A stretch of 64,000 bases of DNA from an uncultured Tateyamaria sp. (GTDB taxonomy: Bacteria > Pseudomonadota > Alphaproteobacteria > Rhodobacterales > Rhodobacteraceae). The notes beneath the pieces are model-generated. The model saw only the letters and a list, made by a program, of their open reading frames with translations, was not told the origin of the DNA and ran no database searches. The DNA is taken from contig NZ_CANMEU010000001.1 in assembly GCF_947497045.1 (NCBI RefSeq), positions 310,001 to 374,000 on the forward strand. Reading direction: 5' to 3'. Within the stretch, counting starts at the first letter, position 1; each line of letters begins with the position of its first letter. The translations under genes and the position numbers were made by a program. Positions 1 through 64,000 of the stretch are shown here, piece by piece.

Positions 1-852
1 CACCGTCGCCTGCCCTTCGACCAGCAGGATCACGCCCGAGATGAAATTCGATGCGATCTTTTGCAGCCCAAAACCAAGCCCGACCCCGATGGCACCGCCC
101 AATACGGCCAAGGCGGACAGGTTGATGCCCATAATGTTCATCAACACCAGAAACGCGACGCCAAAGATCAGGAACTCGACCGCCTTCGTCACCAGCTGGC
201 GCAGCGAGGGCCGCATTTCTTCCTGTTTCTGGATGAACTCGTTTGATTGTGAATTGGACCACTGCCCAAGCCAGAAGATGACGCCCGCAACGGTTACGAA
301 TTGGAGCAACCACAACAGGTTGAATGACAGGTTGCCTAGGGGGATGACAGTTGCCTCAAGCTGCACCATCGCCGGGGCCAGCAGACCCACCGCATAGAGC
401 GCCGCAATCGGCATCAGAACATAGCGGCCAAGCAATTTGAGGAACGGATCGGTGATGATGTCACGCACCAGCGCCCGCACCGCCAGAAACATGAACACAC
501 GCTTGCCAAAGGCGATGACCGCGCCGGAGTCAAAGATCGAGCGGACAATCGCCTCGCCCATGGCTGTGAACATATAGGCAAGCAGGGCAAGCATCAGCGG
601 CAGGAATTGTGCAACAAACCGGCGGGCCCTGGCGATCACGGTATTGCTTGGGCCGGGATCAAGCAGTTGGGCCAATGTCGGGCGCAGGCGGCGCGTCACC
701 AGAACCGCAATGACGTAGGCCACAATCAGCACACCGAACTGGGACCAGGCCGCGGGACTCAGCAGCCATGTCAGCGCCAATTCCCACGCTTGAATGACAT
801 AGCCTGCGATGGTTTGCACAATCTCAGGCTGGCTTTCCAGATCAAACTCCAC
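1..852 (-). CDS. mechanosensitive ion channel of the MscS family (partial, C-terminus off the left edge)
   Basis: About 284 N-terminal residues are visible. They contain several hydrophobic transmembrane stretches, then the pore-lining segment with the glycine/alanine-rich pattern GGAIGVGLGFGLQKIASNF that defines MscS channels. The family opens under membrane tension to release solutes during osmotic downshock, in the inner membrane. The extra N-terminal membrane helices make it longer than plain E. coli MscS, so it belongs with the larger MscS-like proteins. I chose the GTG at 852 because an AAGGGG sequence lies about 8 nt upstream on the minus strand. Another in-frame GTG lies eight codons further upstream. 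The C-terminal cytoplasmic vestibule domain lies outside the window. It is divergent from the HNH gene. Confidence 0.85.
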   Translation of the reverse strand, partial: MEFDLESQPEIVQTIAGYVIQAWELALTWLLSPAAWSQFGVLIVAYVIAVLVTRRLRPTLAQLLDPGPSNTVIARARRFVAQFLPLMLALLAYMFTAMGEAIVRSIFDSGAVIAFGKRVFMFLAVRALVRDIITDPFLKLLGRYVLMPIAALYAVGLLAPAMVQLEATVIPLGNLSFNLLWLLQFVTVAGVIFWLGQWSNSQSNEFIQKQEEMRPSLRQLVTKAVEFLIFGVAFLVLMNIMGINLSALAVLGGAIGVGLGFGLQKIASNFISGVILLVEGQATV

Positions 853-927
853 GCCCCGACCCCTTGTCTGATGCACGTCTTGGACCAGTTGTCATGTCCG
901 AGCCCGTCCACGCAAGGGATCACACCA

Positions 928-1233
928 ATGTCCGACCCAAAGACTGCCCCCCTGTGCCCGCTTTGCCAACGCCCCATTCCGGCGGACGCCCCCCAAAGCC
1001 TGCATCACCTGATCCCAAAACTGAAAGGTGGCAAGGGCGGCCCGACAGTGCTGTTGCACCACATCTGTCACCGCGAAGTTCACGCAACGCTGACGGAAGC
1101 GGAACTGGCCCGCGACTATACCACGCCAGAGGCATTGCGCGCCCATCCTCGCCTTGCCAAATTCTTTGCGTGGGTAGCCAAGCGCCCGCCCGGCTTTGCC
1201 TCAAAGGTGCCGGGCAAGCGGCGCAAACGCTAG
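928..1233 (+). CDS. small HNH-type protein
   Basis: A 101-residue protein with a CPLC zinc knuckle near the N-terminus, then LHHLIPK and LLHHICHREVH segments. These give the Cys-x2-Cys plus His-rich arrangement of HNH nucleases. The second half is basic (ends KVPGKRRKR), fitting nucleic acid contact. HNH domains cut or nick DNA with one metal ion. Proteins this small are common in Rhodobacterales chromosomes without a phage context, and their substrate is not known. An AAGGGAT sequence precedes the ATG. Nearby genes give no hint of restriction or homing, so the function is open. Confidence 0.75.
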   Translation: MSDPKTAPLCPLCQRPIPADAPQSLHHLIPKLKGGKGGPTVLLHHICHREVHATLTEAELARDYTTPEALRAHPRLAKFFAWVAKRPPGFASKVPGKRRKR

Positions 1234-1234
1234 G

Positions 1235-1411
1235 TCAGCGGCGTGATTTGATCGGGGGCACGGCGGCTTTGTTGTCAAGATCATGTGCCACCTTGCCCAA
1301 GGCAAAAATGGCCAGTAACGCTACACGCTCCGGGCGGGTCAGCGGTTTCGGCGCAGCCCTCGCAGGGCGGGTGGGGCGCGCAGGGCGTATGATATGGGTG
1401 TCTCGGGCCAT
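1235..1411 (-). CDS. small basic hypothetical protein (58 aa)
   Basis: A short reading frame fills the gap between the HNH gene and the crotonase gene. It begins with ATG, with GAGG about 9 nt upstream, and ends one base after the stop of the convergent HNH gene. The product starts MARDTHIIRPARPTRPARAA and continues with a short hydrophobic stretch (RVALLAIFALGKVAHDL). It ends in a basic tail (IKSRR). Third codon positions are mostly G or C, as in neighbouring real genes. No family is recognised. It could be a tail-anchored or peripheral membrane peptide, but this is a guess. Confidence 0.45.
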   Translation of the reverse strand: MARDTHIIRPARPTRPARAAPKPLTRPERVALLAIFALGKVAHDLDNKAAVPPIKSRR

Positions 1412-1475
1412 CTGGAACGCCCTCGAATCGTATCACATTTTTCGACTTCATACTACTCGCAGAACGGGTGCGGGG

Positions 1476-2084
1476 TCAGGGGCACAGCCCTTTGATAGCC
1501 CGTGCCGTCGCGGCACCGGCACTCACCACATCGCTGCACAGTGCCCGCGCGCGCGCCGTCATATCCCCATCGTCAACGATTTCGTCAACCAGCCCAAACT
1601 GATACGCGGTGGCTGCATCAATCTTTTGTCCCGCCAGCAGCACCATCTTGGTCCGCGCAGGCCCGACCAGCGCCGTCATGCGCACCGGATCACTGGGTTG
1701 GGGCAGATACCCAAGCCGCATCACCGGATAGAAAAACTTGGTGCCCGGAGCGGCGATCCGCATGTCACAGGCCAGCACCATCCCGTTTGCACCACCGGCC
1801 ACCGTCCCGTTCAGCGCCGCAATTGTCAGGCAGGGCAATGCGGCGATAGTGCCCGACAGCGCCTCCCACAAAGGAGAGACCGCCAACCCGGATTTTGCCG
1901 CATCCAGATCTGCACCCGCGCTGAACACCTTGCCCGTGCCCGTCAGGATCAGGGCGCGTGCATCCTTGGCCGCGCCGCAGCGTGCGACCAGCTCTTGCAG
2001 CATCGCTTCCGTCAGGGCACCTGCTTTGTGGGGACGGTTGATTGTCAACGTCCAGATCGGCCCGTCTGTGTCCGCCTCAATCAC
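1476..2084 (-). CDS. enoyl-CoA hydratase/isomerase (crotonase) family protein, short
   Basis: A 202-residue crotonase-fold protein. It carries FSAGADLD (oxyanion-hole segment) and AALNGTVAGGANGMVLACD (second oxyanion segment and active-site helix). It is about 55 residues shorter than typical enoyl-CoA hydratases, with the C-terminal helices trimmed. The two glutamates used by hydratases are not seen at their usual places: the GGANG and FYPVMRLG segments lack them. Hydratase activity is therefore doubtful, and an isomerase, hydrolase or other CoA-ester role is possible. Its start overlaps the end of the upstream SDR gene by 4 bp, so the two are translated together. Confidence 0.8.
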   Translation of the reverse strand: MIEADTDGPIWTLTINRPHKAGALTEAMLQELVARCGAAKDARALILTGTGKVFSAGADLDAAKSGLAVSPLWEALSGTIAALPCLTIAALNGTVAGGANGMVLACDMRIAAPGTKFFYPVMRLGYLPQPSDPVRMTALVGPARTKMVLLAGQKIDAATAYQFGLVDEIVDDGDMTARARALCSDVVSAGAATARAIKGLCP

Positions 2085-2833
2085 GCGAGGCCAACCCGCG
2101 CCCGAATGTCGGGATCACGCAGCGAAATTTCGGTGCCGATCCACCCATCTGCATCGGCACTGCACATCCACAGCAATGCCCTGGCCACCCAATCAGCGGG
2201 GATGTGATCGGACCAGTCCAGCTGGCTGACCGGGTTGATCCCGCTGGCCTTGATCTCGCGTTGCATTTCCGTGGCGACCGTACCGGGGCTGAGGCCCATC
2301 GCGCGGATGCCGTCCTGAGCGTTTTCCTTGTGCGCGCAGGCGGTCAGCATCGCCGCCCCAGCCTTGGAAGCGCAATAGTGCGACCATGCCTCGACCGGGC
2401 CATGAGCCGCGCCCGAACTGATCGTGAGGATGCTCCCACCCCCCGCCTTGAGCATCACGGGCAAGGCGGCACGCATCCCGTAGAACACCCCCTTCAGGTT
2501 GATGTCGATCACCTGAGACCACGCGTCCGGGTCGGCACTGGCCATATGCGAGATTGGCTCGATAGCCCCCGCATTACCGATTAGCACATCCAGCCCGCCA
2601 AAATTCTGCACCGTTTGGACCACCGCCGCCTCGACCGCTGCAAAGTCGCTGACGTCGCAGGGGATCGCAATGGCTTGGGGACCGATCTCGGTCGCAAGCT
2701 GCGAAATGGCGTCGGCACCGCGGGCCACCAAGGCCACCTGCGCGCCCGCTTTGGCGAACACGCGTGCGGTTTCAGCTCCGATACCCCGGCTGGCACCTGT
2801 GATCAAAACAGACTTTCCTGACATATCCTGCAT
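2081..2833 (-). CDS. short-chain dehydrogenase/reductase (SDR) family oxidoreductase
   Basis: A classical SDR of 250 residues: the NAD(P)-binding TGASRGIG near the N-terminus, an NAG motif after the fourth strand, a catalytic serine (ISSGAAHG), and the YCASK active-site Tyr/Lys pair. Such enzymes interconvert alcohols and ketones with NAD(P)H in the cytoplasm, often on acyl-CoA or acyl-carrier substrates. The crotonase-like partner gene overlapping its end supports an acyl-CoA role. The ATG at 2833 is preceded by AAGGAG at a slightly long spacing. A second in-frame ATG lies three codons in. The reading frame stays open further upstream, but those starts lack ribosome binding sites. Confidence 0.85.
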   Translation of the reverse strand: MQDMSGKSVLITGASRGIGAETARVFAKAGAQVALVARGADAISQLATEIGPQAIAIPCDVSDFAAVEAAVVQTVQNFGGLDVLIGNAGAIEPISHMASADPDAWSQVIDINLKGVFYGMRAALPVMLKAGGGSILTISSGAAHGPVEAWSHYCASKAGAAMLTACAHKENAQDGIRAMGLSPGTVATEMQREIKASGINPVSQLDWSDHIPADWVARALLWMCSADADGWIGTEISLRDPDIRARVGLA

Positions 2834-2963
2834 CAAACTATCCCACTCCTTGCACAGTCTGCCTTGTGGTAGGCTGGGCAGCGCCTTACGTCCACCCCGT
2901 GGCCTTGACGCTCTGACCCCAACGGCAGACGATGCACCCAAATTGTGAATTGAGGATTCTTGT

Positions 2964-4496
2964 ATGCCCCGTATTTCCTGCCTGACCCACAGCACCGCAA
3001 TTGCGCTGTGCCTGCCGGCCACGGCCGCCCTTGCCGACCTGACCGCTGCCGAGGTGTGGGCGGATTGGAAATCCTACATGACCAGCACCGGGTACAGCGT
3101 GACAGGGTCCGAAGTCATGGCGGGCGATACGCTGACCGTCAGCGATGTGGTGATGAGCGTCGATATGGACGGCGATGCTGGCGACGGGGTGATGGACGTC
3201 ACACTTGAGGCCTTGCGCTTTGTCGAACAGGGCGACGGGTCGGTCTCCATCGAATTGCCTGCGACCACTGCGTTCAACATGAATTTTGACACCGAAACCG
3301 ACGAACAGATCGACGTGATTGTGGACTTCACCCAGACGGGCCACAGCATGATCGCCACAGGTGATCCAAGCGCGTTGCGCTATGTTTACGGTGCCACAAC
3401 CGCACAGATGGGGATCAGAGAGATCACCGTGGACGGCACCACCCTGAGCAGCGAGACCGCCCAGGTTGACGTCACGATGAACGACATCAGCTATACCACC
3501 GACACCACTATTGGCGATGTGCGCAGCTTTGAGCAGGTGACGTCCTTTGCTTCGGTCGACTACAGCGTCAATTTTACTGACCCCGATGGCGAAGGGTCGG
3601 TCAAGCTGGTCGGGGCGATGCAGGGCCTTGGATTTGACGGCGGCGGCGCGCTGCCTTTGAACACCGACGTGCAGGATCTTGATGCAATGCTCGACAACGG
3701 GTTTGCCTATGACGGGACCTTCTCCACCCAAAGCGGCACCTATGACGTGGCCTTCACCAACCCCGATGGCAGCGGCACCATCAACGGTGTGTCCCAAGGG
3801 GCCGATATTGCCCTGAATATGGGGACGATGGGACTGGCCTATGACATTGTGCAGCGCAATGTGGCGATAAACATGCTGGTCACCGCCTTTCCCCTGCCCT
3901 TGTCCTTCAACGCAGCCGAGTTGGGCACGAAAATCCTGATGCCCTTGCAAGAATCACCCGAAGAACAGGATTTCGGCCTTGGCCTGACCCTCAGCGATTT
4001 CACCATGTCCGACGTGATCTGGTCGCTGTTTGATCCAAGCGCACAACTGCCCCGCGACCCTGCCACAATCGCGGTGGATCTGTCGGGCAAGGCCAAGGTG
4101 CTGTTTGACTTCCTTGATCCCGATCAGGCCGTTGTGCTCGAAGAAGCCGGCGCGGTGCCGGGGGAGTTGAACGCGCTGACACTCAACACGCTGAACATCG
4201 ACGCCGCAGGGGCCAAGCTGACCGGCTCGGGCGATTTCGTCTTCGACAACACCGATCTGACCACCTTTGACGGGCTGCCCCGTCCCGAAGGTGGCGTCGA
4301 TCTGCAACTTGTGGGCGGCAACGGGCTGCTGGACAAGCTGGTCGGCATGGGCCTGTTGCCCGAAGATCAGGCAATGGGGGCCCGCATGATGATGGGCCTG
4401 TTTGCGGTGCCCGGTGAGGGGGCAGACACGCTCAATTCCCGCATCGAAGTGAACGATCAAGGTCACGTGCTGGCCAATGGGCAGCGCATTCGCTGA
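2964..4496 (+). CDS. DUF2125 domain-containing secreted protein
   Basis: A 510-residue protein with a Sec signal peptide (hydrophobic stretch ending in an A-L-A cleavage pattern around residue 24). A long, acidic, beta-rich body follows that matches my recollection of the alphaproteobacterial DUF2125 family. Many alternating hydrophobic strands suggest a large beta structure in the periplasm or outer membrane. No catalytic motif is visible. The role is unknown. The family is widespread in Rhodobacterales, and its envelope location fits the LPS genes that follow. Codon use matches the neighbours. Confidence 0.75.
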   Translation: MPRISCLTHSTAIALCLPATAALADLTAAEVWADWKSYMTSTGYSVTGSEVMAGDTLTVSDVVMSVDMDGDAGDGVMDVTLEALRFVEQGDGSVSIELPATTAFNMNFDTETDEQIDVIVDFTQTGHSMIATGDPSALRYVYGATTAQMGIREITVDGTTLSSETAQVDVTMNDISYTTDTTIGDVRSFEQVTSFASVDYSVNFTDPDGEGSVKLVGAMQGLGFDGGGALPLNTDVQDLDAMLDNGFAYDGTFSTQSGTYDVAFTNPDGSGTINGVSQGADIALNMGTMGLAYDIVQRNVAINMLVTAFPLPLSFNAAELGTKILMPLQESPEEQDFGLGLTLSDFTMSDVIWSLFDPSAQLPRDPATIAVDLSGKAKVLFDFLDPDQAVVLEEAGAVPGELNALTLNTLNIDAAGAKLTGSGDFVFDNTDLTTFDGLPRPEGGVDLQLVGGNGLLDKLVGMGLLPEDQAMGARMMMGLFAVPGEGADTLNSRIEVNDQGHVLANGQRIR

Positions 4497-4599
4497 ACTT
4501 ACTGGCACGAGCCGAGGGGCAAGGGCGGCGCATCTGCACGTGCCCTTGCACCCCAGCCCCGACACCTCTACCTGATGCGCAACCCTGCGGAGCGTTTTT

Positions 4600-5949
4600 A
4601 TGACCCCATCTGATCTGTCCACCCTGACCGAACGGCTGATCAACGCGGCCAAATCCGCGGGTGCAGACGCCGCAGATGCGATGGCGGTACAGGGCACGTC
4701 GATCTCGGTGGATGTGCGCGCCGGGGCGCTGGAACAGGCCGAACGGTCCGAGGGGATTGATCTGGGTCTGCGTGTGTTTGTGGGTCAAAAGCAGGCCAAC
4801 GTGTCATCGTCCGACGCCTCGGACCGCACGATCGAGGAGATGGTCACCCGCGCCGTTGCCATGGCAAACGAGGCCCCCGAGGACCCGCATGCTGGTCTGG
4901 CGGACCCGGACCAATTGGCAACCGATTGGGATCTGGACGCGCTTGAATTGTTTGACCCAACCGCCGAACCGAGCCCCGCAGAGTTGCAGGCCGATGCGTT
5001 GGCCGCAGAAGCCGCCGCGCTGGCCATTGCTGGTGTCGATCAGGTGCAGCAATCCACCGGCGCTTACGGAGCGCGCGACATCTGGCTGGCCGCCTCGAAC
5101 GGATTTTCAGGCGGCTATCGGCGCACCGACCGGGCCACAAGCTGTGTGGCCATCGCAGGCACAGGGGCCGAGATGGAGCGGGACTACAGCGCGGACAGCC
5201 GGATTTTTCAAAGTGACTTGCGCGCGCCAGGCGAGATCGGACACGAAGCAGGCACCCGCGCCACCGCCCGCACAGGCGCCCGCAAGCCACCTACGGGGAC
5301 CTATCCGGTTCTGTTTGACGAACGCATTTCTTCCTCGCTGATCGGGCATCTTTTGGTCGCCGCCAACGGGTCGAGTGTGGCGCGCGGTGCCTCGTGGTTG
5401 CGCGATCTGATGGGGCAGCAGGTGCTGCCCACCTCGCTGAACCTGATCGAAGACCCCCACCGCCCCCGCACCGGCGGCACCCGACCCTTTGATGCCGAAG
5501 GTCTGCCCACGCAGCGCCGTGCCATCGTAGAAAACGGTATTCTGACAGGCTGGACGCTTGATCTCGCCTCAGCACGCAAACTCGGGTTGTCCTCGACCGG
5601 GAACGCAGCGCGGGGCACCTCTGCGCCGCCCAGCCCTTCGAATTGGAACGTGGCATTGGACCAAGGCAGCGCGCACCAGGCCGACCTGATCCGCGACATG
5701 GGCACGGGGCTGCTGGTGACGTCGATGATCGGCTCGACCATCAACCCCAACACCGGGGATTATTCGCGCGGTGCCGCGGGCCTGTGGGTCGAAAACGGCG
5801 AGGTCACCTATCCGGTCAACGAGTGCACCATTGCGGGCAGCTTGCCCGAGATGCTGCGCAATATCGTGCCCGCCAATGATGCGCGTACCTACCTTAGCCG
5901 CGTTGTGCCCTCGCTGCTTGTGCCCGGAATGACCCTTGCTGGCAGCTGA
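4600..5949 (+). CDS. pmbA: TldE/PmbA family protein (metalloprotease subunit)
   Basis: A 449-residue protein spanning the full TldD/PmbA fold. There is no HExxxH metal motif, so it is the TldE/PmbA type, which pairs with catalytic TldD to process peptides such as microcin B17 and unfolded peptides in the cytoplasm. The C-terminal glycine- and asparagine-rich segment (GSTINPNTGDYSRGAAG) is diagnostic. tldD is not in this window. The 3' end overlaps the start of the CysQ-like gene by 14 bp, which suggests translational coupling. Confidence 0.88.
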   Translation: MTPSDLSTLTERLINAAKSAGADAADAMAVQGTSISVDVRAGALEQAERSEGIDLGLRVFVGQKQANVSSSDASDRTIEEMVTRAVAMANEAPEDPHAGLADPDQLATDWDLDALELFDPTAEPSPAELQADALAAEAAALAIAGVDQVQQSTGAYGARDIWLAASNGFSGGYRRTDRATSCVAIAGTGAEMERDYSADSRIFQSDLRAPGEIGHEAGTRATARTGARKPPTGTYPVLFDERISSSLIGHLLVAANGSSVARGASWLRDLMGQQVLPTSLNLIEDPHRPRTGGTRPFDAEGLPTQRRAIVENGILTGWTLDLASARKLGLSSTGNAARGTSAPPSPSNWNVALDQGSAHQADLIRDMGTGLLVTSMIGSTINPNTGDYSRGAAGLWVENGEVTYPVNECTIAGSLPEMLRNIVPANDARTYLSRVVPSLLVPGMTLAGS

Positions 5950-6721
5950 CCTGCCTCTGTTGATTGACGCGGCGCGAATCGCTGGCCGGGTGGCCACCAG
6001 CTTTGCTGGTGCCACGGCCACGCGGTGGGACAAGCCCGACAATGCGGGGCCCGTAACCGAAGCGGATCTGGCCGTGAACGACGCGCTGTCAGCCACATTG
6101 CGCACCGCGCGCCCCGATTACGGCTGGCTGTCCGAAGAAACCGAAGACGACGCGACCCGCCTGTCGCGCGATACCGTGTTCATCATCGACCCCATCGACG
6201 GCACCCGCAGCTTTGTCGAAGGGTCAAAGACCTGGGCGATTTCAATCGCCATCGCACATCTGAGCCAGATCACAACGGCGGTCGTGTATCTGCCGCTGCG
6301 CAACCGGCTCTATGCAGCGGCGCATGGCGCAGGGGCCTCGTTGAACGGGCAACCCATTGCGGTCAGCGAGGCAGCGATTTCCCCTGCCAGCACCATGCTG
6401 GCCGCGCGGCCCATCATGGACCCCAAGCACTGGGGCGATGGCACGCCCGATATCGCCCGCCACTACCGCCCTTCGCTCGCCTACCGTCTGGCCTTGGTCG
6501 GCGAGGGGCGCTTTGATGCGATGCTGACCCTACGCCCCAGTTGGGAGTGGGACATCGCAGCGGGCGCATTGATCATCACCGAGGCAGGCGGCACAATCAC
6601 GGATCAGACCGGCGCACCCCTGCGCTTTAACAACCCGCATCCCACCCTGAACGGAGTGGTGGCAGGCAGCGGGCCCGTGCATGGTGCACTGGCCTCCAGA
6701 CTAAAGACCTACCGCGCTTGA
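5936..6721 (+). CDS. inositol-monophosphatase-family phosphatase, probably 3'(2'),5'-bisphosphate nucleotidase (CysQ-like)
   Basis: A 261-residue member of the IMPase fold: DPIDGTRSF holds the metal-binding aspartates, an upstream LSEET supplies the acidic metal ligand, and WEWDIAAG holds the C-terminal metal-binding Asp. Enzymes of this group remove phosphate from PAP/PAPS or from inositol phosphate, using magnesium. In Rhodobacterales the gene following pmbA is usually called cysQ, but the substrate cannot be told from sequence. A stop in frame just upstream forces a start at or after the TTG at 5936, inside the pmbA coding region. No strong ribosome binding site is present, so it probably relies on pmbA translation. 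Confidence 0.82.
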   Translation: MLAADLPLLIDAARIAGRVATSFAGATATRWDKPDNAGPVTEADLAVNDALSATLRTARPDYGWLSEETEDDATRLSRDTVFIIDPIDGTRSFVEGSKTWAISIAIAHLSQITTAVVYLPLRNRLYAAAHGAGASLNGQPIAVSEAAISPASTMLAARPIMDPKHWGDGTPDIARHYRPSLAYRLALVGEGRFDAMLTLRPSWEWDIAAGALIITEAGGTITDQTGAPLRFNNPHPTLNGVVAGSGPVHGALASRLKTYRA

Positions 6722-6790
6722 CCCTCGCCGCCATATGCGCAAACTGCGCGGCACATCGCCTATTCCCGAACCGATCAAAGGAAACGCCCC

Positions 6791-7033
6791 ATGTCTCAAC
6801 GCCTGCACCTCGTCTTTGGTGGCGAATTGGTGGACCCTTCGAAAAACGTGTTCAAGAATGTGGACGACCTGCACATGGTCGGCATCTTTCCCGACTATGA
6901 CACCGCCTACAACGCGTGGAAATCCGAGGCGCAGCGCACCGTGGACAACGCCCATATGCGGTATTTCATTGCCCATCTGCACCGCTTGCGGGACGAAGAA
7001 AACGCAGCCGCCCCCACCGAAGAGTTGGGCTGA
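6791..7033 (+). CDS. DUF4170 domain-containing protein
   Basis: An 80-residue protein matching the small DUF4170 family, with a central DDLHMVGIFPDYDTAYNAWK segment. It is a soluble, acidic cytoplasmic protein of unknown function, found in many alphaproteobacteria near lipid A genes. It sits between the CysQ-like gene and the glycosyltransferase gene in the same direction and is probably co-transcribed with waaA-lpxK. Confidence 0.8.
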   Translation: MSQRLHLVFGGELVDPSKNVFKNVDDLHMVGIFPDYDTAYNAWKSEAQRTVDNAHMRYFIAHLHRLRDEENAAAPTEELG

Positions 7034-7041
7034 GGCCCAAT

Positions 7042-8262
7042 ATGCGCGGATCTCTGGGGCTTGCGGCCTATCGCACGCTGTCGGGTCGGCGCGCACCCCC
7101 TGATTACACCCCCGCGCAAAAGCGCCCCGAAGGCGAGGTGGTGTGGATTCACGCCGCCGAAGAGGGCAACAACCGCGCTCTCAATGATCTTGCACATCGG
7201 CTGGTGGCGATGCGGCATGGTTGCCACATCGTCCTGACCTGCGCCAGCGGCAGCTTTGAGGTGCAGCGCGGAGCCTCGGTGATCAACGCAGATGTGCCGC
7301 CCGATCACCCGGTTGTCACGGACGCCTTTATCAAACACTGGCACCCGGATGTGGTGATCTGGTCATGGGGTGGCTTCCGCCCCAACCTGATCCTGTCCGC
7401 CGCCGAAAGTGGCGCGCGCATGATCCTGATCGACGCTGCCCGCGACGGCTTTGACGGGCGGCGCGACCGATGGTTGCCCGAAGTCCCCAAGCGGCTGTTG
7501 TCCCAGTTTTCGCACGTCATTGCGCGCGATCAACAGGCCCACCTGCGGCTTGCGCAATTGGGGCAGGCGCTCAATGCCATTGAACTTGCCGCCCCGCTCC
7601 ATCCGTTTGGGCGCACGCTGAGTGTCGCTGAAACCGACATCGCCGAAATGACCGAAGCCCTCGGGGGACGGCCCGTCTGGTTGGCGGCCCGCGCCGTCAT
7701 CAACGAGGGGCGCACGATTCTGGCCGCACATCGGATCGCCGTGAAAACCTCGCATCGCCTGTTGCTGATCCTGCATTTCTCGGATCACAGCGAAGAGGAA
7801 AAGCTGGCCGAAATCGCCCAGGAGATGGGTCTGCGCATCGCCCGGTGGAGCGTCGGTGAATTGCCCGATGACAACACCCAGGTCTTGCTTGCGGATGATG
7901 ACGAAGACCTTGGCCTGTGGTTGCGGATCGCGCCGGTCACCTTTCTGGGCGGCTCCTTACGCTCGGGGCAGTCGGTGATCGACCCCTACGCGGTGGCCGC
8001 CCATGGCACGGCAATGATTTATGGACCCAATGTAGGTGCGCATGTCGATGCTTTCACTCGGCTGATGAATGCGGGGGCGGCCCGTATCGTGAATTCGACC
8101 GAATCCCTGGGTCGTGCCGTGATCCAGATGATTGCCCCTGATCACGCCGCGCAGATGGCCATGGCCGGGTGGGAGGTCGTGACCCAAGGGGCCGACACGC
8201 TTGATCGGATCATTGAGTTGGTTCAGGCGCATCTGGACCGCATCGATCAAGGGCTGGCCTGA
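7042..8262 (+). CDS. WaaA-like glycosyltransferase (divergent 3-deoxy-D-manno-octulosonic acid transferase homologue)
   Basis: A 406-residue protein with the overall layout of KDO transferases: WIHAAEEGN near residue 30, an acceptor-side VPPDHP...WHPD segment, then [12 protein letters not shown] and [14 protein letters not shown] in the C-terminal nucleotide-sugar domain. In true WaaA the first motif is WxHAxSxGE with a catalytic Glu; here that position reads Asn. The usual ExE of the middle motif is replaced by a WSWGG segment. The role in adding KDO to lipid A is therefore inferred from location and fold only. I chose the ATG at 7042, just after the DUF4170 gene, rather than the longer upstream frame that overlaps it. 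It overlaps lpxK by one base. Confidence 0.7.
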
Positions 8263-9245
8263 TGCGCACCCCGGCATTCTGGACCTCACAACAGGGCGCA
8301 CGCGATTGGCGGGCCAGACTGCTGCTCCCGGTCGGGGCGCTTTATGGGAAAGCCACCGCATACCGACTGCGCAAAGGACCCCGCACACGCCTGCCCGTCC
8401 CGGTCATCTGTGTGGGCAACATCAACGCGGGCGGCACCGGCAAAACGCCCACGGTCATGGCGCTGGTCGAGCGGTTGCGGGACCGCTTTGTCGAACCGCA
8501 CATCATCAGCCGCGGCTATGGGGGCACCCTTGCAGGCCCGGTGGAGGTTGATCCCGGTCAACACAGCGCCAAAGACGTCGGGGATGAGCCGCTGTTGCTT
8601 AGCGCCTTTGCGCGCACATGGGTCGCGCGGGATCGCAGTGCCGGTGCTCAGGCCGCGATCAAAGCGGGCGCGCAGGTGATAGTTCTGGATGACGGCTTTC
8701 AGAACCCCGGTCTTGTGCATGATCTGTCCATCGTGGTGGTGGACGCCCAAACCGGGTTCGGCAACGGGTTATGCCTGCCCGCAGGTCCATTGCGCGAACC
8801 AAGCCATGTCGGATTGCAACGGGCTGACCTTCTGCTGAGCATCGGGCCACCGGCGGCGCAGGCCAGCTTCGCACCCGACACCACGCTGCCACGGGTGCAG
8901 GCCACACTGGCCCCCCTGCAAACCGGGATGGATTGGACAGACACGCCGCTGATCGCTTTTGCCGGGATCGGACGACCGCAAAAGTTCTTCGACACGCTCA
9001 ATGATCTCGGGGCCACACTCCTGCGCGCCGAAAGTCTGGCAGACCACCAGCCGCTTTCACCCGCATTCCTCACCCGGTTGGAAACCGAAGCACGGGCGCG
9101 CGGCGCACAGCTGGTCACCACGGAAAAAGACGCGGTCAGATTGCCGCCCGCCTTCCGCTCCAAGGTGATCACACTACCCGTGCGGCTCCAGATTGCGGAC
9201 CCAACGCATCTGGACGCAGCGCTCGACACCCTGCTCAACCCATAA
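8262..9245 (+). CDS. lpxK: tetraacyldisaccharide 4'-kinase LpxK
   Basis: A 327-residue inner-membrane-associated kinase that phosphorylates the 4' position of the lipid A disaccharide with ATP. The P-loop [11 protein letters not shown] lies at about residues 52-62, the first helix region is hydrophobic as expected for membrane contact, and DDGFQN (residues about 144-149) is a family motif. Length matches the family. The start codon shares a base with the WaaA-like stop (TGATG), so the two are coupled. Confidence 0.92.
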
Positions 9246-9246
9246 T

Positions 9247-9334
9247 CTTCTTTTGACCAAAAATACCGCCCGAGCGGAGCGGAAACCGCAGACCCCGGAG
9301 GGGGATGCAAAACATCGTGTGGCGCGTCAGCGCC
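9247..9334. repeat. intergenic repeat family member (copy A)
   Basis: The gap between lpxK and the convergent CoA-transferase gene holds CTTCTTTTGACCAAAAATACC. GC-rich sequence follows, then CATCGTGTGGCGCG; this last piece recurs in the copy near 19,570. The position at the end of two convergent genes suggests a role as, or beside, a transcription terminator. Confidence 0.6.
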
Positions 9335-10454
9335 TCAATCATCCTCACCCAAGGTCGGCGCGGGACGATCAAGGGTCAGATCGGCACCCGAAAACCGAAT
9401 GGGGGTGCGAATGCCGGGCACGCCATCCAGTTCGATCTGCATCCTACGCGCGCGGACCTGCGGGTCAGCCATCACATCGGCCATGTCATTGATGGGGCCA
9501 GCGGGCACACCCTGAGCCTCACAGGCGGACAGCAAATCATCCCGGCTGCGCAAGCTCGTGGCAGCAGTCAAAAGTCGGGTCATTTCATCACGATTGGCAA
9601 TGCGGTCCGCATTCTTCAGGAACGCCGGGGCCACCGCCATATCGGGCAACCCCAGCAAACCACACAGACGTTGGTACTGCCCGTCATTGCCGGTGGCGAT
9701 GATGATATGGCCATCCGCGCAATCAAACACCTGATAGAGGGTCAGGTTCATATGGGCATTGCCCATGCGCCCCGGCACGTCCCCACTGGTCAAATAGTTC
9801 ATGCCCTGGTTCGAGGTCATGGCAACGGCAACATCCAACAAAGCCATATCAATCTGCTGCCCCCGCCCTGTGCTGCTGCGCTGATGGACCGCCGCCAGAA
9901 TGGCCGTGGTCGCATAGACCCCGGTGAACAGATCGGTGATCGCAACACCGGACTTTTGAGGCTGCCCTTCGGGCGCGCCCGTGATCGACATCAACCCGGA
10001 CATGCCTTGGATGATAAAGTCATATCCGGCCCGGTGCGCATATGGACCCGTTTGCCCAAAACCAGTGATCGAGCAATAGATCAAGCGCGGAAACTGATCG
10101 CGCAGGCTCTCGTAGTCGAGGCCGTATTTGGCCAGCCCACCAACCTTGTAGTTCTCGATCAGGATATCGGCATCCCCGATCAGGTCCAGCAGCTTGGCCT
10201 TGCCCTCGGGCGTGCGAAAATCGACGGTGACGGATGCTTTGCCCCGATTGGTGGAGTGAAAATAGGCCGCCGACACATCTTCATCCCGGATGACAAAGGG
10301 CGGCCCCCACTGGCGCGTATCATCACCACGTGGGGCTTCGACCTTGACCACTTCAGCGCCAAGGTCGGACAGGGTGCTGGCCCGCCCAGGGACCGGCCAG
10401 CACCCGTGCCAATTCAACGACGCGCAGGCCCGCAAGAGGCCCACCGCCAGGCAT
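9335..10454 (-). pseudogene. CaiB/BaiF family (class III) CoA-transferase, frameshifted near the N-terminus
   Basis: The reading frame from the ATG at 10454 gives 26 residues of a standard class III CoA-transferase N-terminus (LAGLRVVELARVLAGPWAGQ). It then runs out of frame. The expected continuation TLSDLGAEVVKVEAP resumes in another frame one base later, near 10376. The remaining ~340 residues are intact, including the central domain with the GYDFIIQ segment. The family moves CoA between carboxylic acids by way of an aspartyl-CoA thioester. The start overlaps the stop of the dsbA-like gene (TGATG), so the intact gene was in an operon. One extra base explains the break. It is either a recent mutation or a sequencing error. 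Confidence 0.8.
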
Positions 10455-11152
10455 CAGCTGCCAGCCGCTTCTTCGATCAGGCGGGCCATTTCTTCGTAAG
10501 CCATGTTGTTATAGGTGGTGCCGTTGATCACAAAGCTGGGTGTGGAGCGCACGCCGTCCTCTTCGGCGTTCCCCTGATACCACGCCACGAGGGTACGCAG
10601 TTGGTCGGCATCGTTCAGGCAGGCTTCGACCGCGTCACCACTCAGACCGGCCAAGCGGCCAATCTTGCGCAATTCATCTGCGATCTGGGCCGGATCGCCG
10701 CCACCAGCGCGGCTCCATTCGGCTTGGGTACCGTACAGGATATCGGTGATCCCAAAGAAGGACTCAGGCGTGCCCGCACAACGCGCAATCGCCGACGCCC
10801 ACAGCCCGAAACGGTCAAAATAGACTTCGCGGTAGACAAAGTTGATCTTGCCCGTGTCGATATAGTCCGCCTTCAGCTGCTTGTAGGGCCCTGTGTGAAA
10901 GCTGCCGCAATGGGGGCAGGTATAGCTGGCATATTCGATGACCGTCACGGCGGCATCCGGGTTGCCGATCTGCATTTCGACCACACCTGACGTGTCGATG
11001 TCTTCGGCAGTGGTCTGGGCGTTGGCAGCGCCCAGCAACCGTTCGGCCTGGGCCTGCTGGTCAGGCGAGGTGCCGCCGGTCTGCGTCGAGGAATACCAGA
11101 AATAACCAGCCACTCCGATCACGATGGCCAGTATGGCAACAATACGGTTCAT
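10454..11152 (-). CDS. DsbA-family thioredoxin-fold protein
   Basis: A 232-residue protein with an uncleaved or cleaved N-terminal hydrophobic anchor (residues about 5-20) and a CPHC active site at residues 79-82. A C-terminal cis-proline segment follows (VRSTPSFVING). It belongs to the DsbA/DsbG-like group (Thioredoxin_4) that oxidises or isomerises cysteines in the periplasm. Its start overlaps the end of the DUF721 gene by 4 bp, and its stop overlaps the CoA-transferase start, so three genes form one run. No DsbB partner is nearby. Confidence 0.88.
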   Translation of the reverse strand: MNRIVAILAIVIGVAGYFWYSSTQTGGTSPDQQAQAERLLGAANAQTTAEDIDTSGVVEMQIGNPDAAVTVIEYASYTCPHCGSFHTGPYKQLKADYIDTGKINFVYREVYFDRFGLWASAIARCAGTPESFFGITDILYGTQAEWSRAGGGDPAQIADELRKIGRLAGLSGDAVEACLNDADQLRTLVAWYQGNAEEDGVRSTPSFVINGTTYNNMAYEEMARLIEEAAGS

Positions 11153-11688
11153 GTACGTGTTCCTTGTTTTTCACGTGTCAGAATGTTTGCGCCCAGCCGC
11201 TCGAGCGCGGTGCGCAATCCGTCATCGGCCACCGGCGCGACGACTTGCCCTGCGGCCTTGTGCATCTCTGCATTCGGGGCCTTGGGGCTGTTGTCTTTGG
11301 GGCGGTGATCAAAGGCCACCTGCCCTTCGGCGAAGCCTGTGGCCGCCGTTTGGGTGATCCGGATGCGCGCGATGGCATTATACCCATAAACCGCGTTTAC
11401 ACGGGCGCGCAGCTGCTCTTTTTGCATCTCGAGCATCGGGGCCTGCGCACCGGTTGTCAGCAATGTCAGTGTCGCGCCCATCCCGCCGCGACCATAGCTG
11501 ACCTCGACCGGCCGGGCGATGGCCGCCACATCTGCACCCGCCACCTCGGCCCAATCCGTCAATAGGCGGCTTTGCGCAAAGCCCCGGCTTTCGCTGGCCT
11601 GCCGAATCCGCCCGGTCAGCAGCGATGCTGTCCGTTTGAACCCTTTTGTTGTGGCGCGGCGCGCAGCCATGGCTATGTTCCTTTTCAC
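11149..11688 (-). CDS. DUF721 (DciA-like) domain-containing protein
   Basis: A 179-residue protein with the DUF721 core: an N-terminal basic region, then LLTDWAEVAGADVAAIARP and a strand containing LTLLTTGAQAPMLEMQ. DUF721 includes DciA, which helps load the replicative helicase in bacteria without DnaC. Whether this gene plays that role cannot be told from sequence alone. The C-terminus is more variable. It starts 64 bp from the divergent mutY, an arrangement consistent with DNA maintenance. Confidence 0.75.
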   Translation of the reverse strand: MKRNIAMAARRATTKGFKRTASLLTGRIRQASESRGFAQSRLLTDWAEVAGADVAAIARPVEVSYGRGGMGATLTLLTTGAQAPMLEMQKEQLRARVNAVYGYNAIARIRITQTAATGFAEGQVAFDHRPKDNSPKAPNAEMHKAAGQVVAPVADDGLRTALERLGANILTREKQGTRT

Positions 11689-11752
11689 CCGTGCGTGATC
11701 ATAGCGGATGGGCCTGTGATAACCAGCCTTCCGATCAAGGATTCCATAACTC

Positions 11753-12796
11753 TTGCGTGACCTCAGCGATACCCTGCTCTACTGGTACGACGTGCATGCG
11801 CGCGTGATGCCGTGGCGCACCGCACCTGCCGGCAAAAAGGCGGGCCTGCGCCCGGATCCATATGCCGTGTGGATGTCCGAGATCATGCTGCAGCAGACGA
11901 CCGTGGCCGCCGTGACCGCCTATTTCCAGCGCTTCATGGCCCGCTGGCCCACGGTGAGCGATCTGGCAAGCGCGCGGGACGCGGACGTGATGGGCGAATG
12001 GGCGGGCCTTGGGTACTATGCCCGCGCGCGCAACTTGCTGAAATGCGCGCGCGCCGTGGTGGCCGAGCATGGCGGCGTGTTTCCTGCCGATCATGCCGCC
12101 TTGCTGAGACTTCCCGGGATCGGGCCGTATACCGCGGCGGCCATATCCTCGATCGCGTTCGATCTGCGCCACACGGTCGTTGATGGCAATGTCGAACGGG
12201 TCATGGCGCGGATGTTTGATGAACACACACCCCTTCCCGCTGCCAAACCGATCCTGACCGCCCATGCCGAGGCGTTGACACCGCAAGAGCGTCCCGGTGA
12301 CTATGCGCAGGCGGTCATGGATTTGGGTGCCACGATCTGCACCCCAAAGTCACCCGCATGCGGCATCTGCCCCTGGCGCGACCCCTGCATTGCGCGGGCA
12401 GAGGGGACGGCACCGGATCTGCCAAAAAAGGCACCCAAAAAACCCAAACCCGTCCGGCATGGGACGGTGTACCTCGCGCAGCGCGAAGATGGGGCATGGT
12501 TGCTGGAAACCCGGCCTGACAAAGGATTGCTGGGCGGCATGCTCGGGTGGCCCGGATCTGATTGGGTCGACATCAGTGCGCCGCGCCCAACCGCCCCACC
12601 CTTTGATGCCGCGTGGACAAAGCTGCCCGGCGACGTGCGCCATACATTTACCCATTTCCACCTGATCCTCGATGTGATGGTGGCCCCCGCCATCGACAAA
12701 GTGCCTGATCGGGGCCGATATCTGAGCCGCATCGAATTTCGCCCCTCTGACCTGCCCACCGTAATGCGCAAAGCCTTCGATCTGGCGCAGATGTGA
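11753..12796 (+). CDS. mutY: A/G-specific adenine DNA glycosylase MutY
   Basis: A 347-residue base-excision repair enzyme that removes adenine mispaired with 8-oxoguanine. Visible features are the catalytic Glu43 in MSEIMLQQT, the helix-hairpin-helix LPGIGPYTA near residue 120, and the catalytic Asp144 in VVDGN. The 4Fe-4S cysteines at 196, 203, 206 and 212 (C-x6-C-x2-C-x5-C) are present. A C-terminal NUDIX-like domain recognises 8-oxoG. An in-frame TAA just upstream forces a non-ATG start, and TTG at 11753 is the only early choice. Confidence 0.93.
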   Translation: MRDLSDTLLYWYDVHARVMPWRTAPAGKKAGLRPDPYAVWMSEIMLQQTTVAAVTAYFQRFMARWPTVSDLASARDADVMGEWAGLGYYARARNLLKCARAVVAEHGGVFPADHAALLRLPGIGPYTAAAISSIAFDLRHTVVDGNVERVMARMFDEHTPLPAAKPILTAHAEALTPQERPGDYAQAVMDLGATICTPKSPACGICPWRDPCIARAEGTAPDLPKKAPKKPKPVRHGTVYLAQREDGAWLLETRPDKGLLGGMLGWPGSDWVDISAPRPTAPPFDAAWTKLPGDVRHTFTHFHLILDVMVAPAIDKVPDRGRYLSRIEFRPSDLPTVMRKAFDLAQM

Positions 12797-12882
12797 GCAA
12801 TCGGACCGCCGCGTCACGCTTGGCAGAGCACGCATAATCGCTCTACACATATCAGGTGCGCGACAACCCCAAGGACCCGACC

Positions 12883-14019
12883 ATGATCCTGCCTCCTCAG
12901 ACTGTGGCCAAGGTACAAAATGCCCTGCCATTTGGCCTATCATTCCTGCTGATCCCATTGGCCTTTATCAGCGCCATTTATGGCGGGTGGACGGTGATCC
13001 TGTTGCCCGTGGTGACCTGGTATACGTTTTCATTTCTTGACCTTGCGGTTGGTTTGAACACCGACAATGCGGACCTTGAAACGACCGAAGAAGAACTGTT
13101 CTGGTACACCGCCATCACCATCGCCTGGGTGCCGGCGCAATTCCTGATGTTGTTCACGCTGATCTGGTATGTCGCCCCTGCCGAGCACCTCAACACCTTT
13201 GAGAAAATCGCGATCTTCTTTGGGGTTGGTGTGATCACCGGTACGGTCGGCATCAACTACAGCCATGAATTGATGCACCAGAAGAACAAACTGGAACGCT
13301 GGCTTGGGGATGCGCTGCTGGCCATGGTTCTTTATTCCCATTTCCGGTCCGAACATCTGCTGGTCCATCACCGCTATGTGGCGACACCGCGTGACCCGGT
13401 GACCGCGCGGATGGGCGAGAGTTTCTATCGCTTCTACCCCCGCGTCCTCAAACAGTGCTTCCAATCCGCGTGGAAGGCCGAGGCCGCGATGCTCGCCCGC
13501 AAGAACCTGCCTGCGACCGATTCCAGCAACCCGTTCTGGAAATATGCCTACCTACAGGGGGTGTGCTTTCTGCTGGCCTTTGCACTTGGGGGTTGGGCCG
13601 GGATCGGGCTGTTCCTTGTGCAGGCCGGGGTCGCGATCTGGCAGCTTGAGCTCGTCAATTACATCGAGCATTACGGTCTGACCCGCAAACATCTGGGCGA
13701 TGGCAAGTATGAACATGTCCAGCCCCGCCATTCGTGGAATGCAGCCCAAAAGGCATCGAACTGGCTGCTGATCAACCTTCAGCGCCATTCCGATCACCAC
13801 TATAAACCCGACCGCCGCTTTCCTGTGCTGCAAAACTACACCGAGGCTGATGCGCCCCAACTGCCCTATGGCTATCCGGTGATGACCATCGCGGCGATGT
13901 TCCCATCGCTCTGGCGGCGCGTGATGAACCCACGGGTCAAGAAGTGGCGCGACATGTACTATCCCGAGATCACGGATTGGAGCGCGTATAACAAGGCCGC
14001 CAACCCGCTGCCGCGCTAG
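12883..14019 (+). CDS. alkB: alkane 1-monooxygenase (AlkB-type integral membrane di-iron hydroxylase)
   Basis: A 378-residue membrane enzyme that hydroxylates the terminal carbon of alkanes using electrons from rubredoxin. The histidine boxes of the family are all present: HELMHQK, EHLLVHHRYVATPRDP and LQRHSDHH, together with NYIEHYGLTR. About six hydrophobic helices are evident, two before and several between the boxes. I chose the ATG with AAGGA seven bases upstream over a GTG 27 bases earlier. No rubredoxin or rubredoxin reductase is adjacent, so electron donors must come from elsewhere. The stop overlaps that of the convergent GFA gene at a shared CTAG. Confidence 0.88.
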   Translation: MILPPQTVAKVQNALPFGLSFLLIPLAFISAIYGGWTVILLPVVTWYTFSFLDLAVGLNTDNADLETTEEELFWYTAITIAWVPAQFLMLFTLIWYVAPAEHLNTFEKIAIFFGVGVITGTVGINYSHELMHQKNKLERWLGDALLAMVLYSHFRSEHLLVHHRYVATPRDPVTARMGESFYRFYPRVLKQCFQSAWKAEAAMLARKNLPATDSSNPFWKYAYLQGVCFLLAFALGGWAGIGLFLVQAGVAIWQLELVNYIEHYGLTRKHLGDGKYEHVQPRHSWNAAQKASNWLLINLQRHSDHHYKPDRRFPVLQNYTEADAPQLPYGYPVMTIAAMFPSLWRRVMNPRVKKWRDMYYPEITDWSAYNKAANPLPR

Positions 14020-14390
14020 TCTTCGCGCCCTCGGTCATATTGGGTCATCCCGGCAAAGGGTGCCAGCCACGGTGCCCTGCGCACCGTCCAGCATTCGTAG
14101 GTTGGTGTCAGGCCGTCAGGATCATCCATCGCGCCAAGGTGCAGTTCGATCTCTGCCCCGCTGCGTGCAAAAACCGATGATCCGCATGCGGGGCAAAAGT
14201 GGCGTTCGGCCTGATGCCGGGTTGGTCCGGTGACGCGCACACCGCTTTCGTCAAAGACCGCCGCAGCGTAAAACAGTGCACCATGATGCCGACGACAATC
14301 AAGGCAATGGCAGATGCCGACGCGCAAGGGCGCACCCGTCGCCACAAACCGCACAGCCCCGCAGGTGCATCCGCCCGTAACCTGTTTCAT
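14016..14390 (-). CDS. GFA (glutathione-dependent formaldehyde-activating)/CENP-V family protein
   Basis: A 124-residue zinc-binding protein. The CTCG near the start, CHCLDCRR in the middle and CPACGS later are the cysteine pairs that hold zinc in the GFA fold. Family members include Gfa, which was proposed to speed formation of S-hydroxymethylglutathione, but most homologues have no proven reaction. Its start codon shares a base with the stop of the nucleotide cyclase gene upstream (TGATG). An S-formylglutathione hydrolase gene lies elsewhere in the window, but no direct link can be shown. Confidence 0.85.
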   Translation of the reverse strand: MKQVTGGCTCGAVRFVATGAPLRVGICHCLDCRRHHGALFYAAAVFDESGVRVTGPTRHQAERHFCPACGSSVFARSGAEIELHLGAMDDPDGLTPTYECWTVRRAPWLAPFAGMTQYDRGRED

Positions 14391-15742
14391 CAGTCGATCA
14401 CCCAGACAGACACGGGTGCCGCCACGCCGCGCACCGGCTGATCGGGGGCCGCCCGAAATCCGCCCGGACGCCCCGCAGCGGTGATCGCTGCATCACTGAC
14501 AATCGCACGCACATCCAGCACCCGCGTCAACGCCTCAAGCCGACTGGCCACGTTCACCGTGTCGCCCAACACCGCAAATTCCAGCCGGTTCGCGCCAATG
14601 TCACCCAAAACAACCTGCCCGAAATGCAGACCAAAACGCGCGTCGATCTCCGTCAGGCCATCAGCGCGGCGTGCCACGTTCAACGCGTCCATCCGATCCA
14701 CCATGGCCTGCACGCAAGCGACGGCACGCGCCGCATCGTCCTCCTGCGGCAAAGGGGTACCGAATGTCGCCATCAACCCATCACCCAGATATTTGTCGAG
14801 CGTGCCGCCATGGGCAAACACCTCGCTTTCCATCCGGGCATGAAAGGCGCGCAAGGTCTCGATCACCTCTTGGGCCGGGCGTCCGTCCGCAAAGGCTGTG
14901 AAACCGACGATATCGACAAACAAAACTGCCGCATCATGCGTGCGCACCTGCCCAAGGGGTTCATCCTTGGTCGACAAAGCCTCAACCATGGTCGGGGAAA
15001 AGTACCGGGCCAGATTGGTACGCGCACGCGCAGTCTCGGCACTGTCGAGCACGAGGGTCTGATAGCGACGCACAGTGATGGCCAAAATCCCCGCAACAAG
15101 GATGAACACCACCACTTCCTGAATGCGAAAGTCCCAATGCACCACTCCCGGATCCATCTGCGCACTCAAAACCGGGTTGCCCGGGAACAAGGCCAGTGCG
15201 GCAGTGCTGACATCCGGATCGGTCCAGCCAAACCACCAGACGCACAAGGCCCCCAACAACCACAACCCGGCCGTCCACGTCCCCATCGAAATGATGGTAC
15301 GCCACGAATAGGACAGCACGCCGGCCGCCAGCAGCACATAGAAATACTGAAACACCTCGAACTGATAGATCAGCGCGGGTGGATTATGCGCATCTGACAG
15401 CGGGTTGGGCAGCAACAGCGCCAAAGTCATCAACAGAAGGTCGGCAAACAGCCACGCCAACTCGGCGCGTGACTGGCCGACCCGCCCTACACGGCGCTGT
15501 GCGAGGCTGACAAGTACCAGGCAGCCCAGAAGGGCCAGATACCAGATCACCTCCCAATTCGGGTTAAGATAGATCAGCAGCAGGGCCGTGACGGACAGGG
15601 CCGCGATGCGCGCACGCACCGCCAGATCCATACCTTCGCGCTTGTTGCGCTCAAGGGCGGTGCGGGCATGCGGATTTGCAGGAAGTTCAGCCATGGGATC
15701 GACCCGCACGGGCACGCTATCGGCTTGGGTGATGTCACTCAT
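14390..15742 (-). CDS. membrane-bound class III adenylate/guanylate cyclase
   Basis: A 450-residue protein. The N-terminal half has about six hydrophobic segments. The C-terminal half is a class III cyclase catalytic domain: LFVDIVGFTAF carries the first metal-binding Asp, YLGDGLMATFGTP the second, and VLGDTVNVASRLE the transition-state Asn and Arg. It makes a cyclic nucleotide, most likely cAMP, from the inner membrane, with the N-terminal membrane part as probable sensor. The ATG at 15742 has GGAG at good spacing; longer frames upstream cross a terminator. A cyclic-nucleotide-binding protein is encoded about 30 kb away. Confidence 0.88.
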   Translation of the reverse strand: MSDITQADSVPVRVDPMAELPANPHARTALERNKREGMDLAVRARIAALSVTALLLIYLNPNWEVIWYLALLGCLVLVSLAQRRVGRVGQSRAELAWLFADLLLMTLALLLPNPLSDAHNPPALIYQFEVFQYFYVLLAAGVLSYSWRTIISMGTWTAGLWLLGALCVWWFGWTDPDVSTAALALFPGNPVLSAQMDPGVVHWDFRIQEVVVFILVAGILAITVRRYQTLVLDSAETARARTNLARYFSPTMVEALSTKDEPLGQVRTHDAAVLFVDIVGFTAFADGRPAQEVIETLRAFHARMESEVFAHGGTLDKYLGDGLMATFGTPLPQEDDAARAVACVQAMVDRMDALNVARRADGLTEIDARFGLHFGQVVLGDIGANRLEFAVLGDTVNVASRLEALTRVLDVRAIVSDAAITAAGRPGGFRAAPDQPVRGVAAPVSVWVID

Positions 15743-15788
15743 TCCAGTTGCTCCTGCATCGGGTTGACCTATGCAACTGTAGCGCAAG

Positions 15789-15818
15789 AAAAAAGCCCCG
15801 CCAAAAGAAAGGCGGGGC
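15789..15818 (-). terminator. Rho-independent terminator of ccrM
   Basis: On the minus strand an 8-bp stem, GCCCCGCC / GGCGGGGC with an 8-nt loop, is followed by a run of six T. It lies between the ccrM stop and the cyclase start, so it ends ccrM transcription and separates the two genes. Confidence 0.85.
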
Positions 15819-15882
15819 ATAGGTACAGTGCCATAGGTCGGCGGGTTAGGCCGCAGGCACCTGGCGGTGTTCGAAAATTCGG

Positions 15883-17073
<1,191 letters not shown>

Positions 17074-17095
17074 AGTAGGTTAAGAAAAATACTTG

Positions 17096-17686
17096 TCACA
17101 ACATATTGTGGACGGGTTTGAACGAACGTCTATGGTGTGGGGTCACCCCGAGATTTTGCAGCGCGGCCATGTGGCTTTTTGATCCGTAGCCCATGTTTGT
17201 CTCCCAGCCATAGCCGGGATGCTGTTGCGCCAAATCCACCATGATCCGATCGCGACATATTTTGGCCACAATTGAGGCCGCCGCGATAGAGAGCGAACGC
17301 CCGTCCCCCTTGATCACGGATGTGGCCGGAAGGGCCAGACCACGCGGGATCATATTGCCATCAATCAACAGATGTTCAGGCGGGGCGCGCAGGCCCGCAA
17401 CAGCACGCTCCATCGCAAGGTGCGATGCGCGCAGAATGTTCAAATCGTCAATTTCGGCGACGCTGGCATGGGCGACAGAAACATCGGCACAAGCGATGAT
17501 CTCCTCCCACAATACCGCACGGGTGCGCGCACTCAGCTTTTTGGAATCATCCAGGCCCACAGGACACCGGGCCATATCCAACACCACAGCCGCCGCCGTC
17601 ACAGGCCCCGCCAAGGGGCCACGGCCCACCTCATCCACCCCGGCAACCCGACACCCAAGCGCGTTCTCCAACTCAAAATCCGGCAT
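17096..17686 (-). CDS. rnhB: ribonuclease HII
   Basis: A 196-residue cytoplasmic endonuclease that cuts RNA in RNA-DNA hybrids and removes single ribonucleotides from DNA. GVDEVGRGPLAGPV carries the first two catalytic acids, DDSKKLS is conserved, and LLIDGN supplies the third acidic residue. GYGWETNMGYGSKSH lies at the C-terminal side. I chose the ATG in MPDFELEN. The longer frame runs through an intergenic repeat and is unlikely to be translated. The ccrM-rnhB neighbourhood is common in Rhodobacterales. Confidence 0.93.
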   Translation of the reverse strand: MPDFELENALGCRVAGVDEVGRGPLAGPVTAAAVVLDMARCPVGLDDSKKLSARTRAVLWEEIIACADVSVAHASVAEIDDLNILRASHLAMERAVAGLRAPPEHLLIDGNMIPRGLALPATSVIKGDGRSLSIAAASIVAKICRDRIMVDLAQQHPGYGWETNMGYGSKSHMAALQNLGVTPHHRRSFKPVHNML

Positions 17687-17699
17687 AGATGCCCCCAAA

Positions 17700-17785
17700 C
17701 TTCTTTTGACCAAAAATACCGCCGCCGGAGGCAAAACGCACTTTCGGGACGAAAGTGCAAATATCACGTGCCACCGCAAGGTGGC
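17700..17785. repeat. intergenic repeat family member (copy B) with two short hairpins
   Basis: CTTCTTTTGACCAAAAATACCG matches copy A in its first 20 bases. It is followed by a perfect hairpin GCACTTTCG-GGA-CGAAAGTGC (17738-17758) and by GCCACC-GCAA-GGTGGC (17770-17785), whose loop on the plus strand is a GNRA tetraloop. The block lies in the leader of rnhB. Confidence 0.6.
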
Positions 17786-17803
17786 TCAATGCGATCACAA
17801 ATC

Positions 17804-17834
17804 AAAAAGAGGGCGGTGCCCGAACACCGCCCTC
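17804..17834 (-). terminator. Rho-independent terminator after the small secreted protein gene
   Basis: A perfect 10-bp stem GAGGGCGGTG / CACCGCCCTC with a 6-nt loop is followed by five T on the minus strand. It lies about 50 bp downstream of the 164-residue secreted protein gene. Confidence 0.85.
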
Positions 17835-17885
17835 TTCAGTTTGACTGCGACATGGGGGAACCTTGCCGCACTCACGGACCCGCTC

Positions 17886-18380
17886 TTAGCGACGGGCCAA
17901 TTGATAGCCATGACGGTTCAGGCAGCGCGCAGCATATCCCTGACGCCAGCCACGGTTGGTGCGAAACTCACGGTGACACTGCACGGGCAGGCTGTGCACA
18001 TGGCGATAGTTGTTCTCCAGACACCGCTGACCAAACACACGGGCATATCCGCGATGGGTGTCAAAGCTGCGCAGACACTGCTGCGGTAGCAATTTACGGC
18101 TGACCCGATTTGGAATTGGGCGCGGATTGTGTTTGTGGCGCTGTATGTGCTGGGGTGCCTTGTGAACCTTTTTGCGCTTTGTCTCTTTGCGATGGCGGTC
18201 CTTGCGATCATCCTTGCGGTCCTTGATGATCGCACCCACCACAGCCAGTCCAAGCAATGCAGCAATCGCTGCCGCAGCCTGATCATCCTGCGCGCGGGCC
18301 GGGGCGGCGCTGAACCCTGTGATGGCAATGGCGAGTGCGGCAATGGTTGCAATAAAGGGGCGATGCAGTTTGAGGGTCAT
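17886..18380 (-). CDS. secreted, basic, cysteine-containing hypothetical protein
   Basis: A 164-residue protein with a signal peptide ending near AAPARA. A short alanine-rich hydrophobic segment follows (IAALLGLAVVGAII), then a highly charged Lys/Arg stretch (IKDRKDDRKDRHRKETKRKK). The C-terminal region has four Cys spaced among RG, FG and YR motifs, including two repeats of the form R-x-F-x-(T/D)-x-RG. The even Cys number suggests disulphides in the periplasm. I recognise no family. The start is supported by AAAGGA upstream. It is divergent from a second small secreted protein. Confidence 0.65.
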   Translation of the reverse strand: MTLKLHRPFIATIAALAIAITGFSAAPARAQDDQAAAAIAALLGLAVVGAIIKDRKDDRKDRHRKETKRKKVHKAPQHIQRHKHNPRPIPNRVSRKLLPQQCLRSFDTHRGYARVFGQRCLENNYRHVHSLPVQCHREFRTNRGWRQGYAARCLNRHGYQLARR

Positions 18381-18546
18381 GGGGGTAAGTCCTTTCAGAT
18401 GTGGCAGGCCGAGCAAGGCGGCGATGACACCAAACTGGCTGTGGAGCACCCGGACAGGCAATAACGGGGCTTTGTTATGCGATATCATCCGCCCTAGCCC
18501 ACTGAGGTTATTGAATATCCGCACCGTTACGCCCACTCTGAGGCCT

Positions 18547-18828
18547 ATGAAACAGATCGCTCTCTCCCTCGCTTTGACCCTCGCCTGTACGGGCGCGGCT
18601 CAGGCGGCGTGCTTTGCCGATTACAAGGCCAAGCAGGACAATCCCCTCCGGCTGCATTATGGCGTGGCTGAAATCTCGGGCCAATGCGCACGCGCCTCCG
18701 CGCAATCCCAACTGCGCGCACGGCTTGCCGCAAATGGGTGGACATTGTTGCAGGTTCTGTCCGTATTTGACGCCCAAGGGCTCGACCAAAGGAAAAACAG
18801 TGCCGGACAATACTACCTCCGCTTCTGA
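18547..18828 (+). CDS. small secreted hypothetical protein (93 aa)
   Basis: A short protein with a clear signal peptide (cleavage after GAAQA) and a mature part of about 73 residues with two Cys. One follows the cleavage site directly; the other lies in the SGQCARA segment. They could pair in the periplasm. No family recognised. Its 3' end overlaps the GTG start of the membrane winged-helix protein by 29 bp, so the two are probably co-expressed. Confidence 0.6.
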   Translation: MKQIALSLALTLACTGAAQAACFADYKAKQDNPLRLHYGVAEISGQCARASAQSQLRARLAANGWTLLQVLSVFDAQGLDQRKNSAGQYYLRF

Positions 18829-19504
18829 CATGCGGCGCGCGGGCGGACGTCTGGTCACGTTCGGAATCGCCGGAATCATGGCACTGTTGTTGCTTGCGGC
18901 CTCACTGTTGTTTCTGACGTTGCCCGATGCCGGGGCGTTCGATACGCGGGTCGAACAGATCTTTATCGAAAACGCCGACCTCACCAGTCCGGCTGAAATC
19001 AAGCTGCTCGAAATCCTGGCCCAATCGGGCACGGCATTCTCGGACACACTTGCCAGCTACCGGGTGGTGATCTTCGTATTGCTGGTATTTGCCACGGGGA
19101 TGATGATTGCAGCCCTCATCTTCCTTGTGCTGCTGGTAACCTTCAACCGTCGCATGGCGCAGATCGAGCGAGCAGGTATTCAAGTGAACTCCCTGCTGAT
19201 CAGCCGCGAGGAAAACACGGTCTACCTCAACAACCTCGGATTCAAACTGACAGATGCGGCAATGGAAACCATGTCCGTACTGGCCGAGGCGCGCATGGAT
19301 GACGACGTGTTGTCAGGCTCGGAGATCGAAGGGGTTATCTCGGGGCGCAGTGCTGCCGATTGCGACGAGGCGGCAGGGGCCACTCGGATCAAACGGCTGC
19401 GCGACACGCTCGGCAACCAGATCGTGAGCGAACTGTTGGTGAAAAACATCGCGCGACGCGGCTACATGCTGAGCGTCGAAAAAGACGTGATCAAAGTTCT
19501 CTGA
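18800..19504 (+). CDS. two-helix membrane protein with a C-terminal winged-helix-like domain
   Basis: A 234-residue protein. A short basic N-terminus is followed by a transmembrane helix (about residues 18-42) and a loop of some 45 residues. A second helix follows (about 88-117), ending in FNRR. The C-terminal part resembles an OmpR/PhoB-type winged helix: VYLNNLGFKLTDAAMETMSVL reads like the first strands and helix, and TRIKRLRDTLGNQ...KNIARRGYMLSVE like the recognition helix and wing. Positive charges predict both termini in the cytoplasm. This is the reverse of ToxR/CadC, where the winged helix is N-terminal. A GTG with AAAGGA upstream is the likely start. The DNA-binding call is inferred. 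Confidence 0.65.
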   Translation: MPDNTTSASDMRRAGGRLVTFGIAGIMALLLLAASLLFLTLPDAGAFDTRVEQIFIENADLTSPAEIKLLEILAQSGTAFSDTLASYRVVIFVLLVFATGMMIAALIFLVLLVTFNRRMAQIERAGIQVNSLLISREENTVYLNNLGFKLTDAAMETMSVLAEARMDDDVLSGSEIEGVISGRSAADCDEAAGATRIKRLRDTLGNQIVSELLVKNIARRGYMLSVEKDVIKVL

Positions 19505-19505
19505 C

Positions 19506-19600
19506 CCTTTCCTTTCGCCAAAAATACCTCCCCGGAGGGCAGGGTCTTTGCGGATGCAAAGGCCAAGCATCGTGTGGCGCGCATGCGCCTCATTTCGACA
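19506..19600. repeat. intergenic repeat family member (copy C)
   Basis: CCTTTCCTTTCGCCAAAAATACC begins the block, followed by TCCCCGGAGG and, further on, CATCGTGTGGCGCG, which is shared with copy A. It lies just after the membrane winged-helix gene. Confidence 0.6.
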
Positions 19601-19658
19601 GTGGCCATTTGGGGGCGCACGCAGCTAGGGTGCGCCAACACCACAAGGAGAGATGCCC

Positions 19659-20438
19659 ATGCCCGCCCCCCACAACCCGTTCAAGGCCGCAATCAACAAC
19701 GGTGAAACCGTCATTGGCTGCTGGCTGTCTCTCGGTGACCCCCTCGCAACCGAAATCGCGGGCACCGCCGGGTTCGACTGGTTGCTGATCGATGGGGAGC
19801 ACACACCATACGACATCTCGCGCATACGGATGCAACTGATGGCACTGCAAGCTTCCGACAGCCACGCGGCTGTGCGCGTTCCGAGTTCGGAAACATGGAT
19901 TATCAAACAGGTCCTCGATGCAGGCGCGCAGACCGTGCTGGTGCCCATGGTCGAAAGTGCGGAACAAGCCCACCAACTGGTTGGCGATATGCGCTATCCT
20001 CCGACCGGACACCGCGGCGTGGGGTATTCCGGGGCCCGGTGCAGCCGGTTCGGCGCGATCACGGATTACGGCCAGACCGCGGATGATCAGATCTGCCTGC
20101 TGGTGCAGGTCGAAAACCGGGCGGGCATCGCCAATCTTGACGAGATCCTCGCAGTCGAAGGCATCAATGGCGTCTTTATCGGCCCTGCTGATCTGTCGGC
20201 TGACATGGGTCATATGGGCGATCTGACCCATCCGGATGTGCAGGCGACCATCAAGGATGCGTTTCAGAGGATTGAGGCGGCGGGGAAAGCCCCCGGCGTC
20301 CTCGCCACCACGCCCGAGATGACGCAGGATTGCCTCGATTGGGGCGCACGTTTTGTTGCTACAGGCATTGACCTTTTAATCCTTGCCAAGCAGTTGCGCA
20401 GCTTGGCGGCGACCTGGAAAGGCAAAGTTACGCGCTAG
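19659..20438 (+). CDS. HpcH/HpaI family aldolase (2-dehydro-3-deoxy acid aldolase type)
   Basis: A 259-residue class II pyruvate aldolase. LIDGEHTPYD holds the active-site His, VENRAGI the metal-binding Glu, and FIGPADLSADMG the Asp ligand. Relatives such as HpaI and GarL cleave hydroxy-keto acids to pyruvate plus an aldehyde. The true substrate is not predictable here and no pathway genes flank it. Two ATGs are available. The second lies eight bases after AAGGAG while the first lies only two bases after it, so the second is preferred. Confidence 0.87.
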   Translation: MPAPHNPFKAAINNGETVIGCWLSLGDPLATEIAGTAGFDWLLIDGEHTPYDISRIRMQLMALQASDSHAAVRVPSSETWIIKQVLDAGAQTVLVPMVESAEQAHQLVGDMRYPPTGHRGVGYSGARCSRFGAITDYGQTADDQICLLVQVENRAGIANLDEILAVEGINGVFIGPADLSADMGHMGDLTHPDVQATIKDAFQRIEAAGKAPGVLATTPEMTQDCLDWGARFVATGIDLLILAKQLRSLAATWKGKVTR

Positions 20439-20475
20439 CGCTGTGGTTTCGCCGCGCTGGCGCTGCGGCGACAGG

Positions 20476-20525
20476 CCGGGGGTTCCACCCCCGGACCCCC
20501 GAGGTATTTAAGGCGAAAGGAAAGA
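20476..20525. repeat. intergenic repeat copy D with a bidirectional hairpin
   Basis: A perfect hairpin CCGGGGGT-TCC-ACCCCCGG (20476-20494) is followed by GAGGTATTTAAGGCGAAAGG, an inverted variant of the repeat core. It sits between convergent stops of the aldolase and DUF3095 genes, where it can serve both as a terminator. Confidence 0.6.
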
Positions 20526-20541
20526 CAGTCCTACTGCACCG

Positions 20542-21669
20542 TCAGCCCCCTTTGATCCCCATGGCGGCTTGGGTATAGCCGCCCGCTGCACCGTCGATGA
20601 AGTGCACGTGCGTGTCGTCCATGATGGAGGGTACAATACAGGTCATCATCGCCTCGTCCTGGGTGTGCAGGCCGTATTTGATCGTGCCTGCTGCGCGCGC
20701 GCGTTCAAGGATCTCTGTCAGTCGCGCCACAGTCGCGGTGTCGCAATCAATTGTCATTTTCAGCCCATCGTCGAACTTGCGGTAGTCCGCATTTGCGCCC
20801 ACAGTTCGCTGATAGTGGGCCGGGTCGAAGCCGCCCAGCTTGATCCTGGTCTTGAGCAGCACCCACGCAATTGCCGTTTCAAACAGAATTTGACGACGCC
20901 GTTTGGCAAGTGGCATATCCCCCCGGCTCGCATGGGCCTCTAGCACCGCTCCGGGCGGCGGCCAGCCCGTTCCCGGCCCCTCGGGTGGTGACGGATGCCC
21001 GCCTCGGTCGAGGGTTTGCACAATGTCGAGCACGTCTTGCGCCACCACACTGAAGGTTGCCGCATCCACACCTTGCCCCGGTTGCACGAGCAGTGACAGG
21101 ATCGTCCCGCTTTGGGCCTTCATATGGCTCCACCGGCAACTCAGGCCCGTGAGGTCAGGTTGCGTGCCGGCGGGTGCCTCGGCCACCGTTTCGATCCCTG
21201 CTTTCATCTGATCCTCGGCCCAACTGACCCCGCCTCCGGTGAACATGGCATAATCCACCCCCTGAGACGCCGAATGACGGGCGACTGCCACCTCGTGCCC
21301 GGCCGCCCGTATATCCGAGACCGCGAACAGCCCCACCCGCAGCCCCATGTCAAATTCTGCCCGCGCCCAGACTTGCACCGCTGCCAGCGCAGCCTCTGCC
21401 TGTGCGCGAAACTCGGGTGGGTGCGCGAACGCCGCTCCGTCCCCGCCAAAGACAAACGGAAACGCCCGCCCGTTTGCGGCGTTGATCTGGGACGAGATCA
21501 CGGCCGCCCCGATCATATTCACCACTTTGTACTTTCCTGCCGCAATCGCATCTGTTGACCCGATAATATCAGACGTTCCCACCACCCAATCGTCAGGCAG
21601 CGGGTCGTAATGCACTGGGTCCGCCAATTCGGAAAAGGCCGCACGCCGCGGCAGATCATCGTAAAACAT
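20542..21669 (-). CDS. DUF3095 domain-containing protein
   Basis: A 375-residue cytoplasmic protein matching the DUF3095 family by its N-terminal DDWVVGTSDIIGSTDAIAAG and FVFGGDGAAFA segments. These resemble the metal- and nucleotide-binding parts of class III cyclases (VGTSDIIGST; GGDGA), so the family may be distantly cyclase-like. This is a resemblance only. No signal peptide or membrane helix. It stands alone, divergent from an MFS gene. Confidence 0.75.
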   Translation of the reverse strand: MFYDDLPRRAAFSELADPVHYDPLPDDWVVGTSDIIGSTDAIAAGKYKVVNMIGAAVISSQINAANGRAFPFVFGGDGAAFAHPPEFRAQAEAALAAVQVWARAEFDMGLRVGLFAVSDIRAAGHEVAVARHSASQGVDYAMFTGGGVSWAEDQMKAGIETVAEAPAGTQPDLTGLSCRWSHMKAQSGTILSLLVQPGQGVDAATFSVVAQDVLDIVQTLDRGGHPSPPEGPGTGWPPPGAVLEAHASRGDMPLAKRRRQILFETAIAWVLLKTRIKLGGFDPAHYQRTVGANADYRKFDDGLKMTIDCDTATVARLTEILERARAAGTIKYGLHTQDEAMMTCIVPSIMDDTHVHFIDGAAGGYTQAAMGIKGG

Positions 21670-21775
21670 GCATCCCCTCTTTCATATTGGACCCTAACAC
21701 GCCCCCAACAATCGGCAATGAGGCTTGCGCAGCCGCCCCGCCCATGCCACCCCATGCCCCAGATTGGAGACCCCC

Positions 21776-22948
21776 ATGAAAGCTGGACTGACCCTGTTGG
21801 CCCTGGCCTATGTCTTGAGCCAGTTTTTTCGCGCATTTTTGGCCGTGCTCACGGCCCCATTGGGCACCGACCTCGGCGTTGGCCCGGATGTTCTGGCCAC
21901 CGCGTCGGGCTTGTGGTTCCTCGCCTTTGCCGCCATGCAGATCCCCGTGGGCATTGCGCTGGACAGTCTCGGGCCCCGCCGCACCGCCGGGTGGCTGTTC
22001 CTTTTTGGAGGTGCGGGTGGCGCTGCCCTGTTCGCAGTTGCGCAGGGCCCCCTCTATATCCATGCCGCAATGATACTGATCGGGGTGGGCTGCTCACCCG
22101 TGTTGATGGCCAGTTTCTATATCTTTGCGCGCGAGTTTGAACCGGCACGCTTCGCCACCCTCGCGGCGCTGATGATTGGTGTGGGAACGGTGGGCAATCT
22201 GATCTCATCCTACCCGCTGGCCTTTGCTGCGGACACGATCGGGTGGCGTGCAGCCCTTTGGGGGCTTGCCGCCCTGTCGGGGGTGATCGCCCTTGGTATC
22301 CTTACAACCGTGCGTGATCCGGCCAAGGTGACGGGCACGGTGGAGGGTCGCCTGATGGACCTCCTCCGCCTGCCTGTGTTGTGGCTGATCATTCCGCTTG
22401 CGGCGATGAACTATGTTCCGGCTGGCGCTGTGCGCGGCCTTTGGATTGGTCCGTACCTGCGCGATGTGTTCGAGATGAGCACCAGCCAGATTGGCCAAGC
22501 CTCTTTGGTGATGAGCGTGGCCATGATTGCAGGGGTTGTGGCTTACGGCCCGCTTGATCGTATCCTGGGAACGCGAAAATGGGTGGTTTTTGCGGGCAAT
22601 GCGCTGACGGCATCCTGCGTACTTGCCCTTGCTGTCTGGGTCGACGTGTCCCCCATCCTTGCAATTGCGCTGATGGCCGGGATCGGTTTTTTCGGAGCCA
22701 CCTTTCCCGTCATTGTCGCCCATGGGCGCAGCTTTTTCCCGGCGCATCTGACGGGACGAGGCGTGACGCTGATGAACCTATTTGGGATCGGGGGCGTGGG
22801 GGTGATGCAATTTGCGTCCGGGCGCATTCACACGGCCGCCGCTGGCAGTGACCCGGGCGCGCCCTATGTCGCCGTCTTTGCCTTTATCGGTGTGGCCCTT
22901 GCGCTGAGCTTGATCCCCTATGCACGCAGCCGTGACAACGTGGGCTGA
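21776..22948 (+). CDS. MFS transporter
   Basis: A 390-residue inner-membrane carrier with about twelve hydrophobic helices and the loop 2-3 motif (IALDSLGPRRT). It resembles the smaller bacterial MFS proteins for anions or drugs. The substrate is not predictable. The ATG has GGAG seven bases upstream. It is monocistronic or reads toward asd, whose start lies 68 bp downstream with its own strong ribosome binding site. Confidence 0.85.
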   Translation: MKAGLTLLALAYVLSQFFRAFLAVLTAPLGTDLGVGPDVLATASGLWFLAFAAMQIPVGIALDSLGPRRTAGWLFLFGGAGGAALFAVAQGPLYIHAAMILIGVGCSPVLMASFYIFAREFEPARFATLAALMIGVGTVGNLISSYPLAFAADTIGWRAALWGLAALSGVIALGILTTVRDPAKVTGTVEGRLMDLLRLPVLWLIIPLAAMNYVPAGAVRGLWIGPYLRDVFEMSTSQIGQASLVMSVAMIAGVVAYGPLDRILGTRKWVVFAGNALTASCVLALAVWVDVSPILAIALMAGIGFFGATFPVIVAHGRSFFPAHLTGRGVTLMNLFGIGGVGVMQFASGRIHTAAAGSDPGAPYVAVFAFIGVALALSLIPYARSRDNVG

Positions 22949-23016
22949 ACCGCCCCCTTTCCCCTCGCGGCTATTGCGTATAAAGCGCCCTCACCTACCC
23001 AAAAAGGAGAAGTCGC

Positions 23017-24039
23017 ATGGGGTATCGTGTCGTCGTCGCGGGTGCCACCGGTAACGTGGGCCGTGAAATGTTGAACATCCTGGCCGAGCGCCAGTTTCCA
23101 GTGGACGAATTGGCCGTACTGGCCAGCCGCCGTTCGCTTGGGACCGAAGTATCCTTCGGTGACAAGACATTGACGACCAAGGATATCGACACATTCGACT
23201 TCACGGGCTGGGATATGGCCCTGTTCGCCATCGGCTCGGACGCGACCAAGACATATGCGTCCATCGCCGCCGAGGCCGGCTGCGTGGTCATCGATAACTC
23301 GTCGCTTTACCGTTATGACGCGGACGTACCCCTGATCGTGCCGGAAGTGAATGCCGATGCGATCATGGGCTATTCCAAGAAGAACATCATCGCCAACCCC
23401 AACTGCTCGACCGCGCAGATGGTTGTGGCCCTGAAACCCCTGCATGACCGCGCAACCATCAAGCGCGTCGTCGTCAGCACCTATCAGTCCGTGTCCGGCG
23501 CGGGCAAAGAGGGCATGGACGAGCTGTGGGACCAGACCAAGGCGATCTACAACCCGACCTCGGATGTGCCCCCCAAGAAATTCCAGAAGCAGATCGCGTT
23601 CAACGTCATCCCGCAGATCGACGTGTTCATGGAAGACGGCACCACCAAGGAAGAGTGGAAGATGATGGTGGAGACGAAGAAGATCGTCGATCCGTCCATC
23701 AAGGTCACGGCCACATGTGTGCGCGTCCCCGTCTTTGTAGGCCACGCCGAGGCGGTCAATATCGAGACCGAGGATTTCCTCGATGAAGACGAGGCTCGCG
23801 ATATTCTGCGCGAGGCCCCGGGCATCATGGTCATCGATAAGCGCGAGGATGGGGGCTATGTTTCGCCTGTGGAATGCGCGGGTGACTATGCCACCTTCAT
23901 CAGCCGGATCCGGCAGGACAGCACCATCGACAACGGGCTGAACTTCTGGTGCGTTTCGGACAATCTGCGCAAGGGTGCGGCCCTGAATGCCGTTCAGATT
24001 GCCGAGCTGCTGGGCACGCGGGTGCTGCAAAAAGGCTGA
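23017..24039 (+). CDS. asd: aspartate-semialdehyde dehydrogenase
   Basis: A 340-residue enzyme that reduces aspartyl phosphate to aspartate semialdehyde with NADPH, feeding lysine/diaminopimelate, threonine and methionine synthesis. The NADP-binding GATGNVGREML lies at the N-terminus. The active-site Cys is in NPNCSTAQM near residue 130, and the catalytic His is in the CVRVPVFVGHAEA segment. AAAAAGGAG precedes the ATG. A strong terminator follows directly, so the gene ends its transcript. Confidence 0.96.
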   Translation: MGYRVVVAGATGNVGREMLNILAERQFPVDELAVLASRRSLGTEVSFGDKTLTTKDIDTFDFTGWDMALFAIGSDATKTYASIAAEAGCVVIDNSSLYRYDADVPLIVPEVNADAIMGYSKKNIIANPNCSTAQMVVALKPLHDRATIKRVVVSTYQSVSGAGKEGMDELWDQTKAIYNPTSDVPPKKFQKQIAFNVIPQIDVFMEDGTTKEEWKMMVETKKIVDPSIKVTATCVRVPVFVGHAEAVNIETEDFLDEDEARDILREAPGIMVIDKREDGGYVSPVECAGDYATFISRIRQDSTIDNGLNFWCVSDNLRKGAALNAVQIAELLGTRVLQKG

Positions 24040-24045
24040 GGGCGG

Positions 24046-24112
24046 GGCGGAGGACACCTCCGCCTTACGGGCCGACGTGACGGGGTAAGGCGGAGGTGTC
24101 CTCCGCCTTTTT
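24046..24112 (+). terminator. strong nested-palindrome terminator after asd
   Basis: Two 23-bp arms (24046-24068 and 24085-24107) are perfect inverted copies separated by 16 nt and followed by five T. Each arm is itself a palindrome (GGCGGAGG-ACA-CCTCCGCC on the left), so the RNA can fold as one long hairpin or as two short ones. Confidence 0.9.
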
Positions 24113-24211
24113 CACGCGCGCTTGCGCCAAACCTGCGCGATCATTTCCCTTTCCCTTTGTCGCTGTTGCATGCACCCTGTCCACGACCTCGAAGACGAAA
24201 GGTGCTGTTCC

Positions 24212-25834
24212 ATGCGTTTGCTTGCCGTTGCTTTGCTGCTGTGCCCCCTGCCCGGCCTTGCCGATACCTTCACTCTGGACGCGCCGCCTGTCGCGGTCAC
24301 GGCCTATGCCAGCGGTGCGCAGGTCACCCGACGCACCAGCGTTGATCTGCCCGCAGGCCAGCACATCCTGCGCATTGCAGACATGGACCCGAACGTATGG
24401 CCCGAGGCGATTGATATCCGCCTGCAAGGGGCTGTGATCACGGCGCGCCAATGGACGCAGGCACCTGATCAACCCTACCGCGCACCGCGCACGCCAGCCT
24501 GGCTGGCCGCCAAAGAGGCGCGCGATCAGGCCGCTGAGGCGCTGGCCGCACGTGACGATCAGATCGCACTTGCCCTTGCCAAAGGCGATGCCGCGCAGGA
24601 TCAGATCGCATTCCTGAATGGCATCGCCCTGCCGGATGAGACCGGAACGGACGTGGACACGTTGCGTGCCATCGGTCAGTTGATCGCAAGCGACGGCACA
24701 GCCGCCCGCGCTGCCATCCGCGCTGCCGAAACCGAGGCGCGCACCTTGCGGGCTGATCGCGATGACCTCGAGTTTGCCCTGCGTGAGGCCGAAGCCGCCT
24801 TGCGCGCTGTGACGCCGTCCAACACGCAGCCCGCCACGTTGACTCTCAATGTCACGGTGGAACAGGCGGGGTCTGCAACGCTGGAGATCAATTACATCAG
24901 CGATTTCGTGCAGTGGGCCCCGACTTACCGCGTGGTGCTGGCTGAGGATGACACGCTGATGATTGAGCGCGGCGCGAGCGTCACCCAATCATCGGCGGAG
25001 GACTGGACCGATATCAGCCTGACCCTGTCGACCCTTTCGCCGTTTGAAGGATCCGAACCCGGCACCTTGCGCCCCTTGCGCCGCCGCATCATCGATCCAA
25101 AGGAAGAGGCCGAGACATTCTCGCGCTTGCGCGCGCAATCGGGTGTGGCGGATATGGCCTCGCCGATCATGGAGGCACCTGTTATAGTGGAAGAGGCCAC
25201 CGCCACCGCCGATTTTTCCGGGGTCGGGGTCAGCTACACGCTGCCCGGCACGGTCTCCATTCCCGCCCAAAGCGACGCGGTGCAGATCGCCCTCGACACC
25301 CTCGACTTTGATGCTACCCTGACAGCCCGCGCCGTGCCTGCCCTCGACGACACCGCCTATCGACTGGTGGAATTCGAAAACACATCGCCCGAAATCCTGT
25401 TGCCCGGCGAAGCGCTGCTTTACGTGGGCACGCAATTGGTCGGGGCGGCTGATCTTGACGCGCTCCCGCCCAACGACACGGCCGACATCTTCTTTGGCCG
25501 CATCGAAGGTCTCCGCCTGACCCGGACCGTGCTTGACCGCAACGAGGGGGATCGGGGCATCATCACCCGCTCCAACGAACAACGCGAGGAGATACGGATC
25601 GATATCGAGAACCTGACCGACCGCGCATGGGATGTCACCCTGCGCGACGCCGTGCCCTTTTCGGAGCAGGAGGATCTTGTGATCGACTGGAGTGCCACGC
25701 CGTCGCCGGATGACACTGCGGTAGACGACCAGCGCGGTATCCTTGAATGGGACCTGACGCTGGCCGCTGGCGAAACCCAGTCCATTGCGCTGCAAACCGA
25801 GCTGAGATGGCCCGAGGGCATGATTCTCAGATAG
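24212..25834 (+). CDS. MuiA-like DUF4139 domain-containing secreted protein
   Basis: A 540-residue protein. A signal peptide (cleavage near GLA) is followed by a DUF4140-like N-terminal domain with VTAYASGAQVTR and a helical, Ala/Glu-rich stretch (about residues 95-220, likely coiled coil). The DUF4139 beta domain contains ISDFVQWAPTYRVVL and EDWTDISLTLST. The family includes Aeromonas MuiA, linked to suppression of mucoidy, but its activity is unknown. It likely acts in the periplasm or outer membrane. The ATG is supported by AAAGGTG. Confidence 0.82.
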   Translation: MRLLAVALLLCPLPGLADTFTLDAPPVAVTAYASGAQVTRRTSVDLPAGQHILRIADMDPNVWPEAIDIRLQGAVITARQWTQAPDQPYRAPRTPAWLAAKEARDQAAEALAARDDQIALALAKGDAAQDQIAFLNGIALPDETGTDVDTLRAIGQLIASDGTAARAAIRAAETEARTLRADRDDLEFALREAEAALRAVTPSNTQPATLTLNVTVEQAGSATLEINYISDFVQWAPTYRVVLAEDDTLMIERGASVTQSSAEDWTDISLTLSTLSPFEGSEPGTLRPLRRRIIDPKEEAETFSRLRAQSGVADMASPIMEAPVIVEEATATADFSGVGVSYTLPGTVSIPAQSDAVQIALDTLDFDATLTARAVPALDDTAYRLVEFENTSPEILLPGEALLYVGTQLVGAADLDALPPNDTADIFFGRIEGLRLTRTVLDRNEGDRGIITRSNEQREEIRIDIENLTDRAWDVTLRDAVPFSEQEDLVIDWSATPSPDDTAVDDQRGILEWDLTLAAGETQSIALQTELRWPEGMILR

Positions 25835-25888
25835 CTGTTTTTGCCCATTCTTGGTTTCTATCTGCTTAACAAAAATCCGGCGTAAGCC

Positions 25889-25910
25889 TGCCGCATCCTC
25901 GGATGCGGCA
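25889..25910 (+). terminator. Rho-independent terminator after the MuiA-like gene
   Basis: A perfect 10-bp stem TGCCGCATCC / GGATGCGGCA lies 55 bp after the stop and is followed by a T-rich stretch (TTGGTTATAGTTTTA). The tail is not a clean T-run, so efficiency is uncertain. The following ~200 bases are AT-rich and hold no recognised gene. Confidence 0.6.
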
Positions 25911-26119
25911 TTGGTTATAGTTTTATCTATATCTTATCGACGTCTAAGCTATTGATATAAAAATAAATCCTGAACCTTAAACCTGATCGTTAAAACTCGC
26001 GCGGATCACGCAAGAAATCAGTAATTTGCGCCTGTCATACCAGTCTCATCAAACCGGTCGGGGGGCCGGGGAAAGTGTCAGCACCGAGGCTGATGCACAA
26101 CATAAAGGTGAGTGGGATT

Positions 26120-26329
26120 ATGATGATGAACTGGATGATGACGCTGATCCGCGGATCGAAGACTGAAACAACTGACCGCGCTGACGATGATCGGTCGCAA
26201 GTGACACGGGACGAGGTGGCCGATCTGTTCGCCGCTGACCTGGCCCGCCCGGCGCTGCAAAAGCGCGCCAAGGTGCAGCGCCGCAAGCCGCGCCGCTTCA
26301 CGGCAGTAAGCCTTCCTATGTGTGCCTGA
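26120..26329 (+). CDS. small basic hypothetical protein (69 aa)
   Basis: The frame starts with a run of methionines (MMMNWMMTLIRG) after AAAGGTGAG. It continues with an acidic middle (DRADDDRSQVTRDEVADLF) and a basic tail rich in Arg and Lys (KRAKVQRRKPRRF). Codon choice is like that of neighbouring genes in the second half. No family recognised. The N-terminus is too short for a real membrane helix. It may be a small regulatory or nucleic-acid-binding protein, but evidence is limited to the open frame and ribosome binding site. Confidence 0.45.
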   Translation: MMMNWMMTLIRGSKTETTDRADDDRSQVTRDEVADLFAADLARPALQKRAKVQRRKPRRFTAVSLPMCA

Positions 26330-26446
26330 GATCAAGCAAGGCCTGCGCACGACATCACGCGCCACTCTGATCGGGCGCGGCGGGCCATAGGATTTTCAAG
26401 CAATAAAAAATCAAGGCTCGGATCACATACCGGCCTGACAAGAACT

Positions 26447-26552
26447 CCATACGCATTTGGGTAACAAACGTTGAGGTGCGTGGCGTATGGATAAAGTGGG
26501 GTAACGAGTGGCGAGGCGGTGGACCGGACAGCGGTGCGCCGCCTCTTTTTTT
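26447..26552 (+). ncRNA. candidate small RNA ending in a Rho-independent terminator
   Basis: No gene lies between the small basic protein and the convergent sbtB, yet the stretch is structured. It has an 8-bp inverted repeat CCATACGC / GCGTATGG (26447-26454, 26483-26490) and two GGGTAAC copies. A GAGGCGG / CCGCCTC hairpin is followed by seven T, a good terminator for plus-strand transcription. It could be a free small RNA or the 3' end of the small-protein transcript. No promoter is clear. Confidence 0.4.
26513..26552 (+). terminator. Rho-independent terminator (plus strand)
   Basis: A 7-bp GC-rich stem, GAGGCGG (26513-26519) with CCGCCTC (26539-26545), is followed by seven T. There is no T-run on the other strand, so it does not serve sbtB. 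Confidence 0.75.
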
Positions 26553-26567
26553 CGCCCTGCGGCGGGA

Positions 26568-26879
26568 TCAGAACCGTTCGGCGCGCACGACTTCGCAGTC
26601 GCTGATCGACACGATCCCGATATGACGATCCACCACCGCAAATGCGGCGTCCAGCAATGCATCCAGTCGGTCGGGCCGGATCACGCAGACGACCTGCACC
26701 ATTCCTGTACCCCGGCTGACCTGACCTTCGCGGCTCCACCCGCCGGACCGGCCTGATCCGCCCAGCACCGGCAGCACCGACCATCCGGTCACCCCAGCCC
26801 CTTCCAGCGCATCCGTCAGACGGCTTTGCATGACCAGTTCGATGATGATGGCAACCCGTTTGGCTTTGTGCGTCTGCAT
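26568..26879 (-). CDS. PII-like bicarbonate-transport regulator (SbtB type)
   Basis: A 103-residue PII-superfamily protein. The N-terminal strand KRVAIIIELVMQSRLTDALE and GVTGWSVLPVLGGSGRSGG are followed by a probable T-loop (GWSREGQVSRGTG) and a final strand IVSISDCEVV. Its position immediately after an SbtA-type permease identifies it as SbtB-like. Cyanobacterial SbtB trimers bind adenyl nucleotides including cAMP and plug the SbtA pore. The C-terminal Cys-containing loop of cyanobacterial SbtB is absent here. AAGGAG lies 12 nt before the start. It is probably co-transcribed with the permease and carbonic anhydrase genes. Confidence 0.82.
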   Translation of the reverse strand: MQTHKAKRVAIIIELVMQSRLTDALEGAGVTGWSVLPVLGGSGRSGGWSREGQVSRGTGMVQVVCVIRPDRLDALLDAAFAVVDRHIGIVSISDCEVVRAERF

Positions 26880-26896
26880 GGTGGTGTGGTGCTCCT

Positions 26897-27868
26897 TCAG
26901 GTCAGTGCGCTGGCCACAGCCACATAGATCGGCAGCCCAAGCGTCAGATTGAACGGGAATGTCACCCCGAGGGACAACGTCAGGTAAATCGATGGGTTCG
27001 CTTCGGGCAGGGCAACCCGCATGGCCGCAGGCACCGCGATGTAGCTGGCCGAAGCCGACAGCACCATGAACAGCACGACCCCGCCCGTACTCAGCCCCAA
27101 TACCAGCCCCGTGCCAAGGCCCAGGGCCGAGCCCACAAGCGGCATCACGACCCCAAAGGCCAGTACACCCGGCTTCAACACCCCCGACCCGCCGCGCAAT
27201 CCACGCCCCGCGACCAGCCCCATATCCAGCAGGAACAGGCACAAAACCCCCTGGAAGGGTGACACGATAAAGGCCTCGATCTTGGCCAGTCCTTCGGCCC
27301 CCGTGATCCACCCGATGGCGAAGCTGCCGACCAGCAACACGATGGAGCCGTTCAGCATGATCTCGCGGATCAGGTCCTTGTCCATCCGGCGGGCATCGCC
27401 CCCGCGCGAGATCAGCCAGAGGGCAGACAGGATCGCCGGGGCCTCCATCGCCGCGGCAACCGCAACCATGTACCCTTCAGAGGCAATTCCACTGCTTTCC
27501 AGCACCGATGTGCCCGCCACGAAGGTCACAATCGAGATCGAGCCGTAATGCGCCGCAACCGCAGCGGCATCCAATCGGCTCAGCCCGCTCATCACCTGCA
27601 AGAGTGCAAACGCAATCAGCGGCAGGACGGCTGACAGGATCAGTCCGGCAATCAGCGACAGGGCAAGCGTCGCGTCGATGCCATGATCGGCCACACTCAC
27701 CCCGCCTTTGAACCCGATGGCGAACAGCAGATAGATCGACATGCCCTTGGCCACCGCCTCGGGGATATTCAGATCGGACCGCGCCAGTGCTGCGGCCACC
27801 CCAAGCGCAAAGCTGAGGATAATGGGCGACAACAGGTTGGTCGCCGCAAGGCTCAGGATTTGATCCAT
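26897..27868 (-). CDS. sodium-dependent bicarbonate permease, SbtA family (DUF897)
   Basis: A 323-residue inner-membrane protein with about ten hydrophobic helices. The two-fold repeat pattern of SbtA is visible, with serine- and glycine-rich segments (AAHYGSISIVTFVAG and VLSASASYIAVPAA) in equivalent positions where the cyanobacterial transporter binds bicarbonate and sodium. It imports bicarbonate. I chose the ATG in MDQILSL, preceded by AAAGGAT, over a start six codons earlier. The carbonic anhydrase gene lies 26 bp upstream and the SbtB-like gene 17 bp downstream. Confidence 0.88.
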   Translation of the reverse strand: MDQILSLAATNLLSPIILSFALGVAAALARSDLNIPEAVAKGMSIYLLFAIGFKGGVSVADHGIDATLALSLIAGLILSAVLPLIAFALLQVMSGLSRLDAAAVAAHYGSISIVTFVAGTSVLESSGIASEGYMVAVAAAMEAPAILSALWLISRGGDARRMDKDLIREIMLNGSIVLLVGSFAIGWITGAEGLAKIEAFIVSPFQGVLCLFLLDMGLVAGRGLRGGSGVLKPGVLAFGVVMPLVGSALGLGTGLVLGLSTGGVVLFMVLSASASYIAVPAAMRVALPEANPSIYLTLSLGVTFPFNLTLGLPIYVAVASALT

Positions 27869-27894
27869 GCGGATCCTTTCAGTCAACCGGCGCC

Positions 27895-28545
27895 CTAGAC
27901 GGGTTGAAAATCAAGTGTTTTACCCATGAATTGGCTCATCCCGCCTTCCGCGATATCCGTCCACAGCCCGTGAATGCTGAGCGAGCCGTCGTTCACGCGT
28001 TCCTCAACAAAGGGGAAGGTCATCAGGTTTTCCATAGACGTCACGACGGCCAGTTGTTCAAGCCGTTGGGCTTTGTCCTCCGGTCCCTGAATATCGGCGA
28101 CTTCGCTGAATTTGGGTCGCAGAATATCCATCCAACGCCCGACAAAACTGGACTTTTCCTCAAGCTCGGGGGCTCGTCCCTCGCACATGTCGATACAGCC
28201 CTGCACCCCACCACAGCGCGAGTGGCCAAGCACGACGACATGCGCGACCTTGAGCACATTCACCGCGTATTCCACGGCTGCCGAGGTGCCGTGGTGATCC
28301 CCGTCCGGCTCATAGGGGGGAACGAGGTTGGCAATATTGCGGTGGATAAAGAATTCGCCCTGATCCGCTCCGAAAATCTGCGTGACCTGTACCCGGCTGT
28401 CACAGCACGAAATCACCATCGCCCGCGGGCGCTGTCCTTCAGTAGCCAAGCGGCGATACCAGGCGGAATTTTCGGTATAAGTGGTCGCTTTCCACCCCTG
28501 ATACCGTTGCAAAAGAAATGTCGGAAGCGGTTTAACCCTGTGCAT
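27895..28545 (-). CDS. beta-class carbonic anhydrase
   Basis: A 216-residue zinc enzyme that interconverts CO2 and bicarbonate. The zinc ligands and catalytic dyad are seen in CCDSR (Cys47, Asp49, Arg51) and GHSRCGG (His108, Cys111). Length fits the family. No signal peptide, so it acts in the cytoplasm. It is the first gene of the inorganic-carbon operon with the SbtA-like permease and SbtB-like PII protein. The start is the first ATG of a good match; the upstream ribosome binding site is weak. Confidence 0.92.
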   Translation of the reverse strand: MHRVKPLPTFLLQRYQGWKATTYTENSAWYRRLATEGQRPRAMVISCCDSRVQVTQIFGADQGEFFIHRNIANLVPPYEPDGDHHGTSAAVEYAVNVLKVAHVVVLGHSRCGGVQGCIDMCEGRAPELEEKSSFVGRWMDILRPKFSEVADIQGPEDKAQRLEQLAVVTSMENLMTFPFVEERVNDGSLSIHGLWTDIAEGGMSQFMGKTLDFQPV

Positions 28546-28714
28546 GGTGTGGTTTGGCCTGTCCCTGAGTGGCTTTAGGGGCGGTAAATACCCGGAATTG
28601 TCAGCAAATTCGAGCAAAAAGGCGCTTTGGCCCTAACGATTTGGGAACCGTCTTTGTGGCATCACAGGTTCAACCGTGGGGGCGGACCACAATGTGTGAC
28701 AAGAGGTGATAGTT

Positions 28715-29095
28715 TTGAAAAATGTAACTCAAATCCGATTGGCTGAGGCTGTGCATGTCGATCAAGACCGTTTGGGTGCCCTTTATTCCCAGATGGATGC
28801 CGACAGCGCCGAAGATGTCGTGTGCCGCGCGATGGAGGAGTTGGCGTTGCGTATGGGCCATTGTGACCGGCAGTACCGCGCGGGCGATCTTGGAGCATTG
28901 CACAAGTCCAGCAAGTCGCTGATCGCGATTGCGGATCAGATCGGGATGACGGTTTTGGCCGGCGTGGCCCGTGATGTTGCGACTTGCGCAAAAACGGGCG
29001 ATCTGGTCGCACTTGCCGCCACCCTGGGGCGGTTGATGCGGACGGGTGAGGGGTCGCTATCGGCCATATGGGAGTTGCAGGACGTGACCATCTGA
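28715..29095 (+). CDS. Hpt-like four-helix protein
   Basis: A 126-residue, almost all-helical protein. The segment LGALHKSSKSLIAIADQIGM, followed by LAGVARDVATCAKTGDLVAL, resembles the histidine-phosphotransfer (Hpt) helix pair, with His in the position that is phosphorylated. The usual HxLKG is not exact, so this is a tentative match. AGAGG lies eight bases before a TTG start. A GTG nine bases earlier overlaps that site and is less likely. The M17 aminopeptidase gene lies 69 bp downstream in the same direction. No kinase or response regulator is adjacent. Confidence 0.6.
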   Translation: MKNVTQIRLAEAVHVDQDRLGALYSQMDADSAEDVVCRAMEELALRMGHCDRQYRAGDLGALHKSSKSLIAIADQIGMTVLAGVARDVATCAKTGDLVALAATLGRLMRTGEGSLSAIWELQDVTI

Positions 29096-29164
29096 CGCCG
29101 CACCCTTGCAGCAGCAGGCAAAGCAGATAGGCTGGCAGGCATCACATGATCAAAAGGTGCCTAA

Positions 29165-30544
29165 ATGCCACTTACCTTCGCCGCGCCCGACGCCGCCGCC
29201 ATCCCTTTGCACCTGCTTGCCGAGGATGCAGTGCAGCCTTGGCTCGACACGCAAAGCGATACGGTAAAACACTGGGCCAGCGCGCAGGGGTTCACAGGGG
29301 CCATCGGACAGGCGTTGACCTGCCCCGGTGCGGATGGGATAAGCGTGGCCGCCATCGGCTATGGCACCGCTGCCACGCGTAAACGGGGCCGGTTTCATCT
29401 GGCTGCCGGGGCCACGCGATTACCATCAGGCACCTACGATCTGAAACACACACTGGATGCCGACACACGCGATGTCGAAGCACTCGGCTGGTTGCTCGCT
29501 GCCTATCGGTTTGACCGCTACAAGGACCAGTCCGCGATGAAAGCAGCGTTGATCGCGCCCGAGGGCACAGACGCCACAAGGATTGAGGCGATTGCCAACG
29601 GCGAGGCCCTCAGCCGCACCCTGATCAACACACCAGCCTCCGACATGGGCCCCCCGGATCTTGAGCAGGCCGCCCGTGATCTGGCCGAAAAATTCAACGC
29701 ACAGATCAGCATAATTGCGGGCGACGACCTGCTCGCGCAGAACTTTCCGATGATCCACACCGTTGGCCGCGCAGCAGATCGCGCCCCCCGTCTGATTGAC
29801 ATGCAGTGGGGGAACAACGGGCCACGCCTGACGCTTGTGGGCAAGGGCGTTTGTTTTGACACCGGTGGGCTGAACCTCAAACCGGGAGCATCCATGGGGT
29901 TGATGAAAAAGGACATGGGCGGGTCTGCTGCCGTCCTTGGGTTGGCACAGATGATCATGGCAACCGATCTGGACATCCGATTGCGGGTCCTGATTCCCGC
30001 AGTCGAAAACAGCGTTGCAGGCAATGCGTACCGACCCGGTGATATCCTCACCTCGCGCAAGGGCCTCACGGTCGAAATCAACAACACCGACGCCGAAGGG
30101 CGGCTGGTGCTGGCAGACGCGCTCGCACTCGCGGATGAGGACAAGCCCAATCTGATCATCTCGATGGCGACACTGACAGGAGCGGCGCGCGTGGCCGTTG
30201 GCCCCGATCTTGCGCCCTATTTCACCGACAGCGATCCTGTGGCAACCGCGCTGGAAACAGCGGCGCGCACGCAAGCGGATCCCGTCTGGCGCATGCCGTT
30301 CCATGACCCCTACGAGGCGATGATCGAACCGGGCATTGCTGACCTCGACAACGCGCCAAAAGGCGGGTTCGCCGGGTCCATCACCGCCGCCTTGTTCCTG
30401 CGCCGCTTCGTGACCGAAACACCCTACATGCACTTTGACATCTACGGCTGGCAGCCAAGCGATGCGCCCGCCCGCACAAAAGGGGGTGTGGGGCAAGGCA
30501 CCCGCGCGCTGTTTGCGGCCCTGCCCGATGCTCTCAAACCATGA
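29165..30544 (+). CDS. leucyl aminopeptidase family protein (M17)
   Basis: A 459-residue cytoplasmic di-zinc aminopeptidase that trims N-terminal residues from peptides. The metal- and substrate-binding sequences are intact: VCFDTGGLNLKP, MKKDMGGSAAVLG and NNTDAEGRLVLADAL, the M17 signature. The N-terminal macro-like domain is shorter and more divergent than in E. coli PepA, as in the PepB-like group. The stop overlaps the start of the NlpC/P60 gene by 4 bp. Confidence 0.92.
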   Translation: MPLTFAAPDAAAIPLHLLAEDAVQPWLDTQSDTVKHWASAQGFTGAIGQALTCPGADGISVAAIGYGTAATRKRGRFHLAAGATRLPSGTYDLKHTLDADTRDVEALGWLLAAYRFDRYKDQSAMKAALIAPEGTDATRIEAIANGEALSRTLINTPASDMGPPDLEQAARDLAEKFNAQISIIAGDDLLAQNFPMIHTVGRAADRAPRLIDMQWGNNGPRLTLVGKGVCFDTGGLNLKPGASMGLMKKDMGGSAAVLGLAQMIMATDLDIRLRVLIPAVENSVAGNAYRPGDILTSRKGLTVEINNTDAEGRLVLADALALADEDKPNLIISMATLTGAARVAVGPDLAPYFTDSDPVATALETAARTQADPVWRMPFHDPYEAMIEPGIADLDNAPKGGFAGSITAALFLRRFVTETPYMHFDIYGWQPSDAPARTKGGVGQGTRALFAALPDALKP

Positions 30545-31323
30545 GTGATCCGCGAACGACACCCAATCCAGACTATCTGGGTCTCGATCGGCCCGGCCAA
30601 ATCCTGTGGCCCCATGTCGATCTGTGCCGCATGCCCGGGGGCGTGCGCGACCGCCAGCTTTTGTGCGGCGCGCATGTGACGGTCATGGGCGAGGACGACA
30701 CGCATGCCTACATTCGCGCCGCCCATGATGGTTATATCGGCTTTGTGCCAAGCCGCTGCATCGGGACACAACTGCCCCCAACGCATCACATCACAAGCCC
30801 GGGCGCACATGCCTACCGCAAGGCATCCATCAAAGCCCCCGAAACCGCCGCTTTCAGCTTTGGGGCCGCGCTCACGGCTCGCACAACCTCGGATGACTTT
30901 GTCGAAACGCATCTCGGGCACGTGCCCAAAGCACAACTGACACCGCTGCCATCAACGAACCCAACAGACACGGCACGGCTGTTTCTGGGCACGCCCTACC
31001 TGTGGGGCGGCAACACACGCGCCGGCATCGACTGCTCCGGGCTTGTACAAATCGCGCTCACAACCGCAAACCAGCCCTGCCCCGGCGACAGCGATCAGCA
31101 AGAGGCTGAAACCGGCATCCCCGTGCCAGACCAGGACTACCGACAAAACGACCTGCTGTTCTGGGAGGGGCACGTGGCGCTGATCACCAGCCCGACAACC
31201 ATGATACACGCCAATGCTTATCATATGCAGGTCGTCGAAGAAGACATCACAACCGCCCTCGACCGCATCGCCAGGACGGCGGGTCCCGTGACCAGCCACA
31301 AACGGATCACACCCTTCTTTTGA
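30541..31323 (+). CDS. NlpC/P60 family cysteine peptidase with N-terminal SH3-like region
   Basis: A 260-residue protein. The first 130 residues resemble bacterial SH3-like repeats (VTVMGEDDTHAYIRAAHDGY). The C-terminal NlpC/P60 domain has the nucleophile Cys165 in GIDCSGL and the catalytic His213 in WEGHVAL, with a third polar residue in the IHANAYH segment. The family cuts peptide stems of peptidoglycan, usually between gamma-D-Glu and diaminopimelate. No signal peptide is seen, so it may recycle wall peptides in the cytoplasm, consistent with translation coupled to an aminopeptidase. Confidence 0.88.
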   Translation: MSDPRTTPNPDYLGLDRPGQILWPHVDLCRMPGGVRDRQLLCGAHVTVMGEDDTHAYIRAAHDGYIGFVPSRCIGTQLPPTHHITSPGAHAYRKASIKAPETAAFSFGAALTARTTSDDFVETHLGHVPKAQLTPLPSTNPTDTARLFLGTPYLWGGNTRAGIDCSGLVQIALTTANQPCPGDSDQQEAETGIPVPDQDYRQNDLLFWEGHVALITSPTTMIHANAYHMQVVEEDITTALDRIARTAGPVTSHKRITPFF

Positions 31324-31370
31324 CCAAAAATACCGTGGGGAAGTTTGAAGGGGCAACGCCCCTTCATCAG
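31322..31370. repeat. intergenic repeat copy E with a bidirectional hairpin
   Basis: TTGACCAAAAATACCG follows the NlpC/P60 stop and is followed by the hairpin GAAGGGGC-AAC-GCCCCTTC. The following gene is convergent, so the hairpin can serve both. Confidence 0.6.
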
Positions 31371-31407
31371 CAAAAATAGATAGCCCCCGCGCAAGCGGAC
31401 AATCGGG

Positions 31408-31755
31408 TCACTCCACCGCGCGGATCAACTTGCGCTCAAGCACCCGCAAGACCGTCTTCAGATCGTGACCGCGCCGCAGGATCTGACCGCCAATACCGAT
31501 CACCGCATACATCCCCTGACGCCCACGCAGCTTGGGACGCTTCTCAATCCGATAAAGCGGGGTCTCAGCCGTCCGGCGAAACACCGAAAACACGGCAACC
31601 TCGCGCAAACAGGAGATGCCGTAATCGCGCCACTCGCCCGCCGCGACCATCCGCCCATACAGCGACAGGATCACCGCCAGCTCCGTGCGGTGAAACGCCA
31701 CCTGCGGGCTGGGCATCTCATGCGAGTTTGAAGGGGGGGGCGTATGCAACGTCAT
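31408..31755 (-). CDS. DUF2794 domain-containing protein
   Basis: A 115-residue protein matching DUF2794 by FHRTELAVILSLYGRMVAAG, WRDYGI and the YRIEKRPKLR strand. It is small, soluble and of unknown function, and widespread in alphaproteobacteria. I chose the ATG in MTLHTPPPS. A frame nine codons longer exists. It is convergent with the NlpC/P60 gene and divergent from paaI. Confidence 0.78.
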   Translation of the reverse strand: MTLHTPPPSNSHEMPSPQVAFHRTELAVILSLYGRMVAAGEWRDYGISCLREVAVFSVFRRTAETPLYRIEKRPKLRGRQGMYAVIGIGGQILRRGHDLKTVLRVLERKLIRAVE

Positions 31756-31865
31756 ACCGGACAGTCGCGCGGTGCGACACACATTTCAAGAGGGGTCGTT
31801 ACGAATGCTTGAACGCGTTACAGAATACGGGCAACATCCACATATTCGGAAACGCATGAGGGGCC

Positions 31866-32300
31866 ATGACACCGCAAGACCGCGCAGAACGCAGCGCAGA
31901 CATCATGTGGGCCAATGACGCCGCCAGTCAGTCTTTGGGCATGCACATCGCCGCCATCGGCCCCGGTACGGCGACCCTGAAAATGCCGGTGCGCACTGAC
32001 ATGCTGAACGGGCATGGCATGTGCCACGGCGGCTTCATCTTTACGCTGGCCGACAGCGCCTTTGCCTTCGCCTGCAACACCTACAACGCGCGCGCTGTCG
32101 CCCAGTCCAATCAAATCACCTACCTCATGCCCGCTCAACCAGACGAGACCTTGACCGCAACAGCAACCGAAGTTGCGCGCCATGGTCGGACCGGCACCTA
32201 TGACGTCACTGTCACCGGAGCGGCTGGCCAACAAATCGCCCTGTTCCGCGGGCTATCGCGCACCATCAAAGGCCACCATTTCCCCGAGGACAGCGCATGA
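31866..32300 (+). CDS. paaI: hydroxyphenylacetyl-CoA thioesterase PaaI
   Basis: A 144-residue hotdog-fold thioesterase. The GHGMCHGGFIFTLADSAFAF segment holds the active-site loop and helix typical of PaaI. It hydrolyses ring-hydroxylated phenylacetyl-CoA esters and frees CoA trapped in dead-end products of the phenylacetate pathway. It overlaps paaK by 4 bp. The paaABCDE epoxidase and the ring-cleavage genes are not in this window. Confidence 0.88.
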   Translation: MTPQDRAERSADIMWANDAASQSLGMHIAAIGPGTATLKMPVRTDMLNGHGMCHGGFIFTLADSAFAFACNTYNARAVAQSNQITYLMPAQPDETLTATATEVARHGRTGTYDVTVTGAAGQQIALFRGLSRTIKGHHFPEDSA

Positions 32301-33589
32301 AAGACCTCACGCCAACCAGACACATGCTGGATCCCATCGAGATCGCCAGCCGAGACGAAATCGAAGCGCTCCAACTTGAGCGATTGAAATGGTCCCTATC
32401 GCACGCCTACACAAATGTCCCGCATTACCGGGCCGCCTTCGATCGCGCGGGCCTGCGCCCGGACGATCTGCACAACCTCGCCGACCTCGCCAAATTCCCC
32501 TTCACCGTCAAACAGGATCTGCGCGACAACTACCCTTTCGGCATGTTCGCAGTACCGCGCGGTCAAGTGAAACGTATCCACGCCTCCTCGGGCACAACGG
32601 GGCAGCCTACGGTCGTGGGCTACACCGAAAACGATCTGAAACACTGGGGCGATGTGGTCGCGCGGTCCCTGCGCGCGGCGGGGATGCAACGGGGGGACCT
32701 GCTGCACAACGCCTATGGCTATGGCCTGTTTACCGGCGGCCTAGGCATCCATCTGGGTGCCGATACACTTGGGCTGACGACCATTCCGATCTCGGGCGGA
32801 ATGACCCCGCGCCAGGTGCGTTTGATCACGGATTTCGAGCCCAAAGGGATTACGGTCACGCCCTCCTATGCGCTCTCGGTTCTGGATGAATTTGCAGCCC
32901 AAGGCATTGATCCGCGCACATCCTCTCTTGAGGTTGGCATATTCGGAGCCGAGCCATGGACAAACGCCATGCGCCGTGAAATTGAGCAAGCCTTTGATAT
33001 GCACGCCGTTGATATCTATGGCCTTTCAGAGGTCATCGGCCCCGGCGTCTCGATGGAATGTGTCGAAACCAAAGACGGGCTGCACATCTGGGAAGACCAT
33101 TTCTTCCCCGAAATCATCGACCCCAATTCAGGCGAACCCGTGCCCGAAGGCAAAATGGGCGAACTTGTCTTTACCTCACTGACCAAAGAGGCATTTCCCA
33201 TCATCCGCTACCGCACCCGCGACCTGACACGGTTGCTGCCCGGCACGGCACGGTCCATGCGGCGTATGGAAAAGGTGACGGGGCGATCTGACGATATGAT
33301 CATTCTGCGCGGGGTGAATGTGTTTCCAACGCAAATCGAGGAATGCCTGATGGCCACCCCCGGCCTTGCGCCACATTTCCAGATCGAGCTAACCAAACCC
33401 GACCGTATGGATCAGATGCGGGTACTGTGTGAGGCAACAGACGGGTCCGTGGACGCAGCATACGCGGCCAGCGCCCTGGGTGACCAGATCAAGCAGAGCA
33501 TCGGGATCAGCGTCACGGTCGATGTGAGGGCTCCGCACAGTGTCGCGCGTTCCCAAGGCAAGGCGGTGCGTATCATCGATAATCGCTGA
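32297..33589 (+). CDS. paaK: phenylacetate-CoA ligase
   Basis: A 430-residue adenylate-forming enzyme that activates phenylacetate to phenylacetyl-CoA with ATP. The phosphate-binding loop HASSGTTGQPTV near residue 95 is conserved. DIYGLSEVIGPG is the aromatic substrate/adenylate motif, and YRTRDLT lies before the C-terminal domain. Length matches PaaK. It is coupled to paaI. A TetR regulator gene ends 4 bp away on the other strand. Confidence 0.94.
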   Translation: MKDLTPTRHMLDPIEIASRDEIEALQLERLKWSLSHAYTNVPHYRAAFDRAGLRPDDLHNLADLAKFPFTVKQDLRDNYPFGMFAVPRGQVKRIHASSGTTGQPTVVGYTENDLKHWGDVVARSLRAAGMQRGDLLHNAYGYGLFTGGLGIHLGADTLGLTTIPISGGMTPRQVRLITDFEPKGITVTPSYALSVLDEFAAQGIDPRTSSLEVGIFGAEPWTNAMRREIEQAFDMHAVDIYGLSEVIGPGVSMECVETKDGLHIWEDHFFPEIIDPNSGEPVPEGKMGELVFTSLTKEAFPIIRYRTRDLTRLLPGTARSMRRMEKVTGRSDDMIILRGVNVFPTQIEECLMATPGLAPHFQIELTKPDRMDQMRVLCEATDGSVDAAYAASALGDQIKQSIGISVTVDVRAPHSVARSQGKAVRIIDNR

Positions 33590-33593
33590 CGGA

Positions 33594-34211
33594 TCAGCGC
33601 GCGTAGCGGGCGAGAAAGGTCTCAACCGCACCATCGACCACCCGGTCAATGTCAGCCTCGCTCACGGTGTTGATAACACCGAACATCAATCGGGGCCAAA
33701 GGTCAGCCTTACACAGTTCCCCAAACTGATCCGCGGCCAAGGTCAGATCGTCGATCCGCAACTCACCGCGCGTGACGGATTCGGCAAAATAAGCCGCCAT
33801 CTCGCCTCGCATCCGTTCCGGGCCGGATTTGTAAAAGGCACGCCCGATCTCCGGAAAGCGATCCGATTCCGCCACGCAGATCCGAAACACCTGCTGTCCA
33901 AACTGCGAGGTGATAAAGCGCAAAAAATGACGCCCCGCCTGGCTCAGCACCTCGCGCGGTGGGGCGGACATATCAATGTTGTCGATGGCAGCCTGGCTTT
34001 GACGGGCGCATTCGGTATTGGCGACCTCCATGAATAACAAACGCTTGTCGGGGAAATAGCTGTAAAGCGTCGCCTTGCTGACGCCCGCCTCTTTGGCGAT
34101 ATCGTCCACGCTCGCGCCCTCAAACCCGTCCGCCATGAACACGACCCGTGCCCCTTCAAGCACCTGATCGAATTTGCGGCCCTTCCGGACGATGAGGGTG
34201 GCGTCGTTCAT
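33594..34211 (-). CDS. TetR/AcrR family transcriptional regulator
   Basis: A 205-residue regulator. The N-terminal helix-turn-helix (about residues 15-60: GASVDDIAKEAGVSKATLYSYFPDK) is a textbook TetR DNA-binding domain; the rest is the helical ligand-binding and dimer domain. The ATG in MNDATLIV is preferred over a longer frame. The adjacent paaIK genes are possible targets, as some TetR proteins (PaaR) repress them with phenylacetyl-CoA as ligand, but that is only inferred from position. A candidate operator lies upstream of its own start. Confidence 0.88.
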   Translation of the reverse strand: MNDATLIVRKGRKFDQVLEGARVVFMADGFEGASVDDIAKEAGVSKATLYSYFPDKRLLFMEVANTECARQSQAAIDNIDMSAPPREVLSQAGRHFLRFITSQFGQQVFRICVAESDRFPEIGRAFYKSGPERMRGEMAAYFAESVTRGELRIDDLTLAADQFGELCKADLWPRLMFGVINTVSEADIDRVVDGAVETFLARYAR

Positions 34212-34236
34212 ATGGTGTCCTGTCTGGCAAGGACTT

Positions 34237-34261
34237 GGTTTATAAACCGATCCGTTCAGTT
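34237..34261. promoter_or_regulatory. candidate TetR-family operator upstream of the regulator gene
   Basis: A perfect 12-bp palindrome GGTTTATAAACC (34237-34248) overlaps a 17-bp imperfect palindrome AACCGATCCGTTCAGTT (34245-34261), whose half sites match at six of eight positions. It lies 26-50 bp before the start codon, where autoregulation is usual. The AT-rich TTTATAAA could also be the -10 region. Confidence 0.5.
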
Positions 34262-34384
34262 TCCATAGACAATTCCACTCAGATGCCGGTGCAGGACACA
34301 TCAAAGGACGCTGCGTTCTCTATTCTTTACTCCAAAAGCGGATCGGCGGTGGATAGCGTCGTGCACACGCGATACGCTTGATCC

Positions 34385-35308
34385 ATGCTTGCGATCCTGT
34401 TGAAAACCCTGCCCTTCTTTGCGCTGATCGGTCTTGGATATTGGGCAGGACGCACCCGGTTTTTCAGTCAGGAGGCGACCGCCTACCTCGCCAAATTCGT
34501 GTTCTACTTTGCGCTATCGGCAATGATCTTCCGCTTTGCCGCCAATCTGGAACTGGCACAGGTCTGGGACGGTCGGCTCGTGGCCGCATATCTGTGGGGG
34601 ACCGCGTTTGTTTACGGGATCGCCACAGCCGTAGGGTTTTTGCGCGGGCTTGATGTGCAAACAAACGCGGTCGAGGCGCAATGCGCCGTGATCGGCAATG
34701 CGGGTTTTCTGGGCTTGCCGATGCTTGCACTGCTCTTTGGCCCGCAAGCCATTGGACCCGTGATGTTGGTGCTGGCCACTGACCTTATCGTATTTTCCAG
34801 CCTGATCGTGATCCTGATCACCGTAGGGCGGGACGGGCGTATGTCACCGGCCGTCCTTCGCACCATCGGCATCGGGCTCATCAAGAACCCGATGATTGTC
34901 GCGATGGGGCTGGGGTTGATCTGGGCAGGGCTGAAACTGCCAATCCCCGCCCCGATGAACGATTTCCTGAACATCCTGGGCGGGGCCGCCACCCCTGGTG
35001 CGCTCTTCGCCATCGGCGCTTCACTCGCCTCGAAATCAGCCGAACGGATCGAAATTGCAGGCTGGCTGAGCTTTTGCAAGCTGGTGCTGCACCCGGCATT
35101 GGTGGCGTTTTCCGCCATCTATCTGTTCAAGGTCGAAGCCTTCGGAGCAGCCATGATCATCGCCTGTGCAGCCATGCCGGTGGCGGGCAACATCTACATG
35201 CTGGCCCAGCATTACGGAGTCGCGCCCCAAAGAGTGTCGGCAGCAATCCTCGTTTCAACCGCACTCAGCGTGATCACCCTCACAGCCGTCATCGCATGGA
35301 TCAGCTGA
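34385..35308 (+). CDS. AEC (auxin efflux carrier) family transporter
   Basis: A 307-residue inner-membrane carrier with about ten hydrophobic helices. The family includes malonate and other organic-acid carriers; substrate cannot be read from the sequence. The inverted repeat of five helices typical of AEC proteins fits, with PMLALLFGPQAIGPVML between the halves. It precedes the S-formylglutathione hydrolase run but is separated from it by about 97 bp including an intergenic repeat. Confidence 0.85.
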   Translation: MLAILLKTLPFFALIGLGYWAGRTRFFSQEATAYLAKFVFYFALSAMIFRFAANLELAQVWDGRLVAAYLWGTAFVYGIATAVGFLRGLDVQTNAVEAQCAVIGNAGFLGLPMLALLFGPQAIGPVMLVLATDLIVFSSLIVILITVGRDGRMSPAVLRTIGIGLIKNPMIVAMGLGLIWAGLKLPIPAPMNDFLNILGGAATPGALFAIGASLASKSAERIEIAGWLSFCKLVLHPALVAFSAIYLFKVEAFGAAMIIACAAMPVAGNIYMLAQHYGVAPQRVSAAILVSTALSVITLTAVIAWIS

Positions 35309-35315
35309 TCCTCTT

Positions 35316-35350
35316 CATCTTGCCAAATAAACTCCCGCCGGAGGCAACCG
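35316..35350. repeat. intergenic repeat copy F (degenerate)
   Basis: CATCTTGCCAAATAAACTCCC, followed by GCCGGAGGCAACCG, is a diverged version of the repeat core seen in copies A-C. Confidence 0.45.
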
Positions 35351-35405
35351 ACAGTTGCTGCCCGCGCAGAGGCCCGATAGCGATAGGACAACGAAAGGAC
35401 AGCCC

Positions 35406-36236
35406 ATGAAAACTGTATCCGAAAGCGCCTGCTTTGGCGGCACCCAAGGGGTCTATACCCACAGATCGAAGGCTTGCGCCTGCGACATGACATTCGGCCT
35501 GTTTCTGCCCCAGGAGGCGCGCGACGGGCCCGTACCGCTGTTGTGGTATCTGTCGGGGCTCACATGCACCCATGAAAACGCGATGACCAAGGCGGGCGCG
35601 CAGGTCTGGGCGGCCGAGCAAGGGATCGCTCTCGTTTTTCCCGACACCTCCCCCCGGGGCGAGGGTGTGGCCGATGACGAAGGCTATGATCTGGGCCAGG
35701 GCGCGGGCTTTTATGTGAACGCCACCCAAGACCCTTGGGCCGCGCATTATCAGATGTGGGATTACGTAACGGATGAACTGCCCGCTCTGCTTGGCGAAAC
35801 CTTCGCCCTTGATATGGACCGTCAGGCCATCACCGGACACTCGATGGGCGGTCATGGTGCACTGACGATGGCCATGTCCTTACCGGGGCGTTTCCGGTCA
35901 GTGTCCGCCTTTTCGCCCATCACCAACCCGACGGCCAGTGACTGGGGGCGCAAGCAACTTTCTGAGTATTTGGGGAACAACGAAGAGCTGTGGTCGCCCC
36001 ACGACGCCACCTTGCTGATGCGCGCAAACGGGTTTGACGGCCCGATGCTGGTCGACACCGGGACGCAGGACCAGTTTCTTGACCTGCTCAAGCCCGAAGC
36101 ACTGGCCGAAGCCACCGCCGCCCGTCGTCAGCAAATGACCTTTCGGATGCAACCGGGCTACGATCACAGCTATTTCTTTGTCTCTTCTTTCATGGAGGAT
36201 CATGTGAATTTCCATGCCGAGGCTTTGTGGGCATGA
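35406..36236 (+). CDS. fghA: S-formylglutathione hydrolase
   Basis: A 276-residue esterase-D family serine hydrolase that converts S-formylglutathione to formate and glutathione in formaldehyde detoxification. The nucleophile Ser lies in GHSMGGHGA, the Asp in the [10 protein letters not shown] region and the His in [18 protein letters not shown] is a family signature. AAAGGA precedes the ATG. The glutathione-dependent formaldehyde dehydrogenase usually beside it is not seen here. The stop overlaps the next gene by 4 bp. Confidence 0.94.
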
Positions 36237-36682
36237 CCACGCTTTACATCGACGCCGATGCCTGCCCCGTCAAAGCCGAGGCAGAGCGCGTCGCCACCCG
36301 GCACAGGATCGCCATGAAAGTTGTCAGCAATGGTGGGCTGCGCCCGTCCCGGAACCCTTTGGTCGAACACATCATCGTGGCCGAAGGCCCCGACGTGGCT
36401 GATATGTGGATCGCGGACCGCGCAGGTGCGGGGGATGTGGTGATCACCGGCGACATCCCATTGGCAGCCAAATGCGTCGAAGCCGGCGCGCGCGTGCTCA
36501 AACACAACGGCGAGGCGCTGACGTCCGCCAACATCGGCAACGTGCTCGCCACCCGCGATTTGATGAGTGATCTGCGCGCCGCCGACCCCTTTCGTCAAGG
36601 CGGCGGCAAAGGGTTTACCAAAGCCGACAGATCGCGTTTTCTGGACGCGTTGGAGCGGGAACTCAGGGCAGCCACGAAATGA
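36233..36682 (+). CDS. DUF188 (YaiI/YqxD) family protein
   Basis: A 149-residue protein of the PIN-like YaiI/YqxD family. Conserved acidic residues occur in [20 protein letters not shown] and VITGDIPLA. The acid cluster and fold relationship suggest a nuclease, but no activity is established that I can name. It begins inside the last codons of fghA and ends 4 bp into the HAD gene, so it belongs to the same transcript. Confidence 0.88.
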
Positions 36683-37299
36683 CGATCAAAGCAGTCGTAT
36701 TTGACATCGGCAACGTGCTGATCGAGTGGAACCCCGAGCGGTTTTACGACCGCGTCATCGGCGAAGACCGCCGCCGCGCCATGTTTGCTGCCGTCGATCT
36801 GCACGCGATGAATGACAAAGTCGACCTGGGGCACCACTTTACCGACACAATCTATGCCACGGCTGAACAATACCCGGACTGGCGCGCCGAAATACGGATG
36901 TGGCACGACCGATGGATCGAAATAGCGGCCCCCATGATTGATCATTCGGTTCGGCTGATGGCTGCGTTGCAGGCCAAGGGCATCCCCGTCTTTTCGCTGA
37001 CCAATTTTGGTATTCAAAGCTATGACCATGCGGCCACGCACTATCCGTTTTTGCGCCAGTTCGATCGTAATTTCATCTCGGGGCATATGCAGGTGATCAA
37101 GCCGGATCCGACGATTTATGAGATGCTTGAGGCAACAAGCGGTCTGTCAGGGGATGCGCTGATCTTTGCGGATGATCGCGCAGACAACGTTGCCGCCGCC
37201 GACGCGCGGGGTTGGCACACACATCTGTTTGAGGGCCCGCAGGGCTGGGCCGACCGGCTGGTCTCCGAAGGGCTGCTGTCGCAAGCCGAAGCCGCATGA
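36679..37299 (+). CDS. HAD superfamily hydrolase (HAD-IA type)
   Basis: A 206-residue phosphatase-like protein. Motif I is [11 protein letters not shown] (nucleophile Asp), motif II is SLTNFG, motif III is the KPDPTIYE lysine, and motif IV is FADDRADNV. The second Asp of the usual DxD is Gly, which within HAD-IA occurs in haloacid-dehalogenase-like and some phosphatase members. Substrate unknown. It overlaps both neighbours by 4 bp. Confidence 0.88.
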
Positions 37300-38207
37300 C
37301 AATCCCCTTCATCTCCTTCGATGAGGGCGACGCGCTGCTGGACTGGATCGGCCTGACCGATACCTTAGCCACCGGTCACGATCTGCCCCGGGCCGAGATT
37401 GGCGATACGTTCTTGTACCGCGATCCCGACACGTTGCTGAGCCGGGCAGCGTGGATCGACGGGCTGGGCATGGCTGTGAAATCCGCCACCATCTTTCCCG
37501 GCAACCCGGCCAAGGGCACGCCGATGGTCAATGGCGGTGTCGCGCTTTATTCGGATATCGACGGCACGCTTGAGGCGATCATCGACTTTCATCTGGTCAC
37601 CAAATGGAAGACCGCCGGGGACAGCCTGCTTGCCGCGCGCCGCCTCGCACGCCCTGACAGCCACAACATTCTGATCGTCGGAGCCGGAACGGTGGGCCAT
37701 GCGCTGCACAACGGCTATCGCACCCTCTTTCCTGACGCGACCTTCACGATCTGGAACCGGACTATAGCCAAGGCGCAAGCCATGGCCGATATCTGCCCGG
37801 ATATGATCGTGGCGCAGGATCTGGCGCAGGCCGTGCAGGACGCGGACATAGTTACATCCGCCACAATGTCCACCGATCCGCTGATCAAGGGCGACTGGCT
37901 GCGCCCCGGCCAGCACATTGATCTGATCGGCGCATACCGCCCCGACATGCGCGAGGCGGATGATGCGGCCGTGCTGGCTTCCCGCATCTTTGTTGACAGT
38001 TATGAAACCACTCTCGACCATATAGGCGAGATCAAGATTCCATTGGAGGCAGGCACCATTTCCCGCGATCACGTTCAGGCGGACTATTATGATCTGGCCG
38101 CGTTCACCCGCGCGCCGGACGATATCACCTTGTTCAAGAACGGGGGCGGGGCACATCTGGACCTGATGACAAGCCGCTACATCCTTGATCGGTGGCGCGG
38201 GCAATGA
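37296..38207 (+). CDS. ornithine cyclodeaminase/mu-crystallin family protein
   Basis: A 303-residue protein of the OCD/mu-crystallin family. The N-terminal part includes MAVKSATIFPGNPAKG, and the Rossmann segment ILIVGAGTVGHAL begins near residue 125. TSATMSTDPLI is the family's conserved turn. Members deaminate ornithine, reduce ketimines or dehydrogenate amino acids using NAD(P). Without a clear ornithine-specific pocket here I do not assign a reaction. It is embedded in the overlapping gene run and ends 4 bp inside the hydrolase gene. Confidence 0.87.
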   Translation: MTIPFISFDEGDALLDWIGLTDTLATGHDLPRAEIGDTFLYRDPDTLLSRAAWIDGLGMAVKSATIFPGNPAKGTPMVNGGVALYSDIDGTLEAIIDFHLVTKWKTAGDSLLAARRLARPDSHNILIVGAGTVGHALHNGYRTLFPDATFTIWNRTIAKAQAMADICPDMIVAQDLAQAVQDADIVTSATMSTDPLIKGDWLRPGQHIDLIGAYRPDMREADDAAVLASRIFVDSYETTLDHIGEIKIPLEAGTISRDHVQADYYDLAAFTRAPDDITLFKNGGGAHLDLMTSRYILDRWRGQ

Positions 38208-39118
38208 CGTGGTTTGTCGTCATCCTGCTTGGGCTGATCGCTGTCCCCGTCACGGTCGAACTGATGCGCAACGGCGTTGACGACAAGGTCCGCGCCGATG
38301 CCCCGGGCGATCTGGCGCTATTGTCCCAAGGCACCACACATTACGAATGGATGGGGCCCGAACGCGGCCCTGTCGCCGTGTGCATTCACGGTCTGACCAC
38401 CCCGTCCTTCGTGTGGCGGGGTATGGCGCGCGGGCTGGCACTCATGGGATTTCGGGTGCTGGTCTATGACCTTTACGGGCGCGGATATTCAGACCGGGTG
38501 CGTGGCGCACAGGATGCGGATTTCTTTCTGCGCCAATTGCTGGACTTGCTGCGATATGAACAGGTTGGCGATGATCTGACGGTGTTCGGCTATTCCATGG
38601 GGGGCGCGATTGCGACGCATTTTACCGCCAAACACCCCGAACTGGTCAAACAACTGGTGCTGATCGCGCCCGCAGGCATGGTCGAACTGGGTGGGGGCAA
38701 GTTGGCGCTGGCCCGCGATCTGCCCATCATCGGCGACTGGCTGTTCTTGCTGATCTATCCGTTTGAGGTACGCCGTGGGATTGCACGGGACAGCACGCTG
38801 CCCACATCTGTTGAGGGCGTTTATGACATGCAACAGCGGGAAACCGGGCGGCGCGGCTATTTTCCGGCGGTGCTGGCCAGCTTGCGTGGTCTTTTGCGCG
38901 GCACGACCCAAGACCAGCACGCTGCCATCGCGCAGGCCGGGGTGGCCGTGCTGGCGATCTGGGGGGCCGAGGATGATGTTATCCCACTGTCGTGCAACGA
39001 CACGCTGGCCGAGTGGAACCCGAACGCCCAACAGGTCGTAGCCGAAGGGGCAGGGCATGCGTTGATACACACCCACACCGAACAGGTGCTTGAGGCGTTG
39101 CGCACCTCTCGGGGTTAG
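38204..39118 (+). CDS. alpha/beta fold hydrolase
   Basis: A 304-residue hydrolase with an N-terminal hydrophobic anchor (FVVILLGLIAVPVTVEL). The oxyanion loop is CIHGLTTPS, the nucleophile Ser lies in GYSMGG near residue 131, the Asp is in WGAEDDVIP and the His in GAGHALIH. It is probably membrane-tethered. Substrate unknown. It is the last gene of the fghA run and is convergent with the MFS gene, with only three bases between the stops. Confidence 0.88.
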   Translation: MTWFVVILLGLIAVPVTVELMRNGVDDKVRADAPGDLALLSQGTTHYEWMGPERGPVAVCIHGLTTPSFVWRGMARGLALMGFRVLVYDLYGRGYSDRVRGAQDADFFLRQLLDLLRYEQVGDDLTVFGYSMGGAIATHFTAKHPELVKQLVLIAPAGMVELGGGKLALARDLPIIGDWLFLLIYPFEVRRGIARDSTLPTSVEGVYDMQQRETGRRGYFPAVLASLRGLLRGTTQDQHAAIAQAGVAVLAIWGAEDDVIPLSCNDTLAEWNPNAQQVVAEGAGHALIHTHTEQVLEALRTSRG

Positions 39119-39121
39119 CGG

Positions 39122-40363
39122 CTAGGCCGGGTTCGGCGTGCCCAAGGGACGTTCGCGAATAGGGAGATGCACAATGGCACTGAACGCCCCGATGGCGACG
39201 CCGATCCACCAGACCTGTTCGTAGGACCCGAACGCGTCATACATGCGGCCCCCCAGCCACACCCCCAGGAACGATCCCAATTGGTGGCTGAAAAACACGA
39301 TCCCATAAAGCGTGCCCATGTACCGCAACCCGTAAATATGGGCCACAAGCCCGCTGGTCAGTGGAACGGTCGCCAACCAAAGCGACCCCATTGCGATGGA
39401 AAAGACGATCACCGTCATCGGCGTCATCGGGTAGATGATGAACAAGGCGGCAACGATGGTGCGGGCGGTATAGATCCCCGCCAGCAGGTACTTTTTGGAA
39501 TACCGTTTGCCCGCCCATCCGGCAGCCAGAGTGCCCCCGATATTGGCCAGGCCGATCAGTGAAATCGACACCGCCCCCAGGGCGGACGTGCTTGTGACCC
39601 CGATAGTGTGCAGCATGCTCCCGGCCAGGATTGGGCCGCATACCTCGGTTACGAAGGCTGGGAAATGGGCGGTGATAAAGGCCAGCTGATAGCCGCAGGA
39701 AAAGAACCCCAGAAAGATAAGCGCATAAGTCGGGTCCTTGAACGCCTTGATCAGGATTTGCCCCATACTGTCTTCCAGATCGGTCCTGGATGCAGTGATT
39801 GGCGCGCGCATCAGCGGCAGCGTCGCAAGCATCGCCAAAATCACGCCGGCAAATACCAGAAACACGTTTTGCCAACTCATCATCCCAAGCAGCCATTCGG
39901 CCACGGGCGCACCAAAGACCTGCCCCGCAGACCCGGCCGCCGTGGCGATGGCAAGGCTCATGGATCTGTTGTCATCGCTTGAGGCACGCCCGACCACAGC
40001 CAGAATTACCCCGAACCCAGTGCCTGCGATCCCGAACCCGACCAGCCACGCATAGGCCTGATGCTCCGCCGGGGTGGTGGAGTAGGCCGACAGGACCATA
40101 CCAGCGGCATAGATCAGCCCGCCCATAACGATCGCCTTGCGATCCCCGATCTTTTCGGCAATGGCCCCAAAAATTGGCTGCCCGATCCCCCATGCAAGGT
40201 TCTGGATCGCAATCGCCAGTGAAAATTCGGACCGCAGCCAGCCAAATTCATCCGCAATCGGAATCTGGAACATCCCGAACGAGGCCCGCACCGCAAAGCT
40301 GACCATGATGATAAAGCAGCCCACCAGAAGAACGGGCGTGAACAGGGGCATACGGGCTTGCAT
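39122..40363 (-). CDS. MFS transporter (monocarboxylate/oxalate-antiporter-like)
   Basis: A 413-residue carrier with twelve predicted helices. The N-terminal region (FGMFQIPIADEFGW, IQNLAWGIGQPIFGAIAEKIGDR) resembles the OFA/monocarboxylate branch of MFS. The loop motif GAIAEKIGDR is conserved. The substrate is unknown. ATG at 40363 is preceded by GGAG at seven bases. It is divergent from zapE. Confidence 0.85.
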   Translation of the reverse strand: MQARMPLFTPVLLVGCFIIMVSFAVRASFGMFQIPIADEFGWLRSEFSLAIAIQNLAWGIGQPIFGAIAEKIGDRKAIVMGGLIYAAGMVLSAYSTTPAEHQAYAWLVGFGIAGTGFGVILAVVGRASSDDNRSMSLAIATAAGSAGQVFGAPVAEWLLGMMSWQNVFLVFAGVILAMLATLPLMRAPITASRTDLEDSMGQILIKAFKDPTYALIFLGFFSCGYQLAFITAHFPAFVTEVCGPILAGSMLHTIGVTSTSALGAVSISLIGLANIGGTLAAGWAGKRYSKKYLLAGIYTARTIVAALFIIYPMTPMTVIVFSIAMGSLWLATVPLTSGLVAHIYGLRYMGTLYGIVFFSHQLGSFLGVWLGGRMYDAFGSYEQVWWIGVAIGAFSAIVHLPIRERPLGTPNPA

Positions 40364-40501
40364 AAGGCATCTCCGGCGGGGGTAGACCGACACTAGTCAT
40401 CACGGAATCGCCCCGTCAAATCAGGAATTTTTGGGCTCGCATCACAATCCCTGAACCGCGCGATCTTTTCACATCGGCATTGGCGCGGTAGGCATGACGC
40501 G

Positions 40502-41557
40502 ATGACAGATTTACTGACCGAGTATCAATCGCTTGTGGCCGCAGGCACCTTGCAGCGCGATGATGCGCAAGAGGCCGTCTTGCCCGAATTTGAACGCATC
40601 CGGGCGGCTTTGGCCGAACCGGTCAAGCGGGGTTTGTTTCGCAAGGCCCCCGAGCCGCCCAAGGGGCTGTACCTGTGGGGCGGGGTTGGGCGCGGCAAGT
40701 CGATGCTGATGGATTTCTTTGTCGACCGGGTCGAGGCCCCCGCCCGCCGCGTTCATTTTCACGCCTTCATGCAGGAAATCCACGCAGCGATGCACGCGGC
40801 GCGCAAACGCGGGGTGGATGATGCGATTGCCCCGGTCGCCGCAGACGTTGCCGCATCCGTGCGCCTACTCGCCTTTGACGAAATGCAGATCAACGACATT
40901 ACCGACGCGATGATCGTGGGGCGTCTGTTTGAGGCGCTGTTCGAGGCTGGTGTCGTCGTCGTCACCACGTCAAACCGCATTCCCGATGATCTTTATAAGG
41001 ACGGGTTAAACCGCCAGCTTTTCGTGCCGTTCATCGAATTACTCAAGGACAAGATGGTGGTGTGGGAACTCGCCTCGCCCACCGATTACCGGCAGGATCG
41101 CCTCACTGGCAGTACCACCTATTTTACCCCACTTGGCGCGCAGGCACGCGGCGAAATGGACGCCATTTGGGCCGCCTTTTCCGGGGGGCAGACCGGATCG
41201 CTTGAATTGAAGGTGACGGGCCGCACCGTTACCATTCCGCAGTTTCGCAACGGTGTAGGCCGGGCCAGCTTTTTCGATCTGTGCGCGCAGCCCCTTGGTC
41301 CAGCTGATTATCTGATGATTGCAGATGCGTGCAACGTGCTTATGATCGACGACATCCCGTGCCTGTCGCGCAGCAATTTCAACGAGGCCAAGCGTTTCGT
41401 CACCCTGATCGACGCGCTTTACGAGGCGCGCGTGCGTCTGATCTGCTCAGCGGCGGACAAGCCCGAATTGCTGTATCTTGAGGGCGAAGGCACCTTTGAA
41501 TTTGAGCGCACCGCATCGCGGTTGCGCGAAATGCAAAGCGACGCCTGGGCCGCCTAG
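40502..41557 (+). CDS. zapE: cell division protein ZapE (AFG1-like ATPase)
   Basis: A 351-residue AAA+-like ATPase. Walker A is GGVGRGKS near residue 59 and Walker B is LLAFDEMQ; TTSNRIPDDLYKDGLNR is the sensor region. In E. coli ZapE interacts with FtsZ and destabilises its polymers under stress; mitochondrial AFG1 is involved in protein quality control. The stop codon overlaps the stop of the convergent gene at a shared CTAG. Confidence 0.9.
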   Translation: MTDLLTEYQSLVAAGTLQRDDAQEAVLPEFERIRAALAEPVKRGLFRKAPEPPKGLYLWGGVGRGKSMLMDFFVDRVEAPARRVHFHAFMQEIHAAMHAARKRGVDDAIAPVAADVAASVRLLAFDEMQINDITDAMIVGRLFEALFEAGVVVVTTSNRIPDDLYKDGLNRQLFVPFIELLKDKMVVWELASPTDYRQDRLTGSTTYFTPLGAQARGEMDAIWAAFSGGQTGSLELKVTGRTVTIPQFRNGVGRASFFDLCAQPLGPADYLMIADACNVLMIDDIPCLSRSNFNEAKRFVTLIDALYEARVRLICSAADKPELLYLEGEGTFEFERTASRLREMQSDAWAA

Positions 41558-42126
41558 TTCTGCGCCTTGTTCACCAAAGCCGCCAGCAACCTGTTCGTGT
41601 CCATCCGGCCCGATGACATTTGCAACTTGCGGGGGGGCACGAATTCTCCACGGGCGGCGGCTGTGTTCAGCAACGCGTCGATATAGGCGTTGGATTGCCC
41701 TTCGGTCAGAGCCTGCACGAGCAGCGTATGGAACCGATCCCCCGGCCCTGCGGTATACCCGAATCCTGCCAGTACATTTGCCGTCAGCGCCCGTAGATCG
41801 CTGTGATTGGCGTCCGTATCTGTCAATCGGATGGGTTGGCGCAACTGTCGGCTGACCGCCTGAGAGGCCGAGGGGGCCTCAAGCGCCAAAAGCGAGGCGT
41901 CGGCGCGCGTGACCTCCGAAGTCGTTCCGCTCAGTGGTTGTTGGGGGGCTTCGGCGCTGGCTTGATCCATCTCGGGATCGATGCCGGGTTGCATCACGAT
42001 CAACCCGATTGTGACCAGCAAAAACACCGCCGCAATCGACAACATTTTGATGTTGGACAGGGATGGATCGTCCCGCGACAACGCGCTCTGCCACAGCGCG
42101 CTTATCCTGCTGATCAGCCTGTCCAT
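41554..42126 (-). CDS. membrane-anchored hypothetical protein
   Basis: A 190-residue protein with a short N-terminal cytoplasmic part and one transmembrane helix (about residues 29-45, IAAVFLLVTIGLIVM). A low-complexity Ala/Ser/Pro linker follows, then a C-terminal domain of about 90 residues (DLRALTANVLAGFGYTAG onward). The C-terminal domain would be periplasmic. I recognise no family. It has its own strong predicted promoter framed by an inverted repeat (separate entry), so its expression is probably controlled. Confidence 0.6.
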   Translation of the reverse strand: MDRLISRISALWQSALSRDDPSLSNIKMLSIAAVFLLVTIGLIVMQPGIDPEMDQASAEAPQQPLSGTTSEVTRADASLLALEAPSASQAVSRQLRQPIRLTDTDANHSDLRALTANVLAGFGYTAGPGDRFHTLLVQALTEGQSNAYIDALLNTAAARGEFVPPRKLQMSSGRMDTNRLLAALVNKAQN

Positions 42127-42176
42127 ACCGCTTCCCCCAAAGCTGACTGTCGTGACAATGCGTCGTTTGCAGCCTT

Positions 42177-42230
42177 ATACCCACAAAATATAGCCAGACA
42201 TGCCGTGACTGGTCAATATAATGTGGGTAT
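42177..42230 (-). promoter_or_regulatory. promoter framed by an inverted repeat
   Basis: On the minus strand TTGACC and TATATT are separated by 18 bp, a strong sigma-70-type pair, about 50 bp upstream of the membrane-anchored gene. The promoter sits exactly between two 9-bp arms, ATACCCACA and TGTGGGTAT, 36 bp apart. This looks like a pair of operator half sites or a cruciform. Confidence 0.55.
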
Positions 42231-42262
42231 GTCAAGGGGTTTGAGGACCCGATGCCCGCGGC

Positions 42263-43543
42263 TTAGCCGTTTTCGCGCAATACCGCGCCCGCCAGATACA
42301 GCGACCCGCAGATCAAGACCCGCGCATTGGGGTTGCCCGTCACGATGTCCGTCAATGCGGTGTGCACATCCGCCGCCACGGAGGCTTCAAACCCCACATC
42401 ATCCGCTGCCTTGGCCGTGTCCGCCGCTGTCAGCGTGTTTGCCTCACCCGGAATGGACACCGCCACAAGCCTCTGAGCGACCTTGACCAGCGGTGCCATA
42501 TATCCGCGCGCATCCTTGGTGTTGAGCATGCCGCAGATCAGAAATGTGGACCGTTCAGGCAAGGCGCGCAGCACCGCCGCCAAGGCTGCTCCGGCGGCGG
42601 GGTTATGTCCGCCGTCCAACCACAGTTCAGCCCCGGTTTGCGCCGCCGTCTCGGCAAGCGGACCCGTGCGCAATCGTTGCATCCGCGCAGGCCAGGTGGC
42701 GCGGGTCAGCGCCGCCTCGCAGGCATCCGCGTCGCACCCAAGGTGGCGCAACGCCGCCAGTGCCATACCTGCGTTTTGAATTTGATGATCCCCGGGCAGA
42801 ATGGGGCGCGGCAGGTCCAGCAGGCCAGCCTCATCCTGATAGACCATACCATCCCGTTCGGGGTTGGCGTGCCAGTGCTGCCCATAGGCCAGAACCGGCG
42901 CACCCAACCGGGCGGCGCGCGCTTCGATCACGTCCATGCCCGCGTCATCCTGCGGGCCGACGATGCAAGGCACGCCGCGCTTGATGATCCCCGCCTTTTC
43001 ACCCGCAATCGCCGCCAAGGTGTCCCCCAGAAAGGCCTCGTGATCCATCGACACAGGGGTGATGATCGTCAATGCCGGGGTGTCGATCACATTGGTCGCA
43101 TCCAGCCGCCCGCCAAGCCCGACCTCAAGCAGGGTGAAATCCGCAGGCATGCGTGCAAAGGCAAGGATGGCGGCACAGGTCGTGATTTCGAAATAGGTGA
43201 TGTCTTTGCCACCATTGGCCGCATAACACTCATCCAGCAAAGCCGTCAGCGCCGGTTCGGAAATCAGCTCTCCGGCCAGCCGGATCCGTTCGTGGAACCG
43301 GGCAAGGTGGGGCGAGGTATAGGCGTGCACGCGGTGCCCGGCAGCCTCAAGCCCGGCGCGGATCATGGCTTGGGTCGATCCTTTGCCATTGGTCCCCGCA
43401 ATGTGGATCACCGGGGGCAGATCGTTTTGCGGATTGCCCAAGGCCTCAAGCAGCCGCCACATCCGGTCCAGTGTGAGGTCGATGATCTTGGGGTGCAGCG
43501 CCATCATGCGCGCAAGGATGGCGTCAGAGGTGGGCGTCGTCAT
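42263..43543 (-). CDS. folC: bifunctional folylpolyglutamate synthase / dihydrofolate synthase
   Basis: A 426-residue Mur-ligase-fold enzyme that joins dihydropteroate to glutamate and extends folate polyglutamate tails using ATP. The P-loop GTNGKGST lies near residue 50. Conserved LEVGLGGRLDATN and the C-terminal WLDGGHNPAA are typical of FolC. Its ATG overlaps the accD stop by 4 bp, the usual accD-folC pair. Confidence 0.94.
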   Translation of the reverse strand: MTTPTSDAILARMMALHPKIIDLTLDRMWRLLEALGNPQNDLPPVIHIAGTNGKGSTQAMIRAGLEAAGHRVHAYTSPHLARFHERIRLAGELISEPALTALLDECYAANGGKDITYFEITTCAAILAFARMPADFTLLEVGLGGRLDATNVIDTPALTIITPVSMDHEAFLGDTLAAIAGEKAGIIKRGVPCIVGPQDDAGMDVIEARAARLGAPVLAYGQHWHANPERDGMVYQDEAGLLDLPRPILPGDHQIQNAGMALAALRHLGCDADACEAALTRATWPARMQRLRTGPLAETAAQTGAELWLDGGHNPAAGAALAAVLRALPERSTFLICGMLNTKDARGYMAPLVKVAQRLVAVSIPGEANTLTAADTAKAADDVGFEASVAADVHTALTDIVTGNPNARVLICGSLYLAGAVLRENG

Positions 43544-44457
43544 TCGGAGGTGGCAGCGCCATCTTCGGCGGCGGCTTCGGGGGCAGGCAGATCGCCTTTG
43601 ACGGCAGGCGGCAGGCCCATCAGCATCCGTGTGATCGTGATCAACTCATCGCGCATTTCGGTGCGCGACGTCACCCGGTCCAGCATCCCGTGGTCCAGCA
43701 GATATTCAGCGCGCTGGAACCCTTCGGGCAGTTTTTCGCGGATTGTCTGTTCAATGACGCGGGGCCCGGCAAAGCAGATCAGCGCATTGGGTTCGGCGAT
43801 ATGTACATCGCCCAGCATCGCGTAGGACGCTGTTACACCACCCGTGGTCGGATGGGTGAGGACGACAATATAGGGCAGCCCCGCCTCTTTGAGCATTTGC
43901 ACCGCCACGGTTGTGCGCGGCATTTGCATCAGGCTCAGGATGCCTTCTTGCATCCGTGCCCCACCCGCAGCCGAGAACAGGATCAGCGGGCGGTGCAATT
44001 TCACAGCCTCCTCGGCAGCGGCGATGATCGCATTGCCGACATACATCCCCATGGACCCGGCCATGAAGTTGAAGTCCTGCGCGGCAGCCACGATGGGCGT
44101 GCGCCCGATCTCGCCGGTGGCGACCAGCATCGCCTCTTCCTCGCCGGTGCCTTTTTGGGCGGCGCGCATCCGGTCGGGATATTTCTTTTGATCCCGGAAA
44201 TGGAGGGGGTCGGCCGTGGGTACGGGCACCGCCACCTGATTGAACACTCCACCGTCGAACAACGCGGTAAACCGATCACGCGGGGTGATCCCCATGTGAT
44301 GGTTGCAATTTGTGCAGACGTTCAGGTTGTCGCTGAGTTCGCGGTGAAACAGCATCGTGCCGCATTCATCGCATTTGGTCCACAGATTGTCCGGCGTTTC
44401 GCGGCGCGAAAAGATCGAATTGATCCGAGGCCGGACGTAATTGGTGATCCAGTTCAT
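43540..44457 (-). CDS. accD: acetyl-CoA carboxylase carboxyltransferase subunit beta
   Basis: A 305-residue subunit that, with AccA, transfers the carboxyl group from biotin to acetyl-CoA to make malonyl-CoA. The N-terminal zinc ribbon is present (CDEC and CTNC pairs near residues 29-51). The oxyanion and CoA-binding segments follow (SAAGGARMQEG; THPTTGGVTASYA). The C-terminus carries an Ala/Glu-rich tail typical of alphaproteobacteria. Confidence 0.95.
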   Translation of the reverse strand: MNWITNYVRPRINSIFSRRETPDNLWTKCDECGTMLFHRELSDNLNVCTNCNHHMGITPRDRFTALFDGGVFNQVAVPVPTADPLHFRDQKKYPDRMRAAQKGTGEEEAMLVATGEIGRTPIVAAAQDFNFMAGSMGMYVGNAIIAAAEEAVKLHRPLILFSAAGGARMQEGILSLMQMPRTTVAVQMLKEAGLPYIVVLTHPTTGGVTASYAMLGDVHIAEPNALICFAGPRVIEQTIREKLPEGFQRAEYLLDHGMLDRVTSRTEMRDELITITRMLMGLPPAVKGDLPAPEAAAEDGAATSE

Positions 44458-44515
44458 GGGCACTTCCTGCTGCGATGTCTTGCGTCCAGATAATCCTGAC
44501 GCGTCCGAAATGCAA

Positions 44516-45421
44516 TCAAGCGCGAATGGCAAGCCGCGCTGTAAGCCAACTGACCAGCATGAATGCAAAGTCCACAGGCAGCCACGCGGCCATCTGCGCC
44601 TCGTCTCCGATGCCAAAGGGCAGCACATACAGAGCAAGGCCCGACATCTCGTCCGGGGTGGCCGTCAGCACCATCGCCGAGACGTTGTTGGCGAAGTGAA
44701 CAGCCATCGCAGGCCCAAGGGTGCCCGACCGCGCCGTGAGGTCCGCCATCAGAATGCCGAACATCGTCGCCCACAGCGCAATCACCCACGCATTGCTGCC
44801 CGCACTGGCCGGCATGTAGTGCCCGATTCCGAACAGGGCCGCCGGTGCCAGCATCCAGATCAGCGGAGAGCGAAAGCGCGCTGCCAGTTGTTGCTGAATG
44901 TAGCCGCGAAAGAAAATCTCTTCGGCGCTGGTCTGGATCAACACGGCCAGCAGCGCGATGGGCAGCAGTGCAAACCACCGCCCGAAGCCCATGTTGCGGC
45001 TCAGGGGTTCGTTGAAATCGTAAGGGGGCAGCATCCAAAGTGCTGCCGTCAGCAGGATCATCGCAAACAACACGACCGTGAACTGCCGCCCGGCAAGGCC
45101 GGGTGCACCGATCAGAGATACGGGCCTGCGTTTGTGCACCATGATCACGACCAGTGCGGCGGTCACCGACAACAGCCCCAGCTGGAACAGGATGATCAAC
45201 ATCCCCTCCGCCGTCTGTCCGGTTTGTCCATCAGCCATGATGGCGCGCACTGTTTCGGGCTCCATCAGCCCAAACAGCGTGCCAAACACCAGCTGGCTGA
45301 GTGCGAGGAAAATACCCGCCGCCAGTATGATCCCGAGGATCAGCCGCCAGATCTGGGGGCTACGCGTCGCGGGCTCGATAAACCGCGCGTGCGGGCGATA
45401 ATCAAAGGACAGCACCTTCAT
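44516..45421 (-). CDS. CPBP family intramembrane metalloprotease
   Basis: A 301-residue membrane protein with about eight helices and the CPBP/Abi motifs in order: AEEIFFRG (Glu-Glu-x3-Arg), FGIGHY, and MAVHFANN. These residues bind metal in CAAX-prenyl-type proteases. Bacterial members may cut membrane proteins; the target is unknown. It starts 4 bp inside the end of the ABC-like gene, so the two proteins are made together and probably act together. Confidence 0.87.
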   Translation of the reverse strand: MKVLSFDYRPHARFIEPATRSPQIWRLILGIILAAGIFLALSQLVFGTLFGLMEPETVRAIMADGQTGQTAEGMLIILFQLGLLSVTAALVVIMVHKRRPVSLIGAPGLAGRQFTVVLFAMILLTAALWMLPPYDFNEPLSRNMGFGRWFALLPIALLAVLIQTSAEEIFFRGYIQQQLAARFRSPLIWMLAPAALFGIGHYMPASAGSNAWVIALWATMFGILMADLTARSGTLGPAMAVHFANNVSAMVLTATPDEMSGLALYVLPFGIGDEAQMAAWLPVDFAFMLVSWLTARLAIRA

Positions 45422-48400
45422 TCGTCAATCGGCGGGGCAGGTGGCCCTTCGTCTTGCGGGATGGACACGTTGGCCTGGCGCAACAGGTCCGCAGCCCCGG
45501 TAAGGTGGCTTGCAACCGTCTGCAACAGGACTTTCAGAACGGCTGTGTCATTGTCGAGGACCGCACGAAATTCAGCGGCCCCGATGCGCAGGAATTTGAC
45601 GTGGCTGGAGGCGGTCAGGTGCAACTGGCGCGGTTCATCCAGAATAATCGCCAGATCCCCGATCAGGCGTCCCGGTTCCACGGTCGTGACAATCCGGTCC
45701 TTGCCGTCCAGCGCATCGTAGCTCAGCACTGCCGTGCCCGACACACACAGATAGGCCGCATCCGCCTTTTCATTCATCGAAAAGATGCGCTGCCCCGGTT
45801 CGGCCTCGTACCATTGCGCCGCAAACGCGAGCAACCGCTGGTTCCGGCTGTCCACGCCCTGAAATAGCTCGGTGCGGGCAATGACACGCAATTTGCGGTT
45901 CAGGTCATCACCTTCGTCCTGATCGTCATGGTCCTGCACACCATCGATGCGCCCATCCTTGATCTCGACAAAAAGGTCATAGGCATCCGGGTTCTCAAAC
46001 TTTTCTTCCAGAAAGATCAACGTGGCCTCGGGCAACAGTTTGCGCAATTCCCCACGGGTCTTGCGCCGCTCGTTTGCGTCATGGCTGGCCAGCGCCCGGT
46101 CAAGGACCAACACGTCGGGGCGCTTAATCCCCGCGCGTGAAAACGCAGCCCGTTCGTGGAAGATCGTGGGCAGGTTGGTGCCGCCAAGCCCGGTCCGAAT
46201 GTCAAAAATCGTTTCCGCCACCAGCCTGCGCAGCCCCTTGTCGCTCAGCAGCTCGGCCACCAGATCCTCGATCAGTTCGCCCTTGGTGCCCGCCACCATC
46301 GATATCCGTCCATAAAGGGCGTTTTCCAACAAAGTCAGGCGGGGCAGATAGTTGTCGGGTTCGACCGGAGTGAAGAAATCGGTTGTCTGTTCACGCAAAG
46401 CCGCCCCGTTGGTTTTGCGGATTTCCACAATTTCCTTCTTGAAGCTCTCGGGGAATGCAGGGCCAATCTGTTCCGCAGTAAAGGCGAACGGCACTGTCAG
46501 CAGCAGCGCAAATTCCTCATCCGTCAGTGCAACATCGCCCTTGTCACGGCGGCGTTGTGAGATGTCGACAAGACGCTCGTACATCTCTTCGTCGATGTTG
46601 AGCGCGGTGAACAGCGGGTGGCTTGTCCCATCCATGCCAAAGGTCTGGTGCAATGTTTCAATAAGGGTTTGCGAAATCGCGATACCCTGTTCGGCCAATC
46701 CGTTGTCAAAGACCAGATTGATGAACACCGTGTTTGCGGCCAGCCCTTCCTGACTGATGTCGCGTGAGGGCGACGCGAACAACAGGTTACCCCCCAAAGG
46801 CACCGTCGGGTTAAATTCGTCTGGGTCAAACCGGTAAACGGCATCGATCACGCCCTTTTCACGCAGGCACTCTTCGACGGCGGGGCGCATTTCGACAATG
46901 GCTCTGGCAAGCTCGGGATGCCGCTCTGCGTCGATGCGGCTGTTGAGCATGCGGCGGAACATGAATTCGTCGATGCCCATCGCCTGCACAAGTTCAAACC
47001 ACCATTTGCCGATCTCGTCTTCGGTCGTCAGACCGGCAAGGGCCGGGTCCACCCAATCCGCGTCAATCCGATCAAGGCTGTTGCCCGACCGGATCGCCTC
47101 GGCCGTAAAACGATCCCGTTTTCCGTTGTTCCAGGGCACCGTCTGGGGGCTGGTCATAAGCGGCATCAACAGATTGGTGCCGAGTGTGCCATCAAACAGA
47201 TAAGGGCGCGAATGGGCGTATCCGATGCGCGCGGCAATCACTGCCTGATGCAGCTTTGACAGATCGTGACCCGCAATCGAAACCGTGCCCCGTGTCGGCA
47301 GCACCTCGCGTGTCAGCAACTCAGCCATGGCGGTGCGTTCGGTTTGGTTTTTGGCCTGAATGGCCACACGCGCGCCTTGCGGGATGGTCAGATCGATCTG
47401 TTCCAGCACCGGATTGCTGTCGGTGTTGCGCACCGTGACATCGTCCAGCACGATGTCGCCACGCAGATGTGGGATCTTGTCGGGTTCGCCTTCAAAAAGG
47501 CTTTCGTCGACCATGTCTCGCGGCGCAAAGCGTTCCGTCACGATTTCCCACCGCAGCGCCATATCCTGCGTCTGGTTGTAGTAGGTCAGCAGTTCTTTCC
47601 ACGGGTTCGACAGATCTTTGTAAGCTGCCAAAGCAGCGACCAGCGCGCCCACGGTAATCTCGCCCTGAATGGCAAGATACCCCCCGACCGAATAGAAAAA
47701 GAAGGGCGTCAGTTGAGTGATGAAGTTGTTGAGAAACTTCATAAAAAACTTTTGCTGATAAATCTTGAAGCGCAACTCGAAGATATGGTTCAGCCGGTCG
47801 GTGAATTGGGCCAGTCGATACCGCAGCCCGCCATTGGTACGCAGGTCCGAAATCCCCGCCGCACTTTCACCGATTTCGGACGAAAAGGCGCGCACCTGCT
47901 TGATCCGGTCTTTGTTCAGCAGGTTGATGCGCCGTTGCAGGATCGGAATGATGTAGGCCTGAAGCGGGATCAGCGCGACCCCGGCCAGGCCAAACCACAC
48001 CGATTGCAGAAACAGGAACACCACGATGATAAGCATCTGGCCCGCCTGAAACACGGGTTGGGCCACCATGTCCCCCATCAGCCCGCCCATCGGCTCGGCT
48101 TCGGAGGTGACCATGCTGACCAGCTCACCCTGACTGGTGGAGCGGAAATAGCTGCGCGGGAATCGCAGCATCCGGCTGATCAGCTGGAACCGGAAGCGGC
48201 GCAGCAGCCGTTCGGCGGTCACCCCCTTCATGGTGTTGAGCCGCATTTTGAGCAGCCCATGCACCAGCACAGCCCCCAGATATCCAAAACACAGCGCCAG
48301 CAGGAACTGGATCTGCGTCACCTCGACCCCCCACACATCAATGGTGTTGTCCGTCGCCCCGATCGCGTCATTGATCACCCGTTTGGGCAATTCCAGTGTC

Positions 48401-48498
48401 GCGTAGAGAAACGGAAACGTCACGATCGTCAGAGCCAGAAGCATCAACTGATCGCGTTTGGAGTGCTTCCAGATGAAAGCGAAAAGAGTGGAATCCAT
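45418..48498 (-). CDS. ABC-exporter-like protein with degenerate ATPase domain, large insertion and C-terminal cNMP-binding domain
   Basis: A 1026-residue protein. Residues ~1-320 form a type-1 ABC exporter membrane domain (several helices, long coupling helices). Residues ~345-450 and ~710-855 are the two halves of an ABC nucleotide-binding fold, split by an insertion of about 260 residues. The Walker A position reads QAKNQTER (381-388), without the GxGKS/T core. The Q-loop Gln is replaced (YAHSRPYLFDGT), the LSGGQ position reads HERAAFS, Walker B DVLVLD is followed by Arg instead of the catalytic Glu, and no H-loop His is seen. Residues ~875-1000 form a cyclic-nucleotide-binding domain (PGRLIGDLAIILDEPRQL). 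ATP hydrolysis is therefore unlikely. It is translationally coupled to the CPBP protease. Confidence 0.85.
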   Translation of the reverse strand: MDSTLFAFIWKHSKRDQLMLLALTIVTFPFLYATLELPKRVINDAIGATDNTIDVWGVEVTQIQFLLALCFGYLGAVLVHGLLKMRLNTMKGVTAERLLRRFRFQLISRMLRFPRSYFRSTSQGELVSMVTSEAEPMGGLMGDMVAQPVFQAGQMLIIVVFLFLQSVWFGLAGVALIPLQAYIIPILQRRINLLNKDRIKQVRAFSSEIGESAAGISDLRTNGGLRYRLAQFTDRLNHIFELRFKIYQQKFFMKFLNNFITQLTPFFFYSVGGYLAIQGEITVGALVAALAAYKDLSNPWKELLTYYNQTQDMALRWEIVTERFAPRDMVDESLFEGEPDKIPHLRGDIVLDDVTVRNTDSNPVLEQIDLTIPQGARVAIQAKNQTERTAMAELLTREVLPTRGTVSIAGHDLSKLHQAVIAARIGYAHSRPYLFDGTLGTNLLMPLMTSPQTVPWNNGKRDRFTAEAIRSGNSLDRIDADWVDPALAGLTTEDEIGKWWFELVQAMGIDEFMFRRMLNSRIDAERHPELARAIVEMRPAVEECLREKGVIDAVYRFDPDEFNPTVPLGGNLLFASPSRDISQEGLAANTVFINLVFDNGLAEQGIAISQTLIETLHQTFGMDGTSHPLFTALNIDEEMYERLVDISQRRRDKGDVALTDEEFALLLTVPFAFTAEQIGPAFPESFKKEIVEIRKTNGAALREQTTDFFTPVEPDNYLPRLTLLENALYGRISMVAGTKGELIEDLVAELLSDKGLRRLVAETIFDIRTGLGGTNLPTIFHERAAFSRAGIKRPDVLVLDRALASHDANERRKTRGELRKLLPEATLIFLEEKFENPDAYDLFVEIKDGRIDGVQDHDDQDEGDDLNRKLRVIARTELFQGVDSRNQRLLAFAAQWYEAEPGQRIFSMNEKADAAYLCVSGTAVLSYDALDGKDRIVTTVEPGRLIGDLAIILDEPRQLHLTASSHVKFLRIGAAEFRAVLDNDTAVLKVLLQTVASHLTGAADLLRQANVSIPQDEGPPAPPIDE

Positions 48499-48677
48499 GC
48501 GTCGTCCCGATCGGTCGCCCGCTGGACAATAGGCTGATATAACAACCGCGCGCGTGCCGTAGCGGCAAATCTAGTGCCCGCCAACACCCATTACAACCGC
48601 ACCGCGACCAACGCGGGCGCTTGCAGGGGTGCCGACCAATGGCTATTCCGGTCCCGACACGTTCAGGGAGACGCCAG

Positions 48678-50441
48678 ATGCTTAACGGCAAGTTCGACAA
48701 ATCCAAGCTGCCCAGCCGCCATGTGACCGAAGGGCCAGAGCGCGCGCCACATCGCTCGTACTACTACGCGATGGGCATGACCGAGCAGGAAATCCACCAG
48801 CCGCTGGTCGGTGTCGCCACGTGCTGGAACGAGGCCGCCCCCTGCAACATCGCGCTGAACCGTCAGGCGCAATCCGTGAAAACCGGCGTGAAATCCGCGT
48901 TCGGTACCCCACGCGAATTCACCACGATCACCGTTACCGACGGCATCGCGATGGGTCACGAGGGCATGCGCTCATCGCTGGCGTCGCGCGAGGCGATTGC
49001 CGACACGGTCGAATTGACCATGCGCGGCCATTGCTATGACGCCATCGTGGGCCTTGCGGGCTGTGACAAATCCCTGCCGGGGATGATGATGGCCATGATC
49101 CGGCTGAACGTGCCTTCTGTCTTCCTTTATGGCGGATCGATCCTGCCGGGCCGCGCGCCCGCTGACGCTGCGGTGCCTGCTGAATACGCCGACCGGGACC
49201 TGACCGTCCAGGACATGTTCGAAGCCGTCGGCCACCAGCAAAACGGCACCATGACCGAGGCTGAATTAGACATCCTCGAACGCGTCGCCTGCCCCACCGC
49301 CGGGGCCTGTGGCGGCCAATTCACTGCCAACACCATGGCCTGCGTGTCCGAGGCCATCGGCCTTGCCCTGCCCAATTCGTCAGGGGCCCCTGCCCCATAC
49401 GAGAGCCGGGATTCCTATGCCGAGGCCTCGGGTGCTGCGGTGATGACCCTGATCGAAAAGAACATCCGCGCCCGCGACGTCTGCACGCGCCAGGCGTTCG
49501 AGAACGCAGCGCGTGTGGTGGCCTGCACCGGTGGGTCCACCAATGCAGGACTGCACTTGCCTGCCATGGCGCATGAGGCGGGTATTGATTTCTACCTTGA
49601 TGATGTGTGCGAGATTTTCCGCGACACGCCCTATTTCGTCGACCTGAAACCTGGTGGGCAATACGTCGCCAAGGACCTTTATGAGGTCGGCGGCATCTAT
49701 GTGGTGATGAAGGAACTGCGCAAAGCGGGTCTGATCCATGAGGATTGCATGACCGCCACTGGCTATTCCATCGGCGAAGAATTGGACAAGATCGAAGGCG
49801 AGGCCGACGGCAAGGTCATCTACCCCGTCGAAACGCCGATCACCAAAACCGGCGGCGTTGTGGGCCTCAAGGGCAACATCGCACCCGAAGGTGCCATCGT
49901 GAAAGTGGCGGGCATAGAGGCGCAGCACCAGCTGTTTACCGGCCCCGCACGGGTGTTTGAGTGTGAGCAAGACGCGTTTGAGGCCGTTCAGAACCGCACC
50001 TACAAAGAAGGCGAAGTGTTCGTGATCCGCAACGAAGGCCCCTCGGGCGGGCCGGGCATGCGCGAAATGCTCGCCACCACGGCAGCCTTGTCCGGTCAGG
50101 GCATGGGCAAAAAGATCGCCCTGATCACCGATGGCCGTTTTTCCGGGGCCACACGCGGGTTCTGCGTGGGTCATGTCGGCCCCGAAGCGGCCCACGGTGG
50201 ACCCATCGCATTGCTGCGCGATGGCGACATCATCACCATCAACGCTATCGAAGGGTCGATCAACGTCGCCCTGACCGACGAAGAACTGGCCGAGCGTAAG
50301 GCTGCATGGAGCGGCCCGCGCGAGACGATCTATGCCTCGGGTGCGCTGTGGAAATACGCGCAACTGGTTGGCGAAACCTACAAAGGGGCGGTTACGCATC
50401 CCGGCGCGAAGGTCGAGCGGCATGAGTACATGGACCTGTAA
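48678..50441 (+). CDS. ilvD: dihydroxy-acid dehydratase
   Basis: A 587-residue iron-sulfur enzyme that dehydrates dihydroxy acids in valine, leucine and isoleucine synthesis. Iron-sulfur ligands are seen in [21 protein letters not shown] and [26 protein letters not shown] lies near the C-terminus. GGGAG lies eight bases before the ATG. Its last 20 bp overlap the start of the lipoprotein gene. A 179-bp gap separates it from the divergent ABC-like gene. Confidence 0.95.
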
Positions 50442-50994
50442 GGCCCTGATTACGGGCGCCTTTCTGGCTCTCGCAGGCTGTGACGAGTCCGAATTCGGCC
50501 CCAGTTCGCAAGCGCTGTTATCTGCCGATCTGGGCAACAGCGGTGTGCGATTGGTACCGCCGCCCGGGTATTGCATAGACAAACGCAGCCTGCGCGCGAG
50601 TTTCGCGTTGATGGCGCGCTGTGACACCCTTGGCGGGGAACGCAGTGTGGCCGTGCCCCTGGCGGTTATCACCGCCACCGCGACCCCGCGACTGGACGGG
50701 GCGGCATCGGCAGCAACCAGTTCCGAGACCGTACTGGGCCGCCTGCACACATCGACGCTTGCAATGGTGCAGGTTCGGGGCGCGCCTCCCAGCCCAACCT
50801 TGCGCGATGTCTATTGGCGCGGCGTTGGGGATGTCGGGGATCATGTGCTGGGCCTTGCGATATATGAAAGCAAGGACGGGGCGATCTTGGGCGAGCAAGC
50901 CCCCGAATTGCTGGTTCAGGCCATGCAGCGCACCCTGTCCCAGACTGCCGCTCTCACAGCACAGGCGGCAAACAATTCTGTATCCAGCCCATGA
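50422..50994 (+). CDS. lipoprotein, hypothetical
   Basis: A 190-residue protein with a lipoprotein signal: charged N-terminus, hydrophobic stretch, and lipobox LALAGC placing the lipidated Cys near residue 20. The mature part has a Pro/Gly-rich loop ([19 protein letters not shown]) and two further Cys that could pair. I recognise no family. The start lies within ilvD, an arrangement that suggests co-expression. A D-E-S after the Cys suggests inner-membrane retention if Lol rules apply. Confidence 0.72.
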
Positions 50995-51092
50995 AACCAA
51001 TTGGCAACGCCACCCTGCCCGGTTTATCTGAAGGAAACCTTTGGCATAGATAACAAGCCCGATGAACAATGGGCAGCCAAGCGTAGGGGCAT

Positions 51093-51866
51093 ATGGCAGG
51101 CAAAAGCATCAAGTTCATCGACAAACTGGCGCATCGCCGTGCGATGCGGCGATGGGCCCGTGCCGCACGGAATGCCGGCGACACCCCACTGGACGAATTG
51201 CGCGGCACCCGCAGTGCAGCACGCCTGTTGCGCAGTCACCTTGATCGGTTGATCCACCGCGCCGATGAACGCCTTGCCTTGCCTGCGATCGGCTCCACCA
51301 GCTTTCCCCGCCCCCACAATGCGGACTGGTCATGGCGCCCTGAGTTGTGGCGCGGCCCATTGGCAACCAAGGGGCTGTCCTCAGTCCAGACAAAATCAAT
51401 GCTTGGGGATGAGGTAACGCTGTTTCACGACTGCGCCCTCAGCGAATTGACCCTGCGCCAGTTGCGCAACCAGCGCGAGGAAGACCTTGCGCCCTATGGG
51501 TTGCGCCTGGACGTGTTCAAGTTCGATGGCTCGTTCCTGAGCCTCGTGATAGACCTGCCTACGGAGGCGGTCCAGGGCATGCGCAAGACCCATCTCATCG
51601 GCATGAATGCCATTGTCGAGATGGAAAAACCGCTGGAAATATTTGGCCGCCTCAACATCCGCCACGGGCCCAACACCGAACAGATCGTGCGCGAGTTGCC
51701 CCTGAACCATAAGGACGTCACGGTTGAATTCGACCTCGCCTATTCCAAGCTGAACGAGAAGCGGGTTGAGCGGGCATGGATTGATCTGATCTTTGAAGGG
51801 CCGCAGATGAACCAGGTGACACTGCGCGATCTGACATTCTCGCGCCGCCCCCGCGCCGCATTGTGA
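51093..51866 (+). CDS. DUF6478-like conserved protein
   Basis: A 257-residue soluble protein with a basic N-terminus (KLAHRRAMRRWARAARNAG), a Trp-rich segment (DWSWRPELWRGPL) and a beta-rich C-terminal half. It matches my memory of a conserved Rhodobacterales family now listed as DUF6478, with limited certainty. No catalytic motif. It is followed 13 bp later by a short conserved hypothetical, and the pair is probably one unit. Confidence 0.6.
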   Translation: MAGKSIKFIDKLAHRRAMRRWARAARNAGDTPLDELRGTRSAARLLRSHLDRLIHRADERLALPAIGSTSFPRPHNADWSWRPELWRGPLATKGLSSVQTKSMLGDEVTLFHDCALSELTLRQLRNQREEDLAPYGLRLDVFKFDGSFLSLVIDLPTEAVQGMRKTHLIGMNAIVEMEKPLEIFGRLNIRHGPNTEQIVRELPLNHKDVTVEFDLAYSKLNEKRVERAWIDLIFEGPQMNQVTLRDLTFSRRPRAAL

Positions 51867-51879
51867 AGGAGTTGTCGAC

Positions 51880-52251
51880 ATGAGCACCCTGACACTGACA
51901 CCCACGAAAATGCGCCACGGCATCTGGCAGGGTGTGCTGATGCAATCGGGCAGCGGCGTGCCACAGATCTCCGTGACCCACCTGGGCAACGCAGTACCTG
52001 ACGTGCAGGTCAGCGAAAGCGGTGACACGGGCCAATGGATGCTGCAAGTCCCGATCCCATACGAGGCGATTGCGGACGGCGTGCAGGTCTTTGTGATCAC
52101 CGATGCAACGGATGGCGAAGAGTTGGGGCAGTTCACCTTGATCGCCGGTGAAGCCTTGGGCGACGACATCCGCGGCGAGGTCGAATTGCTGCGCGCCGAG
52201 CTGGACATGCTCAAGCGGGCCTTTCGACGGCATTGCGTCGAGACGGGGTGA
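51880..52251 (+). CDS. conserved hypothetical protein (123 aa)
   Basis: A small protein with a beta-rich middle (GVPQISVTHLGNAVPDVQVSE) and a C-terminal amphipathic helix (VELLRAELDMLKRAFRRH) that may form a coiled coil. GAAGGAG precedes the ATG at good spacing. No recognised domain. Placement after the DUF6478-like gene suggests the two work together. Confidence 0.6.
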   Translation: MSTLTLTPTKMRHGIWQGVLMQSGSGVPQISVTHLGNAVPDVQVSESGDTGQWMLQVPIPYEAIADGVQVFVITDATDGEELGQFTLIAGEALGDDIRGEVELLRAELDMLKRAFRRHCVETG

Positions 52252-52356
52252 AGCGGTCTTTGCCAAGGCGTTAAAGCCGGCGTGAACATCTTATCACGAT
52301 GATGCCACATTTTTTGGGTATTCGAGCCGAGCTCAAAGTGCAGCGGAGCCCCGCAA

Positions 52357-52740
52357 ATGAGGTATCTTCGGTTCGTAAGGCCCAACACTATCGAAAATTT
52401 TGGTGCGCGCGAGGGCTTCTTTTGCGCCGCAGGGACGTCCTCGAGCATTACACCTCTGATCAGCTCGAGAACCTTTTGGCATGGTTTCGCTCCAATCTCA
52501 CGATCCCGGACAAATTCAATCGGTCCCGCTCAAAAAGGATCATGGGACAAACGCACTGCGGGCATCAGCTGGTTCAAGGAAGACGCCGCTGACGCCATCC
52601 AACGCTCTTAGGAGTTGATCACACTGTTGAGAGAAAATGGCTATGCAATCGATACCATTCGCACCGAACGGGTCGGTTACACTGTCTACGAAGATCAACA
52701 ACAGGTCGTCGCAAAACCGTTTTCTGACACGCCGATATGA
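52357..52740 (+). pseudogene. decayed gene for a conserved Rhodobacterales hypothetical protein
   Basis: The frame from the ATG gives MRYLRFVRPNTIENFGAREG, then coding continues in the next frame (DVLEHYTSDQLENLLAWF...IPDKFNRSRSKR). It returns to the first frame (GISWFKEDAADAIQRS), is broken by TAG at 52609-52611, and then reads on to ELITLLRENGYAIDTIRTER and YEDQQQVVAKPF before a final stop. The pieces read as a single protein of about 127 residues of a type I recall from other Roseobacters. Two frameshifts plus one stop mean it is a real pseudogene, not a single sequencing error. The 105 bp before it and the 76 bp after it hold nothing I recognise. Confidence 0.75.
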
Positions 52741-52816
52741 CTGTGATCGCCCACGACTGATGCCAATCTGACCAAAGCGCCGCCGGTCCATGAGCATGTC
52801 GTGCGTATATGCGCTT

Positions 52817-53005
52817 TCAGCGTTTCGCCGCCACCTTCAGCGCCGCCCGCAGAACCTGTCGATCTCCGACGTGATTTGCGAGGACCAAAATCAGCCGGGC
52901 GTTCAACGCTTGACTGTCAGCATCGCTTAACCCCTGATGCACGGCCAGCAGTTCGTCATAGAACCCGTCGGGGTCTGCGATGTTTGGTTCCAGGTTCAAC
53001 GTCAT
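52817..53005 (-). CDS. DUF2783 domain-containing protein
   Basis: A 62-residue protein, MTLNLEPNIADPDGFYDELL..., matching the small DUF2783 family. These tiny proteins are found beside FAD-dependent aromatic hydroxylases in Rhodobacterales and related groups. The start overlaps the stop of the monooxygenase gene by 4 bp, so it is made with it. It could be an accessory or stabilising subunit, which is inference from gene pairing. Confidence 0.78.
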   Translation of the reverse strand: MTLNLEPNIADPDGFYDELLAVHQGLSDADSQALNARLILVLANHVGDRQVLRAALKVAAKR

Positions 53006-54633
53006 ATTTCAGCCCCCTTTCCAAGTGCGATACGCAGCGCGGCGCGAATGTCGTCGGCACCTGCCGTGTTCCAGCGGGCTGCGACGTGCTGGTCGGGGCG
53101 CAACAGATAGATAGCATAGGGCGCATCGCCCAAATAGCGTGCGCGTACCATGTCATTGGGGTCATCAACGCTAAGATCAAGCGACACGTGATGAATGGGC
53201 ACGCCGTCTACCTCTTCGATTTGGGGCGCATCCACATCAAGGCTCAGCACCACAAACTGCCCCGGCAGACGATCGAGCAGGAAACCATCGGCCAGAGTTG
53301 CATCCACACAGGGTGCTCCCACCCGCGTGCGCGCAGGCCCGTCAAGCCTATCCGGGCCGTTCAGGGACAGCCCATCATAGACGCATGGCACGGACAGCCG
53401 CCCCGAATTGACCAGAGGGCGGGCAAAGGCATGGTCGCGCGCCAGTTCCAGCACTGCGTTGCGGAACCTCTTGCTCATCTCGCTTTTGGGGGTCAGGAAA
53501 TCAGTGGCGCGGGTTGAGTTCAGGATATTTTCGTCTGCCCCATGCGCCCGCTCTTGCGCGTAGCTGTCCAGCAGCGTGTCGGGGGCCAACCCCTTGACCA
53601 CCAAATCCAGCTTCCATGCGAGGTTCTCCGCATCCTGCACGCCTGAATTTGCACCCCGCGCGCCGAAGGGCGAGACCTGATGTGCGCTGTCCCCGGCAAA
53701 GATCACCCGGTCGTGGCGAAACTGCGCCATACGCCGACACTGGAAGGTATAGATCGAGGTCCATTCCAGCTCATACTCCGCCCCTTCGCCCAGCATCGCA
53801 TCCACACGGGCGCGAATGTTATCCTCGCGCAGTTCCTTGGCGCGGTCGATGTCCCAGCCAAGCTGAAAGTCGATGCGCCAGATATCATCAGGTTGTTTGT
53901 GCAGGAGCGCGGATTGGCCTGAGTCCTTGAAGGGCGGTTCGAACCAGAACCACCGTTCGGTGGGGAAGTCGGCCATCATCTTAACGTCTGCAATCAGGAA
54001 ATTGTCCTCAAAAACGCGCCCATCAAAGCTGAGACCCATCATGTCGCGGATGGGCGAGCGTGCACCGTCACAAGCGATCAGCCAGTCAGCTTCCAGCTGG
54101 TAGGGGCCGTCAGGCGTGTCGACCTCAAGGCGAACGTGGTCACCGACCACCTCCAACCCCGTCAGCGCATGCCGCCCACGGATTTCGATAGGGACACCTT
54201 CGTCTTGGGCAACCCGGATTTCATCCACCAGAAATTTCTCGAAATAAGGTTGTTGCAGGTTGATAAAGGCCGGGTTCTTGTGCCCGCCTTCGGGGGCGAG
54301 GTTGAATTCGAACACCTGTTCGGGCCCGTGAAAGACACGGCCCACGTTCCAAACGACACCTTTGTCCCGCATCCGTTGACCGGCTCCAAGCCGGTCTGCA
54401 ATTTCAAGCGTGCGCTTGGCAAAACAGATCGCGCGACTGCCTTGCCCCACCCCTTCGTGGTCATCAAGCACAAGCACCGGCGTGCCTTTGCGCCCCAGAT
54501 CAAGGGCCGTTGCCATGCCGACAGGGCCCCCTCCGACAATCACAACGGGGCGGCGCTGCGCCGGCTGCGTCTGCGTCGCAATCGGTTCGTAAGGATAGAG
54601 TTTGAAGGCGAGATCGTAGCGAATATCGACCAT
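53002..54633 (-). CDS. FAD-dependent aromatic monooxygenase (MhpA-like)
   Basis: A 543-residue class A flavoprotein hydroxylase. The FAD-binding PVVIVGGGPVGMATALDLG occurs near residue 30, and CDGARSP is the NAD(P)H/FAD DG motif. FAGDSAHQVSPFGARGANSG is the second FAD motif. The C-terminal region (about residues 400-540) has the thioredoxin-like dimer domain of phenol hydroxylase relatives. It likely hydroxylates an aromatic acid or phenol with NAD(P)H and oxygen. The ATG in MVDIRYD has AAGGGT upstream. It is the middle gene of a three-gene operon with the MBL-fold and DUF2783 genes. Confidence 0.87.
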   Translation of the reverse strand: MVDIRYDLAFKLYPYEPIATQTQPAQRRPVVIVGGGPVGMATALDLGRKGTPVLVLDDHEGVGQGSRAICFAKRTLEIADRLGAGQRMRDKGVVWNVGRVFHGPEQVFEFNLAPEGGHKNPAFINLQQPYFEKFLVDEIRVAQDEGVPIEIRGRHALTGLEVVGDHVRLEVDTPDGPYQLEADWLIACDGARSPIRDMMGLSFDGRVFEDNFLIADVKMMADFPTERWFWFEPPFKDSGQSALLHKQPDDIWRIDFQLGWDIDRAKELREDNIRARVDAMLGEGAEYELEWTSIYTFQCRRMAQFRHDRVIFAGDSAHQVSPFGARGANSGVQDAENLAWKLDLVVKGLAPDTLLDSYAQERAHGADENILNSTRATDFLTPKSEMSKRFRNAVLELARDHAFARPLVNSGRLSVPCVYDGLSLNGPDRLDGPARTRVGAPCVDATLADGFLLDRLPGQFVVLSLDVDAPQIEEVDGVPIHHVSLDLSVDDPNDMVRARYLGDAPYAIYLLRPDQHVAARWNTAGADDIRAALRIALGKGAEI

Positions 54634-54637
54634 TGGC

Positions 54638-55588
54638 TTACCCTTGCAGGGCCTCCCACATTTCGATGTCACGTTTGTCGGTCCAGATGCGAGGGTGCGA
54701 GATCCCACAAGCTTCGTCATAGGCGCGAGCGACATTGAAGGGCAGGCAGTGTTCGTAGATCGCGTAGTCGTGGAATTTCGGATCACACGCGGCGCGCACC
54801 GCATCCCACGCATCTTTGAGCGAGCCGCCACGGGCGGCAACGCGGGCAGCAGGGCGGTAGGTGCTGTCAACAAAGTCGCGCGTGCTTTCGATAGCGATGT
54901 TCACGGCGTCCTGCCCCATCAGCGCGCCACCACGTCCCGGCGCAATCGCGTCTACGCCGTAGGATTTGATCGCATCCAGCGTCGTCCCCCAGTCCGAAAA
55001 ATGCCCGTCGCCGCAATAGCAGGCCGAACGGTCCTCTACGATATCACCGGTGAACATGACGTTCTGATCAGGCACATGGACCACCGCGTCCCCCGCCGTG
55101 TGGGCGCGACCCAGATGTTTGATATCAACCCGGCGGTTGCCCAGATAGACGGTCATGGCATCACTGAAGGTCGTGGTCGGGTAGGTCAGCCCGGGGATGC
55201 TCTCGTGCCCTTCAAACAGGCGGGGGAAGCGTTGGAACTCGCTGTCCCAGTCTTCTTGCCCGCGTTCGACCACCATGGCGCGGGCCGTATCGGACATGAT
55301 GATCTGATCGGCACCGTAAGCCGACGCGCCCAATACGCGAACCGCGTGATAATGGGTCAGCACCACATGACTGATCGGTTTATCGGTGACCTCGCGCACC
55401 TTTTCGATGACTTTGGCGGCCAGACGTGGGGTCGCCTGCGCCTCGACGATCATCACGCTGTCATCGCCGATGATCACGCCCGAATTGGGGTCACCTTCGG
55501 CGGTGAACGCCCACAGACCGTCACCGATCTCGTCAAAGGTAATCGTCTTTTCCGTCATGTCCCCTTGGGACGCAAAGGCCTTTGCCAT
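54638..55588 (-). CDS. MBL-fold metallo-hydrolase with non-canonical metal motif
   Basis: A 316-residue metallo-beta-lactamase-fold protein. The first metal motif reads THYHAVRVLGAS: the two His of HxHxDH are present, but the Asp-His pair is replaced by Val-Arg. Later ligands are partly recognisable (LGRAHTAGDAVV and MFTGDIVED). The second metal site is therefore altered, and it may bind one metal or none. It is first in an operon with an aromatic hydroxylase and DUF2783, so it could open a lactone or thioester in the same pathway; that is inference. AAGGAT lies eight bases before the ATG. Confidence 0.83.
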   Translation of the reverse strand: MAKAFASQGDMTEKTITFDEIGDGLWAFTAEGDPNSGVIIGDDSVMIVEAQATPRLAAKVIEKVREVTDKPISHVVLTHYHAVRVLGASAYGADQIIMSDTARAMVVERGQEDWDSEFQRFPRLFEGHESIPGLTYPTTTFSDAMTVYLGNRRVDIKHLGRAHTAGDAVVHVPDQNVMFTGDIVEDRSACYCGDGHFSDWGTTLDAIKSYGVDAIAPGRGGALMGQDAVNIAIESTRDFVDSTYRPAARVAARGGSLKDAWDAVRAACDPKFHDYAIYEHCLPFNVARAYDEACGISHPRIWTDKRDIEMWEALQG

Positions 55589-55636
55589 AGTATCTATCCT
55601 TGTCGGTCAAACCTGCAATTTCGTGCATGGGTAATG

Positions 55637-55654
55637 GTTCGTTTTGTAACTAAC
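55637..55654. promoter_or_regulatory. candidate operator of the MBL/monooxygenase operon
   Basis: An 18-bp dyad GTTAGTTACAAAACGAAC on the minus strand fits GTTnGTT-N4-AACnAAC with perfect symmetry at the fixed positions. It lies 49 bp upstream of the first gene of the operon. No regulator gene is adjacent. Confidence 0.5.
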
Positions 55655-55662
55655 AAGGGTCA

Positions 55663-56667
55663 CTATTGCACTAAAGCGGACGACCACGCACCCAGAAACA
55701 AGGATCGTTTCAGCGTATCAAGATAGACCAGCAACCCCGGCTCCAGTGTGACAACGCCCGTTGGGGACATGTCCACTGCACCGATCGCAGGGAGAGGATA
55801 ACCAGGCCGGTCCGTCTCGGCCCACGCGCCGGAAATGAGATAACGGACCAGATCGGTGGCCGAATCGGTTTGCGATGTGGTGTCCAGAACCAACACAGTC
55901 CGCATCATCGTCGTGGCAAAGTCGGTTGGAGTGATGATTGCCACCCTTTCGCGGGTTTCCGGCCGGGTCGCCGCATAGCTGCCCAGCACATTGTAGGCTA
56001 CGAAAAGGTCACCTCGCGCCAAGTCGTCGATCATGGCCCCCGAACAGCAATAGAGCCGTGCACCAAGGCTGCCGAACACCTCCATCAGCCGCCAATAGGT
56101 CTCGGAGGTGCGCGCATCCTGCGTGGCAAACAGATAGCCAAGACCGGACAGGCGCACATCATATGTGCCAACCCTGCCACGGAAAAAGTCCGGATCGGCG
56201 CGCAGGGCTTCGATCAGCTCTTGGCGGGTTTCGGGCAGGGGGCGGCTCGCAAACGCCTCGCGGTTGAGGACAATGGTGGCCGGTTCGTGGGTGAAGCCGA
56301 ACAGGCTTTGACGCCATTGGCTGCCCGCACTTGGGTCAACATCCGGCAACCGACGCGCCAACCCGTCATTGGCCAGCTTGAGTTGCAGATCCATCGCGCT
56401 GGAAATGACCACGTCAAAACAGTCCCCGCATTGCGCGATGATGTCGACAATGTCGGCAGACCCCGCAACGGCGTAATCAATGCTGACACTTGGGTTCTGC
56501 GCGATAAATCCCGTCAGGATCGGGGCGAAACTGTCGGTGTCCGTGCTCGACAACACCCGCAGCGTCTGCGTGGCCTTAGGTGCGTCAAACATCTGACGCT
56601 CCTCAAAATCCGCCGCGCGTGCCACACTCGCCCACAGGATCAATACGACAAATGCAAGACCGCGCAT
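55663..56667 (-). CDS. periplasmic solute-binding protein linked to the TctDE two-component system
   Basis: A 334-residue extracellular binding protein. A signal peptide is cleaved near VARA, then a type II periplasmic fold begins with LRVLSSTDTDSFAPILTGF. It resembles the iron/thiamine-type ABC binding proteins but stands without any ABC permease. Its start overlaps the end of the tctE-like kinase gene by 28 bp, so it is produced with the kinase and regulator. That suggests a periplasmic sensor that hands ligand information to the kinase. Four Cys, two adjacent (YCCSG), are unusual for this class. Confidence 0.8.
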   Translation of the reverse strand: MRGLAFVVLILWASVARAADFEERQMFDAPKATQTLRVLSSTDTDSFAPILTGFIAQNPSVSIDYAVAGSADIVDIIAQCGDCFDVVISSAMDLQLKLANDGLARRLPDVDPSAGSQWRQSLFGFTHEPATIVLNREAFASRPLPETRQELIEALRADPDFFRGRVGTYDVRLSGLGYLFATQDARTSETYWRLMEVFGSLGARLYCCSGAMIDDLARGDLFVAYNVLGSYAATRPETRERVAIITPTDFATTMMRTVLVLDTTSQTDSATDLVRYLISGAWAETDRPGYPLPAIGAVDMSPTGVVTLEPGLLVYLDTLKRSLFLGAWSSALVQ

Positions 56668-58004
56668 GCGCCACCCCCTTTCAGGTTCTTGAGTTCCAGA
56701 TGACCACCATGCGCCTCTGCCACATCCTGCGCGATGGTCAGACCAAGGCCCGAGCCAACCGTGTCCTTGACGTTGTTCCCGCGTTGAAACCTTTGCGAAA
56801 GCATATCGATCTGGTCACCGGGAAATCCGACCCCCTGATCCGTAACGGTGATCATCGGATCGGGATCCCTTGCAACGGCGATGCGCACCACCTTGTCGGG
56901 CGTCGAATATTTCAGCGCATTGTCCACCAGATTGCGCACCGCATTCTGGATCAGGATCGGGTCCGCCTTGACCGGTACCGGGCCTTGATCGACCAGCCTT
57001 AGGTCAAGGTCCATCATGTCGGCCACGGGCGTTAACCGATCCACGATGTCCGAACAGATGGCCACCAGATCTATGTCCTGTTTTTCCAGCTGATCACGGC
57101 GAAAGGTGACCATGGCATGATCAAGCAGCTGACCCGCCGCCCGGCTGCTTTCGTCGATGGCCCGGATCATGGCGCGCAGCGCTTGGCGGTTTTCGTCCTT
57201 ATCGACCCGCATCAAGGTCACCTCGGCATGGCTGCGCACCGTCGCAAGCGGGGTGCGGACGCGGTGGGCAGCCTCGGCAATGAAGGTCTCAGATTGGGTC
57301 AGCGACAGGTTCAGCCGGGTCATCAACGCATTGAGCGAGCTGACCAGCGGCAAAAGTTCGGTCGGCACCGTCCGGGTCACGGGGCGCAGGTCGCTTGGGC
57401 CACGACGCGCGACCGACTCGGCAATCTGGCGCAAAGGGCGCAAGGTCGATGCCGACGTCCAGAGCGCCATGCCTGCCGCCAGCAGAAAGAACGCCGCACC
57501 AAAGACCGCTGCGTTGATCGAAATCCTCAGCAGGGTGCCCGCAAGACTGTCGCGGGTCTGGGCCACGCTGATGGTCAGCGACACCGGGCGCGGGTTGGCG
57601 GGCAGTGTTTGCGTCACGCTGGCCACCCGCACCTGCGCCCCGGCAAAGGCCTGCGTGGAAAAGCCCGGCGTTTGGCGGGTCTGCGCGGTTGCCCCTTCAA
57701 GCCCTACATAGCCCGACAGCAGTGTCTGGTCCTGATAGATCGCATAGAACACGCGGTCATCGGCAGGCGTGTCCAGCATGGCAAACGCCGCATAGGGCAC
57801 ATCCAGTTCGATCTGTCCGTCCCTCACAACCGCCGCATCCAGCAGCGAGGTCATTGACGCCTCAAGGATGCGATCCTGACTTTGTTGTGCGATCTGTTGG
57901 GCATAAAGCCGGATCACCATGTAAAACAGGACCGCCAGGACCGCCGCACCCCCGATCAGCGTCAGCGTCAGGCGACGCCGTAATGAGCGGGGCCTAGCGT
58001 TCAT
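56640..58004 (-). CDS. tctE: sensor histidine kinase of the TctE type
   Basis: A 454-residue inner-membrane kinase. Two transmembrane helices (about residues 12-32 and 165-185) enclose a periplasmic sensor region, followed by HAMP-like sequence (LRPLRQIAESVARRG). The phosphoacceptor His lies in EAAHRVRTPL. The ATPase motifs are N-box QNAVRNLVDNALKYS, G1 DQGVGFPG and G2 GSGLGL. In Salmonella and others TctDE control tricarboxylate uptake. It overlaps tctD by 11 bp. Confidence 0.88.
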   Translation of the reverse strand: MNARPRSLRRRLTLTLIGGAAVLAVLFYMVIRLYAQQIAQQSQDRILEASMTSLLDAAVVRDGQIELDVPYAAFAMLDTPADDRVFYAIYQDQTLLSGYVGLEGATAQTRQTPGFSTQAFAGAQVRVASVTQTLPANPRPVSLTISVAQTRDSLAGTLLRISINAAVFGAAFFLLAAGMALWTSASTLRPLRQIAESVARRGPSDLRPVTRTVPTELLPLVSSLNALMTRLNLSLTQSETFIAEAAHRVRTPLATVRSHAEVTLMRVDKDENRQALRAMIRAIDESSRAAGQLLDHAMVTFRRDQLEKQDIDLVAICSDIVDRLTPVADMMDLDLRLVDQGPVPVKADPILIQNAVRNLVDNALKYSTPDKVVRIAVARDPDPMITVTDQGVGFPGDQIDMLSQRFQRGNNVKDTVGSGLGLTIAQDVAEAHGGHLELKNLKGGGACAVLHLSY

Positions 58005-58659
58005 CAAGCCGATACCCAAGGCCACGATGGGTCGAAATGGTGACGCTGGAAGGTTCAAGGTGCTTGCGCAACCGTCCCACATAAACCTCAATCGCATTTT
58101 CCGTGACCGTGTCGTCATAAGAAAACAGGCGGTCCACCAACTTGCTCTTTGAGAATATCTGCCCCGGCGCGTTCATAAACAACTCAAGCAGGCGCAGCTC
58201 GCGGTTGCGTAGGCTGACTTCGATATCCCCGATCCGCAGCACGCTGGCCACCGGGTTCAGAATGGCCGTCCCCCGTTTGATAACAGTTTGTGAGGCCCCG
58301 GCACGGCGACGCAACACGGCGCGGCATCGGGCTTGCAGCTCGGCGTGATCGAACGGTTTGGTCAGGTAGTCATCCGCGCCCAGATCCAACATGCCCACAC
58401 GGTCCGACACTTCGGACCGGGCGGTCAGCACAATGACAGGCGTGTCATTCTGCGCCGCCCGGTGGCGCTCGAGAAAACGGCGCCCATCACCGTCGGGCAA
58501 CATGATGTCAAGCAGGATCAGGTCGTAGTCCCCGACGCTCAAATAGTCTGCACCATCCCCAAGAGTTGGTGCATGATCCACCACATGCCCGTCCAGCCGC
58601 ATCCGATCGCCTACGGCGGCGGCCAGGTCCATGTTGTCTTCGATCAGCAGGTATTTCAT
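57994..58659 (-). CDS. tctD: response regulator of the TctD type (OmpR family)
   Basis: A 221-residue regulator. The receiver domain has the acidic pair near residue 8 (LLIEDN), the phosphoacceptor Asp in LILLDIMLPDGDG, the Thr in VLTARS and the Lys in YLTKPF. The C-terminal OmpR-type winged helix ends VEVYVGRLRKHL-like and HRGLGYRL. It would act on the divergent tctC-tctB-tctA promoter, where tandem repeats are visible. First gene of the three-gene regulatory operon. Confidence 0.9.
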   Translation of the reverse strand: MKYLLIEDNMDLAAAVGDRMRLDGHVVDHAPTLGDGADYLSVGDYDLILLDIMLPDGDGRRFLERHRAAQNDTPVIVLTARSEVSDRVGMLDLGADDYLTKPFDHAELQARCRAVLRRRAGASQTVIKRGTAILNPVASVLRIGDIEVSLRNRELRLLELFMNAPGQIFSKSKLVDRLFSYDDTVTENAIEVYVGRLRKHLEPSSVTISTHRGLGYRLDER

Positions 58660-58675
58660 TGGTTTATGCCGCGCG

Positions 58676-58707
58676 GTCAGGTCGTGACAGGTTTATGTCA
58701 GGTTTGG
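58676..58707. promoter_or_regulatory. tandem 10-11-bp repeats, candidate TctD binding sites
   Basis: GTCAGGT, GACAGGT and GTCAGGT start at 58676, 58686 and 58697. Spacing of 10-11 bp places them on one face of the DNA, the pattern bound by OmpR-family dimers in tandem. They lie between the divergent tctD and tctC start codons. Confidence 0.6.
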
Positions 58708-58763
58708 ATGTTTCAATGTGAGCATTCGCGCGCCAGCCGTGCGGAGTCAAATGGGAGGACATT

Positions 58764-59747
58764 ATGAAAACGTTTGAACTGAGCCGCCGTGCTCTGCTGG
58801 GTGCTGCTATGGCACTGGGCCTTGGTGGCCAGGCAATCGCGGACGGCCATCAGGTTGTCGACAGCATCCACTTTCTGATCCCCGGCGGTGCCGGTGGTGG
58901 TTGGGACGGTACTGCGCGTGGCACGGGCGAGGCGCTGACAGGGGCGGGCCTCGTGGGCACCGCATCCTATGAAAACATGTCAGGCGGCGGCGGCGGCAAG
59001 GCCATCGGGTTCCTGATCGAAAACGCTGACAGCAACCACGGCACACTGATGGTCAACTCGACCCCCATCGTGATCCGTTCGCTGACAGGCGTGTTCCCCC
59101 ACAACTTCCGCGACCTGACACTGGTTGCAGGCACTATTGGGGATTACGCTGCCATCGTTGTAGGCAAAGACAGCCCTATCAACTCCATGGATGAATTGCT
59201 GGCGGCGTATGATGCGGACCCATCGGGCACAGCCGTTGGTGGTGGTTCGGTCCCGGGTGGGATGGACCACCTTGTTGCGGCCATGGTGATGGAAGCGGCA
59301 GGCAAGGATGCCCTCGGTGTCAAGTACATCCCCTACGATGCGGGCGGCAAAGCCATGGCGGCACTGCTGTCGGGTGAGATCGCGGCCCTGTCGACAGGCT
59401 TTTCCGAGGCGGTCGATCTGGCCAATGCGGGTGAAGTCAAGATCATTGGCGTGACAGCGCCCGAACGGGTGGATGCGTATCCGGATGCGGCCACCATGAA
59501 AGAGCAGGGGATCGACACGGAGTTCGTGAATTGGCGTGGGTTCTTTGGTGCGCCCGGCATGCCTGCCGAGCAGGTAGCGGCCTATCAGGACGCGCTCGCC
59601 AAGATGTATGATACGCCCGAATGGGAAGCCGTGCGCGCGCGCAACGGCTGGGTCAACATCCACAACAACGGTGACGAATTCAAAACCTTCCTAGAAGGTC
59701 AGGAGAAAGTCATCGGCGATCTGATGAAAAAGCTCGGGTTCCTGTAA
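58764..59747 (+). CDS. tctC: tripartite tricarboxylate transporter substrate-binding protein TctC
   Basis: A 327-residue periplasmic receptor. The N-terminus has twin Arg (SRRALLGAAMAL) followed by a hydrophobic signal, so export could be Sec or Tat. The mature part has the TTT-family start VDSIHFLIPGGAGGGWDGTARG and the carboxylate-binding loops (SMDELLAAYDADPSG; FVNWRGFFG). It captures citrate or another tricarboxylate for TctAB. GGGAGGA precedes the ATG. Confidence 0.92.
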   Translation: MKTFELSRRALLGAAMALGLGGQAIADGHQVVDSIHFLIPGGAGGGWDGTARGTGEALTGAGLVGTASYENMSGGGGGKAIGFLIENADSNHGTLMVNSTPIVIRSLTGVFPHNFRDLTLVAGTIGDYAAIVVGKDSPINSMDELLAAYDADPSGTAVGGGSVPGGMDHLVAAMVMEAAGKDALGVKYIPYDAGGKAMAALLSGEIAALSTGFSEAVDLANAGEVKIIGVTAPERVDAYPDAATMKEQGIDTEFVNWRGFFGAPGMPAEQVAAYQDALAKMYDTPEWEAVRARNGWVNIHNNGDEFKTFLEGQEKVIGDLMKKLGFL

Positions 59748-60078
59748 TCCAAAGGAGCGGCTGACGCCGCACGCTTTTTGTAAAAACAGGACGAGGGGCC
59801 AGCCCCTCGTGCTCCCCGAGGTATTTTGAGCGAAAGGAAGAGGAGATTGGTCACAACCTCCTCCCCTCGCGAAGGCTTTCAACGGCCTTCCTCTCGCACG
59901 GTCATCAACTCCTCAGCCTGTACCGCATGACCTTAATGATCGTATTTTCTTAAAATTTGCTTTCCTTTCGCTCAAAATACCTCGGGGGAGCCTGCAAGGG
60001 CTGGGGCAGCGCCCCCTAAAACAAGAATTTCGGCCCAGCAGTTGGGGCCTACCCCACTGCTTGTCATAGGAGAGACAG
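59748..60078. other. 331-bp gap between tctC and tctB with inverted repeat copies G and H
   Basis: No coding region is seen. The hairpin ACGAGGGGC-CA-GCCCCTCGT lies at 59791-59810. CCCCGAGGTATTTTGAGCGA (from 59815) and its inverted copy (59961-59988) match perfectly over 26 bp and flank about 120 bp, with a further GC hairpin at about 59998-60019. These are copies G and H of the dispersed repeat. They may lower tctB-tctA expression relative to tctC by partial termination or RNA processing. Confidence 0.65.
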
Positions 60079-60561
60079 ATGGCACTTGATCGATGGATCG
60101 GACTGATCTTGCTAGGAATATTCCTGGCCTATGGCTACACCGCCTGGTTCACAATGGATGCTGCTCTTGCCCCGTTCATGCAGCGCAACCCGATCTGGCC
60201 TTCGTCCTTTCCCAAAATCCTATCGATCCTGGGGGTCGTTTGTGCCCTGATCATTATCACGGGCATCGAAGGCGGAGAAGCCAAGGTCGGCGACATCGAC
60301 TACCGCAGACTTGGCGACTACAACATCGCTCAGGCGCTCATGCTGTTGGGGTTGATGGCCCTTTATGCGCTTTTGCTCCGCCCGGCGGGCTTTTTGTTTT
60401 CGACCATTGCGTTTCTGATTCTCGGGTCCGTGATCCTGGGTGAGCGGCGCTGGATCACGATGATCATCGTGTCAGCCATCGCAACAGGGATCGTCTGGTA
60501 TTTGGTGCAGGTCGTGTTGGGCATTTATCTGCGTCCCCTGCCCGGTTTCATAGGAGGTTAG
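60079..60561 (+). CDS. tctB: tripartite tricarboxylate transporter TctB family protein
   Basis: A 160-residue small membrane subunit with four hydrophobic helices (WIGLILLGIFLAYGYTAWF; ILGVVCALIII; AQALMLLGLMALYALLL; ITMIIVSAIATGIVWYL). It forms the small integral component of the TctABC carrier with the large TctA. TAGGAGAG lies upstream of the ATG; tctA starts 3 bp after its stop. Confidence 0.9.
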   Translation: MALDRWIGLILLGIFLAYGYTAWFTMDAALAPFMQRNPIWPSSFPKILSILGVVCALIIITGIEGGEAKVGDIDYRRLGDYNIAQALMLLGLMALYALLLRPAGFLFSTIAFLILGSVILGERRWITMIIVSAIATGIVWYLVQVVLGIYLRPLPGFIGG

Positions 60562-60564
60562 GCC

Positions 60565-62079
60565 ATGATCGAAGGTATTCTCATCGGTCTGCAAACGGCC
60601 CTTTCACTGCAAAATCTGCTGATGGTGATCGGGGGCTGCCTGATCGGGACCTTCATCGGCATGCTGCCCGGCCTTGGGCCGATGTCGATCATCGCCATCA
60701 TGATCCCGGTTGCCATTTCGATCGGTGACCCTGCTGCTGCGCTTATTCTGCTGGCAGGCGTCTATTATGGCGCGATTTTTGGGGGATCGACCTCCTCAAT
60801 CTTGCTGAACGCGCCGGGGGTCGCGGGCACGGTCGCGACCAGTTTTGACGGATATCCCATGGCGCGCGAGGGCAAGGCAGGCAAAGCCCTCACCATTGCG
60901 GCCATCGCGTCCTTTTGCGGTGGCACCATCGGGGCTATTCTGCTGATGATATTTGCGCCGATGCTGTCTTCGGTCGCACTTTTGTTCCACTCCGCCGAGT
61001 ATTTCGCCTTAATGGTTGTTGGGCTCTCGGCCATCGCCGCCTTTGCGGGAACGGGTCAGGTCGCCAAGGCGATCATTATGACCCTTCTTGGCCTCATCAT
61101 GGCAACCGTCGGCGAGGGGGCATTGTTCAACATGCCGCGCTTTACGATGGGCCTGATGGATTTGCAGTCCGGCTTTGGCTTTGTGACCCTTGCGATGGCC
61201 ATGTTCGCCTTGCCTGAGGCCATCTTTCTCGTTCTGAACCCGGGGCGCTCGGCTCAAGGCGACGGTGGTGCGATCAAAGATATGCGCATCACCCGCAGCG
61301 AGGCGAAATCCATCGCCCCGGTCATCGGGCGGCAGTCGTTGCAGGGCTTCTTTATCGGGGTCTTGCCCGGCGCTGGTGCCACTATCGCGTCTTTCCTCGG
61401 CTACGCTGTGGAACGCAACATCGCTCCCAAGACCGAACAAGAACAGTTTGGCAAAGGGTCGATCAAGGGCCTTGCAGCCCCCGAAACGGCCAACAATGCG
61501 GCCTGTACCGGATCGTTTGTGCCCCTGTTGACCCTTGGGATTCCCGGCTCTGGTACCACTGCGATCCTGCTGGGTGCTTTGATTGCGCTGAACGTCACGC
61601 CGGGGCCGCGTCTGATGTTGGATGATCCACAGATTTTCTGGGCCGTCATCATTTCAATGTATATCGGCAATCTGGTGCTGTTGATCCTGAACCTGCCGCT
61701 GATCCCTTACATTGCGAAAATCCTGTCTGTGCCGCGCAATTTCCTGATCCCCTTCATTCTCTTTTTCACGCTGATGGGGGCCTATATCGGACAAAACAAC
61801 GCGACTGAATTGCTCCTGCTTGTTGGTTTCGGGGTTTGCGCCACAGTGCTGCGTTTCGCGGATTATCCGCTCGCGCCGTTGCTGATCGGTTTCATCCTTG
61901 GCGGTATGCTTGAGAACAACTTCAGCCGGTCCATGCAGCTATATGACGGGGTCAGCTTTGTCTGGGAACGTCCCATGACCCTTGGCTTGTTGGTGATTGC
62001 AGCATTCCTGGTGATCCTGCCAAGCTACCGGGCGCGCCGTGCCCGAGCACGGGCCGCTGGCATCGCTGACGGCGATTGA
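60565..62079 (+). CDS. tctA: tripartite tricarboxylate transporter permease TctA
   Basis: A 504-residue inner-membrane permease with about twelve helices. The family signatures GTFIGMLPGLGPMSIIA and YYGAIFGGSTSSILLN are intact, and the second half repeats the pattern (GFFIGVLPGAGATIASFLGY). It moves tricarboxylates with ions such as sodium or protons, fed by TctC. TAGGAGG lies just upstream. Confidence 0.94.
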   Translation: MIEGILIGLQTALSLQNLLMVIGGCLIGTFIGMLPGLGPMSIIAIMIPVAISIGDPAAALILLAGVYYGAIFGGSTSSILLNAPGVAGTVATSFDGYPMAREGKAGKALTIAAIASFCGGTIGAILLMIFAPMLSSVALLFHSAEYFALMVVGLSAIAAFAGTGQVAKAIIMTLLGLIMATVGEGALFNMPRFTMGLMDLQSGFGFVTLAMAMFALPEAIFLVLNPGRSAQGDGGAIKDMRITRSEAKSIAPVIGRQSLQGFFIGVLPGAGATIASFLGYAVERNIAPKTEQEQFGKGSIKGLAAPETANNAACTGSFVPLLTLGIPGSGTTAILLGALIALNVTPGPRLMLDDPQIFWAVIISMYIGNLVLLILNLPLIPYIAKILSVPRNFLIPFILFFTLMGAYIGQNNATELLLLVGFGVCATVLRFADYPLAPLLIGFILGGMLENNFSRSMQLYDGVSFVWERPMTLGLLVIAAFLVILPSYRARRARARAAGIADGD

Positions 62080-62273
62080 TGCCGCCTGTGCTCTGATCCG
62101 CCAGACCGGGTGGCGATCAATGGCGGTCGGGGCAAAGCTGCCTTGGTCGCGTCATCAAGGCTGTGCGTCTTAATCGCGACGCTACGCCGCGATCAGGGGC
62201 AACATGGTTGCTACAATCTTTCACGAGCACTAAACGCAATTCAGTTTTTGATGCGCTCCAGACAAGGCTTACC

Positions 62274-63602
62274 ATGTCCAACACTTCAAAACCTTCAACA
62301 GTGGATCGGCTGTTGGATCAAATTGAGCAGAAGAGCGCGACAATCGGCATTATCGGCATGGGTTATGTGGGCATACCACTGGCCGTTGCCGTTGGGCATG
62401 CCGGGTACCGGGTCATTGGTTTTGATGTCCTTCCCGACCGGATCGAGCAGCTCAATTCATGCCGCAGCCCAATCGGCCATATCCCTGACGCGGCTCTTGA
62501 GCAAATTCAGGAGACCGGCTTTGAAGCCACAAAAGACTTTGCGCGTACCGCCGAATGCGAAGCGTTAATCATTTGCGTGCCCACACCTCTGGATAAAACA
62601 CGCGAGCCCGACCTGAGCTTTGTGACGTCCACAATGGATGCCATCGGGCCTTATCTGCGGGCAGGCCAATTGTTGGCGCTGGAAAGCACCACATGGCCCG
62701 GAACCACAGATGAGATATTGAAGCCCTATGTGGAGCGCGCCGGTCTGACGGTCGGCGAGGACTTTTTCCTTGTGTACTCGCCAGAGCGCGAAGATCCGGG
62801 CAACGCCAGCTTCAGCACGCATTCGATCCCCAAGATTCTTGGTGGTGACACGCAAGCATGTCGCAAGGTAGGCGTCGCACTCTACAGCGCGTTTATCGAC
62901 GAGGTTGTGCCTGTCAGTTCCACCAAGGCGGCTGAGATGACAAAGCTGCTGGAGAATATTCAGCGGTCTGTAAACATTGGGCTGATGAACGAGATGAAGA
63001 TCGTCGCGGAGGCGATGAACCTCGATATCTTTGAAATCATTGATGCCGCCGCGACCAAACCGTTCGGCTTTGTTCCCTACTATCCCGGCCCTGGAGTTGG
63101 CGGCCACTGCATCCCGATCGACCCGTTTTACCTGACGTGGAAGGCGCGCGAATTTGGGTTGCACACGCGGTTCATCGAGCTTGCAGGCGAAATCAATGCC
63201 ACGATGCCGACCTATGTCATCGACAAACTTGTGCGCGCCCTGTCAGAACGCGGCAAAGCGCTGAAGGACGCCAAGGTGATGGTGCTTGGTGTGGCTTACA
63301 AACGCGACCTAGAAGATGTCCGCGAAAGCCCATCGGTTCTTGTGATGGAAATTTTGCGCGACTGGAATGCGGACCTGTCCTATAGCGACCCGCACGTACC
63401 GATTTTCCCGGTCATGCGCGAACATCGGTTTGATCTGTCATCGACGGAACTTACACCCGAAACACTGGCCCAGCAGGACGCGGTCCTTTTGCTGACGGAT
63501 CACACTGGCTTCGATTACGATCTGATTGCTGAACATGCGCCTCTTTTGATCGATACGCGCGGTGTCTATCGCCGCCTCGGGAAAAAGGTTCCTACGGCTT
63601 AG
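62274..63602 (+). CDS. nucleotide-sugar dehydrogenase (UDP-GlcNAc/ManNAc dehydrogenase type)
   Basis: A 442-residue enzyme oxidising a UDP-sugar to its uronic acid with two NAD per turn. The NAD-binding [13 protein letters not shown] begins near residue 22, and [14 protein letters not shown] is conserved. The catalytic Cys is in [16 protein letters not shown]. The length and motifs fit the WbpA/WecC branch (N-acetyl-hexosamine) better than plain UDP-glucose dehydrogenase. It probably opens a surface-polysaccharide cluster off the right edge. The ATG in MSNTSK has AAGG upstream. Confidence 0.9.
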
Positions 63603-64000
63603 GTTCGGGGCGTCTGGCCGATAAAGACAAGAGCAGAGGTGGTGCAGTTCTTTGAGCCTTCGCCGTAGCGGATAGCCACGCGCCTTAAGTTATTGGGCCT
63701 GCCTGACGATGAAGGTCTTGTTCGGCATACCACTCTGGCCGACGACGACACCAACGCGCTATGACGCAAGGCAGGGCGTATTCGACTACATCAAGATGTC
63801 TACAACCCAAAACGCAAGCACACAAACAACGACATGCCGTCGCCCGTTGACTTCGAAGAAAGACGGATCAAACTGAGATAAGCCGGTGTCTAAGAAACTA
63901 GGGGATCTCAGTTCTGGTGAACAAACTTGTGCGCGGGGCAAGGCATCTTTGCCGCTGACCTCGCCAAGCTTGAAGCAACTCAGTTTCGCGCTGATGATCT
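63603..64000. other. non-coding or decayed stretch with a transposase remnant
   Basis: The last 398 bp hold no intact gene. The first 150 bp show nothing I recognise. A transposase tail follows (separate entry), and the final ~95 bases after the IS end are unassigned. Confidence 0.6.
63754..63904 (+). mobile_element. IS3-family remnant: frameshifted transposase OrfB C-terminus and right end
   Basis: The frame TRYDARQGVFDYIKM breaks at about 63799 and resumes one base out as YNPKRKHTNNDMPSPVDFEE, the last part of an IS3-type OrfB transposase (usual form VFDYIxxFYNPKRKH). One base is missing inside the Phe codon. Shortly after the stop, TGTCTAAGAAACTAGGGG (63887-63904) looks like the right terminal repeat of such elements. 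The 5' part is absent, so the element is dead. Confidence 0.75.

Follow-up and report, generated by a model that had tools for sequence, protein, structure and literature searches.

A family of degenerate ABC exporter-like proteins with a cyclic-nucleotide-binding domain that co-occurs with a glycosyltransferase cluster

The window, the whole stretch of 64,000 nucleotides that was analysed, encodes a pseudo-ABC exporter in which an ABC-exporter membrane domain is followed by a split nucleotide-binding domain (NBD) that has lost most of its ATPase residues and by a C-terminal cyclic-nucleotide-binding (cNMP) domain. The family of this protein co-occurs with a glycosyltransferase (GT) cluster, which is a new observation, and we consider it probable that these pseudo-exporters are a non-ATPase, cNMP-linked membrane component of a dedicated glycan pathway. 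This reading is based, by sequence or structural model, on the fold, the loss of ATPase residues, selection, duplicated modules in an insert, co-occurrence and the cNMP domain; that the pseudo-exporter dimerises, makes no use of ATP, binds a nucleotide and is gated is inferred, as is its substrate.

An ORF check showed that the minus-strand frame is intact over all 1026 codons (Table 1). Pfam ABC_membrane matched residues 52-291 (3.6e-23) and exporters were among the PDB sequence matches of the membrane domain, while ABC_tran matched residues 365-459 only below the Pfam cut-off. An AlphaFold model has an ABC fold over residues 340-862 (pLDDT 87), with TMt values to solved single NBDs of 0.74 for ComA (rmsd 7.6) and 0.78 for TAP1 (rmsd 7.1 and 4.5); the best rows of the model search by E-value were whole P-glycoproteins (TMq 0.18-0.20). 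The model is weak over the transmembrane domain (residues 1-344), with low pLDDT at 131-144. The exporter membrane domain and NBD outline that the preliminary description had recognised are thus borne out, and the predicted structure retains the ABC fold.

Table 1. Positions in the window of the pseudo-exporter gene, its parts and its downstream neighbour
Feature	Residues	Position	Strand	Basis and remarks
Pseudo-ABC exporter with cNMP domain, whole ORF	1026 aa	45418..48498	-	ATG at 48498, stop at 45418; 40 related loci; clade A2 in a quick family tree made without bootstrap
Exporter transmembrane domain	1-344	47467..48498	-	Pfam ABC_membrane; PDB exporter matches; weak in model
Split NBD, first half	345-450	47149..47466	-	Weak ABC_tran; PCAT1 alignment; model
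Walker A columns, A-K-N-Q-T-E-R-T for Gly-x-x-Gly-x-Gly-Lys-Ser/Thr	382-389	47332..47355	-	Alignment
Q-loop column, Ser for Gln	430	47209..47211	-	Alignment
Insert between Q-loop and signature, about 290 residues beyond ordinary exporters	451-769	46192..47148	-	Aligned lengths
Module m2 (copy of m3)	548-612	46663..46857	-	hhalign
Module m3, runs into signature region	703-767	46198..46392	-	hhalign
Split NBD, second half: degenerate signature, Walker B, D-loop, H-loop	770-856	45931..46191	-	Alignments
Signature columns, LPTIF for LSGGQ	776-780	46159..46173	-	Alignment
Walker B to D-loop; Asp800 and Asp807 kept, catalytic Glu replaced by Arg801	796-807	46078..46113	-	Alignment
Switch His column, Glu	832	46003..46005	-	Alignment
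cNMP-binding domain; cassette Asp948 and Arg957	863-1005 (Pfam stretch 899-984)	45484..45912	-	Pfam, alignment
CPBP/Rce1-like gene, overlaps the pseudo-exporter's end by 4 bases		44516..45421	-	ORF map, 74 loci searched

Two protein sets served for comparison: 70 close members, which count the window protein itself and include a few near-identical pairs from one strain held in two collections (e.g. L016/L103 and L021/L105), and as controls six exporter-like proteins of the window genome (those with a locus among nine other genome matches). Between Q-loop and signature the close members have 340-362 residues (median 344), against 56 in the controls, so the insertion in the middle of the protein stands as first described, but at about 290 rather than 260 residues. 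Modules m2 and m3 of the insert align with each other at an hhalign probability of 97.8 (E 6.9e-13), where 20 column-shuffled nulls for this pair gave at most 2.2. The canonical Q-loop-to-signature segment aligned with m3 at 94.1 and with m2 directly at 7.0, both without shuffled nulls, and in the self-comparison of the insert m1 reached 64% with m2 and 19% with m3. The alignments suggest that the insert holds duplicated NBD segments, firmly for the m2-m3 pair only; the m1-m2, m1-m3 and m2-canonical values led us to reject a threefold repeat. A foreign domain was likewise rejected, as a phmmer search of the insert against the PDB gave two matches only (E 0.58 and 0.7) and the self-comparison gave duplication.

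The predicted C-terminal cNMP domain was confirmed by Pfam cNMP_binding (PF00027), which matched residues 899-984 at 2.4e-13 (50.3 bits against a curated cut-off of 27.5), and by the cassette Arg (Arg957 in the window protein), which we take to be the phosphate ligand and which is present in 70/70 close members. The acidic cassette residue, a Glu that presumably contacts the ribose, is Glu in 36 and Asp in 34 of the 70, the window protein and its clade having Asp. Of the 22 distant loci, 14 have the cNMP domain as an ORF of its own beside the relative and three have it fused (L093-L095), and at five no cNMP gene was noticed. Cyclase genes lie within about 1 kb upstream at five of nine named clade-B loci (L025, L027, L028, L029 and L031; Pfam-tested at L028), near L082 (Pfam-tested) and L101, and in the Rhizobium etli, Mesorhizobium and Sinorhizobium meliloti clusters; none was seen at the other four clade-B loci (L024, L026, L030 and L037) within the stretch examined. 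Such neighbours are circumstantial evidence for cNMP gating.

In the mechanism that we propose, the NBD would keep its fold and be hardly able to hydrolyse ATP, and the pseudo-exporter would probably form a homodimer or pair with its paralogue and serve one glycan pathway, built by the conserved enzymes of the GT cluster. The cNMP domain would read a cyclic nucleotide, perhaps supplied by class III cyclases, and, via the pseudo-NBD, control which state the membrane domain adopts. Most likely, the protein would then, on a permissive signal, pass or flip the glycan or its lipid carrier down the gradient; a cNMP-controlled platform holding glycosyltransferases at the membrane is about equally likely. 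We put forward only tentatively the specific history in which an exporter turned into a translocator of glycan or glycolipid that is gated by a cyclic nucleotide and independent of ATP, the NBD first being enlarged by multiplication of a helical-subdomain part, ATP hydrolysis then being lost and the power stroke giving way to a cNMP switch.

The strongest alternative to the proposed mechanism has a substantial, though minority, chance of being right: a regulatory or assembly platform of the SUR kind, whose membrane domain transports nothing and whose cNMP domain and pseudo-NBD serve to switch or recruit glycosyltransferases. It has the pathway claim in common with the mechanism above and differs from it over transport. 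The loss of every ATPase motif while fold and selection persist would suit a platform, as would the six cluster enzymes at the Sulfitobacter locus L021, in which Pfam names no membrane domain, and the separate cNMP protein of the 14 distant loci, which could act on more than one partner. However, conservation across the five regions compared is highest in the membrane domain (132/344 columns invariant, among A2 rows with a residue), including a Gly/acidic stretch at residues 131-144, in the part of low pLDDT, which suggests more than an anchor.

Alignment with the six controls agreed with the motif losses read earlier from the single sequence. The Walker A Gly, Gly, Gly and Lys are replaced by A382, Q385, E387 and R388, the Q-loop Gln by S430, LSGGQ by LPTIF (776-780), the Glu after Walker B by R801 and the switch His by E832, so that the window protein has neither the signature nor the catalytic Glu, Q-loop Gln and switch His of an exporter. 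Two Asp residues are retained, D800 of Walker B and D807 of the D-loop, position 800 being Asp in 38, Glu in 17 and another residue in 15 of the close members, and the A-loop column (N358) is an unclear test, with Tyr in only three of the six controls. Displacement of the motifs elsewhere in the chain was rejected, since the Q-loop, Walker B, D-loop and H-loop columns align and the modelled fold spans both halves. Eleven catalytic positions were scored: 0-2 are kept in 70/70 close members and all 11 in 6/6 controls, whereas 22 distant relatives retain 1-8, and the Walker A Lys is found in 0/70, 6/6 and 7/22, respectively. Homologues with intact motifs, which would have pointed to local decay, were thus absent from the close members, although the distant ones are partly intact. 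The 92 aligned proteins leave aside 14 near-duplicate Tateyamaria loci, the partial genes L032, L035, L038 and L040, and L033, L099 and L101 (missed by longest-ORF picking); they cover about one third of the order-wide copies, those with a locus or fetched later, and the motif counts exclude L125 (wrong ORF) and L165_7 (a secretion-type ABC protein). At the level of sequence, the loss of catalytic residues is clade-wide and not local decay, and because the distant relatives keep 1-8 positions, the ancestor likely used ATP; some distant members with 6-8 positions may still do so.

These same relatives, with up to 8 of 11 positions and in some cases a GKS or GKD Walker A, are what speaks for continued pumping, driven by ATP bound at another place or by a partner protein whose NBD works, and L165 and L169 have another ABC exporter-type gene nearby, that of L165 with a strong ABC_tran match. 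We regard a pump as unlikely in view of the 0-2 positions of the close members and the second family copy in the window genome, which is equally degenerate. In the mapped loci, surveyed unsystematically, no intact NBD gene was noticed repeatedly beside close members, and the genome has other exporters.

The GT cluster encodes two GT28-like and two GT4 glycosyltransferases, a histidine phosphatase and a polysaccharide-deacetylase-like protein, and genome-wide co-occurrence was measured on one of these six genes, GT4a. Among 398 Pseudomonadota genomes, GT4a was found in 27/27 with a full-length pseudo-exporter, from 10 families and 19 genera with a patchy distribution, and in 0/371 others, at a cut read off the score gap afterwards (27 genomes at 571 bits or more); the preset E of 1e-80 adds four GT4a genomes (G333, G102, G246 and G004) at no more than 324 bits. 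Two genomes were left out for want of a full-length protein: G124, a MAG whose match spans 382 aa, and G575, with nothing but the membrane domain. In the order of the window, where 82/292 genomes have the family, GT4a is present in 82/82 of these and in 1/210 without it, a contrast for which the Fisher test treats genomes as independent, though they are not; the single exception, G555, carries GT4a together with a frame of 333 aa for the membrane domain. In Sulfitobacter (L021, L023 and L034) the pseudo-exporter gene follows the cluster directly, in the same orientation; in other families (L083, L085, L086, L087, L088, L089 and L090) it adjoins GT genes, as do relatives in R. etli and Mesorhizobium. 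Clade-B copies are within 50 kb of the cluster in 18/27 genomes and A2 copies in 0/15; because A2 copies are not near it, the GT link of the window copy rests on co-occurrence. The clusters of R. etli, S. meliloti and L086 also contain oligopeptide ABC genes and R. etli RedA (GT28-like) is annotated as membrane-anchored, so the pseudo-exporter need not be the sole membrane part.

It is improbable that this co-occurrence reflects shared history only, with an unrelated job for the pseudo-exporter. Such a history would be compatible with the 47/82 genomes in which no copy shares a contig with GT4a at a distance of 50 kb or less, but it fits poorly with matching presence across 10 families despite a patchy distribution, with a neighbourhood common to distant groups, and with three genomes (G565, G537 and G488) that have the CPBP gene but neither the pseudo-exporter nor a close GT4a; in the genus of the first two, 12 of the 14 genomes listed have the system.

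The CPBP/Rce1-like gene itself adjoins the pseudo-exporter in 18/18 clade-A2 loci (74 loci searched), and the single copies of G441 and G641, where GT4a is present, are CPBP-adjacent like A2 copies. As a co-occurrence control, CPBP was found in 74/82 genomes with the pseudo-exporter and in 114/210 without. Because of these 114 genomes the tie may be positional, and the CPBP protease was rejected as a functional partner.

Between the window protein and L001, a 95% relative, dN/dS is 0.014-0.084 across the five regions, and it is at most 0.13 against L002 and L010. As judged from these ratios the window protein is under purifying selection, and the earlier conclusion that an intact frame marks a maintained protein holds. 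A pseudogene or locally decayed exporter, which the motif loss and an S. meliloti relative broken across two frames might suggest, has a negligible chance and was rejected for the window copy given these dN/dS values, the 0-2 catalytic positions left to each of the 70 close members and inner stops in just two of the order-wide rows listed (G487 and G439).

The family also occurs on rhizobial plasmids. Its members are recorded as 'ABC transporter transmembrane domain-containing protein' or 'cyclic nucleotide-binding domain-containing protein', and also as 'ABC transporter ATP-binding protein' or 'putative multidrug ABC transporter'. The titles and abstract openings of the literature matches listed (20 of 699 in one search that covered redA-redB) contained nothing on the pseudo-exporter, the GT cluster or the R. 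etli redA-redB cluster, and passages of PMC4558948, PMC2887384, PMC3616915 and PMC5498481 nothing on the GT cluster. Among the matches listed, the name RedB also stands for a Rhodobacter Crp/Fnr regulator, distinct from R. etli redA-redB, and SMb21200 is named as a predicted enhancer-binding protein.

ATPase loss within the family is stepwise, and the family is linked to a single glycan pathway, which gives annotators a reason against calling it a drug exporter. It offers a tractable case of an exporter scaffold that may work without ATP, and of how cAMP-type signals might reach polysaccharide. To our knowledge, few ABC proteins have given up transport driven by ATP, and the best-known cases are eukaryotic. 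If the translocator reading is true, the family would be a bacterial counterpart of CFTR and SUR in which successive grades, ranging from partly intact to wholly degenerate forms, still survive.

Among known systems, the homodimeric exporters MsbA, PCAT1 and PglK align with the window protein over the membrane domain and NBD fold, but the window protein lacks the Walker A and signature motifs in canonical form, together with the catalytic Glu, the Q-loop Gln and the switch His, and has about 290 extra residues and a C-terminal cNMP domain. Degenerate catalytic residues are shared with the heterodimers TM287/288, TmrAB and TAP, in which one site is degenerate and the other canonical; in contrast, both family copies in the window genome are degenerate, and this genome also holds unrelated canonical exporters with which the window protein might pair. 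The window cNMP domain belongs with those of Crp/Fnr-type proteins and channels by its Pfam score and cassette Arg, but is fused to an exporter scaffold and has Asp for Glu in its clade. In the redA-redB cluster of R. etli CIAT 652 (plasmid pA, RHECIAT_PA0000036-40), GT28-like, GT4 and GT genes are followed by a 904-aa relative, 28% identical to the window protein, and by a small cNMP protein, the part that is fused in the window. CFTR and SUR1/SUR2 are ABC scaffolds turned into a gated channel or regulator whose NBDs still bind ATP, and the window protein may resemble them, by analogy only, as a converted ABC scaffold.

In the pseudo-exporter, Pfam recognised the membrane domain of an ABC exporter and, separately, a cNMP-binding domain; of an ABC ATPase it gave only a sub-threshold trace. 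In a phmmer comparison, PCAT1 from the PDB matched residues 100-445 and then, weakly, 770-853, indicating that a long insert divides the nucleotide-binding domain (NBD) in two, which accounts for the faint Pfam trace. We aligned 92 family members (70 close members, including the window protein, and 22 distant relatives) with six exporter-like proteins picked by similarity from the window's genome as controls. All eleven catalytic positions are kept in 6/6 controls, and the Walker A Lys is present in 6/6 controls, 7/22 distant relatives and 0/70 close members. The same ATPase motif replacements that the preliminary description had named in the window protein were recovered here; Asp800 (Walker B) and Asp807 (D-loop) are still present, position 800 being Asp in 38 close members, Glu in 17 and another residue in 15. 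A search of the window's genome found one second family copy (53% identical), which is likewise degenerate in the alignment. The close members keep zero (29 proteins), one (30) or two (11) of the eleven positions, which speaks against local decay; the distant relatives keep one to eight.

From Q-loop to signature, close members have 340-362 residues and distant relatives 326-425, against 56 in controls. As this stretch is also long in the distant relatives, the sequences indicate that the insert is older than most of the motif losses. When the profile was compared with itself, residues 548-612 and 703-767 proved to be copies of one another (hhalign probability 97.8, E 6.9e-13; highest value for 20 column-shuffled profiles, 2.2). 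The canonical Q-loop-to-signature segment matched residues 426-468 (95.1) and 722-781 (94.1), and both matches span canonical columns 13-39, so this stretch occurs at least twice; the middle copy gave only 7.0 against the canonical segment directly. The simplest reading is an in-place duplication of part of the NBD helical subdomain.

An AlphaFold2 model of the whole chain (41 sequences) had a mean pLDDT of 76, with parts of the membrane domain weak, and region 340-862 modelled alone reached pLDDT 87 and pTM 0.80. The best Foldseek E-values for the latter model belonged to whole P-glycoproteins, at low TM values (0.18-0.20). Alignments with single NBDs covered 513-523 columns, with target-normalised TM of 0.74 for ComA (3vx4) and 0.78 for TAP1 (1jj7, 2ixf) and rmsd of 4.5-7.6; query-normalised values are low (0.36-0.39) because of the insert. 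Given the target-normalised scores, the NBD region is predicted to retain an ABC fold, in line with the NBD outline noted previously. Pairwise dN/dS against the 95% identical L001 relative was 0.014-0.084 in the five regions compared (membrane domain, the two halves of the NBD, insert and cNMP domain), and 0.05-0.13 against L002 and L010; dS was saturated against L014.

In a quick tree, the close members fall into three clades, all supported by SH-aLRT of 98 or more: A1 (13 rows) holds Sulfitobacter sequences among others, A2 (21 rows) contains the window gene, and B (36 rows) contains the second copy of the window's genome. A CPBP/Rce1-like gene lies immediately downstream of A2 copies at 18/18 loci. 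Among the 82 genomes of the window's order that have the full-length protein, at least two full-length copies were found in 55 and at least one in 27, these being lower bounds as two candidates were scored per genome. Shorter relatives of ~400-465 aa whose match is confined to the membrane domain occur at L079-L081, L155, L156 and L172; that of L079 has ABC_membrane alone in Pfam and adjoins a multicopper oxidase gene, and the neighbouring genes at L080 and L081 are related to those of L079. On Sinorhizobium meliloti pSymB (L176 and L177; strains 1021 and RCAM1115), the relative matches in two pieces in different frames, switching near query residue 114, with no CDS annotated there in RCAM1115, and may be a broken gene.

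The cNMP domain is fused to the exporter in close members. Among distant loci, 14/22 have a separate neighbouring cNMP-matching ORF (profile or BLAST), 3/22 have a fused domain (L093-L095; L093 by Pfam) and no cNMP gene was noticed at 5/22. PF00027 is the sole Pfam match of the L088 protein; its small relative at L173 carries a transcriptional-regulator annotation. All 70 close members retain the cassette Arg, whereas their acidic cassette residue varies: 36 have Glu and 34, the window protein among them, have Asp. In cNMP domains generally, the Arg contacts the phosphate and the acidic residue the ribose. Cyclase-like genes lie within ~1 kb upstream at 5/9 named clade-B loci (L025, L027, L028, L029, L031), near L082 and L101, and inside the R. 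etli, Mesorhizobium and S. meliloti clusters; Pfam was run on the near-locus cyclases of L028 and L082. The window also encodes a class III adenylate/guanylate cyclase (Pfam Guanylate_cyc, 9.2e-21), 34% identical to that of L028, itself near a clade-B pseudo-exporter; it is a possible source of the signal.

Coordinates of the pseudo-exporter and other genes discussed
Location	Feature	Coordinates	Strand	Length
Window	Pseudo-exporter	48498 to 45418	minus	1026 residues
Window	CPBP/Rce1-like gene	44516-45421	minus	
Window	Class III cyclase	14393-15958	minus	522 aa
L079	Membrane-domain-only relative	3531-4730		
L080	Membrane-domain-only relative	3001-4200		
L081	Membrane-domain-only relative	3540-4781	minus	
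L160	MscS-type channel	11741-14227		828 aa
L173 (R. etli CIAT 652 pA)	Small cNMP protein	19373-19840		155 aa (by coordinates)

In Sulfitobacter (L021, L023, L034), the pseudo-exporter gene is preceded on its own strand by genes for GT28a, GT4a, GT4b, a histidine phosphatase, GT28b and, lastly, a deacetylase-like protein (weak DUF2334 match). Comparable sets surround relatives in genomes of other families, in R. etli, where two genes are named redA and redB, and in Mesorhizobium, which adds SAM methyltransferase, MBL-fold hydrolase, DUF3095 and nucleotide-sugar dehydrogenase genes. A divergent MscS-type channel gene adjoins the glycosyltransferase genes at L160, with ORFs of like size at this position in L168 and L170. 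The window's genome carries its cluster at a separate place (G000:C7; five of the six genes labelled, GT4a 69% identical). Co-occurrence was assessed with GT4a in two genome sets. Across 398 Pseudomonadota genomes, the full-length family and a GT4a orthologue (571 bits or more) were found in the identical 27 genomes, from 10 families and 19 genera. Within the window's order (292 genomes), GT4a was present in 82/82 genomes with the full-length protein and 1/210 others, compared with 74/82 and 114/210 for the CPBP control gene; G565, G537 and G488 keep CPBP without the pseudo-exporter or a close GT4a. For copies with an assigned clade, one within 50 kb of GT4a was found in 18/27 genomes for B, 1/4 for A1 and 0/15 for A2.

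A glycan made by the cluster enzymes would need a membrane step, and the pseudo-exporter is the sole Sulfitobacter cluster product with a membrane domain named by Pfam; rhizobial clusters contain other membrane proteins besides the relative. The pseudo-exporter is probably unable to use ATP, though it carries a cNMP domain. On this basis, we favour a cNMP-responsive, ATP-independent component of the glycan pathway, which could act as a gated conduit or flippase, down a gradient, or, about as likely, as a platform controlling the cluster enzymes. ABC scaffolds without ATPase activity are known, as are cNMP domains. Their combination, the graded series and the tie to a glycan cluster were not found among the matches listed in the literature searches.
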